Program-made: the position numbers and the translations under genes | NCBI GenBank assembly: GCA_026395915.1 | Contig: JAPLXU010000019.1 | Location: 1 to 40,404, forward strand | Direction: 5' to 3' | From: Candidatus Nomurabacteria bacterium | Lineage (GTDB): Bacteria > Patescibacteriota > Minisyncoccia > Phycocordibacterales > UBA9973 | Length of the DNA: 40,404 bases | Shown: positions 1-40,404 of the stretch, piece by piece | Numbering within the stretch: position 1 is the stretch's first letter | Layout: each line of letters opens with the position of its first letter | The notes under the pieces: model-generated | The model's input: the letters and a program-made list of their open reading frames with translations, nothing else | The model's database searches: none | What the model was told of the DNA's origin: nothing

Positions 1-19
1 GTCGGTAATATTGAACAAA

Positions 20-1585
20 ATGAATAATCAAACCAAAAAGTTTTTCATATATACTCGCAAGTCCACAGACGACAAAGACAGACAAGTCCGCAGTATTTCT
101 GATCAACTTTCGGAATTAAAAGAGTTGGCGATAAAAGAAAGTTTGGAAATAATTGATGTCTTTGTCGAAAAGCAGACCGCCAAAATACCAGGCCGTCCGG
201 TGTTTAATGAAATGATAGAACGAATGGAAAAAGGCGAAGCACAAGGTATTTTGGCGTGGCATCCGGATAGACTTGCTCGCAACTCGGTAGATGGAGGAAA
301 AATAATCTACCTCGTAGATACCAAAGTTATTTTAGATTTAAAATTCTCAACTTTTTGGTTTGATCCCACACCGCAAGGAAAGTTCATGCTCTCAATAGCA
401 TTCTCGCAATCCAAGTATTATGTAGATAATTTGTCGGAGAATATTAAAAGAGGACATAGAAACAAACTTAAAGATGGAATCTGGCCTCGAAACGCTCCGA
501 TGGGATATTTAAATGATAGTGAGAAGAAAATTATCATTCCCGACCCCGAGCGTGCGCCATATATCAAAAAAGCGTTCGAGGCATATGCAAGTGGAAAATA
601 TACTCTCCGACAAATTAGAGATATAATAACTGGACTTGGATTGCGCTCAATGAAAAGTGAAGAACTTTCCGTGTCAGTAATGCACGAGATTTTACGAAAC
701 CCAATATTTTGCGGACTTATGCGGTATGGGGGTGAAATCCACGAAGGAAAGCACGAACCGATTATCACAAAGAAACTTTTTGACCAATGTCAGGAAGTGA
801 TGATGAGAAAATCCAAACCGAAAGAAACTGGCTTCAAAACATATTTATATAGAGGATTTTTCCGTTGCGGAGAATGTGGCTGTTTTATCACGACTGAAAC
901 ACAAAAAGGACACAATTATCTCCGCTGTACCAAACGGAAAAATCCTTGTGAGCAAAAATATGTTCGCGAGGAAATCATCACTTCACAAATTAAGGAAAAT
1001 ATACAAAAAATTTCTTTGCCGCTCGATTGGGCAAAATGGATGATTGAAGAAAACAAAAAGGATCAATCATCCGAAATCCAATCGAGCGAGATTTTTTCTC
1101 AATCGACCAAAGACGAAATTTCTCTTTTGGATTCTAAAATCGAGAAGCTGATGAATGCGTATTTAGAGAACGCACTTTCGCTTGAAGAATATCGGGATGC
1201 TAAAAGTGCGTTGGTTAACGCAAAACAGCTTCTCAAAGAGAAATTATCGTCTTTTGAGAAAAAATCTCATAATCGGTTCGAACTCACAGAAAAATTCTTA
1301 AAGGACAATATTACCAACGTGGAATTGGCAAACGAAAAAACAAATGAAGAAAATCTTCATTTGTTCCAAAAAGTCAGTTCGAACTTTAAAATTCACAATC
1401 GAACTGTACTTTTTGAGCCACGCGGAGCGTGGAAAATCTTGGCGGGGTTTGGGTTTGGCGGGAATTCAGCCCAATCATCGGCGCTTTGCGCCGACGCATT
1501 TTTTGGCGGGGATGCTCTAACCCAGAATTTGCGGAGCCGGCGAGATTCGAACTCGCGAGGGGGTTTAAATCCCCTGCATCTTTAG
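20..1585 (+). CDS. Large serine recombinase (resolvase/invertase superfamily)
   Basis: Site-specific DNA recombinase, predicted cytoplasmic. The N-terminal resolvase domain (about residues 8-150) has the catalytic serine in YTRKST (Ser15 counting from the ATG at 20). A recombinase domain follows (about 155-260), then a zinc-ribbon with CGEC and a second cysteine pair (about 280-320), then a long charged coiled-coil. An in-frame TTG at 11 is an alternative start; the window edge hides the upstream signal. The last ~55 codons look non-native: they cross two small palindromes (1418-1432, 1479-1493) and then read antisense through tRNA-Ser(GCT), giving RRDSNSRGG from the T-arm, before a TAG in the anticodon region. 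I infer an integrated element whose recombinase end abuts the tRNA 3' end. The family call is strong; the biological C-terminus is uncertain. Confidence 0.9.
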   Translation: MNNQTKKFFIYTRKSTDDKDRQVRSISDQLSELKELAIKESLEIIDVFVEKQTAKIPGRPVFNEMIERMEKGEAQGILAWHPDRLARNSVDGGKIIYLVDTKVILDLKFSTFWFDPTPQGKFMLSIAFSQSKYYVDNLSENIKRGHRNKLKDGIWPRNAPMGYLNDSEKKIIIPDPERAPYIKKAFEAYASGKYTLRQIRDIITGLGLRSMKSEELSVSVMHEILRNPIFCGLMRYGGEIHEGKHEPIITKKLFDQCQEVMMRKSKPKETGFKTYLYRGFFRCGECGCFITTETQKGHNYLRCTKRKNPCEQKYVREEIITSQIKENIQKISLPLDWAKWMIEENKKDQSSEIQSSEIFSQSTKDEISLLDSKIEKLMNAYLENALSLEEYRDAKSALVNAKQLLKEKLSSFEKKSHNRFELTEKFLKDNITNVELANEKTNEENLHLFQKVSSNFKIHNRTVLFEPRGAWKILAGFGFGGNSAQSSALCADAFFGGDALTQNLRSRRDSNSRGGLNPLHL

Positions 1586-1620
1586 CAAAGATGTACCTTA
1601 GACCGCTCAGACACGGCTCC
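1532..1620 (-). tRNA. tRNA-Ser(GCT)
   Basis: Class II tRNA on the minus strand. Acceptor GGAGCCG pairs with CGGCTCC. The anticodon stem CATCT/AGATG holds loop TTGCTAA (anticodon GCT), followed by a long variable arm and a normal GTTCGAATC T-loop. The discriminator is G73, as in serine tRNAs. CCA is not encoded. Its 3' half overlaps the end of the serine-recombinase frame on the other strand. Confidence 0.95.
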
Positions 1621-1659
1621 TTCACACATATTTATTAACTTAATTACTTTAGCATATTA

Positions 1660-1688
1660 CTGCAATTTTTCCATTTTTAAGATATACT
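1660..1688 (+). promoter_or_regulatory. Promoter of tRNA-Ser(ACT)
   Basis: CTGCAA (1660-1665), a 17-bp spacer and TATACT (1683-1688) lie just upstream of the tRNA at 1702. The same CTGCAA reads TTGCAG on the other strand, with a weak TAAGTT 17 bp further on, so it may serve the divergent tRNA-Ser(GCT) as well. Confidence 0.5.
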
Positions 1689-1701
1689 CTTTTTGTATTT
1701 T

Positions 1702-1788
1702 GGATGAGTGACCGAGTGGCTTAAGGTAGCGGTTTACTAAACCGCCGTCCCCTAAAAAGGACCGTGAGTTCGAATCTCACCTCATCCG
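1702..1788 (+). tRNA. tRNA-Ser with unusual ACT anticodon
   Basis: Class II tRNA fold: acceptor GGATGAG with CTCATCC, D-arm ACCGAGTGGCTTAAGGT, anticodon stem GCGGT/ACCGC, variable arm GTCC...GGAC, T-arm GTGAG-TTCGAAT-CTCAC, discriminator G. The seven-base loop TTACTAA gives anticodon ACT. AGU/AGC serine codons are normally read by GCT, and a GCT tRNA lies 80 bp away. An A34 serine tRNA for a split codon box is rare. CCA is not encoded. The fold is intact, so I call it a gene rather than a remnant. Confidence 0.85.
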
Positions 1789-1795
1789 CAAAAAA

Positions 1796-1830
1796 CCGAA
1801 CGGCTCATTTTCACCATTTGAGCCGTTCGG
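1796..1830. terminator. Hairpin after tRNA-Ser(ACT)
   Basis: A perfect 12-bp stem (CCGAACGGCTCA and its complement) with an 11-nt loop directly follows the tRNA. The U-run is weak in the + direction (CTACATAGTTTTT), but six T's follow the stem in the minus direction, so it may act on both strands. Confidence 0.6.
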
Positions 1831-1893
1831 CTACATAGTTTTTACATTTTTAAAAAGCTATTTTGCATCTAAAAATTTTGGTATAATCAAAAT

Positions 1894-2463
1894 ATGAACA
1901 TCGAAGTCGAAGTAAAGGTAAAGATAGATAACTTCCGGGAAATAAAGAAAAAAGTCTCGACTATTGGAAAATTGATAAAAACAATAAAACAAATTGACGA
2001 TTATTATATCCCTTGCCATAGAGATTTCTTTGCTCAAAAACCGCACCCGACAGAATGGATGAGAATAAAAACAAATCCTGATAAAACTTTTTTTGAATAC
2101 GACAGATCCATGAAAAGAACAGAAGCTGGCGGACAAGGATACGCGGAGGAATACGAAACGGAAATTTCCAATGCTGGAGAATTCAAGAAAATTTTAGAAT
2201 TTCTAGATTTTAAAAAAGTCATCACAGTCGAAAAACAGAGAGAATACTGGATGTGCGGAAATATGGAAATTGCCTTGGATTATATAAAAGGACTAGGCTA
2301 TTTTATAGAAGCCGAAGCGAAAGGAAATTTCAAAAACACAAAAGAAGCAAAAAGGACTTGCATTAGACTCTTGGAAGACCTAGGTATAAAAGACGTTGAA
2401 AATAACCAAATAAAAACAGGATACCCACAATTACTTATGGCTTCGTGGAAAAAAGGTAAATAA
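1894..2463 (+). CDS. CYTH-domain protein (class IV adenylate cyclase / triphosphatase-like)
   Basis: 189 aa. The signature ExExK is at residues 4-8 (EVEVK), followed by the alternating basic/acidic strands of a triphosphate tunnel, including WMRIK, EYETEI and ALDYIKGLGYFIEAE. CYTH enzymes cleave triphosphates (thiamine triphosphate, polyphosphate) or cyclise ATP; the sequence does not say which. It fits the CyaB/ThTPase-like subgroup. A TATAAT at 1882-1887 ends 6 nt before the ATG and no SD is visible, so the mRNA is probably leaderless. A second CYTH gene lies at 16226-16780 with little obvious similarity beyond the fold, so recent duplication is unlikely. Confidence 0.8.
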   Translation: MNIEVEVKVKIDNFREIKKKVSTIGKLIKTIKQIDDYYIPCHRDFFAQKPHPTEWMRIKTNPDKTFFEYDRSMKRTEAGGQGYAEEYETEISNAGEFKKILEFLDFKKVITVEKQREYWMCGNMEIALDYIKGLGYFIEAEAKGNFKNTKEAKRTCIRLLEDLGIKDVENNQIKTGYPQLLMASWKKGK

Positions 2464-2468
2464 TATTT

Positions 2469-2795
2469 TTAGACTTTTTTACTTACCCCCTTCCACTCCT
2501 TTTTTAGTTTCTTGGCAAACGCTTTTATTTCTTTTTCGTGAGCCTTGTATTGTTTAGCATAATTTTCAGAAATAACATCCACCGCTTTGTGATAGACAGG
2601 AAGACTGACTTCTTTCACTTTTTTTATCTCGCTTTCTACTTCTTTTTTCATCTTGAGGAAAAGCGCCTCCGCTTTTTTTTGATGAACTTTAGCATTCGGT
2701 CCGAGCAAGTAATATGCTCCAACACCTATCGCCGCTAACCCCGCGCCTACTGCAACTTTTTTTCCAACTGACATCCCTTTTTTTGTATTTTTCAT
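2469..2795 (-). CDS. Small membrane-anchored coiled-coil protein (YtxH-like)
   Basis: 108 aa. The Lys-rich N-terminus is followed by one hydrophobic segment (about residues 14-32, VAVGAGLAAIGVGAYYLLG), then an amphipathic Lys/Glu-rich helix to the end. This resembles YtxH-type proteins: one membrane anchor and a cytoplasmic coiled coil, function unknown. It converges with the CYTH gene (5 bp between the stops). It lies 42 bp downstream of another small membrane protein on the same strand, and the gap is filled by an AT-rich ACTTTATAA repeat. No catalytic motif is visible. Confidence 0.6.
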   Translation of the reverse strand: MKNTKKGMSVGKKVAVGAGLAAIGVGAYYLLGPNAKVHQKKAEALFLKMKKEVESEIKKVKEVSLPVYHKAVDVISENYAKQYKAHEKEIKAFAKKLKKEWKGVSKKV

Positions 2796-2837
2796 ATATT
2801 TTACTTTATTAACTTTCCACTTTATAAACTTTATAAC

Positions 2838-3095
2838 TCACTTAAAATCTTTGCGACTCCTTCTCTTTTTTCTAAAAAGAAAATTAAAAATTGCGCTGTC
2901 TTTCATATCTTCGACCATTTCTTTTGTCGTGTCCCCTATTTCGTCTATGTCTTTCTCTACTTTATTTAAAATTTTTGAAAAAGTATTCGTCGCGCGGATG
3001 AGGTAAAATAAAAATATCGCTGCCAAAATCCAAAGAGTAACAAATCCAATTGAAGAAATAAAAAAGAAAACTTGTGATTGCATTAATGGGTTCAT
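2838..3095 (-). CDS. Small single-span membrane protein, function unknown
   Basis: 85 aa. One strong transmembrane helix (about residues 8-32), then a Lys/Asp/Glu helical segment and a very basic tail (FRKKRRSRKDF). The layout resembles DUF948-type proteins but the match is not secure. A TGCTATAAT box (TATAAT on minus at 3102-3107) ends 6 nt before the ATG, predicting a leaderless mRNA. The gene is divergent from recG, and probably shares a transcript with the YtxH-like gene downstream. Confidence 0.55.
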   Translation of the reverse strand: MNPLMQSQVFFFISSIGFVTLWILAAIFLFYLIRATNTFSKILNKVEKDIDEIGDTTKEMVEDMKDSAIFNFLFRKKRRSRKDFK

Positions 3096-3101
3096 AAGTT
3101 A

Positions 3102-3135
3102 ATTATAGCATATATTTCATTTTTAGTTATATAAT
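3102..3135. promoter_or_regulatory. Back-to-back leaderless -10 boxes
   Basis: The 46-bp gap between the divergent genes holds TATAAT on minus (3102-3107, with an extended TGC) and TATAAT on plus (3130-3135). Each ends 6 nt from its own ATG, so both transcripts would begin at or next to the start codon. Confidence 0.6.
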
Positions 3136-3141
3136 TCAGAT

Positions 3142-5502
3142 ATGCAATTGCAAGACAAACTGGAGGAAAAATTCCGTTTGGATATTAACCAAAAAAGGGC
3201 CTTAAATAGACTCAAGCTTTTTTCTGTTTCAGATCTGCTCTTTCACTTCCCTGTCAGATATAGCGACATAAGCGAGGTAAAAAAAATTATAGACCTAGTT
3301 CCCGGAGATACAGCAACCGTGTATGGAAAAGTTTCAGATTTGAAAACCAAAAAGGGCTTCCGTTCAAAAGTTCCCATGGCAGAGGGCAAGATCGAAGATC
3401 TGTCCGGCAAAATAAAAATAATTTGGTTCAATCAAGCCTATCTGGCAAAAATGATCCACGAAGGCGACAGCGTGAAATTGACAGGCAAAGTGACAAAGAA
3501 CAAAAGTGGAATTTATTTAGCAAATCCAGAATTTGAGAAGATGCCGAATATGCCGATAGATTCTCATGATAGTCTTTTTAAAACCTCACCCCAGCCCTCT
3601 CCTGAAAGGAGAGGGAGCGAATCCTCCTCCCCCTTCGGGGGAGGTCTGGAGAGGGTTGGATTTTCATATCCCGTTTACGCTGAAACTCGCGGAATAACTT
3701 CAAAATGGTTTTATCACGCAATAGAAAAAATACTTAGAGATAAAACTTTGGACAATATAGTAGATTATGTCCCGGCTGATATTTTGAAAAAATACAACTT
3801 ACCGACTTTGAAAACCGCGCTCATTTGGATTCATAAACCGAAAAATAAAGACGACGCCGAATCGGCGCGCAAAAGATTCGCTTTTGAAGAAGTTTTTTGC
3901 ATTCAACTCGAACGCCAGCATGACAAATTCGAATACAGAAAAAATAAATCTTTCCAAATAAAAACAACGGAAAAAGAAGTGGAAGAATTTCTGCAAAGGT
4001 TTCCTTTCAATGCCACCAATTCGCAAAAAAAATCTATCGAAACGATTTTGAGCAATATGGCAAAAACTTTTCCAATGTCCCGACTGCTCGAAGGCGACGT
4101 CGGCTCCGGCAAGACTGCTGTAGCCGCAACAGCAGCGTATGCCGTAGTAAATACTAGACCTCCGAAAAATTCTGTGGAGGACGGTCCTTCACAAACATTT
4201 GGCAATTTACAAGTCGCCTACATGGCGCCGACAGAAATTTTGGCGACTCAACATTTTGAATCTTTTATAGAGTATTTTGCACCCCGACGTGACGTCGGGG
4301 CAGGTCTGCCTATAAATATCGGGCTAATTACCGGATCCGGCTGTAGAAAGTTTCCTTCAAAATTAAATCCAACCGGATGGACAACAATTTCCCGAGCGCA
4401 ACTTTTAAAATGGGTGGCAAATGGAGAAATACCGATTTTGATAGGTACTCACGCTCTCATTCAAAAATCTGTGAAATTCAAAAACTTGGCGCTCGTCGTG
4501 ATTGATGAACAACATCGATTCGGCACGGCACAAAGAAGAAAACTTGTCCGCAAAGACAACATCGCCCCGCACTTGCTTTCGATGACAGCCACCCCCATCC
4601 CCCGCACTCTCGCCCTTACCATTTATGGAGACCTCGATCTTTCGCTTCTCGACGAAATGCCCGCCGGCAGAAAACAAATAATCACAGAAATCGTAACGCC
4701 AAACAAAAGAGAGCAAACTTACGAGCAGATACGACAAGAATTGAAAAATGGTAGACAGCTCTATGTGATCTGCCCGAGAATTTTTGAAGCAGAGGAAGCC
4801 CCAGCAGAATTTCCTTCGCGGGGTCTCTCGCAGGGCGACGGCCCGAGAGTGAGCGCTCGGCTAGCAAGCCGAGACAGCGACCCCGCGAAGGAATATTCTG
4901 CTGGGGCGAAACTTGAAATGAAAGCAGTCACGACAGAAGCTAAGCGTCTAAAAAAAGAAATCTTCCAAGAATACGAAATTGGCGTGCTTCATAGCAAAAT
5001 GTCCAAAGAAAAAAAAGAAGAAGTGATGCAAAAATTTTCATCGGGAGAAATAAACATTCTCTGCGCGACTTCCGTGGTGGAAGTCGGAGTGAATGTCCAA
5101 AATGCAACGATGATAATCATCGAGGGCGCGGAACGTTTCGGCTTGGCGCAACTCCACCAGCTTCGCGGACGCGTTATCAGAAGTTCGCATCAAGCTTACT
5201 GTTTTATTTTTGCCGAAGCAAAAAGCGAAAAAACCATAGCTCGTCTGAAAGCGTTAAAAACCGCCAAGAATGGTTTTGAATTGGCAGAACTCGATCTCAC
5301 TTTGCGTGGCGCAGGCGAACTCGGAGGCACAAAACAGTGGGGCATCACCGACCTCGGCATGGAAGCGATAAAAAATATAAAAATGGTTGAAGCTGCGAGA
5401 ACCGAGGCCATCCGTTTGATCGAAGAAGATCCCGAACTTGCCAAGTATCCCCTCTTGAAACAGAAGGTCCATCAAAAAGCTGGCGAGTTTCATTTTGAAT
5501 AA
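3142..5502 (+). CDS. recG: ATP-dependent DNA helicase RecG
   Basis: Remodels stalled forks and Holliday junctions. An N-terminal wedge/OB region (about 1-150) is followed by helicase motifs: Walker A GDVGSGKT (about 320), APTEILA, DEQHRFG (motif II), SMTATPIPRT (motif III), then the second RecA domain with TSVVEVGVNV and QLHQLRGRV. The C-terminus ends in FHFE. At 786 aa it is ~95 aa longer than typical RecG. The surplus sits in four palindromic inserts (about 3581-3663, 4157-4189, 4282-4300, 4798-4907), all in frame and all in linkers between conserved motifs. Every catalytic motif is intact, so the protein is probably functional. TATAAT at 3130-3135 and the lack of an SD suggest a leaderless mRNA. 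Confidence 0.95.
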   Translation: MQLQDKLEEKFRLDINQKRALNRLKLFSVSDLLFHFPVRYSDISEVKKIIDLVPGDTATVYGKVSDLKTKKGFRSKVPMAEGKIEDLSGKIKIIWFNQAYLAKMIHEGDSVKLTGKVTKNKSGIYLANPEFEKMPNMPIDSHDSLFKTSPQPSPERRGSESSSPFGGGLERVGFSYPVYAETRGITSKWFYHAIEKILRDKTLDNIVDYVPADILKKYNLPTLKTALIWIHKPKNKDDAESARKRFAFEEVFCIQLERQHDKFEYRKNKSFQIKTTEKEVEEFLQRFPFNATNSQKKSIETILSNMAKTFPMSRLLEGDVGSGKTAVAATAAYAVVNTRPPKNSVEDGPSQTFGNLQVAYMAPTEILATQHFESFIEYFAPRRDVGAGLPINIGLITGSGCRKFPSKLNPTGWTTISRAQLLKWVANGEIPILIGTHALIQKSVKFKNLALVVIDEQHRFGTAQRRKLVRKDNIAPHLLSMTATPIPRTLALTIYGDLDLSLLDEMPAGRKQIITEIVTPNKREQTYEQIRQELKNGRQLYVICPRIFEAEEAPAEFPSRGLSQGDGPRVSARLASRDSDPAKEYSAGAKLEMKAVTTEAKRLKKEIFQEYEIGVLHSKMSKEKKEEVMQKFSSGEINILCATSVVEVGVNVQNATMIIIEGAERFGLAQLHQLRGRVIRSSHQAYCFIFAEAKSEKTIARLKALKTAKNGFELAELDLTLRGAGELGGTKQWGITDLGMEAIKNIKMVEAARTEAIRLIEEDPELAKYPLLKQKVHQKAGEFHFE
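3581..3663. repeat. Palindromic repeat inserted in frame in recG (family b)
   Basis: About 84 bp encoding a low-complexity Pro/Ser/Gly/Arg peptide between the RecG wedge domain and SYPVYAE. It contains the hairpins CTCTCC-TGAA-GGAGAG and CCTCCCCC-TTC-GGGGGAGG. Its first ~33 bases nearly match the repeat at 18441-18474 beside the DUF559 gene. The length is a multiple of three and it has no stop in this frame. Confidence 0.85.
4157..4189. repeat. Small palindrome inserted in recG (near Walker A)
   Basis: An imperfect inverted repeat (GACCTCC...GGAGGAC) ends in AGGACGGTCCTT, a motif shared with the palindrome at 27543-27582. It encodes extra residues between AAYAVV and LQVAYMAPTEILA, where RecG normally has only a short link. 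Confidence 0.6.
4282..4300. repeat. CCCCGACGT palindrome inside recG
   Basis: Perfect 9-bp arms (CCCCGACGT/ACGTCGGGG) around one base. It encodes part of the insert APRRDVGAGLP between the FESFIEYF helix and INIGLITGS. Confidence 0.65.
4798..4907. repeat. 110-bp nested palindrome inserted in frame in recG
   Basis: The outer arms (4798-4825 and 4879-4907) are 28-29 nt and complementary except for one extra base. Two inner stem-loops (CTCTCG/CGAGAG and CTCGGCT/AGCCGAG) would make a three-way junction. It encodes the extra segment after YVICPRIFEAEE in the second RecA domain, and the frame is kept. Confidence 0.85.
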
Positions 5503-5516
5503 ATAAACAAAAAAAA

Positions 5517-5544
5517 CGGCGGGGAGGATTTCACCTCCCAGCCG
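5517..5544 (-). terminator. Terminator of the MazG-like gene
   Basis: Stem CGGC-G-GGGAGG / CCTCCC-A-GCCG with a 6-nt loop. On the minus strand it is followed by a run of eight T's, the right side for the minus-strand gene ending at 5568. In the + direction (recG) it has no good U-run. Confidence 0.75.
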
Positions 5545-5567
5545 CGCGCGATTTCGTTTTCATTTCT

Positions 5568-6281
5568 TCATCCCGATTTTTCACGGGGAGACACAGTCGT
5601 TGTCGCTGGAAACATACATTGGCAAGGGACCAAGTGACATTTACAACAGCCATCAGCAAAGTGTTTCTCCATGTGTTCTGCCAAACTGATCTTGGAACAA
5701 GTCGCTACACCGAAAAGGTGTGCTAGGACATCACAGAGTTCCTCTACTGAATCAGCAAGAAACTCCTGCCGACTTGTTCCAGTGAGATTATCTATTGCCT
5801 CGAGCACTTCACAAAGCTCCTCAATGAGATGCCCACTCTCAGCTAAAGCATTATTGTTTGGATAAATCTTACCGAACATAGCCTGAAACTCGTCGAGGGT
5901 TCGTGGACACTCGGCAACGATTTTCAAGGGAATCACAGTCTCCCTTCCTTCTTTAGTCAGTTTGCACATACACGGACCAAATCCACAATGAGAACAAGCC
6001 CCCGGATAACGTTTCCACAGCTCATTTTCAATGTCGGCGCCGAGTTTGTTGGCCAAGGCAAGTGACCAACTAAAGGTCATGACAAGATGAAACGCAATCG
6101 CATTGATGTCATTGCATCTGGCAGCCTTGTGCAAGCGTCCACCGAATCTTCCGATGCGTGCCACGATGCGCAAGGGATCGAAGAAGAGTCGGTTGTTTGA
6201 TCCGTAGATACGTTCATTGAGAGCTTGCATGTCTTTCAATGAATAATTCCTTATCGGACCAGCAGTTGTCATATTGCACAT
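5568..6281 (-). CDS. Tandem MazG-like nucleotide pyrophosphohydrolase with zinc-knuckle motifs
   Basis: 237 aa, two similar halves. The second half has the MazG-type metal motif: EELCE at about residue 162, then EELCD about 28 residues on (EExxE...ExxD). The first half has the related fold but keeps fewer acidic residues. Each half ends with a Cys-rich knuckle (CSHCGFGPCMC; CCKCHLVPCQC), probably zinc-binding. MazG-fold enzymes hydrolyse (d)NTPs to NMP and PPi, often as house-cleaning; the substrate here is unknown. Unlike most neighbours it has a consensus promoter (6334-6362), a ~50-nt leader, a clear SD (GGAGAA, 6 nt before the ATG) and a strong terminator. This suggests a gene expressed on its own and possibly acquired. 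Confidence 0.6.
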   Translation of the reverse strand: MCNMTTAGPIRNYSLKDMQALNERIYGSNNRLFFDPLRIVARIGRFGGRLHKAARCNDINAIAFHLVMTFSWSLALANKLGADIENELWKRYPGACSHCGFGPCMCKLTKEGRETVIPLKIVAECPRTLDEFQAMFGKIYPNNNALAESGHLIEELCEVLEAIDNLTGTSRQEFLADSVEELCDVLAHLFGVATCSKISLAEHMEKHFADGCCKCHLVPCQCMFPATTTVSPREKSG

Positions 6282-6333
6282 AGTTAATTCTCCAAGTGTA
6301 TTCTGTTATGTTAAACCACATTTGTTTAATTTC

Positions 6334-6362
6334 AAATTACACTACAAATCAACATCTGTCAA
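6334..6362 (-). promoter_or_regulatory. Promoter of the MazG-like gene
   Basis: Minus strand: TTGACA (6357-6362), a 17-bp spacer and TAATTT (6334-6339). The predicted start near 6328 gives a leader of about 45-50 nt with GGAGAA before the ATG at 6281. Confidence 0.55.
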
Positions 6363-6387
6363 TCCATCTCTTACAGGCGAGAGAATT

Positions 6388-7152
6388 TCATTTTGAATAA
6401 AATTCAAATTTAAAATCGGCAAAATAGACAGTTTCATTTTTTGTTGGCGCCCAATCTGGCCAAATACCACCAAAGAAAGTTGTGAAATTAAAATTATCAA
6501 TTCCAAAAATTGCGCCTTTCGCTCGAAAAGCCCCTTTTTGATTGAGTGCTAGCTTTCCATCTAACCAAGACAAAATTTGACCATCTCTTTCACCTGGCGC
6601 ATTCATTGTTATTTCAGTTTTGACTGTATGCCACTGACCAGGAATAAATCGAAGAATAGAATGATTTCCATTTACGTCCGTCCATGGCAAATCATCACCC
6701 CATTTTTTATCTGGCGCTCGCTCCATCCAATACATATATTGAAATATTTGACCCTGCTGTCGCCACATAATTCTTGCTGAAAAACCATCCGAGCCATCAG
6801 ATTTTTTACCTCCTCCTGGAGATGTGCCTCCAGAAAGACCTGGCAACTTTCCACCTTTTACGAAATCAAAACCAATGGGAAACATTACTTGATATTCAAC
6901 AGTACACCTTAAAAATGATTCACCGAACTTTAGTCTCCACTGTGCACCTCCACCATCTTCCTCTTGACCAGTTTTTCCTTTAGGATATTTAATCTCTAGT
7001 GCATGACGTGACTTATTGATTGGATCTTCGACAATGTTACACCGACCACTGCCAGCACCCATAATTCGAGGTGGATTGTTCCAGTCTAGATTTATCTGAT
7101 CTTTTGTATACAAACCTAGAGGACAATTATTAAAACTAATATTTTTATTCAT
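6388..7152 (-). CDS. Polysaccharide lyase family 14-like (alginate-lyase-fold) protein
   Basis: 254 aa from the ATG at 7152. Lyase-like strands are visible: VEYQVMFPIGFDFV, GGKLPGLSGG, DGFSARIMWR, QYMYW, then PGQWHTVKTEI, NAPGERDGQI and SWLDGKLA. This pattern matches PL14/alginate-lyase-like jelly rolls that cleave uronate polysaccharides. No signal peptide is visible, which is odd for a polysaccharide enzyme. A longer frame upstream is rejected because it reads through tRNA-Ile. The ATG lies 7 nt after the tRNA 3' end, so tRNA processing may create a nearly leaderless mRNA. The true substrate, and whether the protein is secreted, are unknown. Confidence 0.65.
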   Translation of the reverse strand: MNKNISFNNCPLGLYTKDQINLDWNNPPRIMGAGSGRCNIVEDPINKSRHALEIKYPKGKTGQEEDGGGAQWRLKFGESFLRCTVEYQVMFPIGFDFVKGGKLPGLSGGTSPGGGKKSDGSDGFSARIMWRQQGQIFQYMYWMERAPDKKWGDDLPWTDVNGNHSILRFIPGQWHTVKTEITMNAPGERDGQILSWLDGKLALNQKGAFRAKGAIFGIDNFNFTTFFGGIWPDWAPTKNETVYFADFKFEFYSK

Positions 7153-7159
7153 ACAATTG

Positions 7160-7233
7160 TCCACCCTCTTGGATTCGAACCAAGGACCCTCGAGGTATAA
7201 GCTCGATGCTCTAACCAACTGAGCTAAGGGTGG
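7160..7233 (-). tRNA. tRNA-Ile(TAT)
   Basis: Acceptor CCACCCT/AGGGTGG, D-arm GCTC...GAGC, anticodon stem TCGAG/CTCGA with loop CTTATAC (anticodon TAT), T-arm CTTGG-TTCGAAT-CCAAG, discriminator A73. CCA is not encoded. TAT reads AUA directly. Most bacteria instead use a CAT tRNA modified by TilS, so this is a minority arrangement. Confidence 0.9.
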
Positions 7234-7242
7234 CTACTTTTA

Positions 7243-7271
7243 ATACTACAAAATTAAGAGATTTTTCGCAA
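7243..7271 (-). promoter_or_regulatory. Promoter of tRNA-Ile and probably the PL14-like gene
   Basis: Minus strand: TTGCGA (7266-7271), 17-bp spacer, TAGTAT (7243-7248), about 9 nt upstream of the tRNA 5' end. Confidence 0.65.
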
Positions 7272-7280
7272 AGAAAAAAG

Positions 7281-9203
7281 CTAAACAGCTACAGGAGCCA
7301 CAATAAGCTCTTTCTTTTTGAGCATTATCCCATGCGCTGTCAAAATCTTCTCATATTCTTCCTGTTCCAAAGTTTCCACTTCGATGAGTCTCTTTGCTAT
7401 GGCGTCAAACGCTTTTCTGTTCTCATTCAAAACTTTTTCGGCGGATTTTATTCCATCATTTATTATTCTCGAAACTTCTGAGTCAACTTTTGTGGAAACT
7501 GTTTCAGAATATTCTTTTTCTAGAATCTCGCCATACTGTGACCTACCTCCCCCGCCCACGAGCGCTATCGGTCCGATCGCGTCGGACATGCCCCAACGAG
7601 TCACCATCGCTCGCGCCAAATTCGTCGCCACTTGCAAGTCGCTCGAAGGACCAGTCGTAATATCTCCGAAAATCATCTGCTCCGCCACGTATCCTCCGAG
7701 AGACATAGCAATATCGTCTATGAATTCTTTTTTGGATTGCAAACGGCGTTCTTCCAAAGGCAATTTCAAAGTGTACCCTCCGGCATTTCCGCGCGCGATG
7801 ATGGAAACTTTGTGCACAGGATCAGCATATGGCAAAACAGAAGCCACAAGCGCATGACCAGCTTCGTGATAAGCGGTGATTTCTTTTTCTTTTTTGGAAA
7901 GCAAGTGACTCTTCCTTTCCGGTCCGAGCATAACTTTTTCTATCGCGCGAATGAGGTCGAACTGGAAAACTTTTTTACGATTCTCTCTGGCGGCCAAAAT
8001 GGCGCCTTCGTTCATAAGCGAATATAGATCGGCACCGGAAAATCCCGGAGTGCGTTCGGCGATCAGTTTCAGATTGATATCTTCGGCGAGAGGTTTTTTT
8101 ATCGCGTGAATTTTTAATATTTCTTCGCGATCAGCGCGATCAGGCAAATCGAGAAGAACTTTTCTGTCAAAACGTCCTGGACGAATGAGCGCTGGGTCGA
8201 GCACATCAGGTCTGTTAGTCGCCGCCATCACTATCACTTTATCGTTCGGTTCGAAACCATCCATTTCAACCAATATCTGGTTCAAGGTTTGTTCGCGTTC
8301 GTCGTTTCCCCCGCCAAAGCCTCCTCCACGTGTTCGTCCGATTGCGTCTATCTCATCCACGAAAATAATTGCTGGAGCCGCTTTTTTCGCCATCTTGAAA
8401 AGGTCTCGCACTCGAGAAGCGCCGACACCCACAAACATTTCCACAAACTCGCTTCCAGATAAATGAAAGAACGGCACACCGGCTTCTCCCGCGACAGCTC
8501 TCGCGAGCAAAGTCTTTCCCGTCCCCGGAGCACCGGTCAAAATGACTCCTTTCGGAATTCTCGCTCCGATGTCCAAAAACTTTTTCGGACTTTTCAAAAA
8601 GTCCACGATTTCTTTCAACTCTTCTTTAGCTTCCTTGCACCCAGCAACATCTTTGAAGGTAACTCTATTATTCTTGTCATTCGGGTCAGTGATGCGCGCT
8701 TTGGATTGTCCGAAGGAAAGCGCCTGCATGCCAGCGCCTCTCACTTGTCGAGACAGATACCAAAAGAAAAATAAAATAAAAAGTACTGGTATTAAGAACG
8801 GGAGAATGTTCACAAGCCAAAACATAAACCCACTTTCATCTTTTATTTGTATCTCAGTTTTTGCTAGCGCTGAAGGCGTCACGCCATAGTTGAAAAGCGT
8901 TTGAGAAAGCGCTGAGCCGACTTCTTTCTTGGCTGTCTTCACGTCATTGTTCCCGTAAGTGATGGTAAGTTTGTCCCCTTCCACTACGATATTTTTCACA
9001 TCACCTGCAGAAACACTTTTCGCTAAATCAGAAACTGGAATTTCTGGAACAGCTTTTTCACCGGGAGACAAAGCCAAATATAAAGCCGTGATGAACATAA
9101 AGACAAGCAAGGCGCCAGCAATACTGCTTCCAAACCCAGTTCTCTTGGGTCCTTTTTTGCCTTTGTTTTGCGCATTTTTTTTGTTTAGAAAATTGAATTG
9201 CAT
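7281..9203 (-). CDS. ftsH: ATP-dependent zinc metalloprotease FtsH
   Basis: 640 aa from the ATG at 9203. Two N-terminal transmembrane helices flank a small external domain (about 28-50 and 130-155). The AAA+ module has Walker A GAPGTGKT (about 225), Walker B FVDEIDA, the pore motif FVG and RPGRFDR. The M41 protease domain has HEAGH (about 447) and a downstream Asp ligand. It degrades membrane and some cytosolic proteins as a hexamer. I chose the inner ATG (MQFNFL) because TATTCT lies 6 nt before it (9210-9215) and the extra upstream codons are unlike the family. The stop overlaps a weak hairpin plus T-run. Confidence 0.97.
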
Positions 9204-9239
9204 TGATAGAGAATAGCACAAAAAGCATAAAAAGAGAAA

Positions 9240-9923
9240 CTATTTTTTTAGTATTCTGATTCCTGAAAAAAATTCATAAGCAGGTCCAGCAATTAACCCT
9301 AGAGAGAATGCCCATATCAATTCTTCTAAAGGAATTCCCAAAATCAATATTCCTGAAATATTTTTAATAAACCACCATTTGTGTATAGCTTCAGGAAAAA
9401 TATAGAGAAATATAAGATACGCCAGAAACATTGTCATGGCAAGAAAAATCCCGCTAGCTAATCCGTCGATAAATAAGTCGCGTCGAAAATAATACATGAA
9501 CAGTGCCATTAGTAAAAAAGTAACAATACTCGCATATATCGAATTGATATTAAAGACATAAAAAAATATATTTGAAAGAAAAATAAAAGCCGTAATAAAC
9601 AAAAACAAAAATCTTAAATGGTGATTCCCCTTTCTTGGTCGTGAAATAAATTTACTAAACAATTCTTTATAAAGAACGCTCACTATGCCACCAATAAAAA
9701 AGCCAAATAAAAAATCTTCGATACCAATACGTGAACCGGTAAAAGTTTGAGGCAACCAATAATCTTGTTGGTATAATAATTCAGAAATCGGACCTAAAAT
9801 ACCAAAAACAAAGCTCATAGTTAAGATATCGATCCTTAAATCTTTTCTGCGCAAGAAAAAAATTAACCAAATCGGAAAAAGGATTACTAGATTGCCAAAG
9901 AGATACGCATATTGATAGCTCAT
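9240..9923 (-). CDS. Multi-span membrane protein, lycopene-cyclase-domain-like
   Basis: 227 aa, about seven hydrophobic helices. Two similar halves each carry a short helix-start motif with paired acids (IGIEDFLF about residue 70; IPLEELIW about residue 200). This resembles the PxEE motif of the heterodimeric/fused lycopene-cyclase domain. No carotenoid genes are nearby, so the activity is not supported by context. The ATG at 9923 is preferred over 9932, because TATAAT on minus (9931-9936) overlaps the earlier ATG and ends 7 nt before the later one. It lies upstream of ftsH on the same strand (36-bp gap), but ftsH has its own -10 box. Confidence 0.5.
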   Translation of the reverse strand: MSYQYAYLFGNLVILFPIWLIFFLRRKDLRIDILTMSFVFGILGPISELLYQQDYWLPQTFTGSRIGIEDFLFGFFIGGIVSVLYKELFSKFISRPRKGNHHLRFLFLFITAFIFLSNIFFYVFNINSIYASIVTFLLMALFMYYFRRDLFIDGLASGIFLAMTMFLAYLIFLYIFPEAIHKWWFIKNISGILILGIPLEELIWAFSLGLIAGPAYEFFSGIRILKK

Positions 9924-9966
9924 AACTAACATTATAACACTATTTACTTTATGGTAAGATTAAATT

Positions 9967-10413
9967 ATGGCTAGTTATACGGAAAACCGAAAAGCGCGTT
10001 TCAATTACGAAATCTTGGAAAAATACGAAACCGGTATTGAGCTTTTGGGTACGGAAGTCAAATCCGTGCGAGGTGGGCAGATGTCGCTCGAGGGAGCTTT
10101 TGTCATTATTCGCGGAGGCGAAGCGTATTTAATCAATGCGAACATTCCGCCGTACCAAGCAAAAAATGCGCCGGCAGATTATGACCCGCTTCGCAATAGA
10201 AGGCTCCTGCTCACTAAAAAAGAAATCGCTGAGCTGGCTGGAAGCGAGAAAAATAAAAGTTTGACAATTGTGCCAATCTCGGTGTATAATAAAGGCAGAA
10301 AAATCAAAGTTGAAATTGCTTTAGTTAAAGGCAAGAAGAAATTTGATAAACGCGAGACTCTAAAAAAACGCGACACTGATCGCGAAATTAGACGCGAATA
10401 CAAAGAACGTTGA
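9967..10413 (+). CDS. smpB: SsrA-binding protein SmpB
   Basis: 148 aa, near the usual length. The OB-fold body carries GIELLGTEVKSVR, SLEGAF, AYLINANIPPY and RRLLL. The basic C-terminal tail (KKFDKRETLKKRD...) is the part that enters the decoding site. SmpB loads tmRNA onto stalled ribosomes. TAAGAT with an upstream TGG (9952-9960) ends 6 nt before the ATG, so the mRNA is probably leaderless. It ends in TGA, showing that TGA is a stop in this genome. The tmRNA gene follows 136 bp downstream on the same strand. Confidence 0.97.
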   Translation: MASYTENRKARFNYEILEKYETGIELLGTEVKSVRGGQMSLEGAFVIIRGGEAYLINANIPPYQAKNAPADYDPLRNRRLLLTKKEIAELAGSEKNKSLTIVPISVYNKGRKIKVEIALVKGKKKFDKRETLKKRDTDREIRREYKER

Positions 10414-10432
10414 AAACAAAATCGTAAAAAAA

Positions 10433-10530
10433 TATAAAATCAAACTTTTTCCGGTACAGATTTTTTGAAGCTTAAAAAATCCTGAAGTTCTCGGCTCGTC
10501 AGCCTCGAAACCCCTTCAAAAGTTTATTTT
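10433..10530 (-). repeat. ~96-bp structured repeat, copy A (family a)
   Basis: In reverse orientation it appears identical by eye to copy C (22917-23014) over ~96 bp, and close to copy B (12794-12876). It has terminal inverted repeats AAACTTTT/AAAAGTTT, an inner stem GGCT-GACG-AGCC, and a second stem GATTTTTT/AAAAAATC around AAGCTTC. It fills the gap between smpB and tmRNA. Confidence 0.9.
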
Positions 10531-10549
10531 AATATTTTTTTCAAAATAT

Positions 10550-10951
10550 GGGGATGAAAGGCATAGACAGCAGGCCTTTTGTTATCGATGCATACCGAGC
10601 ATGAACATAATCTCGTAAAAATTTGTTCAATAGCTTAATTGCAAAATTAGCTTCCAAAGTAAAAGCGGCAGTCTCTCCATACTTCGGTATGAATGACTTC
10701 GCTTTTGCTTCAGTTTCGGCTTACGCCTAACTGATGTCTCTCTTATAGACTTCCGATATATAGGAGCGGGCATAACATTATCGGGATAGGAAAAAGAATG
10801 TCTCAACTTTTCTCCGAAATAAAGAGGCTCGATTAAAAAATATTTGGCTCGTTTAAGAATTTTTTAATCTAAACAAAAAAAGCGCGCTATGTATGTAGAC
10901 TTCTTTACAAAAACCTTCTGCACGGGGGCTCACTTCCCCCCATCTCCACCA
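10550..10951 (+). ncRNA. ssrA: Transfer-messenger RNA (tmRNA)
   Basis: 402 nt. 5' GGGGATG pairs with CATCTCC near the 3' end, followed by A and an encoded CCA (10949-10951). The T-arm is GGGGG-CTCACTT-CCCCC, a non-standard T-loop. The conserved CTCGTAAAA follows helix 2. The tag frame ends at TAA 10728-10730 and encodes a C-terminus ...FAFASVSAYA. If the resume codon is GCA at 10641 the tag is 29 aa; if it is GCT at 10650 it is 26 aa. The exact resume codon is uncertain. smpB lies directly upstream, so both parts of trans-translation are linked. Confidence 0.93.
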
Positions 10952-10962
10952 GTGAAAACATT

Positions 10963-10990
10963 AGCGCCATTTTGGCGCTTTTTGTTTTGT
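10963..10990 (+). terminator. tmRNA terminator
   Basis: Stem AGCGCCA/TGGCGCT with a 3-nt loop, then TTTTTGTTTTG, starting 12 nt after the tmRNA CCA. Confidence 0.85.
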
Positions 10991-11110
10991 TGGTGGAGAT
11001 GAACAAGCAAACTGCTTTGCTTGCATGGGGTAATGAGCGGACGTAGCCTGTTTTGTAAAGCTTTACAAAACAGCGAGTCGGGGTCGCGGAAATTTACGAG
11101 CGACGGCGAG
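10991..11110. repeat. Cluster of palindromes downstream of tmRNA
   Basis: TGGTGGAGATG (10991-11001) is an exact inverted copy of the last 11 nt of tmRNA. It is followed by CAAGCAAA-CTGC-TTTGCTTG (11004-11023), a perfect 26-bp palindrome centred on AAGCTT (11048-11073), and an imperfect one with TTTAC/GTAAA ends (about 11093-11115). No coding frame was found in 10952-11146. Confidence 0.7.
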
Positions 11111-11146
11111 TAAATTATCTGTGACTCAATATTTCAACAATCGACA

Positions 11147-11554
11147 TTAGGCACTCTTTGTCAACTTTGCTTCTTCCTCAAAATCTTTACTAAGAAATCC
11201 GTCCCGTATCTCTCTTGCTGTTCTTGTAACCAAATCATCCCCAGGGAAACCTGTACGCAGTTTTTCAAGATTCTTGAGTACGCCCATATCTCCTCCTGGA
11301 ACAACTGCTTTCATTTTTGCTTTTGATTCTTCTAAGTAACTTTTCAGCCACGCTACTCGTTCAGGATGTCCTATAAAATAATCTGCATTTCTCTTAAGTT
11401 GATCACTTGTCTGCACATCATCCTCGTCAACACCCAAGGTGATACGCCAGAGCAAAAGTCCTTGGATCTCTTTTATCATTCTTTCTATCTCTACTTCCTC
11501 CCCTATTTTTTTATCTGCTTCGAGATGCTTTGCCCAACCATCTTCCATATTCAT
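11147..11554 (-). CDS. Hypothetical protein, mostly helical
   Basis: 135 aa from the ATG at 11554. Charged and predicted mostly alpha-helical, with no membrane segment or cysteines and no motif I recognise. The start is chosen because a TTGACA-16-TATACT promoter ends 7 nt before this ATG, while the longer frame would start within the promoter. The gene is divergent from infC and carries one of the best promoters in the window, so it is likely real and expressed. Function unknown. Confidence 0.6.
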   Translation of the reverse strand: MNMEDGWAKHLEADKKIGEEVEIERMIKEIQGLLLWRITLGVDEDDVQTSDQLKRNADYFIGHPERVAWLKSYLEESKAKMKAVVPGGDMGVLKNLEKLRTGFPGDDLVTRTAREIRDGFLSKDFEEEAKLTKSA

Positions 11555-11561
11555 AAAATAA

Positions 11562-11589
11562 AGTATATACCCCAGCATTAGTATGTCAA
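11562..11589 (-). promoter_or_regulatory. Consensus promoter of a leaderless gene
   Basis: Minus strand: perfect TTGACA (11584-11589), 16-bp spacer, TATACT (11562-11567), with the ATG at 11554. Transcription would start at or within a base or two of the start codon. Confidence 0.75.
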
Positions 11590-11611
11590 ATTTTTTAAGA
11601 ACAAAAAATTG

Positions 11612-11640
11612 TTGACTTTCAAGCCCGAATACGCTATTAT
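11612..11640 (+). promoter_or_regulatory. Promoter of infC-rpmI-rplT
   Basis: TTGACT (11612-11617), 17-bp spacer, TATTAT (11635-11640). The predicted start near 11647 leaves a ~42-nt leader before the TTG start of infC. Confidence 0.75.
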
Positions 11641-11688
11641 CCTAGAAGTCAAAGGTGCATAAGCCTCCTTGTAGACACTTCATATAAA

Positions 11689-12195
11689 TTGCGTGAAAGA
11701 ATAAACAACCAAATACGGGCGACGGAACTTCGGGTTTTGGACAGTGAAAATAAAAATCTCGGTGTTTTAAGCATAAAAGACGCTTTAGAAATGGCCCAAA
11801 GTAAGGGTCTGGATTTAATTGAGATAGGTCCGAATGCGAATCCCCCGCTCGCAAAGCTGATGGATTTCGGAAAATACCAGTACGAGATGAGCAAGAAAAT
11901 GAAGAAGGCCAAGGCTGGAGCGAATAAAACCGAGACAAAAGGAATTCAGATAAAGATAGGAACCGGAGACCACGATTTGGAATTAAAAGCGAAAACCGCT
12001 TCCAAATGGATAAAGGAAGGACATCGGGTGAAAGTGGAACTCTTCCTCGCCGGACGCGCGAAATACATGGATGAAAAATTTTTAAGAGAACGTTTAGACA
12101 GAGTATTGCATCTGATCACCGAGGATTACAAAGTGTCAGACGCTTACAAAAAAGGTCCGAAGGGTTTAACAACAACAATAGAAAAAGCAAAATAA
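11689..12195 (+). CDS. infC: Translation initiation factor IF-3
   Basis: 168 aa. The N-terminal domain begins RINNQIRA and includes LDLIEIGPNANPP and LMDFGKYQYE. After a Lys-rich linker, the C-terminal domain has IQIKIGTGDHDLELK and GHRVKVELFLAGR. IF-3 binds the 30S subunit and checks the start codon. The only suitable start is TTG at 11689, with no SD. Non-standard starts on infC are widespread because IF-3 discriminates against them and so represses its own synthesis. It is first in an operon with rpmI (1-bp gap) and rplT. Confidence 0.95.
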   Translation: MRERINNQIRATELRVLDSENKNLGVLSIKDALEMAQSKGLDLIEIGPNANPPLAKLMDFGKYQYEMSKKMKKAKAGANKTETKGIQIKIGTGDHDLELKAKTASKWIKEGHRVKVELFLAGRAKYMDEKFLRERLDRVLHLITEDYKVSDAYKKGPKGLTTTIEKAK

Positions 12196-12196
12196 C

Positions 12197-12394
12197 ATGG
12201 GTAAAGGAATGAAAACAAACAAGTCATATAGCAAGAGATTGAAAATCACAAAAAGTGGAAAGTTGATCGCGCGCAAGCCCGGTTTCAACCATTTCAATGC
12301 AAAACAATCCCGCAACAAACAGCTCGCCGGCAAAAAGGGCAGGAGTTTCATCATTAAAAATAAACCAAAGTCGTATCTGTTGCCTTTTTCTTAA
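12197..12394 (+). CDS. rpmI: 50S ribosomal protein bL35
   Basis: 65 aa, highly basic, with the family start MKTNKSYSKRLK and RKPGFNHFNAKQS. Two ATGs are possible, 12197 (MGKGMKTNKS) and 12209; I use the first because the family normally has a few residues before MKTNK. It lies between infC and rplT as in most bacteria. The gap to rplT carries repeated ACTTTATAA-like units. Confidence 0.93.
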   Translation: MGKGMKTNKSYSKRLKITKSGKLIARKPGFNHFNAKQSRNKQLAGKKGRSFIIKNKPKSYLLPFS

Positions 12395-12436
12395 TACTTT
12401 ATAACTTTAAGAACTTTATAAACTTTAAAACTATTT

Positions 12437-12781
12437 ATGACCAGAATAAAAAAGGGAGTACACGCATTAAAGAGACGAAGAAGTGTCTTGAAACAAACAA
12501 AAGGATTCCGTCACGGACGAAGCACGAAAGAACGCCAAGCAAAAGACGCGCTTTTGCATGCAGGAAACTACGCTTACGCGCACAGAAAGGACAAAAAGTC
12601 GCACAACAGAAAACTTTGGAATATAAAGATAAACGCCAGAGCGCGAGAACTCGGCACGACTTATTCAAAATTGATTGACAGTCTAAAAAAGAAAAACGTG
12701 TTGTTAGATAGAAAAATCCTAGCAGACCTAGCCGAGCACCAGCCAAAAACTTTCGCAAAGGTTCTAGAAAGCGTGAAGTAA
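12437..12781 (+). CDS. rplT: 50S ribosomal protein bL20
   Basis: 114 aa, full length. It starts MTRIKKGVHALKRR and contains KGFRHGRS, YAYAHRKDKK, NRKLW and INARARELG, all typical of bL20. It helps early 50S assembly through 23S rRNA domain I, and in other bacteria represses its own operon. It is last in infC-rpmI-rplT; the structured repeat copy B follows 12 bp after the stop. Confidence 0.96.
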   Translation: MTRIKKGVHALKRRRSVLKQTKGFRHGRSTKERQAKDALLHAGNYAYAHRKDKKSHNRKLWNIKINARARELGTTYSKLIDSLKKKNVLLDRKILADLAEHQPKTFAKVLESVK

Positions 12782-12793
12782 AAAATAAAATGT

Positions 12794-12876
12794 AACTTTT
12801 GGAGGGGTTTCGAGGCTGACGAGCCGAGAACTTCAGGATTTTTTAAGCTTCAAAAAATCTGTACCAGAAAAAGCTA
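12794..12876 (+). repeat. ~96-bp structured repeat, copy B (family a)
   Basis: Same core as copies A and C, with small changes (GGAGGGG for GAAGGGG, ACCAG for ACCGG) and diverged outer ends. It lies between the convergent rplT and SLOG genes. Confidence 0.85.
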
Positions 12877-12892
12877 TATTTTATTTTTTACT

Positions 12893-13483
12893 CTAAATTT
12901 TATACTCCGCTACTTTATCTTTTTTGACGAGAGCGATGATGTCTTCCACGATTTTTTTCGGATCAAGATTGTTGACGATTTTTGTGTTGACTCTGTGTCC
13001 TTTTTCTATAATTTCTTTGAGTTCGGCGCCCATTTCCCACGGACCTTCAAAAATGCCTATCGGCTTTCCATCTTCAAAAGCGACTGTGAATTCGTGAATA
13101 GTTCCAATGCGTCCGCAACCGCAAATGACAGCGTCCGCCGAGCGAGTGAGAAGTATATCGCGACCGGCATAGCCAAAACCTGTATACATAACCAAATCCA
13201 TATAATCAAGCGGGAGTTTGTAGACCTCCACGTGTTCCCTTTCGGATGCGGCAGGAGATATTCCCACGCAAATTCCGCCCACTTCTTTGAATCCCATCGC
13301 CGTCCATAATGGAAACCCTGTCGTAGCCCCCGTCACTAAAATTGCCCCATGTCGGGCAATTTCCCGTCCGAGTTCTTTTGCTTTATCGAGTGCTCCAATA
13401 CCGCAATGCCCTGTCTCTGCCGCGCCTGAAACGCAAATTTTTATTTGATTGTGCCCATGCTTGTCTGTTGAATTTAAATCCAT
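12893..13483 (-). CDS. SLOG/LOG-family Rossmann protein (TIGR00725-like)
   Basis: 196 aa. The Rossmann-type start KICVSGAAETG is followed by GAILVTGATTGFP, GICVGISPAASE, a DAVICGCGRIGTIHE nucleotide loop (equivalent to PGGxGTxxE of LOG proteins) and GKPIGIFEGP. LOG enzymes release cytokinin bases from nucleotides; this subgroup's substrate is unknown, and the loop departs from the LOG consensus (CGCGRIGT). TATTAT on minus (13490-13495) ends 6 nt before the ATG, so it is probably leaderless. It follows the beta-CASP gene on the same strand with its own promoter. Confidence 0.75.
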   Translation of the reverse strand: MDLNSTDKHGHNQIKICVSGAAETGHCGIGALDKAKELGREIARHGAILVTGATTGFPLWTAMGFKEVGGICVGISPAASEREHVEVYKLPLDYMDLVMYTGFGYAGRDILLTRSADAVICGCGRIGTIHEFTVAFEDGKPIGIFEGPWEMGAELKEIIEKGHRVNTKIVNNLDPKKIVEDIIALVKKDKVAEYKI

Positions 13484-13523
13484 GTTGCTATAATAGCATA
13501 AAAAAACTTTTTTGTAATTTTTA

Positions 13524-14888
13524 TTAGCAAGACAACGTCACACTGCTTCCCTGTTCCGGCGTTGATGCGTCGATTCCTAAATTGTCTGTAAGTTTTTGAA
13601 CCAAGAACATGGACGATTTTGGTTCACCCATGACGACAAAGACTTTCTTGAGCGTCTCTTGCGTGTCTTCGACAAAAGCGAGCAAGCCGTCGGAATCTTT
13701 ATGCCCGGAATATCCAGTAATTGTCACGACGTGCGCCCTGACAACTACATCTTCGCCCGTTATACGCACCGTTTTGACCCCTTCTTGGATCAAACGTCCC
13801 GGACTGCCGACTGCTTGATATCCAGTGAGAAGCAAAGTATTGTTCGGATCCGGCAAATAATGTCTCTCGTGATGTACTATTCTCCCGCCGGTAGACATCC
13901 CGCTTCCGGCAATGACAATCTTCGGATTGGGTACGTTTCCGATCATTCGAGATTCTTCCGATTTCAAAGTGCTGTGCAGGCCCGGAAAATCAAACAGATA
14001 TTTATCGTGTGTCATAGCTTTTTGCGCGCTTTCATTAAAATAATTTCTAAATTGTTTGAAAACTTCCGTCAGACGGATGGCAAGTGGTGAATCAAGAAAA
14101 ATAGGCATGACCGGTATGCGTTTTCCCTCCACGAGAGCGTCGAGTTCAAACAAAAGTTCTTGCGAACGTTCGAGCGAAAAAGTCGGAATGATAAGCGTTC
14201 CCTTTCTTTTATAATTATCCTCAATCGTTTCTTCTAAATATTTCCTGCGATCGTCTTTTGACTCGTGATTTCTGTCTCCATAAACTGACTCCATAACTAA
14301 ATAATCAATGTCTGTGACTTTTTCAGTATCGGGAAGGAGCATAGATGGTGAATTACCCAAGTCGCCAGTGAAAAGGATTTTTTTGCCGTTATAGACAAAC
14401 AAAACCATCGCCGAACCCAATATGTGCCCTGCATTCAAAAAAGTGACTTCAACATTTTCAGTGATTTTTATAGACTGGTGATATTTCAAACCTTCCCAAA
14501 GCGACAAGGTTATTTTTATATTTTCTGGAGTGTAAATTTTGTCCAAATCGAGTTCCGTGTTTTTAGATAGAATGCCCGCCGTGTCTTCCAACATCGGCCC
14601 TGCGAGAGCGCGAGTTGGCTCGGTAGAATAAATTTTTCCGCGAAAGCCGTCATTCACAAGTTTCGGAATACGACCCAAATGATCAACATGAGCGTGAGTG
14701 ACAAAGAGAATGTCTATTTCCTTCGGGTCATAAAGAAAAGGGTCCCAGTTGATATCGTCAGCCACTTTTGTTCCCTGAGTGAGTCCGCAGTCAACTAAAA
14801 CTCTCTTTCCATCTATTTCCAAAAGAAAGTTCGCTCCAGTTACAGAACCTGTTCCCCCACAAAATGTTATTTTGGCAGTTTTTTCCAT
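13524..14888 (-). CDS. Metallo-beta-lactamase / beta-CASP ribonuclease (CPSF-like)
   Basis: 454 aa. The MBL core has HAHVDH (motif 2), NAGHILGSAM (motif 3) and FTGDLG (motif 4). The beta-CASP cap has PTFSLERSQELLF, DSPLAIR, SGMSTGGR and a C-terminal HVVTITGYSGHKD. This layout matches bacterial and archaeal CPSF-type RNA endo/exonucleases. It probably acts on RNA in the cytoplasm; the substrate is unknown. A TAAAAT ends 6 nt before the ATG, although the VanZ-like gene ends only 4 bp upstream, so it may also be co-transcribed. Confidence 0.9.
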   Translation of the reverse strand: MEKTAKITFCGGTGSVTGANFLLEIDGKRVLVDCGLTQGTKVADDINWDPFLYDPKEIDILFVTHAHVDHLGRIPKLVNDGFRGKIYSTEPTRALAGPMLEDTAGILSKNTELDLDKIYTPENIKITLSLWEGLKYHQSIKITENVEVTFLNAGHILGSAMVLFVYNGKKILFTGDLGNSPSMLLPDTEKVTDIDYLVMESVYGDRNHESKDDRRKYLEETIEDNYKRKGTLIIPTFSLERSQELLFELDALVEGKRIPVMPIFLDSPLAIRLTEVFKQFRNYFNESAQKAMTHDKYLFDFPGLHSTLKSEESRMIGNVPNPKIVIAGSGMSTGGRIVHHERHYLPDPNNTLLLTGYQAVGSPGRLIQEGVKTVRITGEDVVVRAHVVTITGYSGHKDSDGLLAFVEDTQETLKKVFVVMGEPKSSMFLVQKLTDNLGIDASTPEQGSSVTLSC

Positions 14889-14892
14889 CAGT

Positions 14893-15306
14893 TTATTTTA
14901 CCTTATTTCCTTCAGTTAGCATAATTCTCTTAAAAAAGTAAAGAATTGCAAAAACGCCACCAGAGAGATCGAAAAGAATGTCCGAAAAGGTGTCTAAATA
15001 ATTAAAAGAATCACGGATAGTCACATTATTTACTAAAATTTCAAACACTTCCCATCCTATTCCAACAAGAAGTACACAAAGCAATATTTTTATAATAAAT
15101 TGAAAAGTCAGAGCCTTAGACTCTGTAAATAAAAAATACAAAGAAGCTAGCCCGATCCAAAATCCCCCGAGAAAATGCATCGGCATATCAAAGTACCAGA
15201 TAGTGTAGTACCAATAGAATTTATTCGCGACAAAATTGACTATAAAAATAAAAAGGATAAAGCAAATCAGACGTTTTATCAATTTTTTTCTGTCTATTCT
15301 GTCCAT
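14893..15306 (-). CDS. VanZ/DUF2238-like small membrane protein
   Basis: 137 aa from the ATG at 15306, four predicted helices. It has MPMHFLGGFWIGL, GWEVFEIL and DTFSDILFDLSGG, the conserved polar residues of VanZ/DUF2238-like membrane proteins. Function in CPR unknown. The start is chosen because TATACT on minus (15313-15318) ends 6 nt before this ATG. It is followed directly by the beta-CASP nuclease gene. Confidence 0.65.
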   Translation of the reverse strand: MDRIDRKKLIKRLICFILFIFIVNFVANKFYWYYTIWYFDMPMHFLGGFWIGLASLYFLFTESKALTFQFIIKILLCVLLVGIGWEVFEILVNNVTIRDSFNYLDTFSDILFDLSGGVFAILYFFKRIMLTEGNKVK

Positions 15307-15353
15307 TTGATTAGTATACAGCAAAATAATATTCAAGAAAACATCCTGATAAG

Positions 15354-15507
15354 AAAAAATCTCCTTTCGGGAGAGTTCTTCTTAGGACTATTTCTGATGT
15401 ATTACCATAGCTTTTAGCTAGGTGGGTGTTAGACACGAGAAACCAAGGTTAAACGTGATCGAAACTCCCATAAATTATTGTCTAGGTAATAACCGGAAAT
15501 AACCCTA
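15354..15507 (-). ncRNA. Candidate ~154-nt structured small RNA
   Basis: A free-standing transcription unit in a 290-bp non-coding gap. The promoter is at 15514-15541 and the terminator stem TCTCC-CGAAA-GGAGA (15360-15374) is followed by TTTTTT. The two ends pair: TAGG/CCTA, an internal loop, TATTTC/GAAATA, then TATTACC/GGTAATA, making a long rod with a central bubble and inner stem-loops. The shape is reminiscent of 6S RNA, but I see no diagnostic 6S sequence, and no SRP or RNase P core. Confidence 0.5.
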
Positions 15508-15513
15508 CTTAAA

Positions 15514-15541
15514 ATTATATGCTCTTAAAAAATTCTGGCAA
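15514..15541 (-). promoter_or_regulatory. Promoter of the candidate small RNA
   Basis: Minus strand: TTGCCA (15536-15541), 16-bp spacer, TATAAT (15514-15519). The predicted start is near 15507, exactly where the terminal stem TAGG begins. Confidence 0.6.
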
Positions 15542-15616
15542 CCATGTTTACAAAACAACACAACTTTTGTAGTATTTCAAATTAAATCTTTATCAAAAAT
15601 TCATGTTTGGCTAAAG

Positions 15617-15635
15617 AAAACTGGTTCTAAACCAG
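15617..15635 (-). terminator. Terminator of the HAD-CYTH-kinase operon
   Basis: Stem CTGGT-TTAGA-ACCAG overlaps the stop codon of the HAD gene and is followed by TTTTCTTT on the minus strand. Confidence 0.7.
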
Positions 15636-16220
15636 ATACTGTTTCGTTTTTTTCTCAAAATTTTCGAAAGACGTGTAGAGTTCGGCATTAAAACCAAAAT
15701 CTTTTGCTCCTTTTACATTTTCAGCTTTGTCATCCCAAAATAATATTTCTTCTTTTTTGACATCTTTTAAATCCTTAAATATTTTCGAGAAAAATTCTCT
15801 ACTAGGTTTTTTGTGACCTAAATGCGCTGAACAATAAGTCCTGTCAAATATTTTTGCAAAATCCATTTTGTCTAACATATAAGCAAAACGGTTTTTTTCT
15901 TGATTTGTCGCAAGGAAACACTGGATTCCTTTCTTTTTAAGACCTTCGATGTATGAAACCATTTTTTTATCTATCTTATGATCTCGTGTAAACCAATATC
16001 CCAACATTGCATCCATCCCCTTATTCCAACCCCAGGCATTTAAATATTGAGGAAAAATTTCTCTCAATTCAGCTCTGCCTGCCACACATTCCTGCAAGGG
16101 TCCCGTAAAAAACGGAAGCATTTTTTTCATAGAAAATCCATAGTCTCTCTCTAAAGCAATGCTGAGTGGTTCTTGATGCGTTATCAAACCAACCCCATCA
16201 AAAATAATTACTTTAATCAT
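15627..16220 (-). CDS. HAD-superfamily hydrolase
   Basis: 197 aa. A helical cap (about 20-90) interrupts the HAD core. Motif I is IIFDGVG with the nucleophile Asp8, but the usual second Asp two residues on is Val. Motif II is LATNQ, motif III the Lys of GHKKPSREFF, motif IV FWDDKAENV. Most HADs of this type are small-molecule phosphatases; loss of the general acid/base Asp makes phosphatase activity doubtful. It is last in an operon after the CYTH gene (5-bp gap), whose product also handles phosphoesters. Confidence 0.8.
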   Translation of the reverse strand: MIKVIIFDGVGLITHQEPLSIALERDYGFSMKKMLPFFTGPLQECVAGRAELREIFPQYLNAWGWNKGMDAMLGYWFTRDHKIDKKMVSYIEGLKKKGIQCFLATNQEKNRFAYMLDKMDFAKIFDRTYCSAHLGHKKPSREFFSKIFKDLKDVKKEEILFWDDKAENVKGAKDFGFNAELYTSFENFEKKTKQYLV

Positions 16221-16225
16221 AAAAT

Positions 16226-16780
16226 TTATTTCTTATTTAACTTGTGCCAGAGCATAATATCATATTTCCCATTAACCAAAAGGTCTTCTTTTGCTACACC
16301 AAGCATTTCCAAGAAATCGCACAATTCTTTTTGGATATTTTTTCTCACTTCGCAATCTTTGTGTTTGACAATTTTTTCCACTTCAATAAATTCTCCCAAT
16401 TCTTTCACTTCGTCAAGCACAATTTCAATGTCTTTTAAATTTGTTTTAATTCTTTTTTTGTCAACCGTGGGAAGATTGTCCCATTTCATGAGTTCAAATA
16501 TCTCAATCATCATCTTTCCATCTTTTATTTCCATTTCTCTCTCAATACAATCTTGATGGCCGGTTTGCGGGATTTTTAAGGTAAAAAAATATTTGTCATT
16601 TGTTTTTCGCACTCGCAAAACACTCGTGCCCATGGGTAATAAAGGATAAGGCGTTCCTCTTGGCGCAAAAATAGTATCAACTTGATGGAGTTCTTTCCCA
16701 AATTTACACCCAAAACTTTTCAGTCTTTTTATAACTTCTTTTCTGTTACGTAAGTGAGCTTTCACTTCTACTTCATACAT
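16226..16780 (-). CDS. CYTH-domain protein (CyaB/ThTPase-like), second copy
   Basis: 184 aa. The ExExK motif is at residues 3-7 (EVEVK). Other tunnel strands include TSVLRVRKT, YFFTLKIP, EREMEI, IVLDEVKELGEFIEVE and a C-terminal helix. Likely a triphosphate hydrolase or class IV cyclase; the substrate is not deducible. It lies between an adenylate-kinase-like gene (12-bp gap) and a HAD gene (5-bp gap), suggesting a nucleotide/phosphate module. A TAGTAT 6 nt before the ATG could add an internal leaderless promoter. Confidence 0.8.
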   Translation of the reverse strand: MYEVEVKAHLRNRKEVIKRLKSFGCKFGKELHQVDTIFAPRGTPYPLLPMGTSVLRVRKTNDKYFFTLKIPQTGHQDCIEREMEIKDGKMMIEIFELMKWDNLPTVDKKRIKTNLKDIEIVLDEVKELGEFIEVEKIVKHKDCEVRKNIQKELCDFLEMLGVAKEDLLVNGKYDIMLWHKLNKK

Positions 16781-16792
16781 ACCACAATACTA

Positions 16793-17875
16793 CTAGAGGT
16801 TCAAGGCTTTAACAAGTTGCTTTATGAGTCCAACTACTACTGGAGGAGCTAGCAAACTATAAGAATCAAGACCTTCATCATCTTTGACAACCCAAGGCTC
16901 TTCGTTGATGGTTACCTTGCCTGTTTTTTTATCATGTTTGAACACATATTTCGGCGTTATTTCATATTCATCAACAATTCCGTCTTTTATACTATCTACA
17001 GGCACAGCATTTCTGAGAAGAATTTTAGGAATTCCATGAAGGGACATTACTTTCTTAATTAATTTTTCGTCCAATTCTAAGCGATCGCTGATACTCTCAA
17101 TGCCAGCATTGTCTCCTTCTTTGCCAACCATCCTAGCACCATTGCATTCTGGATTGTCGCATTTTAGGAAAAACTTTCCAGTTTTCTCATCATAACCAGC
17201 TTCTTTGGTAGGGAAAGTCGTTAAATTTCTCGGTGCTTGACATATAGGACAAACTACACGATTGCGCATACGTTCATCAATAACAGAAAGAGGAATATTG
17301 ATAGCCACAAAAATATCCGGATCAAGGCGATAATTCACCAAATCTCTGAAATATAGCGAATATTGAACTTGATCCAAATCGCGAGGGAAACCATCTAGAA
17401 AAACAACCTTGCGGTCCAATTTGTCAATTTCTCTTTTAACAAGCGCAAGAATAAATTCGGTCGGTAAAAGAACTTTTTGGTTCTTTCCAATCAAGGCATC
17501 TATCGCTTCATCAATAGAAATATAACCGCGATAATGTTGTTCTAAATATTCAGTGATTATTTTTCGTTCTTTCGGATCTTCAATAATTTTATGCGTCTCG
17601 CGAACTAAATCCCCTACGGAAATATGCCCGATTTTATCCGCACCAAAAATTTCTGCCATTAGTTTAGTATAAGTCCCCTTACCCGAATTTTTTTTGCCTA
17701 AAAGATAAGCAATAAAGGTGTGTTCTTTAAGATATTCTTTGAGTTTAGCTATTTCCGGACCAACTTTCGCCTCAAAATATTCCTTACGACTATTTCTGTC
17801 GTTAAGGTTAAATTTCTTGATAACTTTGGGCATTTTAGTTTTTAAAACTGGAAAATGAGTTAATGGTCCTTTCAT
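16793..17875 (-). CDS. Adenylate-kinase-like P-loop protein with zinc LID and long extensions
   Basis: 360 aa from the ATG at 17875, far longer than the usual ~215. After a ~45-residue N-terminal extension comes the P-loop GKKNSGKGTY, the AMP-site DGFPRDLDQ and a LID with VCPIC...CDNPEC, a four-Cys zinc site. A C-terminal extension of ~60 residues ends hydrophobic (SLLAPPVVVGLIKQL). NMP kinases move phosphate from ATP to (d)NMP; whether this one uses AMP is unknown, because a standard-size adk lies at 23709. A TTG further upstream (17905) is rejected because it lies in a leader hairpin. First gene of the kinase-CYTH-HAD operon. Confidence 0.8.
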   Translation of the reverse strand: MKGPLTHFPVLKTKMPKVIKKFNLNDRNSRKEYFEAKVGPEIAKLKEYLKEHTFIAYLLGKKNSGKGTYTKLMAEIFGADKIGHISVGDLVRETHKIIEDPKERKIITEYLEQHYRGYISIDEAIDALIGKNQKVLLPTEFILALVKREIDKLDRKVVFLDGFPRDLDQVQYSLYFRDLVNYRLDPDIFVAINIPLSVIDERMRNRVVCPICQAPRNLTTFPTKEAGYDEKTGKFFLKCDNPECNGARMVGKEGDNAGIESISDRLELDEKLIKKVMSLHGIPKILLRNAVPVDSIKDGIVDEYEITPKYVFKHDKKTGKVTINEEPWVVKDDEGLDSYSLLAPPVVVGLIKQLVKALNL

Positions 17876-17885
17876 AATATTTAAT

Positions 17886-17904
17886 AAAAAAATGGCTTTC
17901 GCCA
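17886..17904 (-). promoter_or_regulatory. Terminator-like leader hairpin before the kinase gene
   Basis: TGGC-GAAA-GCCA followed by seven T's on the minus strand, lying between the promoter (17922-17949) and the ATG at 17875. It may act as an attenuator or as a 5' mRNA stabiliser. Confidence 0.5.
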
Positions 17905-17921
17905 AAAATAATAATAATCCT

Positions 17922-17949
17922 ATTCTAGCAGAAAAAAAAAATTTTGCAA
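17922..17949 (-). promoter_or_regulatory. Promoter of the kinase-CYTH-HAD operon
   Basis: Minus strand: TTGCAA (17944-17949), 16-bp spacer, TAGAAT with an extended TGC (17922-17927). Predicted start near 17915. Confidence 0.55.
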
Positions 17950-17961
17950 AATTTTAATACA

Positions 17962-18077
17962 ACCTCATCCCCTGCCTTCCCCTGAAAGGGGAAGGGGTTA
18001 AATTCCTCCTCTCCTTCCAGGAGAGGATTTGAGGTGAGGTTTCTCCCTCTCCTTAGAGGAGAGGGTCGGGATGAGGT
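17962..18077. repeat. Nested palindromes upstream of the DUF559 gene (family b)
   Basis: The outer arms ACCTCATCCC (17962-17971) and GGGATGAGGT (18068-18077) are perfect complements. Inside are three hairpins: CTTCCCCT-GAA-AGGGGAAG, CTCTCCT-TCC-AGGAGAG and CCTCTCC-TTAGA-GGAGAGG. The DUF559 -10 box (18079-18084) starts immediately after. Confidence 0.9.
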
Positions 18078-18090
18078 GTATAATTGTACT

Positions 18091-18480
18091 ATGCGAAGAA
18101 TAGTAAACAACTTTTTAAGAAAAGAGGTCAGAAAAGAATTACGAAAAAATCAAACTCCGCAAGAAATAATCTTGTGGTCAAAAATTCGCAATAATCAAAC
18201 AAAACAAAAATGGAAGAGACAGGTCAGTATTGGTCCATATATTGCTGATTTTTATTGTTCAAAAAAACTTTTGGTTATCGAAATAGATGGCTCTCAGCAT
18301 TTGGACAACAAAAAATACGACAAGGAAAGGGGAAAATATTTTTTGAACCTTGGCATTCAGACCATAAGATTTTGGAATAACGAAATAAATACAAATATAG
18401 ACGGAGTAGTAAAAATAATTACGGAAAAATTGGAATTACAACCTCACCCTAGCCCTCTCCTGAAAGGAGAAGGGAAATAA
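18091..18480 (+). CDS. DUF559 (VSR-like) endonuclease-domain protein
   Basis: 129 aa. It has the DUF559/PD-(D/E)xK-like pattern LWSKIRNN, KWKRQVSIGPYIADFYC, LLVIEIDGSQH and IQTIRFWNNEI, with catalytic-type acids in ADFYC and EIDG. The fold is that of Vsr-type mismatch nucleases and homing-like nucleases; the activity is unproven. The last ~13 residues (QPHPSPLLKGEGK) are translated from the flanking palindrome. TATAAT (18079-18084) ends 6 nt before the ATG, predicting a leaderless mRNA starting at the edge of the upstream palindrome. An earlier start at 18034 is rejected because it lies inside the repeat. It is opposite in strand to both neighbours, fitting an inserted unit. Confidence 0.8.
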   Translation: MRRIVNNFLRKEVRKELRKNQTPQEIILWSKIRNNQTKQKWKRQVSIGPYIADFYCSKKLLVIEIDGSQHLDNKKYDKERGKYFLNLGIQTIRFWNNEINTNIDGVVKIITEKLELQPHPSPLLKGEGK

Positions 18481-18562
18481 ACTCAAAATTCTTTGATCCC
18501 CCCTCCTCTCCTTTCAGGAGAGGATTTGAGGTGAGGTGTATTGGTATAGATCAGGATGAGGT
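18441..18562. repeat. Palindromes overlapping and following the DUF559 gene (family b)
   Basis: ACCTCACCC followed by CTCTCC-TGAA-GGAGAA (overlapping the end of the gene), then CTCTCC-TTTC-AGGAGAG, GAGGTGAGGTGTA and GGATGAGGT. The last motif runs into the stop codon of the ATPase gene at 18562. The GAGGT ends match those upstream of DUF559. Confidence 0.88.
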
Positions 18563-21330
18563 TATTCCATCGTCTTATACCTCCCCATAATTTCCGCTTC
18601 CACTTCTTCTCTATCTCTCCCGTATTTCACATATGAAAGCTCTTTCAAATTATCCACAATGTCCGAATTGCCCTTCTCTGGCGCGAGCGTTCTTAAATTG
18701 AAAGGTTTAACCGGCTGGCCGGCTACCAACATATTCATGTAAGCGTTGTAATTATCTAGTTTGGTAATGTCTTGCGCTGTAAATTGAGGTTTGAATTTCG
18801 GTTCCAAAAATGTCGCGTCCTCGGTACCGACACGAAAGACCGCCATCGAGCCGACGTTGCCAAATACTGCATTTTTAATTTTGTCTTCGAGCTGAGTGAT
18901 GTATTGATGCGCGATGTTGAGCGACAGGCGGTATTTTCTCGCTTCGGACAAAATGGAAGCGATGGAATCCGTCGTCACGTTTTGGAACTCATCGATATAA
19001 AGATAAAAATCATTCATCGGTTTGCCGAACATATCTACCCGTGACAGTGCCGCCATTTGAATCTTGCCCACCAAGACAAGTCCGATCAAGTTCGCATTGA
19101 TATCGCCGAGCCTGCCTTTTGAAAGGTTGACTAAAAGGATTTTTTTCTCGTCCATGATTTTTCTGAAATTGAAAACAGAATTTTGCTGAAGCACAACTGG
19201 GCGCATAATGTCGTTGCTGATGAAGTTGTCAAATTTGGAAGAAATATATGGCACAAAGTTAGCTAGAGACTGGTCCCCTGTCGTCTGTTCCGCCGAAATC
19301 CAAAACTGCTTGATGATTGGATTCTTACATTTTGCGAGCTTCATATCGCGGAATTCTTTATCTGCCAAGACTCTCGTGATCTCGAGCAAGGTCGAGCCTG
19401 ATTCCGGATCTTCCATCACCAGAAAAGCGCTATTTCTGAAATATTGCTCGAACATAGCCCCGCCTCCGACCTTCATATCGAAAAGTTTGTTGAAAATTCC
19501 CATCAGTTCGTTCACAACGAAAGTTTTCTGCTCTGGATATTTGGTATCGTACTCTAGCATGTTGAGTCCCATAGGACGTGGAGTATAAGCCGGATCAAAA
19601 TAGATAACATCGTCAATGCGTTCCTTTGGAATGCGAGATAATATGGTCTGGATATCTGTTCCATGTGGATCAATATAACAACAGCCGTCGCCATTTCTGA
19701 TATCTTGCGTAATCATATTCAGCATAATGTTTGTCTTTCCTGTACCAGTCTGACCGATTACATAAAAATGCCTCATTCTGTCTTCTCTTGCCAAATGAAT
19801 TTCTGTGTCTTTGCCTCGATAGCTGTTCACTCCCAAAATCACACCTTCGTTTTTCAATTCCAAAGGCGCTGGCGCGATACCTGCTCTCGCCTCTTTTAAT
19901 TGTGGCTGGCTTCCTATGCCAACGGGGAAATGGAACACCGAAGCGAGTTCTTTTAAATTAAGTGGCATAACTTTCTCTTTCGAAAAAGAGCGATACGAAA
20001 AATCATGGAAAAGTTGTTTCAAATCGCTACCATGCGCTTCTTCAAAGACAAATGAATTGCTAGCCGCCTCGGTAAACTGGTTGAAGGAAGATTCTATTTC
20101 TTGCAAGATGGCTTCCGCGCGTTCTTTATTCTCGCCGGAGGCTATGACACGGATGTTAGCTTTCATTATAGAACCTTTTATCTTGTTGCCTATTTTTTCC
20201 ACCGCACCTTCGTCCACTGCGCGCCTGCCTTTCATGTATTTTTCTTTGCCATCATCTTCAGTTTTCGCTTTATGCCCAAACAAAAGATCCTTGCCGGCTT
20301 TCAAAAAAGCCTTATTGAACTTATAGAAATTATCCGCCGCATGTTTGACAGAAATGCCGTCTTTCACATCGTCCAAAATCATATGGAACTCATTTATAAA
20401 TTTGTCTCCGGCGGGCGCCACCACGAGCTGAATTGCCGCGCCTTCACCTTTGGTCTTCAGCTTGGAAAATACGTTCAGAATCATGTTCATCGGATCATGC
20501 TCTATGTTGTCATAAGTCTTGATTGGCATCACTCCGCGCTCAGAGAGCGACGCATAGGCTCCGACGGACGCGCCATCAACATTGAAGACATTATAGTCGT
20601 CTGAAACTTCGTGAATTTTCGCATCGTGATAAAACGCCAAGATCTGTTTTTCAAAAAGTGATAAAAATTTATTTGGAATTCCGGCATAGACCACTACTTC
20701 GTCGCTCTCGTTGCTAAGAGCTACTTCAAGCGTAAAATAAATTTCTTTCTCGTTTTTTTTATCTACCGAAATAGATTGCATGCCGGCATAAAACTGCTCC
20801 ATTGCGCCGATAAATTCTTTGAAACCTTTTGACTTGTCAGTTTCTTCGACAGGTGGCGGAAGAGTGATTTCAAAAAGCGTCATATTAAGAGACTTGTACA
20901 AAGGCGTACCTTCTTTCAAATCAAGTACAGCTTGCCCCGTTTTCAAATATTGAATGAGAAGTCTGTGAAAATCATTGTCAACGTGCGGATTGCCCATAGC
21001 TTCCACCACAGAAAGCGCGTTTCTGATTCCTTTAGTGATGACGATTCCCAAAAGTTCTTCCATTACGCTATCATGCGGTTCGGGACGAAGAGCGAGGACT
21101 ATGCCTTCCGTTTCTTTTTCTTTTATGAGATTGCTCTTGTGCAACAAATCTTCTGCTGGTATATTTTTGTAAGTTCCTAAAACTTCCTTTGCCGCATCTT
21201 CATTCGCATTTTCAAAACGCCCTATTTTTATGAGTTCTTCTTCGCGTTTAGCAACATGAGCGCGCAAATAATCAAGCTCCTCTTCTGGAGTCTTGAATTT
21301 CGGCATTTCCTTAAAGAAGGATTTTTCCAT
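18562..21330 (-). CDS. VirD4/TraG-like type IV secretion or DNA-transfer ATPase
   Basis: 922 aa. A long N-terminal region (about 1-480), widespread in CPR, has no motif I recognise. The ATPase domain has Walker A GQTGTGKT (about 530), CCYIDPHGTD, then Walker B LYIDEFQNV (about 775), SEARKYRLSLNIAHQY and FRVGTEDA. This matches coupling-protein/HerA-type motors that pump DNA or protein. No hydrophobic anchor is obvious, so it may act with separate membrane partners not in this window. TATAAT on minus (21338-21343) ends 7 nt before the ATG. Its stop codon touches a family-b palindrome. Confidence 0.85.
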   Translation of the reverse strand: MEKSFFKEMPKFKTPEEELDYLRAHVAKREEELIKIGRFENANEDAAKEVLGTYKNIPAEDLLHKSNLIKEKETEGIVLALRPEPHDSVMEELLGIVITKGIRNALSVVEAMGNPHVDNDFHRLLIQYLKTGQAVLDLKEGTPLYKSLNMTLFEITLPPPVEETDKSKGFKEFIGAMEQFYAGMQSISVDKKNEKEIYFTLEVALSNESDEVVVYAGIPNKFLSLFEKQILAFYHDAKIHEVSDDYNVFNVDGASVGAYASLSERGVMPIKTYDNIEHDPMNMILNVFSKLKTKGEGAAIQLVVAPAGDKFINEFHMILDDVKDGISVKHAADNFYKFNKAFLKAGKDLLFGHKAKTEDDGKEKYMKGRRAVDEGAVEKIGNKIKGSIMKANIRVIASGENKERAEAILQEIESSFNQFTEAASNSFVFEEAHGSDLKQLFHDFSYRSFSKEKVMPLNLKELASVFHFPVGIGSQPQLKEARAGIAPAPLELKNEGVILGVNSYRGKDTEIHLAREDRMRHFYVIGQTGTGKTNIMLNMITQDIRNGDGCCYIDPHGTDIQTILSRIPKERIDDVIYFDPAYTPRPMGLNMLEYDTKYPEQKTFVVNELMGIFNKLFDMKVGGGAMFEQYFRNSAFLVMEDPESGSTLLEITRVLADKEFRDMKLAKCKNPIIKQFWISAEQTTGDQSLANFVPYISSKFDNFISNDIMRPVVLQQNSVFNFRKIMDEKKILLVNLSKGRLGDINANLIGLVLVGKIQMAALSRVDMFGKPMNDFYLYIDEFQNVTTDSIASILSEARKYRLSLNIAHQYITQLEDKIKNAVFGNVGSMAVFRVGTEDATFLEPKFKPQFTAQDITKLDNYNAYMNMLVAGQPVKPFNLRTLAPEKGNSDIVDNLKELSYVKYGRDREEVEAEIMGRYKTME

Positions 21331-21365
21331 CCTCTCAATTATACAACAAAAGTAGAAAAAACTAA

Positions 21366-21391
21366 ATTGAGCAAGGACTCCCCTTGCTCAA
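21366..21391 (-). terminator. Second hairpin between the zinc-ribbon and ATPase genes
   Basis: A perfect 10-bp stem TTGAGCAAGG/CCTTGCTCAA with a short loop. On the minus strand it is followed by TTTAGTTTTTTC. It may back up the hairpin at 21412-21446. Confidence 0.6.
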
Positions 21392-21411
21392 TTCTTTATT
21401 TAGATATGAGA

Positions 21412-21446
21412 AAACCCGCCGCAACTTTTGGTCGCTAAGCGGGTTT
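21412..21446 (-). terminator. Terminator of the zinc-ribbon gene
   Basis: Stem AAACCCGC/GCGGGTTT with a further inner stem GCGAC/GTTGC. It begins 15 nt after the stop of the gene ending at 21461, with T's on the minus side. Confidence 0.65.
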
Positions 21447-21460
21447 CGTAGGGATCAACC

Positions 21461-21934
21461 CTACTCTTGATCTAGGTAACACAAACAATAGTCTGGGCTC
21501 TTTTTGCAGTGTGGACACGGATAGTCCATCTGCTCCAAGAACACGGACGTTTCCGTAATTTCCGGTTCTTCGTCAAACATTGCGTTTTGTCTGTTGATGA
21601 AAGTCGTGTCGTCTGTATCATCTTCACAAGAGCAGTCTGAGAACGGCTCCCCGCAATCAGGGCAACGTGATTTTTTCTCCTTCTTTTTCTGATAATCTGC
21701 ATCTGTACGCAGACGTTCAAGACGTTCCCTCTCACGCATCTCAGCTTTCTTTTTAGCTATCTGCTCATCCTCCTGACGCAATTCCTCGGCCGAAAGACCA
21801 GATGTCCACTGACGCTCCAGCCTCAACTGTTCCTCTTTAGGGAGGTTGCAATGGTGACGCCACCATCTTTCGGTTTGGTAATTTTCTACTGACTTTTTTA
21901 TTTTCTCAACGAACCATTTTACAATTTTGATCAT
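21461..21934 (-). CDS. Double zinc-ribbon protein, function unknown
   Basis: 157 aa from the ATG at 21934. An amphipathic N-terminal helix and a long Glu/Arg coiled-coil (about 50-100) precede two zinc-binding motifs: CPDCGEPFSDCSC (about 112) and CPHCKKSPDYCLC (near the C-terminus), separated by an acidic stretch. The CxxC-x5-CxC pattern resembles the knuckles in the MazG-like protein at 5568. AAAGGA 5 nt before the ATG is a good SD. The promoter (22100-22128) is consensus, with a ~159-nt structured leader. I do not recognise the family; the frame is supported by its expression signals. Confidence 0.6.
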   Translation of the reverse strand: MIKIVKWFVEKIKKSVENYQTERWWRHHCNLPKEEQLRLERQWTSGLSAEELRQEDEQIAKKKAEMRERERLERLRTDADYQKKKEKKSRCPDCGEPFSDCSCEDDTDDTTFINRQNAMFDEEPEITETSVFLEQMDYPCPHCKKSPDYCLCYLDQE

Positions 21935-22099
21935 AGTATTCCTTTCTTTACCGACAGACATTGCCGATAAATCAAGAATACTCACCCTTTCTTGCACCCT
22001 TGTGGGGTGTGGGAGGATGCTAGCTCGATTGCCGCCGTACCCAGTAATGGCAACTTTTCCTTCTTATCCAAGAAGTATGCTAGATATACCCTACTTGCT

Positions 22100-22128
22100 A
22101 GTATATACCTTTTTTACAGCTTTGTCAA
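22100..22128 (-). promoter_or_regulatory. Strong promoter with a long leader for the zinc-ribbon gene
   Basis: Minus strand: TTGACA (22123-22128), 17-bp spacer, TATACT (22100-22105), overlapping the 3' end of map. The leader from about 22093 to 21935 has possible stems TTGCC/GGCAA and CACCC-CACAA-GGGTG. I could not assign it to a known riboswitch. Confidence 0.7.
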
Positions 22129-22896
22129 GACTTCTGCTTCCTCTTCGGTAATTAAAATCGTATGTTCAAAATGCGCGCTTGGTTTATTGTCTGCCGTACG
22201 GAAAGTCCAATCGTCATCGTCTATGGTCACATTTTTCGTGCCAGCGTTTATCATCGGCTCAAGAGCGACAACCATACCGGGAACTAATTTCTCTCCTTTC
22301 CCTTTTTTCCCAAAATTCGGTATAAATGGATCTTCGTGAATAGCTCGGCCGACGCCGTGCCCAGCGAGAATTTCCACAATGCCATATTTTCCTTGTGAAT
22401 GAACAAAATTTTCCATGGCATAACCAATATCTCCAACCGTATTGCCAGCCTGCGCTGCATCAATACCCACTTGTAACGCTTTTTCTGTAACTTCCAAAAG
22501 TTTTTGATTGGCTACGTTTATTTTACCCTCCGGCACAGCAACAAGAACAGTCAGCGCCATGTCCGTAAAGAGACCCCTATGTTTAAGACCCAAATCAAGA
22601 GAAACGATATCACCTTCCTTTAATATCCGCGTAGAGCTCGGAATGCCGTGTACAACTTCATCATTTACAGAAACACACAGCGACGCCGGAAAAGGAGTTT
22701 TTGCGCCAGCTGGGCGATAATTTAAAAAAGCCGGCTCGTCACCCATTTCTCTGATCAATTTGAGAGCATAGCTATCTAAATCTTTTGTGGAAACACCCGG
22801 AGCAACTTTTCCTTTCAACTTAAAAAGCACAGTTGCTAAATGTTTGCCCCCCTCTCGTAGTATTTCTATTTCTTCTTTTGTTTTGATAATAATCAT
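22114..22896 (-). CDS. map: Methionine aminopeptidase type I
   Basis: 260 aa. The five metal ligands and the substrate His are visible in SLDLG, FTDMAL, GHGVGRAIHEDP, EPMI and FEHTILI. VHGIPSS carries the conserved His. It removes the initiator Met from nascent proteins. It is a standard type I enzyme without the N-terminal SH3 extension. Its usual neighbours (secY, adk) are nearby on the same strand, as in the classic spc/alpha junction, but a structured repeat and a pyrH-like gene intervene. Confidence 0.97.
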   Translation of the reverse strand: MIIIKTKEEIEILREGGKHLATVLFKLKGKVAPGVSTKDLDSYALKLIREMGDEPAFLNYRPAGAKTPFPASLCVSVNDEVVHGIPSSTRILKEGDIVSLDLGLKHRGLFTDMALTVLVAVPEGKINVANQKLLEVTEKALQVGIDAAQAGNTVGDIGYAMENFVHSQGKYGIVEILAGHGVGRAIHEDPFIPNFGKKGKGEKLVPGMVVALEPMINAGTKNVTIDDDDWTFRTADNKPSAHFEHTILITEEEAEVLTKL

Positions 22897-22916
22897 AAAT
22901 TTTGTGGAACTTTATA

Positions 22917-23014
22917 AAATAAACTTTTGAAGGGGTTTCGAGGCTGACGAGCCGAGAACTTCAGGATTTTTTAAGCTTCAAAAAATCTGTACCGGAAAAA
23001 GTTTGATTTTAAAA
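22917..23014 (+). repeat. ~96-bp structured repeat, copy C (family a)
   Basis: Matches the reverse complement of copy A base for base as far as I can align by eye, including the AT-rich ends. It fills the gap between map and the UMP-kinase gene. Confidence 0.9.
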
Positions 23015-23023
23015 AGTTCTCCA

Positions 23024-23704
23024 CTACGAAATAACCGTCCCCATAAACTTTTCACCGTTTAGACATTTTGCCAGATTGTCGATCGGTTTGCCGTTCATAA
23101 TAACGACCTGCATACCTTCTCTTTGCGCCATTTCGGAAGCAGTCGGATCAAATGGAGAATTAAGACCAGGGGTGATTTTTTCTGGAATAAGTTTTCTGTA
23201 CTCAGCCCAAGAAATATTTTCGATTTTTTTTGCTTTCGGATTATTTTTGGGATCGGAGTCATACACATAATCAATATTTGACAGATTGATTATTTTTTTC
23301 GCACCAACGTTTTTCGCCGCTAAAACCGCGTCGTAGTCTGTGCTGTGACCAGGCTCGTAAGCAGAACCGATAACGATAGATTTTTTAAAATCAAAATCGA
23401 GAGAAAGATTGGAAATTACTTTTTCGTGCGCATATTCCCCAAAAATCACCCGAACTAATTCGGCATTTAATTTCAAAGATGCGATACCGATCCAATCGAG
23501 ATCTTCGTGAGAAGGATTCCCAAATTCTTTCGCGACATCTTGGTATCTGCGACAAAGTTTTCCCCCGCCAGTGGTTATTACAAATTTCTTTCCTTGCTTC
23601 ACATGCGAAAGGATCAAGGTTTTAAAACTTTTTAAAAAATCAACGTCTATCTGGTCGGGAATTATGAGCGACCCGCCGAGCGAAATTATTATTGTTTCTT
23701 GCAT
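23024..23704 (-). CDS. pyrH: UMP kinase, archaeal-like type
   Basis: 226 aa. Amino-acid-kinase fold: ISLGGSLI at the start, FVITTGGGKLCRRYQ, a GHSTDYDAVLAA nucleotide-site segment and INLSNIDYVYDSDP. The short length and the order of motifs fit the archaeal-like UMP kinase common in CPR rather than the ~240-aa bacterial PyrH. It converts UMP to UDP. It is 4 bp downstream of adk on the same strand, so both nucleotide kinases are probably co-transcribed. Confidence 0.85.
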   Translation of the reverse strand: MQETIIISLGGSLIIPDQIDVDFLKSFKTLILSHVKQGKKFVITTGGGKLCRRYQDVAKEFGNPSHEDLDWIGIASLKLNAELVRVIFGEYAHEKVISNLSLDFDFKKSIVIGSAYEPGHSTDYDAVLAAKNVGAKKIINLSNIDYVYDSDPKNNPKAKKIENISWAEYRKLIPEKITPGLNSPFDPTASEMAQREGMQVVIMNGKPIDNLAKCLNGEKFMGTVIS

Positions 23705-23708
23705 TTAA

Positions 23709-24296
23709 TTAATATCCCAAAGCCTTGATAATATCCTTGTGCACATTTTCCACTGTCTGCTCGCCGTTGATGGTGTAAATCGTATAGCCAGCTTTGCCTT
23801 TGAAATAATTCATAGACGGAACGACATTTTTTTCGTATTCATCAAATCTTTTTGCGAGTCCCTCTCTGGTATCATCAGCACGACCGCGCAAGAGATTGCG
23901 TTTCATAGCTTCTTCTTTGCTAATTTCAATAAAGACAATTTTTATATCTTCACGCTTATAGAATTTCATCATTTCTTCAAATGATTGCGACTGCCCCACT
24001 GTGCGAGGATAGCCATCGGCAAATAAATTTTTCTCCGGAGTTAAAGATGAAATGAGAATGTTTGTAAAAATTGTGTTGGTCAAAAAATTTGGCTGAAGCT
24101 CGCCACGTGTAATAGAATCTTTTACGAGACTGCCAGTATAGCTCCCGCTCCCTATCAATTTTCGATATTCATCGCCTGTCGACGTATAAACTGATTCTCG
24201 TCCGTCTTTACCCTTAAGAAAATCCATCAAAAGCTTCACCTGAGTTCCCTTGCCGGAACCCACTTGCCCAAAAAACACAAAAGTCTGCGGTTTCAT
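23709..24296 (-). CDS. adk: Adenylate kinase
   Basis: 195 aa. P-loop FGQVGSGKGTQ (residues 8-18), YTSTGDEYR, DGYPRTVGQ and a short LID around RGRADDTREGLAKR, without zinc cysteines. It equilibrates ATP + AMP with ADP. TATTCT on minus lies 8 nt before the ATG and the gene is divergent from the adk-like gene at 24360. In most bacteria adk follows secY directly; here the reversed adk-like gene separates them. Confidence 0.88.
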   Translation of the reverse strand: MKPQTFVFFGQVGSGKGTQVKLLMDFLKGKDGRESVYTSTGDEYRKLIGSGSYTGSLVKDSITRGELQPNFLTNTIFTNILISSLTPEKNLFADGYPRTVGQSQSFEEMMKFYKREDIKIVFIEISKEEAMKRNLLRGRADDTREGLAKRFDEYEKNVVPSMNYFKGKAGYTIYTINGEQTVENVHKDIIKALGY

Positions 24297-24359
24297 ATAG
24301 ATATAGAATACAAAATTTAGCTTGAATAATCAAGATTTTTGTAATAGAATGATTTAATC

Positions 24360-24968
24360 ATGGAAAAACTTGGATTTAACATCATACTTCTCGGAATGAT
24401 AACCTCAGGCAAAGAAACTCAGGCCAACATTTTGAAAAAGAAATACGACTTAAAATTTGTGGAATCAGGGGTGTATTGGCGTAAACTTTTGAAGAAAAGA
24501 GGTGCTGAAGGAGATTGGATAAGGCGAACAACCGGAAAAGGAGAACCTGCTCCAATGATTCTAATGAAAAAATTCCTTATAAGAGAACTTTCGAAGAAAC
24601 CAAAAAACAAGGATTTGCTTTTCTTGGGAAACCCAAGATTAAAACCAGAAGCGCAATTATTAAAAAAATTGCTTAATGAGAAAAAACAGGATTTTTTTGC
24701 TTTTTATATAACACTTCCAGATAGGGAGGTCTATAGACGTTCTTTCAATCGCAAAACTGGAAACATGAAAACGATTTACAAAGTTCTTGACACAAAAAAA
24801 ATCATTAAGGCAAGAATCAGATACCATAAAAAACAAGTCAGCAAAACTGTAAAATATTTTAAGGCTTTAAACAAATTGAAAATAATTAACGGCAATCAGC
24901 CGATACCAAAAGTCACTAAAGACATTTTGAAAGTCATAAGAGAATACAAAAAGTGGATAGAGAACTAG
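24360..24968 (+). CDS. Divergent adenylate-kinase-like protein
   Basis: 202 aa, very Lys-rich. The P-loop is GMITSGKETQ, so the usual GKGTQ reads GKETQ. The AMP-site DGFPR is replaced by LGNPRLKPEAQ, losing the Asp. The LID is rudimentary. It keeps the NMP-kinase outline but has lost key residues, so it may bind nucleotides without normal kinase activity. It is on the opposite strand to adk and secY, and its stop overlaps that of secY by 4 bp. TAGAAT (24345-24350) lies 9 nt before the ATG. Confidence 0.65.
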   Translation: MEKLGFNIILLGMITSGKETQANILKKKYDLKFVESGVYWRKLLKKRGAEGDWIRRTTGKGEPAPMILMKKFLIRELSKKPKNKDLLFLGNPRLKPEAQLLKKLLNEKKQDFFAFYITLPDREVYRRSFNRKTGNMKTIYKVLDTKKIIKARIRYHKKQVSKTVKYFKALNKLKIINGNQPIPKVTKDILKVIREYKKWIEN

Positions 24969-26251
24969 TACTCCCGCATTGAGATCTGCGCGTCGATTTT
25001 TTTCATCAAGTCTAGAACGACTGAAACAACGATGAGAATCGAAGTGCCACCCAAGGCAAGAGAAGTGATGCCAGTGAGATGTTGCATGATAAGAGGAAGA
25101 ATGGCGATGAAGCCAAGGAAAACTGCACCGAGGAGAGTGATGCGACTCAAAACTTTTGAAATATATTCGGATGTCGACGCGCCTGGTCGAATGCCTGGAA
25201 TGAACGCGCCATTTTTCTGCAAGTTGGTAGAAAGAGCTTCAGGATCGAAAGTGACCGCCGTATAAAAATAGGTGAAAAGAAATACCAAAATGAAATAGAG
25301 AACCGCGTAAAGCACTGACGTTTGAGTGAATGAAATAAGCACATGAGAAATTTGCGAAATTATCGCATTGCTGAAACGAGCCAAGAAAGTGCCGATCATT
25401 TGCGGAAAGAGAAGGATGGAAAGAGCAAAGATTATCGGAATCACACCAGCTTGATTGACTCGAAGCGGCAAGTAAGTGGAACCGCCACCGTACATTTTCA
25501 TGCCTCGGACACGCTTCGCATAAGTGACAGGAATAGGACGTTCCGCTTCTGTCACGAGGACAATGCCCGCAATAACAATCAACCCGAACACAATAAACCC
25601 GATCAGTGTCGGCAAAATGGTGGAATCAAAACTTGGATAAATGTAAGTAAAAATAAAAGTGCCCACAGTTGCAGGAAGTCTCGAAACGATACCCGCGAAA
25701 ATAATGAGGGAGACTCCGTTTCCAATGCCGAACTCTGACATGAGCTCGCCTATCCACATTATTAGCAATGATCCCGCGACAACAATAATCAAATTTGTAA
25801 CTCTGTCAAAGGCTGTTAGATTAACTAAAATATTCTGGCTTTCAAGAATGGCTAAAAGAGCGAACCCTTGGATAGCCGCGAGAGGAACCGTGAGTAACCT
25901 TCCATATTGAGTAAACTTTTTCCTGCCAGCTTCACCTTCTTCGTGATAAATCTTCTTCAAGGCTGGAACCATAATGGTCAAGAGTTGCATGATGATTGAG
26001 CCCGTGATATATGGACCGACTCCGAGCATTATGATGGAAAGATTTGAAAGTCCGCCACCAGAGAAAATGTTCAAGATGCCAAAAAATTGATTGTTTGAAA
26101 GGAAACGATTAAGCGCGATAGTGTCGATGCCTGGGATGGGAATAGCGGAAAGTAATCTGAATACTATGAGAGCAAAGAGCACGAACAAGACTCGTTTTCT
26201 TAAAGAGGTATCTGTCCAGATTAATTTCATTTTGTTCAGAAAATTTTGCAT
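24965..26251 (-). CDS. secY: Protein translocase subunit SecY
   Basis: 428 aa, ten transmembrane helices. Typical segments include RLLSAIPIPGID (helix 1/plug), GVGPYITGSIIMQLL, GIGNGVSLIIFAGI, RVNQAGVIPIIFA and the cytoplasmic loop KNGAFIPGIRPG. It forms the Sec channel with SecE. It lies at the end of the spc cluster after rplO; a 37-bp perfect palindrome fills most of the gap upstream of its ATG. Confidence 0.97.
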   Translation of the reverse strand: MQNFLNKMKLIWTDTSLRKRVLFVLFALIVFRLLSAIPIPGIDTIALNRFLSNNQFFGILNIFSGGGLSNLSIIMLGVGPYITGSIIMQLLTIMVPALKKIYHEEGEAGRKKFTQYGRLLTVPLAAIQGFALLAILESQNILVNLTAFDRVTNLIIVVAGSLLIMWIGELMSEFGIGNGVSLIIFAGIVSRLPATVGTFIFTYIYPSFDSTILPTLIGFIVFGLIVIAGIVLVTEAERPIPVTYAKRVRGMKMYGGGSTYLPLRVNQAGVIPIIFALSILLFPQMIGTFLARFSNAIISQISHVLISFTQTSVLYAVLYFILVFLFTYFYTAVTFDPEALSTNLQKNGAFIPGIRPGASTSEYISKVLSRITLLGAVFLGFIAILPLIMQHLTGITSLALGGTSILIVVSVVLDLMKKIDAQISMREY

Positions 26252-26264
26252 ATACTTTTTTGTA

Positions 26265-26301
26265 ACAGCGCTTTAGGCGCTCTGAGCGCCTAAAGCGCTG
26301 T
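26265..26301. repeat. Palindrome between rplO and secY (family c)
   Basis: Perfect 17-bp arms (ACAGCGCTTTAGGCGCT and its complement) around 3 nt. About 50 bp including flanks (TTTTTTGTAAC...CTACTT) are shared with the copy at 38591-38627. The edge of the repeat supplies the TAG stop of rplO. Confidence 0.92.
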
Positions 26302-26303
26302 CG

Positions 26304-26606
26304 CTACTTCATTTTAATCTTTTTACCTTTTATCGAAAGACGCTTTCTGATTTCAGAGAATTTTTCCCCCGGAAGAGCCTTTTTGTCTTCGCCCAAAATA
26401 AAGACTCTTTGAATAGATTTGAACTGGTATCCGCGGTTCTTTGGCAATCTCTTGATGATGTCTCGAAGTTCTGGGCGACGCTTGTTGCCTGAACGAGCTG
26501 TTTGTCCCTTACCTCCGCGACCCGAAGTCTTGGCATGTTTGCCTCCCCTGCCGATTATTCGGTCCTTCTTATTTTTATGTTGTCTTTTTAAATTATGTAT
26601 TTGCAT
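26304..26606 (-). CDS. rplO: 50S ribosomal protein uL15 (short form)
   Basis: 100 aa against the usual ~145. The N-terminal glycine/basic part is normal (RIIGRGGKHAKTSGRGGKGQTARSG) and the start of the globular domain is present (RPELRDIIKRLPKNRGYQF). The C-terminal half, normally with VKILG and the final IEKAGG, is missing. The stop codon lies at the edge of a palindromic repeat, so truncation by insertion is possible. It could also be a lineage trait. It follows rpsE with a 12-bp gap and no rpmD between, as in other CPR genomes. Confidence 0.88.
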   Translation of the reverse strand: MQIHNLKRQHKNKKDRIIGRGGKHAKTSGRGGKGQTARSGNKRRPELRDIIKRLPKNRGYQFKSIQRVFILGEDKKALPGEKFSEIRKRLSIKGKKIKMK

Positions 26607-26618
26607 AAAATTTATTAT

Positions 26619-27182
26619 TTATTTCTCAACTTCAGGAATAACAACTTCTTTGTTTGCGATAACGACACTTTCAGGGATGAGTTTTGCGTACTTTGAAGAA
26701 ATAGCCGAAAGCGCTTCCATCACAGCCTTAGCATTGTTCAACTTGTTCTTGCTGTTGGAAATTATTTTTCCAGTAACATCTTTGATGCCGGAAAGTTTCA
26801 CTATGTCACGTATAACCGAACCTGCCACAAGTCCACGGCCCTTGTTTGGCAAAAGCACAACTTTTGAACTTGAAAATTTAGCTGAAAGCTCGTGAGGAAT
26901 AGACATCGTTTTGGTCAAATTCAATCTGACCATATTTTTCTTTGCATTTCTTACCGCTTTGTTGATTGCCAAAGCTGTGTCTCCCGCTTTTCCGAGACCC
27001 AAACCGACAGACCCTTTCCTGTCTCCGGCCACCAGCGCAACGCTGAAAGAAAATCTGCGTCCTCCAGCAACGACTCTAGTCACTCGGCGAATATTGAGAA
27101 TCTTTTGATCAAATTCTGGTTTCACTCTTCCGAAAGAAGATGATCTGCGATTGCTATTCTTTTTTTCTTTTTCTTTATCCAT
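26619..27182 (-). CDS. rpsE: 30S ribosomal protein uS5
   Basis: 187 aa. A Lys/Ser-rich N-terminal extension, then the S5 double-stranded-RNA-like domain (KILNIRRVTRVVAGGRRFSFS, VGLGLGKAGDTA) and the C-terminal domain (SGIKDVTGKIISNSKN). uS5 supports decoding accuracy and mRNA entry. It sits between rplR and rplO; uL30, normally next, is absent. Confidence 0.96.
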   Translation of the reverse strand: MDKEKEKKNSNRRSSSFGRVKPEFDQKILNIRRVTRVVAGGRRFSFSVALVAGDRKGSVGLGLGKAGDTALAINKAVRNAKKNMVRLNLTKTMSIPHELSAKFSSSKVVLLPNKGRGLVAGSVIRDIVKLSGIKDVTGKIISNSKNKLNNAKAVMEALSAISSKYAKLIPESVVIANKEVVIPEVEK

Positions 27183-27190
27183 ATTTTTTA

Positions 27191-27532
27191 TTAAAATTTA
27201 AGACCGGCAGCTCGAGCCTCGTCCGCTACTAATTTTATTCGTCCGGTATATTTGAAACCATTTCGATCGAAAACGACTTTTGAAATTTTCCCTTTCAGGC
27301 AAACAGCGCCGATCATCTTTCCGACTTCTTTTGCGCGTTCTGTTTTTGTGCCTTTTGCTATCTTGACATCGCTCGCTTGAGCCAAAGTCTTGCCTGACAT
27401 ATCGTCAATAACTTGAGCATAGATAAATTTGTTGGAACGGAAAACAGAAAGCCTCGGGCAAAGAGCTGTGCCTTTTATTTTTGCTCTGATCTTTCTCTTT
27501 AATCTTATTCTTTTGTCAGTTTTGTTTTGCAT
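27191..27532 (-). CDS. rplR: 50S ribosomal protein uL18
   Basis: 113 aa, typical length. RLSVFRSNKFIYAQVIDD is the 5S-rRNA-binding core, with GKMIG and VVFDRNGFKYTGRIKLVADEAR at the end. The start MQNKTDKRIRLKRKIRAK is basic as expected. A 40-bp palindrome separates it from rplF upstream; rpsE follows after 8 bp. Confidence 0.96.
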   Translation of the reverse strand: MQNKTDKRIRLKRKIRAKIKGTALCPRLSVFRSNKFIYAQVIDDMSGKTLAQASDVKIAKGTKTERAKEVGKMIGAVCLKGKISKVVFDRNGFKYTGRIKLVADEARAAGLKF

Positions 27533-27542
27533 AATGTTTTTT

Positions 27543-27582
27543 AAGGACGGTCCTTGGGGAAACTCTCTTAAGGACCGTCCTT
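27543..27582. repeat. Palindrome between rplF and rplR (family d)
   Basis: 13-bp perfect arms (AAGGACGGTCCTT / AAGGACCGTCCTT) with a 14-nt loop; each arm is itself nearly self-complementary. AGGACGGTCCTT also occurs in the recG insert at 4157-4189. Confidence 0.85.
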
Positions 27583-27586
27583 GTAA

Positions 27587-28120
27587 TTAAACTGTCTTCT
27601 TGCCCTGCTTACGTCTGATAACTTCGTTATCATAACGCATTCCCTTGCCTTTGTATGGCTCCGGCTTCTTTAACGCGCGAATGGCTGCAGTGAAACTTCC
27701 AACCAATTCCTTGTCGATTCCGGAAATTGTAATGTTGTTTTTGTCAGCCGTAGCAGTGATCGTATCTGGAATTTTTACAACAACTGGATGAGAAAATCCT
27801 AAAGCAAAATGAAATTCTTTTCCCTTAACTTCGGACTTGAACCCCACGCCTTCCAATATCAATTTCTTCTGGTACGGCGTTTGCACTCCGGCAATCATAT
27901 TTTTTATGTGAGAAGCGTAAGTGCCCCAAAGAGATTTGGAAAATTTGTCGTTTCTTTTTATATTCAAAGTTACGTTTTTGTCTGTTATAGCTATCGTGAT
28001 GTCATCTCGGAAAGTTTTAGAGACGGTTCCTTTTGACCCGAGAACGGTAATAGTGTTGCCATTTTGTGTGACTTTTACTCCTACCGGTATTAATATTTCT
28101 TGTTTACCTATTCTTGACAT
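27587..28120 (-). CDS. rplF: 50S ribosomal protein uL6
   Basis: 177 aa, full length. It starts MSRIGKQEILIP and has the two L6 repeats; the second ends with the family signature PEPYKGKGMRYDNEVIRRKQGK. It binds 23S rRNA near the sarcin-ricin loop. Between rpsH and rplR in conserved order, with AT-rich spacing and no clear SD. Confidence 0.97.
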   Translation of the reverse strand: MSRIGKQEILIPVGVKVTQNGNTITVLGSKGTVSKTFRDDITIAITDKNVTLNIKRNDKFSKSLWGTYASHIKNMIAGVQTPYQKKLILEGVGFKSEVKGKEFHFALGFSHPVVVKIPDTITATADKNNITISGIDKELVGSFTAAIRALKKPEPYKGKGMRYDNEVIRRKQGKKTV

Positions 28121-28150
28121 AAATTTTTTATTTATAGTGAACTTGTTGAA

Positions 28151-28537
28151 CTACCAAATTCTAAACAACGCTTCGCCTCCGACCTGTTCCTTTCGCGCTT
28201 CTTTGCCTGACAAAATCCCCTTTGGTGTCGAAAGCACAAGCAATCCTGCTCCACTTTTCACTGTATGAATATCTTTCATTCCAAAATAAACTCGTCTGGA
28301 TTGTTTTGAAATTCTTTCGACTTCGGTAATCTTTGGTTTTTGATCTGTATAAATCAGACCAACTTCGAGCACTGGTTGGTCTTTCCTAACTTTTTTTGTA
28401 ATGTTCGCAACATATCCTTCTTTTTTCAAACATTCCAAAATTGAATTCTTCATTTTAGAATAAGGCAAAAATACGAACTCCTTGTTCGCAAGACTTCCAT
28501 TTTTCATTATTATTAACATGTTTGAAATTGAATCCAT
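28151..28537 (-). CDS. rpsH: 30S ribosomal protein uS8
   Basis: 128 aa. It starts MDSISNMLIIMKNG and ends with the conserved GILSGKEARKEQVGGEALFRIW. SKMKNSILECLKKEGYV and LVLSTPKG are also typical. It binds the central domain of 16S rRNA and, in other bacteria, represses its own operon. It follows rpsN (17-bp gap) in a unit that begins at the promoter at 28868-28896. Confidence 0.97.
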   Translation of the reverse strand: MDSISNMLIIMKNGSLANKEFVFLPYSKMKNSILECLKKEGYVANITKKVRKDQPVLEVGLIYTDQKPKITEVERISKQSRRVYFGMKDIHTVKSGAGLLVLSTPKGILSGKEARKEQVGGEALFRIW

Positions 28538-28554
28538 ATATTTTTATTTACGAA

Positions 28555-28740
28555 CTACCAGCTTGATTTACGAACGCCCGGCAACATTCCTTCATTCGCT
28601 AATTCTCTGAAACAGATACGACAAAGACCGAAATCTCTCATAAAAGCGTTGCCACGACCACAACGAAAACATCGGTTTTTCTGCCGAGTGGAAAACTTCG
28701 GTTTCTTTAAAGCTCTAGCTTTTACTGATGTTTTTGCCAT
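28555..28740 (-). CDS. rpsN: 30S ribosomal protein uS14, zinc-binding type
   Basis: 61 aa. CFRCGRG...CRICF gives the four zinc cysteines of the short (type Z) S14. The C-terminus [18 protein letters not shown] is canonical. A longer frame to 28839 is rejected: the extra residues are leader sequence and [14 protein letters not shown] is the family start. It is first in its own transcription unit, with a ~120-nt leader holding a 6-bp stem (ATATCG/CGATAT) just before the ATG and a 16-bp palindrome AGCACTTTAAAGTGCT. Confidence 0.96.
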
Positions 28741-28867
28741 AAATAAATATCGTCCATTTATAGGCGATATCGTGTGTATTTTCTTCTTAGCCTCTTCCCT
28801 AAAGCACTTTAAAGTGCTCGGGCAAAGAAGGAGAAACACAGATCGGACCTAATCACTAGACCTCTTG

Positions 28868-28896
28868 ATACTAGCAAATTGAAACAGAATAGTCAA
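28868..28896 (-). promoter_or_regulatory. Promoter of the rpsN-to-secY unit
   Basis: Minus strand: TTGACT (28891-28896), 17-bp spacer, TAGTAT (28868-28873). Predicted start near 28861, with a structured leader to 28741. It lies just after the frameshifted pilin gene. Confidence 0.75.
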
Positions 28897-28899
28897 CAA

Positions 28900-29596
28900 T
28901 TATTGAGCTACCGCTTCTTGGCAATATAAATCCCACCTAGTATCTGGCGTCGGATGTCCTGGCAGTTCAGCCATATTCGTAATTGTAAACGATTTTTGGT
29001 GCGCACTGATAATACTTGAAACACCTGTCCATGTAGTGTACACACAAAATTGATCATTAGAAGTGCTATTTGTGTAATACGATTCGCGAAAACCAAAGTC
29101 AGAATACAGTTTGCTTGTGTTTATTCCACCTTCTACGGTGTTATAAGCACTTAAAATGTATTTGACACCATCACTTGCATAAAGATAACACGAAGTTGAA
29201 ACTCCACCACTCGCTCCAGCCGAAGGATTTGGGTCTTTTGGCATCGTACCGCTTGGAAAATATTGCTCTAAGCCAGGAATCCACATATTTCCAAGACTTT
29301 TGTCAGTACTTACTACTTCCTGCCGATTGACACCCAGGATCTCGATAAACCACATCCATATCCGAAATGGAGTTGCCAGTAGCAGGATACGGGTATGCAC
29401 CATTATGATCCGCTGCATATAATGCCAGAGCATTTCTGATCTGAAGAAGATCTTGAATTCTTCTTGCATCTCTTCCCTTTCCTCTTGCGTTATTTAAACT
29501 CGCGAAAACAATACTAGACAAAAGACTGATGATGGCAACGACTACCAAAAGTTCAATCAAGGTGAAACCTTTATTATTTTTATTTTTGTGAAACAT
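28900..29596 (-). pseudogene. Type IV pilin-like (pseudopilin) gene with a frameshift
   Basis: The first frame (29596 to ~29306) has the prepilin signature KGFTLIELLVVVAIISLLSSIVFASL, then the pilin helix and NALALYAADHNGAYPYP; it stops after 97 aa. The remainder of a minor pilin (STDKSLGNMWIPGLEQYFPSGTMPKDP, CYLYASDGVKYILSAY...) continues in the +1 frame to 28900. The switch is near 29310-29330. Read together they would make a normal ~230-aa pseudopilin cleaved by PilD after the Gly. Either a one-base frameshift has broken the gene, or the base is a sequencing error, or there is programmed shifting. It lies inside the spc cluster. Confidence 0.8.
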
Positions 29597-29599
29597 AAA

Positions 29600-29860
29600 T
29601 TATTTAAAAAAGAAATAAAAAGAAGCGAGAAACATCAGCACAGCGAGCCCAAAGAGGACATATTCTGCAGTTTTTTGTTCTTTAATCATCCCGCCGGAAT
29701 ATTTCATCACGAGCTGGACCATCTTTGGAGCGTCAGGAGGAACATAAACTTTGGAAACACTCTGTGCCTGTGGCGCTTGCGGAACGCCATTTTGCATCTC
29801 AAACTCTTTTAGAGCTTTTTCAATTTCAGCGTTACTTGGTGGTTTTATTTCTGGTGGCAT
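29600..29860 (-). CDS. Small C-tail-anchored membrane protein by the pilin gene
   Basis: 86 aa. A Pro/Gln-rich N-terminal part (MPPEIKPPSNAEIEKALKEFE), then one C-terminal transmembrane helix (about 63-84). No known domain. It is 3 bp upstream of the pilin gene on the same strand, suggesting shared expression and perhaps a pilus-associated role. TATAAT lies 5 nt before the ATG. Confidence 0.55.
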   Translation of the reverse strand: MPPEIKPPSNAEIEKALKEFEMQNGVPQAPQAQSVSKVYVPPDAPKMVQLVMKYSGGMIKEQKTAEYVLFGLAVLMFLASFYFFFK

Positions 29861-29888
29861 AAAAAATTATAAATTAAAGTTATGGTTT

Positions 29889-30089
29889 TTAATTTTTGTA
29901 AGTTTGACTTGTATACAGACCAGCATCGTCATAATCCCCCAAGGCGTGAGAAAGGTAGTCATGAATAAAAAATACCACGAGAGCGAGAAGCGCAATGCCA
30001 AGAAGAATATCAGAGGCGTTGTAATAGATGACAACCTTGCTGTCTTTATTGTCTAAATGCATATGCTTTTTGTGAACGAATTTAATCAT
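29889..30089 (-). CDS. Small membrane protein, function unknown
   Basis: 66 aa from the ATG at 30089. A His/Lys-rich start (MIKFVHKKHMHLDNK), then one hydrophobic helix (about 26-45) and a Tyr/Asp tail. TATAAT on minus (30097-30102) ends 7 nt before this ATG, so I prefer it over 30098. First gene of the three-gene pilin region, with its own promoter downstream of the rplE terminator. Confidence 0.5.
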   Translation of the reverse strand: MIKFVHKKHMHLDNKDSKVVIYYNASDILLGIALLALVVFFIHDYLSHALGDYDDAGLYTSQTYKN

Positions 30090-30121
30090 TAAAGACATTA
30101 TACACCAAATTCATCAATACG

Positions 30122-30148
30122 AAAAACTCTCAAAAATTTATTTGAGAG
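30122..30148 (-). terminator. Terminator after rplE
   Basis: Perfect 8-bp stem CTCTCAAA/TTTGAGAG followed on the minus strand by TTTTTC. It ends the rpsS-to-rplE unit. Confidence 0.85.
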
Positions 30149-30195
30149 AAAAAGCTTAGAGATTTTTATTTCTTCTTTTGCCCCGCCTGCAAAAG

Positions 30196-30771
30196 CTATG
30201 CTTTAACATTGCGGGCAGGTTCTTCTTTTTTGAAAGGAATACCTAAGAGTTCAAAAAACGCTTTGCCTTCTTTTTTATTTTTTGCTGTGCAAACGAGGGT
30301 GATGGACATGCCGAAAACGTCTCGGATATCTTCATCAGCAGTCTCTGGAAAGATTGTGTGCTCTTTGATTCCAATTGTGAGATTGCCAATGTCATCTACT
30401 GAAGTAGGATTTATGCCACGGAAGTCTTTCGTGCGAGGAAGAGCGACATTGATAAGTTTTTCAAAAAAAGCATACATCCTTTTGCCACGAAGTGTCGCCA
30501 CGATTCCGATAGGATCGCCTTTTCTGGTTTTGAAAGACGCGACGGACTGCTTGGCGCCTCTGGTTGCTGGTTTTTGACCGACGATTTTGGTTAAACGAAG
30601 AGCGATAGCTTCATTTTTATTTTTGTCTTTTTTGACTGCGGTTCCTGTGCCAACATTGAGCACAACTTTTTGCATCCTCGGCGCAGCCATGACATTTTTG
30701 TAATGAAAATCGCTTTTCATCTTTTCAAAACTTGCTGCCTCTTTTTCTTTTACAGTTGAATGTTTAGCCAT
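30196..30771 (-). CDS. rplE: 50S ribosomal protein uL5
   Basis: 191 aa. After a short extension: NVMAAPRMQKVVLNVGTG, GQKPATRGAKQSVASFKTRKGDPIG, VALPRTKDFRGI and an end with FGMSITLVC. It binds 5S rRNA and the P-site tRNA elbow. Normally followed by rpsN; here a terminator and the pilin region intervene. Confidence 0.97.
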   Translation of the reverse strand: MAKHSTVKEKEAASFEKMKSDFHYKNVMAAPRMQKVVLNVGTGTAVKKDKNKNEAIALRLTKIVGQKPATRGAKQSVASFKTRKGDPIGIVATLRGKRMYAFFEKLINVALPRTKDFRGINPTSVDDIGNLTIGIKEHTIFPETADEDIRDVFGMSITLVCTAKNKKEGKAFFELLGIPFKKEEPARNVKA

Positions 30772-30777
30772 ATATTT

Positions 30778-30996
30778 TTAATCTATTTTTTTAACATTGG
30801 AAGCATGAATCGGCATTTCGATGCTTTTGATACTTCCCTTTTCACCGGACTTTCTCGGACGTTGATGCTTTTTCATCATATTCGCTCCTTCGACGATGAC
30901 TTTATTTTCGCTCACCAAAACTCGGACAATCTTGCCTTTCTTGCCTTTGTCTTTGCCTGTGATGATTATTATATTATCTCCTTTTTTTATTTTCAT
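30778..30996 (-). CDS. rplX: 50S ribosomal protein uL24 (short)
   Basis: 72 aa against ~100 in most bacteria. The KOW motif KIKKGDNIIIITGKDKGKKGKIVRV and GANMMKKHQRP are clear; the C-terminal zinc-like/beta extension is missing. It initiates 50S assembly. Between rplN and rplE with 6-10 bp gaps. Confidence 0.93.
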   Translation of the reverse strand: MKIKKGDNIIIITGKDKGKKGKIVRVLVSENKVIVEGANMMKKHQRPRKSGEKGSIKSIEMPIHASNVKKID

Positions 30997-31006
30997 AATT
31001 TTATAT

Positions 31007-31378
31007 TTAAATTACTTCTTGCGCCAAGGAAATTATTTTCTGAAATCCTTTTTCAGCGAGCTCGCGTGGAATCGGTCCGAAAACACGGCCGGCTTTTGGA
31101 TCAAGCTTCCCTTTTTCGAGAAGCACAACGGCGTTGTCGTCGAAACGAATGTATGACCCATCTTTTCTTCTGTAAGCGTTCCTTACACGGACAATAACCG
31201 CCTGATGGACATCTTTCTTTTTAACCCCTTTTCTGGGAGTCGCAACCTTTACAGTAATGATGACTTGCTCGCCCAAAGAAGCGTATCTTTTTCTGGAAGA
31301 CCCCAAAACCTTGAACACCTTTCCGACGGTGCCTCCAGCGTTATCTGCTATTTTTACCCATGTTCCTGATTGAATCAT
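31007..31378 (-). CDS. rplN: 50S ribosomal protein uL14
   Basis: 123 aa. It starts MIQSGTWVKIADNAGG and has the L14 signature region VKVATPRKGVKKKDVHQAVIVRVR, RFDDNAVVLL and a final RELAEKGFQKIISLA. It forms the intersubunit bridge with bL19. Full length, in conserved order. Confidence 0.97.
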   Translation of the reverse strand: MIQSGTWVKIADNAGGTVGKVFKVLGSSRKRYASLGEQVIITVKVATPRKGVKKKDVHQAVIVRVRNAYRRKDGSYIRFDDNAVVLLEKGKLDPKAGRVFGPIPRELAEKGFQKIISLAQEVI

Positions 31379-31382
31379 AAAA

Positions 31383-31643
31383 TTATTTTACTACCTTGAA
31401 CCTCTTATCTTTTGAAATCGGTCTTGTTTCGACTATTTCCACATTGTCTCCGACTTTATATTTATTTTCCTCATCATGCGCTTTGTATTTCTTGCTCACT
31501 TTGTAAAACTTGCCATACAAAGGATGTTTGACGAATCTGGTAACAGAAACAACAACCGTTTTCTGCATTTTGTTCGAAACAACTACACCTTTTAAGATGT
31601 TGCCTCTGTTCGTTACTATTTCTTTTTCTGCTTTTGTTGTCAT
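31383..31643 (-). CDS. rpsQ: 30S ribosomal protein uS17
   Basis: 86 aa. An OB fold with [25 protein letters not shown] and [19 protein letters not shown]. It binds 16S rRNA early in assembly. It is 4 bp upstream of rplN on the same strand. Confidence 0.96.
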
Positions 31644-31645
31644 AA

Positions 31646-31843
31646 CTATTTATTATTGCTCTTATTTACTTCTGTTAAAATTCGAGCGACGTCTTTTCTT
31701 AAAGCCGAAAGCTCTTTGACGTTCTTTGACTTCGATCCTTCAGCCTTGAACTTTATCACTCTCGCATTTTCTCGTAAAATTGCAAGCTTTTTCAAAAGCT
31801 CGTCCTTTTTCATGTCTTTGAAATTTTCTTTCTTGTTCTTCAT
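31646..31843 (-). CDS. rpmC: 50S ribosomal protein uL29
   Basis: 65 aa. Two-helix protein: [22 protein letters not shown] and a C-terminal [12 protein letters not shown], the usual RxxIARxxT motif in modified form. It lies near the tunnel exit. Adjacent to rpsQ with a 2-bp gap. Confidence 0.93.
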
Positions 31844-31847
31844 ATAA

Positions 31848-32276
31848 TTATTGTTTATGCGCTCGAGAAATAATTCTCGCTTTGATCGGCAACTTGCTAC
31901 CAGCTTTTCGTAAGGCTTCGCGAGCTACAGCTTCTTCCGCGCCATCTACTTCAAAAATAATTCGTCCGGGAAAAACATCAAAACAATATCCCTGTGGATC
32001 TCCCTTTCCTTTTCCCATGCCCACTTCTGCCGCTTTCGCAGTATAAGGTCGGTCTGGGAAAATGCGAATCCAATACTTGCCGGTTTTAGTCAGTGTTCGA
32101 GCTATCACTTTTCTGGCAGCTTCGATTTGAATGGATTTCACACGCGCCTGAGTTTCAGATTTGAGACCGTAAGAACCAAAAGACAATTTTATTCCTCTGG
32201 TGTCTGGCGACATCTTTTTCGGATTGCTACGCATTGTGTGCCACTTTCTAAATTTTACTTTCTTTGGAGTCAACAT
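31848..32276 (-). CDS. rplP: 50S ribosomal protein uL16
   Basis: 142 aa. It starts MLTPKKVKFRKWH and has IEAARKVIARTL, WIRIFPDRPYTAKAAEVGMGKGKG and GRIIFEVDG. It organises the A-site region of the 50S subunit. The conserved arginine-containing loop (GDPQGYCFDVFPGR) shows Tyr-Cys-Phe where many bacteria have V-E-Y-W-V. Confidence 0.97.
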   Translation of the reverse strand: MLTPKKVKFRKWHTMRSNPKKMSPDTRGIKLSFGSYGLKSETQARVKSIQIEAARKVIARTLTKTGKYWIRIFPDRPYTAKAAEVGMGKGKGDPQGYCFDVFPGRIIFEVDGAEEAVAREALRKAGSKLPIKARIISRAHKQ

Positions 32277-32280
32277 AAAA

Positions 32281-32985
32281 TTAATCAGACTTTGTCTTAT
32301 TTTCTAATGTTTCATTTTTCTTTGCGTTTTTCTCGGCAAAAATTTTGCCACGATAGATCCATACCTTCACGCCGACAGTACCGTATGACAAAGTAGCGCG
32401 TTCGCGTTTGAAATCAATGTCCGCGCGGAAAGTCTGAAGCGGGATGCTTCCTCGCTTGAGCTCTTCCGTACGAGCAATGTCCGCCCCGCCCAACCTACCT
32501 GACAACACTACTCTCGCGCCTTCCACTCCACGCGCTGTCATGACTTTTTCGATAATTGTTTTTATAACTCGGCGATAAGGCAATCTCTTCTCCAATCCTT
32601 CGGCAATCATATAAGCAACGATAGCAGCATCAGCTTCCGGATTTGTCACTTCGATTATTTCAAGCTTGAAATCTTCCGGCCTTGGAATTTTCAGCTTGTC
32701 CATCTTTTTCAAAATATCTTCCTTGAGCTTTGTCGCGCCTTCGCCATTACGCCCGATGATAAGCCCAGGTCGGGAAGTTTTAATCATAAATCTGGTAGCT
32801 TTTCTGCTTCTCTCGATTTCGATTGTAGAAATATACATACCGCGCAATTTCTTTTCCAAATATTGGCGAATCAAAACATCCCCTCTCAAATAAGAGACAT
32901 ATTTTTTAGGATCGGCAAACCAGCGACTTTTCCAGTCTCGAAGTATTATCAACCTATGCGCGTATGGATGGACTATTTTTGACAT
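32281..32985 (-). CDS. rpsC: 30S ribosomal protein uS3
   Basis: 234 aa from MSKIVHPYAHRLI. The KH domain (RPGLIIGRNGEGATKLKEDI) is followed by the C-terminal domain (ARGVEGARVVLSGRLGGADIAR, LSYGTVGVKVWIYRG). A frame extending to 33060 is rejected because it runs into rplV and lacks the family start. The tail ends Lys/Glu-rich. The start is 1 bp after the rplV stop. Confidence 0.96.
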   Translation of the reverse strand: MSKIVHPYAHRLIILRDWKSRWFADPKKYVSYLRGDVLIRQYLEKKLRGMYISTIEIERSRKATRFMIKTSRPGLIIGRNGEGATKLKEDILKKMDKLKIPRPEDFKLEIIEVTNPEADAAIVAYMIAEGLEKRLPYRRVIKTIIEKVMTARGVEGARVVLSGRLGGADIARTEELKRGSIPLQTFRADIDFKRERATLSYGTVGVKVWIYRGKIFAEKNAKKNETLENKTKSD

Positions 32986-32986
32986 A

Positions 32987-33373
32987 TTATTTCTTGGCCT
33001 TGGCGACAGCTTTGGCTGGTTTCTGAACTTTCGACTTTTTGACTGCAACAACTTTTTCACCTAAAAGAATATTGAGGTGGCTGGTGCGCTTGTTTATCCT
33101 GTGTCCTGTGCCCATCGCTGCAGGCATCATTCTTTTCATTGTGATACCTTTGTCTACTCGCAATTCTTTTATAAACAAATTTTCCGCGTCTATTCCTGCA
33201 GTTTTTGCATTGGCAACTGCAGAAAGCAAAAGTTTTCTTATCGGCAACCCTGCTCGTTTCGGCAAGAAATCAAGTTCAGCTATCGCTTCAGCGACGCTTT
33301 TGCCTTTCACCAATCCGGCAACTAAACGAACTTTTCTCGGAGCCTGTCTGTAGTTTTTTAAAGATGCTTTCAT
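32987..33373 (-). CDS. rplV: 50S ribosomal protein uL22
   Basis: 128 aa. Body: NYRQAPRKVRLVAGLVKGKSV, LPIRKLLLSAVANAK and the beta-hairpin region KRMMPAAMGTGHRINKRTSH that lines the exit tunnel. It ends in an Ala/Lys-rich tail (about 20 residues) not seen in the standard protein. Confidence 0.96.
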   Translation of the reverse strand: MKASLKNYRQAPRKVRLVAGLVKGKSVAEAIAELDFLPKRAGLPIRKLLLSAVANAKTAGIDAENLFIKELRVDKGITMKRMMPAAMGTGHRINKRTSHLNILLGEKVVAVKKSKVQKPAKAVAKAKK

Positions 33374-33374
33374 A

Positions 33375-33728
33375 TTATTTTTTTACCGCTTTCGCGTCAG
33401 CAGCGGCCGCAGTCGCCCCTTTGGCGGCATTAATTTCGGCCTCTTGTTTCTTTTGTTCAAGTTCTTTCTGCATCTTTCCACCATGTTTCGTGAATTTCTT
33501 TGTTGGAGAAAATTCTCCCAATCTGTGCCCAACCATGTCTTCCGTGACAAGGACATCGACATGAACTTTGCCATTGTAAACGCCAAAAGTGAAACCGAGC
33601 ATCTCGGGAGAAATAACACAAGCTCTTTTCCATGTCTTTATGGTTTTTGTGTCGAGCGGGTTTTTGCCGGCAATCTTTTTGAGAAGCCTTTCGTCCACAT
33701 ATACGCCTTTTTTGATTGATCTTGTCAT
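33375..33728 (-). CDS. rpsS: 30S ribosomal protein uS19 with C-terminal tail
   Basis: 117 aa against ~92. The core is normal: MTRSIKKGVYVDERLLKKI, TWKRACVISPEMLGFTFGVYNGK and VTEDMVGHRLGEFSPTKKFTKH. An extra ~27-residue Gln/Glu/Ala/Lys-rich helical tail follows. It has its own promoter (33778-33805), with a 5'-terminal hairpin in the leader, so it begins the rpsS-to-rplE unit. Confidence 0.95.
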   Translation of the reverse strand: MTRSIKKGVYVDERLLKKIAGKNPLDTKTIKTWKRACVISPEMLGFTFGVYNGKVHVDVLVTEDMVGHRLGEFSPTKKFTKHGGKMQKELEQKKQEAEINAAKGATAAAADAKAVKK

Positions 33729-33750
33729 TTTGATTTAAAGCGAAGTATTA

Positions 33751-33770
33751 AAAATAGCTCCTAACGAGCT
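33751..33770 (-). promoter_or_regulatory. 5' leader hairpin of the rpsS unit
   Basis: AGCTC-GTTAG-GAGCT followed by ATTTTTAA, starting right at the predicted transcript start (~33771). It looks like a small attenuator or a 5'-end protector. Confidence 0.45.
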
Positions 33771-33777
33771 TGGTTTC

Positions 33778-33805
33778 ATATTAGCAAATATGAGTAAAAT
33801 GTCAA
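33778..33805 (-). promoter_or_regulatory. Promoter of the rpsS-to-rplE unit
   Basis: Minus strand: perfect TTGACA (33800-33805), 16-bp spacer, TAATAT (33778-33783). Confidence 0.7.
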
Positions 33806-33825
33806 ACTCTGTAAAATTAAAGCGA

Positions 33826-33851
33826 GGGGGCTGGTGCGATGACCAACCCCC
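33826..33851 (-). terminator. Terminator of the small basic gene
   Basis: Stem GGGGG-CTGGT / ACCA-A-CCCCC with loop GCGATG, 14 nt after the stop at 33866. The T-rich tract that follows on the minus strand is imperfect (TCGCTTTAATTTT). Confidence 0.65.
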
Positions 33852-33865
33852 AAGCAAATTCACTG

Positions 33866-34000
33866 CTACTCCTTGTCGTCGTCCTCTACCACATCAAGAA
33901 GAAGGTCTCTCTTGGCCTTCCTTCTCAGCCTTTGCCGCCTAATCACTTTCATCCTTCTTCTTGAGACCCCAACAGTATCAGTATTGCCTATGGTTGCCAT
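33866..34000 (-). CDS. Small basic protein between rplB and rpsS (possible bS22/AURKAIP1-like)
   Basis: 44 aa from the ATG at 34000. MATIGNTDTVGVSRRR is followed by an Arg/Lys helix (MKVIRRQRLRRKAKRD) and an acidic end (VVEDDDKE). The basic helix and its position among ribosomal genes recall the bS22/mS38 (AURKAIP1/COX24) type of ribosomal peptide, but the match is only by composition. It has its own promoter (34061-34089), a leader hairpin GTGGACT/AGTCCAC (34022-34038), a purine-rich AAGGAAAG as possible SD, and a terminator. The frame upstream of 34000 is leader. The expression signals support a real gene; its function is open. Confidence 0.5.
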   Translation of the reverse strand: MATIGNTDTVGVSRRRMKVIRRQRLRRKAKRDLLLDVVEDDDKE

Positions 34001-34060
34001 AATCTTTCGATCTTTCCTTCCGTGGACTAAAAGTCCACATTTGTTCATTTACCATTTATA

Positions 34061-34089
34061 TTTATACATCTTACAGAAAAATAATGCAA
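34061..34089 (-). promoter_or_regulatory. Promoter of the small basic gene
   Basis: Minus strand: TTGCAT (34084-34089), 17-bp spacer, TATAAA (34061-34066). It begins just after the rplB terminator. Confidence 0.6.
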
Positions 34090-34090
34090 C

Positions 34091-34122
34091 AAAAAAGCCC
34101 AGGGAATTTCCGAGCTTTTTTT
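34091..34122 (-). terminator. Terminator after rplB
   Basis: AAAAAAGC/GCTTTTTT outer stem with an inner GG/CC, ending in six T's on the minus strand, starting 6 nt after the rplB stop. It splits the S10 operon. Confidence 0.7.
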
Positions 34123-34127
34123 ATTAA

Positions 34128-34967
34128 TTATTTATTCTTTCCAGTTCTTCTTCGAGAAACAATGAAAACGTTTGAGTATCTCTTTGGACCACGAGTCTTT
34201 CTGCCACCTGTAACCTTGCCCCACATCGTTTTCGGACGTTTGGTTCCACGGCCTTGTCTGCCTTCTCCACCTCCGTATGGATGATCCACTGGGTTCATCG
34301 CTGTACCTCGGACTGTCGGTCTGATTCCTTTCCAACGAGTTCTTCCTGCTTTGCCCCAGTTTTCCAAATGATGCTCGTCGTTTGAAACGGTGCCAACACA
34401 AGCCCAACAATTCTCATTTATTTTTCGGACTTCTGTCGAAGGCATTTTGAGGTTCGTGTATCCGTCGGCGTTGGCAACAACTTGCGCAAAGATTCCAGCG
34501 GAACGGCCAATCTTTGCCCCGCCATTCGGTTGTATTTCAATATTGTAAACAAAAGTTCCAACTGGGATTTCCTTGAGCGGAAGTCTGTTCGCGAGAGTGA
34601 GTGGAGCTTTCGGAGATACAATGAAGGAATCTCCCGGCTTTGCGGACTTCGGCAAAATGACATATCTTTTTTCTCCGTCTTTGTAAACAGCGAGACCGAT
34701 AAAAGCAGAACGGTTTGGATCGTATTCAACAGATTTTATGATAGCTGGAATTTCTTTTTTGTCATATAAAAAGTCCACATCTCGATAAAGACGTTTGTGT
34801 CCTGCTCCTTTATGTCTTACGGTAATACGTCCGGCGCTGTTTCTCCCAACTCTGCGATAAAAACCGTGAGTGAGAGACTTCGTCGGTTCCGTGTGCGTCA
34901 AAAGTTCCCGATAAGGAACGTGGGTCATCTGTCTTCGTGATTTGCTTGTGGGTTTGTATGTTTTCAT
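34128..34967 (-). CDS. rplB: 50S ribosomal protein uL2
   Basis: 279 aa, full length. Family signatures: GRNSAGRITVRHKGAGHKR, FVYNIEIQPNGGAKIGRSAG and the C-terminal GTAMNPVDHPYGGGEGR with the peptidyl-transferase-proximal His. Its order after rplW is conserved, but it is followed by a terminator rather than rpsS. Confidence 0.98.
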   Translation of the reverse strand: MKTYKPTSKSRRQMTHVPYRELLTHTEPTKSLTHGFYRRVGRNSAGRITVRHKGAGHKRLYRDVDFLYDKKEIPAIIKSVEYDPNRSAFIGLAVYKDGEKRYVILPKSAKPGDSFIVSPKAPLTLANRLPLKEIPVGTFVYNIEIQPNGGAKIGRSAGIFAQVVANADGYTNLKMPSTEVRKINENCWACVGTVSNDEHHLENWGKAGRTRWKGIRPTVRGTAMNPVDHPYGGGEGRQGRGTKRPKTMWGKVTGGRKTRGPKRYSNVFIVSRRRTGKNK

Positions 34968-34973
34968 AAAAAA

Positions 34974-35243
34974 TTAAACGAATTCGATTTTATCTCCCTT
35001 TTTTAAATAAACTAAAGCCTTTCTGCCCCCGCCTCGTGTACCTTCCTTGCCTCTCGAAATAATTTTCTTTTTCGGCACTCTCAAGACGTTCACTTTCAAA
35101 GGCTTCACTTTATAGAGCAAAAAAATTGCTTTTTTTATTTCCGTTTTGTTCGCTCCGGAAGAGATATCAAAAGTGTAAATATTTTGTTCTTGCGCAAAAG
35201 AAGCTTTTTCGGTGATTCTTGGGTTTTTAATTATGTTTGTCAT
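34974..35243 (-). CDS. rplW: 50S ribosomal protein uL23
   Basis: 89 aa. PRITEKASFAQEQNIYTFDIS, GANKTEIKKAIFLLYKVKPLKVNVLRV and a basic GRKALVYLKKGDKIEFV end. It sits at the tunnel exit and docks SRP and trigger factor. A palindromic repeat separates it from rplD upstream. Confidence 0.96.
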   Translation of the reverse strand: MTNIIKNPRITEKASFAQEQNIYTFDISSGANKTEIKKAIFLLYKVKPLKVNVLRVPKKKIISRGKEGTRGGGRKALVYLKKGDKIEFV

Positions 35244-35261
35244 GTGATTTATTTACCCCCT

Positions 35262-35302
35262 CCTTACTCCTCCCCCTACATAGGGGGAGGCTGGGTAGGG
35301 GT
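35262..35302. repeat. Palindrome between rplD and rplW (family b-like)
   Basis: CCTCCCCCTA-CA-TAGGGGGAGG (10-bp arms) nested inside TACCCC...GGGGTA. The composition and CCTCCCC core resemble the palindromes beside the DUF559 gene and inside recG. Confidence 0.8.
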
Positions 35303-35303
35303 A

Positions 35304-35987
35304 CTACCCTCTTTGTTCTAAGAATTTTACACTTTCGACCGGATTTTCTATCAAAAGATATTTATAATTCAAAACATCAAATGGATTCAAGTTCTTAAGG
35401 AAAACTATTTCTAATTGCGGTATGTTTCTAAAACTTTTTTCTGTCTTTTCGTCTCGTCCGAAAAGCGCCGTAAGCACACGAGGCTTCTTTGAAGCGTCGG
35501 CAATTTTCCAACCGGAAACTTTTGCTAAACTTTCTGTAACTTTCGTGGCGTCTTTCGTTTTCATTGAAGTCATAGCAAGCGTTTCAACAAAAAGTATCTC
35601 TCCATCTTTTAATTTTTTTGAAAGAACAGAAAAGAGAGCCTGAGCGCGCATCGTTTTTGAAATTTTCCTCTTGTAATTTTTGTCGGAAAGAGGACCATGC
35701 GTCACGCCTCCACCAACCCAGATAGGGCTACGTGAAGATCCGTGTCTAGCTTGCCCAGTTCCCTTTTGTTTCCAAGGTTTCCTGCCTCCTCCTCGCACTT
35801 CTCCTCTGTCTTTAGTATCAGCAGTGCCAGCTCTTTTATTGCTCCTCATGCTCTGCACAACTTGATGAACCAAGTCGCTTCTCCATGTAGCTCCAAAAAC
35901 CTTTGCTGGAAGATCTATCGTTCCCGCTTCAGCTCCTTTCTGGCTGTATATTTTTGCTGATATTTTGCTTTGTATTTTTGCTTCCAT
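35304..35987 (-). CDS. rplD: 50S ribosomal protein uL4
   Basis: 227 aa from MEAKIQSK. QSMRSNKRAGTADTKDRGEVRGGGRKPWKQKGTGQARHGS is the tunnel-lining loop; SPIWVGGGVTHGP follows. It ends in the usual alpha/beta domain. A longer frame (36002) is rejected because it would start in the leader hairpin. It has a separate promoter (36029-36057) and a terminator-like leader hairpin (36001-36024) between the hicBA genes and this start. Confidence 0.96.
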   Translation of the reverse strand: MEAKIQSKISAKIYSQKGAEAGTIDLPAKVFGATWRSDLVHQVVQSMRSNKRAGTADTKDRGEVRGGGRKPWKQKGTGQARHGSSRSPIWVGGGVTHGPLSDKNYKRKISKTMRAQALFSVLSKKLKDGEILFVETLAMTSMKTKDATKVTESLAKVSGWKIADASKKPRVLTALFGRDEKTEKSFRNIPQLEIVFLKNLNPFDVLNYKYLLIENPVESVKFLEQRG

Positions 35988-36000
35988 GTTGATTTCTTTC

Positions 36001-36024
36001 AAAAAAGCCCCTTTCCAAGGGCTC
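36001..36024 (-). promoter_or_regulatory. Terminator-like hairpin in front of rplD
   Basis: AGCCC-TTGGAAAG-GGGCT followed by TTTTTTG on the minus strand, 13 nt before the rplD start. The predicted promoter start (~36022) coincides with its 5' arm. It may be an attenuator, or the terminator of transcripts reading in from hicA. Confidence 0.65.
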
Positions 36025-36028
36025 TTCT

Positions 36029-36057
36029 AATCTACTCTTTTTGTCGAAAATAGTCAA
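36029..36057 (-). promoter_or_regulatory. Promoter of rplD-rplW-rplB
   Basis: Minus strand: TTGACT (36052-36057), 17-bp spacer, TAGATT (36029-36034). Confidence 0.6.
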
Positions 36058-36066
36058 ATTTAAAAA

Positions 36067-36282
36067 TCACAAACTCTCTTCCTTGATTTCTGCGTCTTTC
36101 AAAATGTTCTTTAGAATTTTTGGATGAATAATCTTTGAAGCGTGATTTGGAATAGTAATACGCACTCCTTTTTCATTATAAAAGATCATATGGCTACCGC
36201 TTTGACGAGACAAAGAAAATCCTTTTGCTTCTATGATTTTCCTAATTTGACGAGCAGTGAAGCGCAAAGATTTGGGAGACAT
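36067..36282 (-). CDS. hicA: HicA-family toxin (mRNA interferase)
   Basis: 71 aa. Double-stranded-RNA-binding-like fold: TARQIRKIIEAKGFSLSRQSGSHMIF with the catalytic-type His in GSH, then RITIPNHASKIIHPKILKNIL. HicA cleaves mRNA and stops growth unless bound by HicB. It starts 1 bp after hicB, so the order is antitoxin then toxin. It lies inside the S10 operon between rplC and rplD. Confidence 0.9.
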   Translation of the reverse strand: MSPKSLRFTARQIRKIIEAKGFSLSRQSGSHMIFYNEKGVRITIPNHASKIIHPKILKNILKDAEIKEESL

Positions 36283-36283
36283 G

Positions 36284-36514
36284 TTAAGCTACAGCAATTT
36301 GAAAATTAGAAAGACTAAAAAATCTTTCTGGAGCATTTAATTTCTCTTTTTTTGCTATTCTATCAGCCAAGTGAAGTTTAATAGCGTCTTTGATATTTTT
36401 TACCACTTCTTCATAACTTTTGCCTTGTGTATAACATCCTTGCAAATCCAAACACTCGGCCACAAAGCCCTTGTTATCTTGCTCTATAATTACTGAAAAA
36501 TTTTGGATTTTCAT
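36284..36514 (-). CDS. hicB: HicB-family antitoxin
   Basis: 76 aa. FSVIIEQDNKGFVAECLDLQGCYTQGKSYEEVVKNIKDAI is the partial RNase-H-like HicB fold. No C-terminal HTH or ribbon-helix-helix is visible, so autoregulation may differ from longer HicBs. TATACT on minus (36521-36526) ends 6 nt before the ATG, predicting a leaderless bicistronic hicBA mRNA. Confidence 0.9.
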   Translation of the reverse strand: MKIQNFSVIIEQDNKGFVAECLDLQGCYTQGKSYEEVVKNIKDAIKLHLADRIAKKEKLNAPERFFSLSNFQIAVA

Positions 36515-36577
36515 GCTCCAAGTATATCACAACCTAAATATGGAGCAAATTTTGAGTTTGAACTTGTGTAGAAAAAC

Positions 36578-37288
36578 CTACCTTGTGAATTTAAAAGTGG
36601 AAACAATTTTTTCTATAATCGGATCTTCTACACCAAGAAGTCCATTTGAAGGTAAAGGGTTATAGTCCACACTAAAAGTTACCCCATTAGCATGATTACT
36701 ATTTAGGAATAAGTAATGACCGATATACATATGATCTTTTTGACCAATTTTTACAATGAATTTATCTCCGATTTTTGTTTCACTAAAATTTCCTTGTTCA
36801 TATTCATAACCTCCACCAAGATAAGAATCTAAGGAAGTTGAACCGTTTCCTTTCGCGTACACTCCAAGTATTGTGGTTCCAACATTATCCGCAGCACTAG
36901 AGTCACCATAAGCCCCGTCACCTCCTCCATCAATAAATTTTTTATACTCTTCAATTTTTGATGATTTAAAAAATCTTATAGATGTAACAAACTTTGATGG
37001 TTGTACATATGTCCAGTCTGTTGGGTACTTAAATTCAAATCCATATTCATTATTTGTATATGTTTTCCAGTTTGAGGTCGAAGAAGAGGATAGATCAAGC
37101 GTAACTGGTAAAGTTCGTGTATTCGTCTGTTGTTGGTTTTGGGTTGTTGTCTGTGTTGTCGTGTCCTCAGGTAAAACAGGCTCCCCCACTTTTTTATTAT
37201 TATAAATATATACACCACCTCCAATAACTAATACTGCGATAATAGCTATCAAAAGTGGAACAATGAAACCTTTTTGTGAATTTTTCAT
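36578..37288 (-). CDS. Membrane-anchored PsbP-like domain protein
   Basis: 236 aa from the ATG at 37288. One N-terminal transmembrane anchor (about 8-30), a Thr/Gln-rich linker (about 40-65), then an external domain starting NWKTYTNNEYGFEFKYPTDW and ending IIEKIVSTFKFTR, the pattern of PsbP-like domains common in CPR and Gram-positives. Role unknown. AAGGA sits 1-2 nt before the ATG, too close for a normal SD; TATATT lies 8 nt upstream. Between hicB and a second membrane protein. Confidence 0.65.
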   Translation of the reverse strand: MKNSQKGFIVPLLIAIIAVLVIGGGVYIYNNKKVGEPVLPEDTTTQTTTQNQQQTNTRTLPVTLDLSSSSTSNWKTYTNNEYGFEFKYPTDWTYVQPSKFVTSIRFFKSSKIEEYKKFIDGGGDGAYGDSSAADNVGTTILGVYAKGNGSTSLDSYLGGGYEYEQGNFSETKIGDKFIVKIGQKDHMYIGHYLFLNSNHANGVTFSVDYNPLPSNGLLGVEDPIIEKIVSTFKFTR

Positions 37289-37307
37289 ATCCTTTGAATA
37301 TAACATA

Positions 37308-37916
37308 TTAATTGGGTTCCCAACATTTTGCTCCGGGAGAAATTGAGCTGGGGCAAGGTACTTGATGTTTACCTTGCATCATTTGATTTTCTTCTGCCTG
37401 TAAATCTCTAGGTTTTGGAAAAAATGTCAGAAGAGAAGCATATGTAACACCAAAAGCAATCATCGTTAAAATTACTATTAGAAATATTCTGTTTCTTTTT
37501 GAGAATTTATTATACATCCAAGCAATAAAAACACCGACAAAAAACCAATAAATTGAAAGAGTAATAAAAAGCTGAATAAATAAATTAGCTTGATATCTAT
37601 TTTCTATTATTTTACTATTAGCTTTTTGGATATTTAGATTATTATCATCATTCGGAATTGAAGAGTAAGGCTGAATCTTATAAAAAGAAGAAACAATCAT
37701 ATTTATAGGACCTGAAATAAAAATTGCGGGTGTTCCTAGTAAAACATTAGGATAAGCAATACTTTCGAGATCACTGAAATCATGAGGATGTCTAATATCT
37801 GGATTCTTGTAGACAAAAGTAGAAATTAAGACATTAACCACAACAAGAATAATTCCAACAATTATTCCTGATTTTGACCAAAATTTTCTAGGTAAAGATG
37901 TGGATGAATTTTCCAT
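37308..37916 (-). CDS. Membrane protein, function unknown
   Basis: 202 aa with about four hydrophobic segments (17-37, about 60-75, 112-130, 143-165) and a Cys-containing C-terminal tail (CPSSISPGAKCW). I do not recognise the family. A TTTCAC-17-TATACT promoter ends 9 nt before the ATG, just after rplC. The next gene (PsbP-like) starts 19 bp downstream, so the two may be expressed together. Confidence 0.5.
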   Translation of the reverse strand: MENSSTSLPRKFWSKSGIIVGIILVVVNVLISTFVYKNPDIRHPHDFSDLESIAYPNVLLGTPAIFISGPINMIVSSFYKIQPYSSIPNDDNNLNIQKANSKIIENRYQANLFIQLFITLSIYWFFVGVFIAWMYNKFSKRNRIFLIVILTMIAFGVTYASLLTFFPKPRDLQAEENQMMQGKHQVPCPSSISPGAKCWEPN

Positions 37917-37964
37917 ATGCTTTTAAGTATACACTTGTATGAAAAAATGTGAAAGTTTACAAAT

Positions 37965-38579
37965 CTACCTTGAAACTATTTCAACCAAACTTCCACGCTT
38001 GCCAGCTATCGCCCCTTTAACAAGCATAATGTTATTTTCTGCGTCAACGGAAACTACTTTGAGATTTTTCTGAGTGATGCGATCTCCGCCCATTCTACCA
38101 GCCATTCTCATTCCTTTGGGAACGTGAGTTCGGAGACCTCCACCGATACTTCCAGGTTCTCTTTCTGAATGTTTCTGACCATGAGTTCGTGGACCGCCAT
38201 GAAAACCATGACGCTTCACAACACCTTGAAAGCCTTTACCTTTTGAAACGCTGGAAACCTGTAGACTGTCACCCGGAGCAAAAATCGAGACATTAACAGT
38301 ATCGCCTTCTTTGACACTTGTTTTATCTGCAGGCTTGAGTCTGAATTCTTTCAAAGTTTTATAGAAAGCGCCCTTCATTGCGCCAGCGCTACTACGACTT
38401 ACTCTTTCTTTTTTCTGTGTCCCGAAACCGACTTGGACAGAATTATAACCGTCTTTTTCTTTGGAAAAAATTCTGGTCACCGTCATAGCGGGAACAGAAA
38501 GAACTGTCACCGGAATAACTGTACCGTCTTCTCCGAAATACTCTGCCATATTTTCTTTTGTTGCTAAAATAAATTTCAT
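37965..38579 (-). CDS. rplC: 50S ribosomal protein uL3
   Basis: 204 aa. VQVGFGTQKKERVSRS, KGKGFQGVVKRHGFHGGPRTHGQKHSEREPGSIGGG (the peptidyl-transferase loop) and RMAGRMGGDRITQKNL are canonical. It follows rpsJ with only a palindromic repeat between. After it come four accessory genes instead of rplD. Confidence 0.97.
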   Translation of the reverse strand: MKFILATKENMAEYFGEDGTVIPVTVLSVPAMTVTRIFSKEKDGYNSVQVGFGTQKKERVSRSSAGAMKGAFYKTLKEFRLKPADKTSVKEGDTVNVSIFAPGDSLQVSSVSKGKGFQGVVKRHGFHGGPRTHGQKHSEREPGSIGGGLRTHVPKGMRMAGRMGGDRITQKNLKVVSVDAENNIMLVKGAIAGKRGSLVEIVSR

Positions 38580-38590
38580 GGTTTTTTGTA

Positions 38591-38627
38591 ACAGCGCTTT
38601 AGGCGCTCTCTGCGCCTAAAGCGCTGT
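38591..38627. repeat. Palindrome between rpsJ and rplC (family c)
   Basis: 16-bp perfect arms (ACAGCGCTTTAGGCGC and complement) around 5 nt. It shares ~50 bp including flanks with the rplO/secY copy. It begins within a few bases of the rpsJ stop and ends close to the rplC start. Confidence 0.92.
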
Positions 38628-38633
38628 CTCTAC

Positions 38634-39104
38634 TTACATCATCTTTACGTCAATATCCACTCCGGAAGGCAACGACAAATTGGTAAGAGCCTCGATGGTC
38701 TTTGCGTTTGGATTTACAATATCAATCAATCTCTTGTGTACACGAATTTCAAATTGCTCTCGCGTGTTTTTATAAATAAAAGCGGAACGATTGACTGTGT
38801 ATTTTTTTATCTCGGTAGGCAAAGGAACAGGCCCGACTATCGTCGCGTCGTGACGAATAGCGGTATCCATGATTTGCTTGACTGAAGCGTCCAAGATCTT
38901 GCTCTCATAAGCGCGAACTCGGATTCGGAGTATCACCTTGCTGTCTGCGCCTTCTTTTTGCGTTGATCTTTCTTTTTTGATGACAATTTTAGAGACCTTC
39001 TGCTTCGGAATTTTAACCGCAGAATCTGACGAAGTTTCAACCGTTTTTTCTGTTGGAACTTTTACCACCTTTGGCTTTTTTGTTTTTGTCTCTGTTGTTG
39101 TCAT
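38634..39104 (-). CDS. rpsJ: 30S ribosomal protein uS10 with long N-terminal extension
   Basis: 156 aa against ~103. The S10 core begins about residue 57 (KVILRIRVRAYESKILDASVKQI) and ends VDIDVKMM; TVNRSAFIYKNTREQFEIRVHKRLIDI is typical. The first ~55 residues are Lys/Thr/Val/Ser-rich and probably disordered. No internal ATG at the core boundary is better placed. The gap to tuf carries ACTTTATAA-like units. Confidence 0.95.
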   Translation of the reverse strand: MTTTETKTKKPKVVKVPTEKTVETSSDSAVKIPKQKVSKIVIKKERSTQKEGADSKVILRIRVRAYESKILDASVKQIMDTAIRHDATIVGPVPLPTEIKKYTVNRSAFIYKNTREQFEIRVHKRLIDIVNPNAKTIEALTNLSLPSGVDIDVKMM

Positions 39105-39131
39105 AGAACTTTTACTTTATGAACTTTATAA

Positions 39132-40322
39132 CTATCCCAGAATCTTTGTTACAACTCCTGCTCCGACAGTCTTGCCTCCTTCACGAATAGCGAATCTTTG
39201 CGATTCTTCGAGAGCGACTGGAGTAACTAATTTAACTGTAATTTTCACTGTGTCTCCTGGCATAACCATCTCTGTTCCATCGGCCAAAGTCACATCACCG
39301 GTGACGTCTGTCGTTCGAATGTAGAATTGAGGCTTGTAACCCTTGAAGAATGGAGTGTGACGTCCACCTTCTTCTTTTTTCAAAACGTAAATTTCTGCTG
39401 TGAAATTATCATGCGGAGTAACAGTTCCCGGCTTTGCGAGGACTTGTCCTCTGGTAATATCTTCTTTCTTCAAACCACGAAGAAGAATACCGGCGTTATC
39501 CCCTGCCATACCTTCTTTCAAGTTCTTGTTGAACATTTCAATACCTGTAACTGTTGATTTTTGAGTAGGCTTGATTCCGATGATTTCCACTTCTTCGTCG
39601 AGCTTTATTACGCCTCTTTCGATCTTGCCGGTCACAACTGTGCCACGGCCTTCGATTGAGAATATGTCTTCGACAGGCATAAGGAAAGGCTTGCTGGTGT
39701 CTCGTACTGGAATCGGAATATAAGTATCAAGAGCGTTTGCAAGTTCAAGAATTTTCTTTGCCCATTCGTCATCGATAGATTTTGATTCGAGAGCTTTAAG
39801 AGCGGAACCACGAATAACCGGACAATCCTTGTCAAAACCCTGCTTTGCAAGCAATTCTCGAATTTCTTCTTCAACAAGATCAATCATTTCTTTATCATCA
39901 ACCATGTCGCACTTGTTCAAAAAGACAATTATCTTTGGAACACCGACTTGCTTTGCGAGGAGAACGTGCTCACGAGTCTGAGGCATAGCGCCATCAGTCG
40001 CCGCAACCACCAAAATCGCGCCATCCATCTGCGCTGCGCCTGTGATCATGTTTTTGATATAGTCTGCGTGTCCTGGAGCATCGATGTGAGCATAGTGACG
40101 AGCATCCGTAGCGTACTCGTTGTGAGAAATGTTAATAGTGATTCCACGAGCTCTTTCTTCAGGAGCATTATCGATTTGATCAACACCACGTAGACGAACA
40201 GTCTTGCCTGCCATATTTAAGACATGCAAAATTGCTGCTGTTAAAGTGGTCTTGCCATGGTCAACGTGACCAATGGTGCCGACGTTCACGTGCGGCCTGT
40301 CTCTCTTAAATTCTTCTGCCAT
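39132..40322 (-). CDS. tuf: Elongation factor Tu
   Basis: 396 aa, complete. GTPase motifs: GHVDHGKTT, the switch [21 protein letters not shown] and RGSALKALE. Domains 2 and 3 are intact, with [23 protein letters not shown] and a C-terminal [15 protein letters not shown]. It delivers aminoacyl-tRNA to the ribosome. It has a real SD (GGAG, 7 nt before the ATG), unusual here; that SD forms the 3' arm of a perfect hairpin (40330-40347). It precedes rpsJ and rplC on the same strand. Confidence 0.98.
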
Positions 40323-40329
40323 ATTTTTT

Positions 40330-40347
40330 CTCCGACCCAGGTCGGAG
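40330..40347 (-). promoter_or_regulatory. SD-sequestering hairpin of tuf
   Basis: Minus strand: CTCCGACC-TG-GGTCGGAG, a perfect 8-bp stem with a 2-nt apex (in practice a shorter stem with a larger loop). The GGAG that would serve as SD is its last four bases, 7 nt from the ATG. Confidence 0.6.
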
Positions 40348-40404
40348 TTGGTTAATAACTAAAACTCAACATACAGGAGCCAGTTGCTGAGGCTTAATTA
40401 CTAA

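Follow-up and report, generated by a model that had tools for sequence, protein, structure and literature searches.

A lone DUF559 nuclease gene between inverted palindromes: a probable autonomous unit of a widespread palindrome-ended family

The window analysed here, a stretch of 40,404 nucleotides from a Candidatus Nomurabacteria genome, carries a unit in which a small DUF559 nuclease gene is enclosed by inverted palindromes. The unit probably belongs, as an autonomous member, to a widespread family of mobile elements with palindromic ends, and the DUF559 nuclease is probably its dedicated enzyme; movement by the nuclease is inferred. The architecture of the unit, the generality of the arrangement, the co-diversification of nuclease and palindrome, the dependence of palindrome copy number on the nuclease, the presence or absence of the elements at several sites and their in-frame insertion into genes were all observed. 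Catalysis of movement by the nuclease, hairpin recognition and the repair step remain inferences.

Architecture of the unit

The two neighbours of the unit are minus-strand genes: a TraG/DUF87-like gene, which faces it with its 3' end, and an adenylate-kinase-like gene, which faces it with its 5' end (names read from the sequence). Its parts, together with two solo palindromes elsewhere in the window, are as follows.

17962..18562, plus strand: whole unit, inverted palindromic ends and DUF559 gene, an insertion of about 600 bp
17962..18040: left double-hairpin element ACCTCATCCCC...GGTGAGGT, fold z = -3.6
18041..18077: inner left hairpin CCCTCTCCTTAGAGGAGAGGG with tail GGATGAGGT
18079..18084, plus strand: TATAAT, a -10-like box beginning one base past the upstream GAGGT end
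18091..18480, plus strand: DUF559 nuclease gene, 129 aa
18441..18562: right composite palindrome ACCTCACCCTAG...GAGGTGAGGT...GGATGAGGT, fold z = -4.7
3583..3657, plus strand: window-family solo palindrome inserted in-frame in recG; many congeners lack it
35254..35303: rplW-rplD intergenic solo palindrome with TACCCC...GGGGTA ends, of another family; its match is with the ends of a different DUF559 subtype

An earlier note on this DNA had described a 390-bp DUF559 gene standing alone on the plus strand among minus-strand genes, with palindromes on both sides, a -10 box abutting the upstream palindrome and about 13 final codons made of the downstream one. All of this was borne out; the last 12–13 codons (PHPSPLLKGEGK) are encoded by the first part of the right palindrome, and the abutment of TATAAT and palindrome recurs in the relatives L029, L030 and L038. 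The flanking palindromes have a common ACCTCA/TGAGGT tail and CCTCTCC...GGAGAGG stems, arranged as inverted hairpin pairs, and terminal inverted repeats, a criterion for MITE and IS elements, are present. The z values given above come from DNA folding of the two composite flanks. The window contains six matches to the pattern CCTCYCC-N(2-10)-GGRGAGG, and 100 dinucleotide shuffles contained none. The left double-hairpin has the architecture of solo copies elsewhere in the genome, such as L006. A scan of the unit against Rfam returned no family above its gathering score, only chance-like matches to microRNA hairpins. At the left edge of the window (11-1585) there is a serine-recombinase-like gene.

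The DUF559 protein

The encoded protein is almost wholly DUF559 (PF04480; Pfam E=1.8e-30, 105 bits against a curated cut-off of 20.6), and its only other Pfam match is a sub-threshold one to MTES_1575. By Pfam, and by its Vsr-like fold, it has no HUH (Y1) tyrosine transposase domain. An AF2 model (pLDDT 85) aligns best with 3HRL (Z 15.3), with 3R3P, the homing endonuclease I-Bth0305I (Z 12.6), and with Vsr (1CW0, Z 10.6); profile matches in the PDB are to 3HRL (1e-28) and I-Bth0305I (1e-4). Residues E25, D53, E64, H70 and D77 are invariant across 39 homologues. The protein thus meets the description of a PD-(D/E)XK nuclease, with a Vsr/EDxHD-type fold and conserved acidic and histidine residues. 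No cytosine methylase was noticed beside the gene.

TnsA of Tn7 is likewise a PD-(D/E)XK nuclease serving transposition. It acts together with a DDE transposase, whereas there is no partner gene at the window unit. The fold match to TnsA (Z 7.5) was not used, being weak and within the range of common background. The E. coli DUF559 protein YcjD was classed, in 2005 at the latest, as a Vsr-related PD-(D/E)XK nuclease (PMC1189080).

Generality of the association

A search of 60 relatives in the genus provided 45 stand-alone DUF559 genes for flank analysis. Flanks were scored as inverted repeats when the two 200-nt flanks, one of them inverted, gave a local alignment score of at least 34. This was the case for 64% of the 45 genes, against 4% of GIY-YIG control genes, 1% of random positions in the same loci and none of the shuffled flanks. 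For 87% of the DUF559 genes there was a GC-rich hairpin no more than 200 nt away (GIY-YIG, 12%; random positions, 6%). The earlier note would have been refuted by DUF559 genes in relatives without nearby palindromes; by these two measures there are nearly none. A criterion of a single perfect hairpin overlooks units with interrupted palindromes (L049, L054, L056, L069, L070), which the inverted-flank test detects. Among DUF559-like proteins with weak profile matches, inverted flanks were mostly absent (11%, n=9).

A broader survey, limited to one genome per species, gave 80 loci spread over many phyla, and the inverted-flank test was passed by 42 of 79, compared with 0 of 220 random positions. 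Outside Patescibacteria, 77% of 31 DUF559 genes had inverted flanks or two-sided hairpins (random positions, 0%), and the taxa with palindrome-flanked genes include S. meliloti, Sphingomonas, Deinococcus, Azospirillum, N. gonorrhoeae and Picosynechococcus. The ends of Gammaproteobacterial units are the exact Box C/triplex-motif (TM) sequence. On plasmids of S. meliloti and Azospirillum the units are conserved in place and palindrome pieces are scattered; a Sinorhizobium palindrome query found 481 places across 157 records. A DUF559 gene on a P. aeruginosa plasmid (L252) had no palindromes, and phages yielded only three weak DUF559 matches. An Absconditabacterales DUF559 gene (L223) has an in-frame stop under table 11, which fits the expected TGA recoding.

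Dispersal and empty sites

The window's own genome (812 kb) contains three DUF559 genes at three loci, each bracketed by a separate palindrome family (GAGGT/CCTCTCC; CCACC/CCCCTCC; CAACCC/CCTTATCAGGGG). By pattern and similarity searches, the window family has roughly a dozen more solo copies elsewhere in this genome. Several are in-frame in housekeeping genes, namely recG and, as read from the flanking codons, apparent nifS-like, trigger factor and mnmA genes. The matching palindrome that the earlier note had placed inside recG is indeed of the same family and is an in-frame insertion. The palindrome it had called similar between rplD and rplW is present but belongs to another family, with TACCCC...GGGGTA ends and a CCTACAT loop; its counterpart is the DUF559 subtype of L049, L054 and L056.

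Alleles without the insertion, whose absence would have spoken against the unit, were found at the window locus, in leuS and in recG. At the window locus the unit is absent from congeners G014, G009, G019, G024, G018 and G062; in the last of these the two genes that neighbour the unit are adjacent. The empty locus carries a conserved promoter-like TTTTGCAAAA...TTTTTTCTGCTA directly after the DUF87 stop codon, and the alignment leaves 3-4 nt ambiguous at the insertion boundary. In G002 and G016 the same spot is held by other DUF559 subtypes. In leuS a complete DUF559 unit lies in-frame in 8 of 29 congeners and is absent from the others. In recG, palindromes of several families are inserted in-frame at one loop and are missing from many congeners. 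In-frame DUF559 units were also found in dnaE of a Rickettsiales genome and in hsdM of a Gammaproteobacterium.

Some further observations were made at these sites. In G013 (L307) a different solo palindrome, ACCCCGTCGTTCGCGAACGACGGGGT, sits just after the DUF87 stop codon, at the same hotspot. The leuS units of L106-L109, L112, L114, L115 and L133 are in-frame within the editing domain; leuS of L108 and L118 has an apparent alpha/beta-hydrolase (RBBP9-like) domain, and several leuS genes have a NUDIX-like domain. A second variable insertion in recG (L136-L165), of PSRGLSQGDGPRVSARLASRDSD type and located around residues 545-590 of the protein encoded in the window, is shared by about a dozen congeners and missing from others; it seems to belong to a different family of repeats. 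In the Rickettsiales genome (L200, MAG JANQNR010000003.1) the DUF559 unit is accompanied by further palindromes in-frame in DNA polymerase III alpha. This locus possibly links DUF559 units to the in-frame palindromic elements of Rickettsia (RPEs), for which, to our knowledge, no enzyme is known. RPEs are likewise short palindromes in-frame in unrelated housekeeping genes (PMC10969869).

Among 14 bounded elements, a small sample, no consistent target-site duplication was found, so that no canonical signature of transposition was seen. The one element with a long direct repeat around it is a solo palindrome in L006 (L006:1453-1555), which lies between GTTTGCTGA copies, near a tRNA-like sequence, and is the sole candidate for a target duplication.

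The distribution of the units bears on an alternative in which a free-standing EDxHD homing endonuclease cuts unoccupied alleles and the unit is copied by recombination, with the palindromes as borders or relics. DUF559/EDxHD enzymes are known homing endonucleases (PMC3943268; PMC9403480), and I-Bth0305I, among the closest solved relatives of the window protein, has the same nuclease fold and similar conserved residues. The leuS unit, at one fixed site in its eight carriers, would on its own satisfy confinement to a homologous site. Homing, however, holds an element at one such site, whereas a single genome here has three subtypes at three loci, with many loci across the genus, solo palindromes scattered in many unrelated genes and units in-frame in host genes, with neither intron nor intein noticed. 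The window protein also lacks the DNA-binding extension of I-Bth0305I-type enzymes, and its relatives are dispersed at non-homologous sites with palindromic ends. Homing is accordingly an unlikely account of the family.

Co-diversification and copy number

Nuclease and palindrome were compared in pairs of units from different genomes with non-homologous outer flanks, palindromic flanks being counted as alike at a score of at least 40. They were alike in 88% of pairs at protein identities of at least 75% (n=8), in 52% at 65-75%, in 16% at 55-65% and in at most 3% below 55%. Different DUF559 units within one genome had palindromes alike in only 5%, and flanks were more similar to those of the nearest protein elsewhere than to those of genome-mates (Wilcoxon p=9e-4, n=32). 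A Mantel test of nuclease against palindrome, in a stricter version that leaves out orthologous loci and was used in place of the first, gave r=0.225 (p=0.001). Every nuclease subtype comes with a palindrome family of its own, and the two co-diversify. Related nucleases at unrelated loci have palindromes in common and different subtypes in one genome do not; host kinship cannot explain this.

Palindromes with the CCTCTCC stem number a median of 10 in genomes with that stem in a DUF559 flank, 1.5 in those with other subtypes only and 1.0 in those without DUF559 (matching nuclease versus none, p=0.0005; versus other subtypes, p=0.08). A unit contributes only one to three copies, too few to account for the difference, and reversed-pattern controls are near zero. 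The earlier note had held that identical palindromes in genomes lacking any DUF559 gene would count against it. Such orphans exist in the genus, with up to 5 copies in a genome, which speaks against strict dependence, but they are few.

Comparison with RAYT/REP systems

The earlier note had inferred, by analogy with RAYT and REP, that the nuclease moves or maintains the palindromes. Association, co-diversification and empty sites support this, whereas catalysis by the nuclease stays an inference. The likeness to RAYT/REP (REPtron, TIRtron) lies in a lone small enzyme gene within inverted palindromes, solo copies, subtype matching and intragenic copies (PMC3733652). The enzyme there is an HUH tyrosine transposase, in contrast to the PD-(D/E)XK Vsr/EDxHD nuclease of DUF559 units. 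The ends differ as well: those of RAYT/REP are GTAG-tagged, a criterion that the window palindromes (ACCTCA/TGAGGT) do not meet, and other DUF559 units have other C-rich tails. With its enzyme gene inside its own repeat family and with solo copies, the DUF559 unit works like RAYT/REP but is not a member.

RAYT-type Y1_Tnp genes are common in the genus, and the window's own genome has 7 of RAYT/TIRYT type. A resident enzyme of this kind might then move the palindromes, with DUF559 as cargo kept for defence or repair, and the palindrome count does track the Y1 count (rho 0.46). This correlation falls to a partial 0.21 after DUF559, against a partial 0.41 for the DUF559 count after allowing for Y1. 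Of 40 Y1 genes examined, 30% had their own inverted flanks, whose sequence bears no relation to the DUF559 palindromes, and a CCTCYCC palindrome lay within 250 nt of one of them, compared with 22 of 45 DUF559 genes (p=9e-7). Co-diversification with the ends is not what one would expect of cargo, and the association of DUF559 and palindrome holds across phyla. That the nuclease is a mere passenger is thus very improbable. Some Y1_Tnp loci, L328-L334 and others, have terminal repeats of their own, such as TACGGAGGCATTGCCTCCGTA.

Box C repeats and ycjD in E. coli

Box C was found in 5359 of 5426 E. coli genomes, at a median of 16 places, and a 2015 survey of Box C/TM repeats never found mobility genes near them (PMC4666352). 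These sequences, so far characterised merely as repeats, share the architecture of the DUF559 ends (for example CCCTCTCCC..GGGAGAGGGTTAGGGTGAGGG, exactly as Gammaproteobacterial units end). The window family and the Gammaproteobacterial unit ends both meet the Box C/TM definition of a hairpin CCCTCTCC..GGAGAGGG with a GGGTGAGG third strand. The DUF559 gene ycjD is present in 3365 E. coli genomes (62%) at a single fixed place between sapF and fabI, with one Box C copy and degenerate copies immediately downstream. Its fixed locus makes it look resident, and E. coli looks like a case of one resident nuclease gene with old repeats.

Two candidate empty sites in E. coli were set aside as not clean. 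Strains lacking ycjD have an efflux operon there in the genomes opened, an operon named eefRABCD (PMC12817139). The Box C polymorphism between mrcB and hrpB combines an internal 64-nt collapse with a divergent shorter allele; in L246, L264 and L266 it was seen that in some strains a 64-nt deletion between two Box C hairpins leaves one hairpin. In Klebsiella pneumoniae, between cysP and a Dyp peroxidase gene (L255), a decayed DUF559 gene with stops lies beside Box C copies and is probably the relic of a DUF559 unit.

Another possibility is that the palindromes spread by replication slippage and template switching, and that a Vsr-like DUF559 protein tolerates or trims them. The 64-nt collapse at mrcB-hrpB is in keeping with this, as are the ties of triplex repeats to instability (PMC4666352) and the finding that the Caulobacter DUF559 protein VsrA damages DNA when a cytosine methylase is missing (PMC12907096). 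A role in repair or maintenance has little chance of being the explanation, for it leaves unexplained the position of the gene between matched inverted palindromes at many loci, the in-frame units in leuS, dnaE and hsdM, and the subtype matching. It is scarcely credible that the palindromes are terminators or REP-like clutter at gene ends beside an unrelated orphan nuclease: many are intergenic and GC-rich hairpins can act as terminators, but matched inverted flanks almost never occur at control genes or random positions, and palindromes in-frame inside genes exclude a terminator role at those sites.

Proposed mechanism and significance

In the preferred reading, that of an autonomous mobile unit with a dedicated nuclease, the DUF559 protein would recognise the terminal palindrome of its own family, that is the ACCTCA/TGAGGT tail with a GC-rich hairpin, probably as an extruded or single-stranded hairpin. 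Cuts by the nuclease at the palindrome end and in the target would follow, and the insertion would be completed by replication or repair in the host. The gene flanked by an inverted pair of palindromes would constitute an autonomous unit, and inverted palindromes without the gene would be non-autonomous solo copies, the Box C/triplex-motif repeats. That no consistent target duplication was seen would fit a nuclease whose insertions are finished by the host, with the caveat of the small sample. Against this reading count the lack of biochemical or genetic evidence, the lack of a canonical transposition signature, the orphan palindromes in genomes without DUF559, and the near-universal Box C of E. 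coli set against the 62% of genomes with ycjD. The fixed, resident-looking locus of ycjD, the unclean shorter alleles at mrcB-hrpB and the correlation of palindrome and Y1 counts weigh against it too.

A link between DUF559 and palindromes was not found in the open PMC literature; most subscription papers and preprints were outside the scope of the search, and an earlier description is possible. The arrangement appears to be of the RAYT/REP kind with an unrelated enzyme, and the class itself would be new if the nuclease were shown to be the mover. Tentatively, and with somewhat less than even confidence, the units can be seen as a new class of mobile element, in which a lone Vsr/EDxHD nuclease, with neither a transposase nor an integrase or intron to help it, moves palindromic and possibly triplex-forming ends of its own to many sites, even in-frame in essential genes, and as the origin of the Box C/TM repeats that hundreds of bacterial genomes contain, that of E. 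coli among them.

The Box C repeats of E. coli had so far been without an associated enzyme. DUF559 is a specific candidate partner, in E. coli K-12 through the product of ycjD and in other organisms through their own DUF559 genes. DUF559 units represent a second, unrelated solution to the problem solved by RAYT/REP, and they are a likely reason for the short 'PSP..EGEG'-type insertions in some conserved proteins. If the nuclease is the mover, it would be a very small DNA-mobilising enzyme (~110-130 aa) whose recognition of ends has diversified many times.
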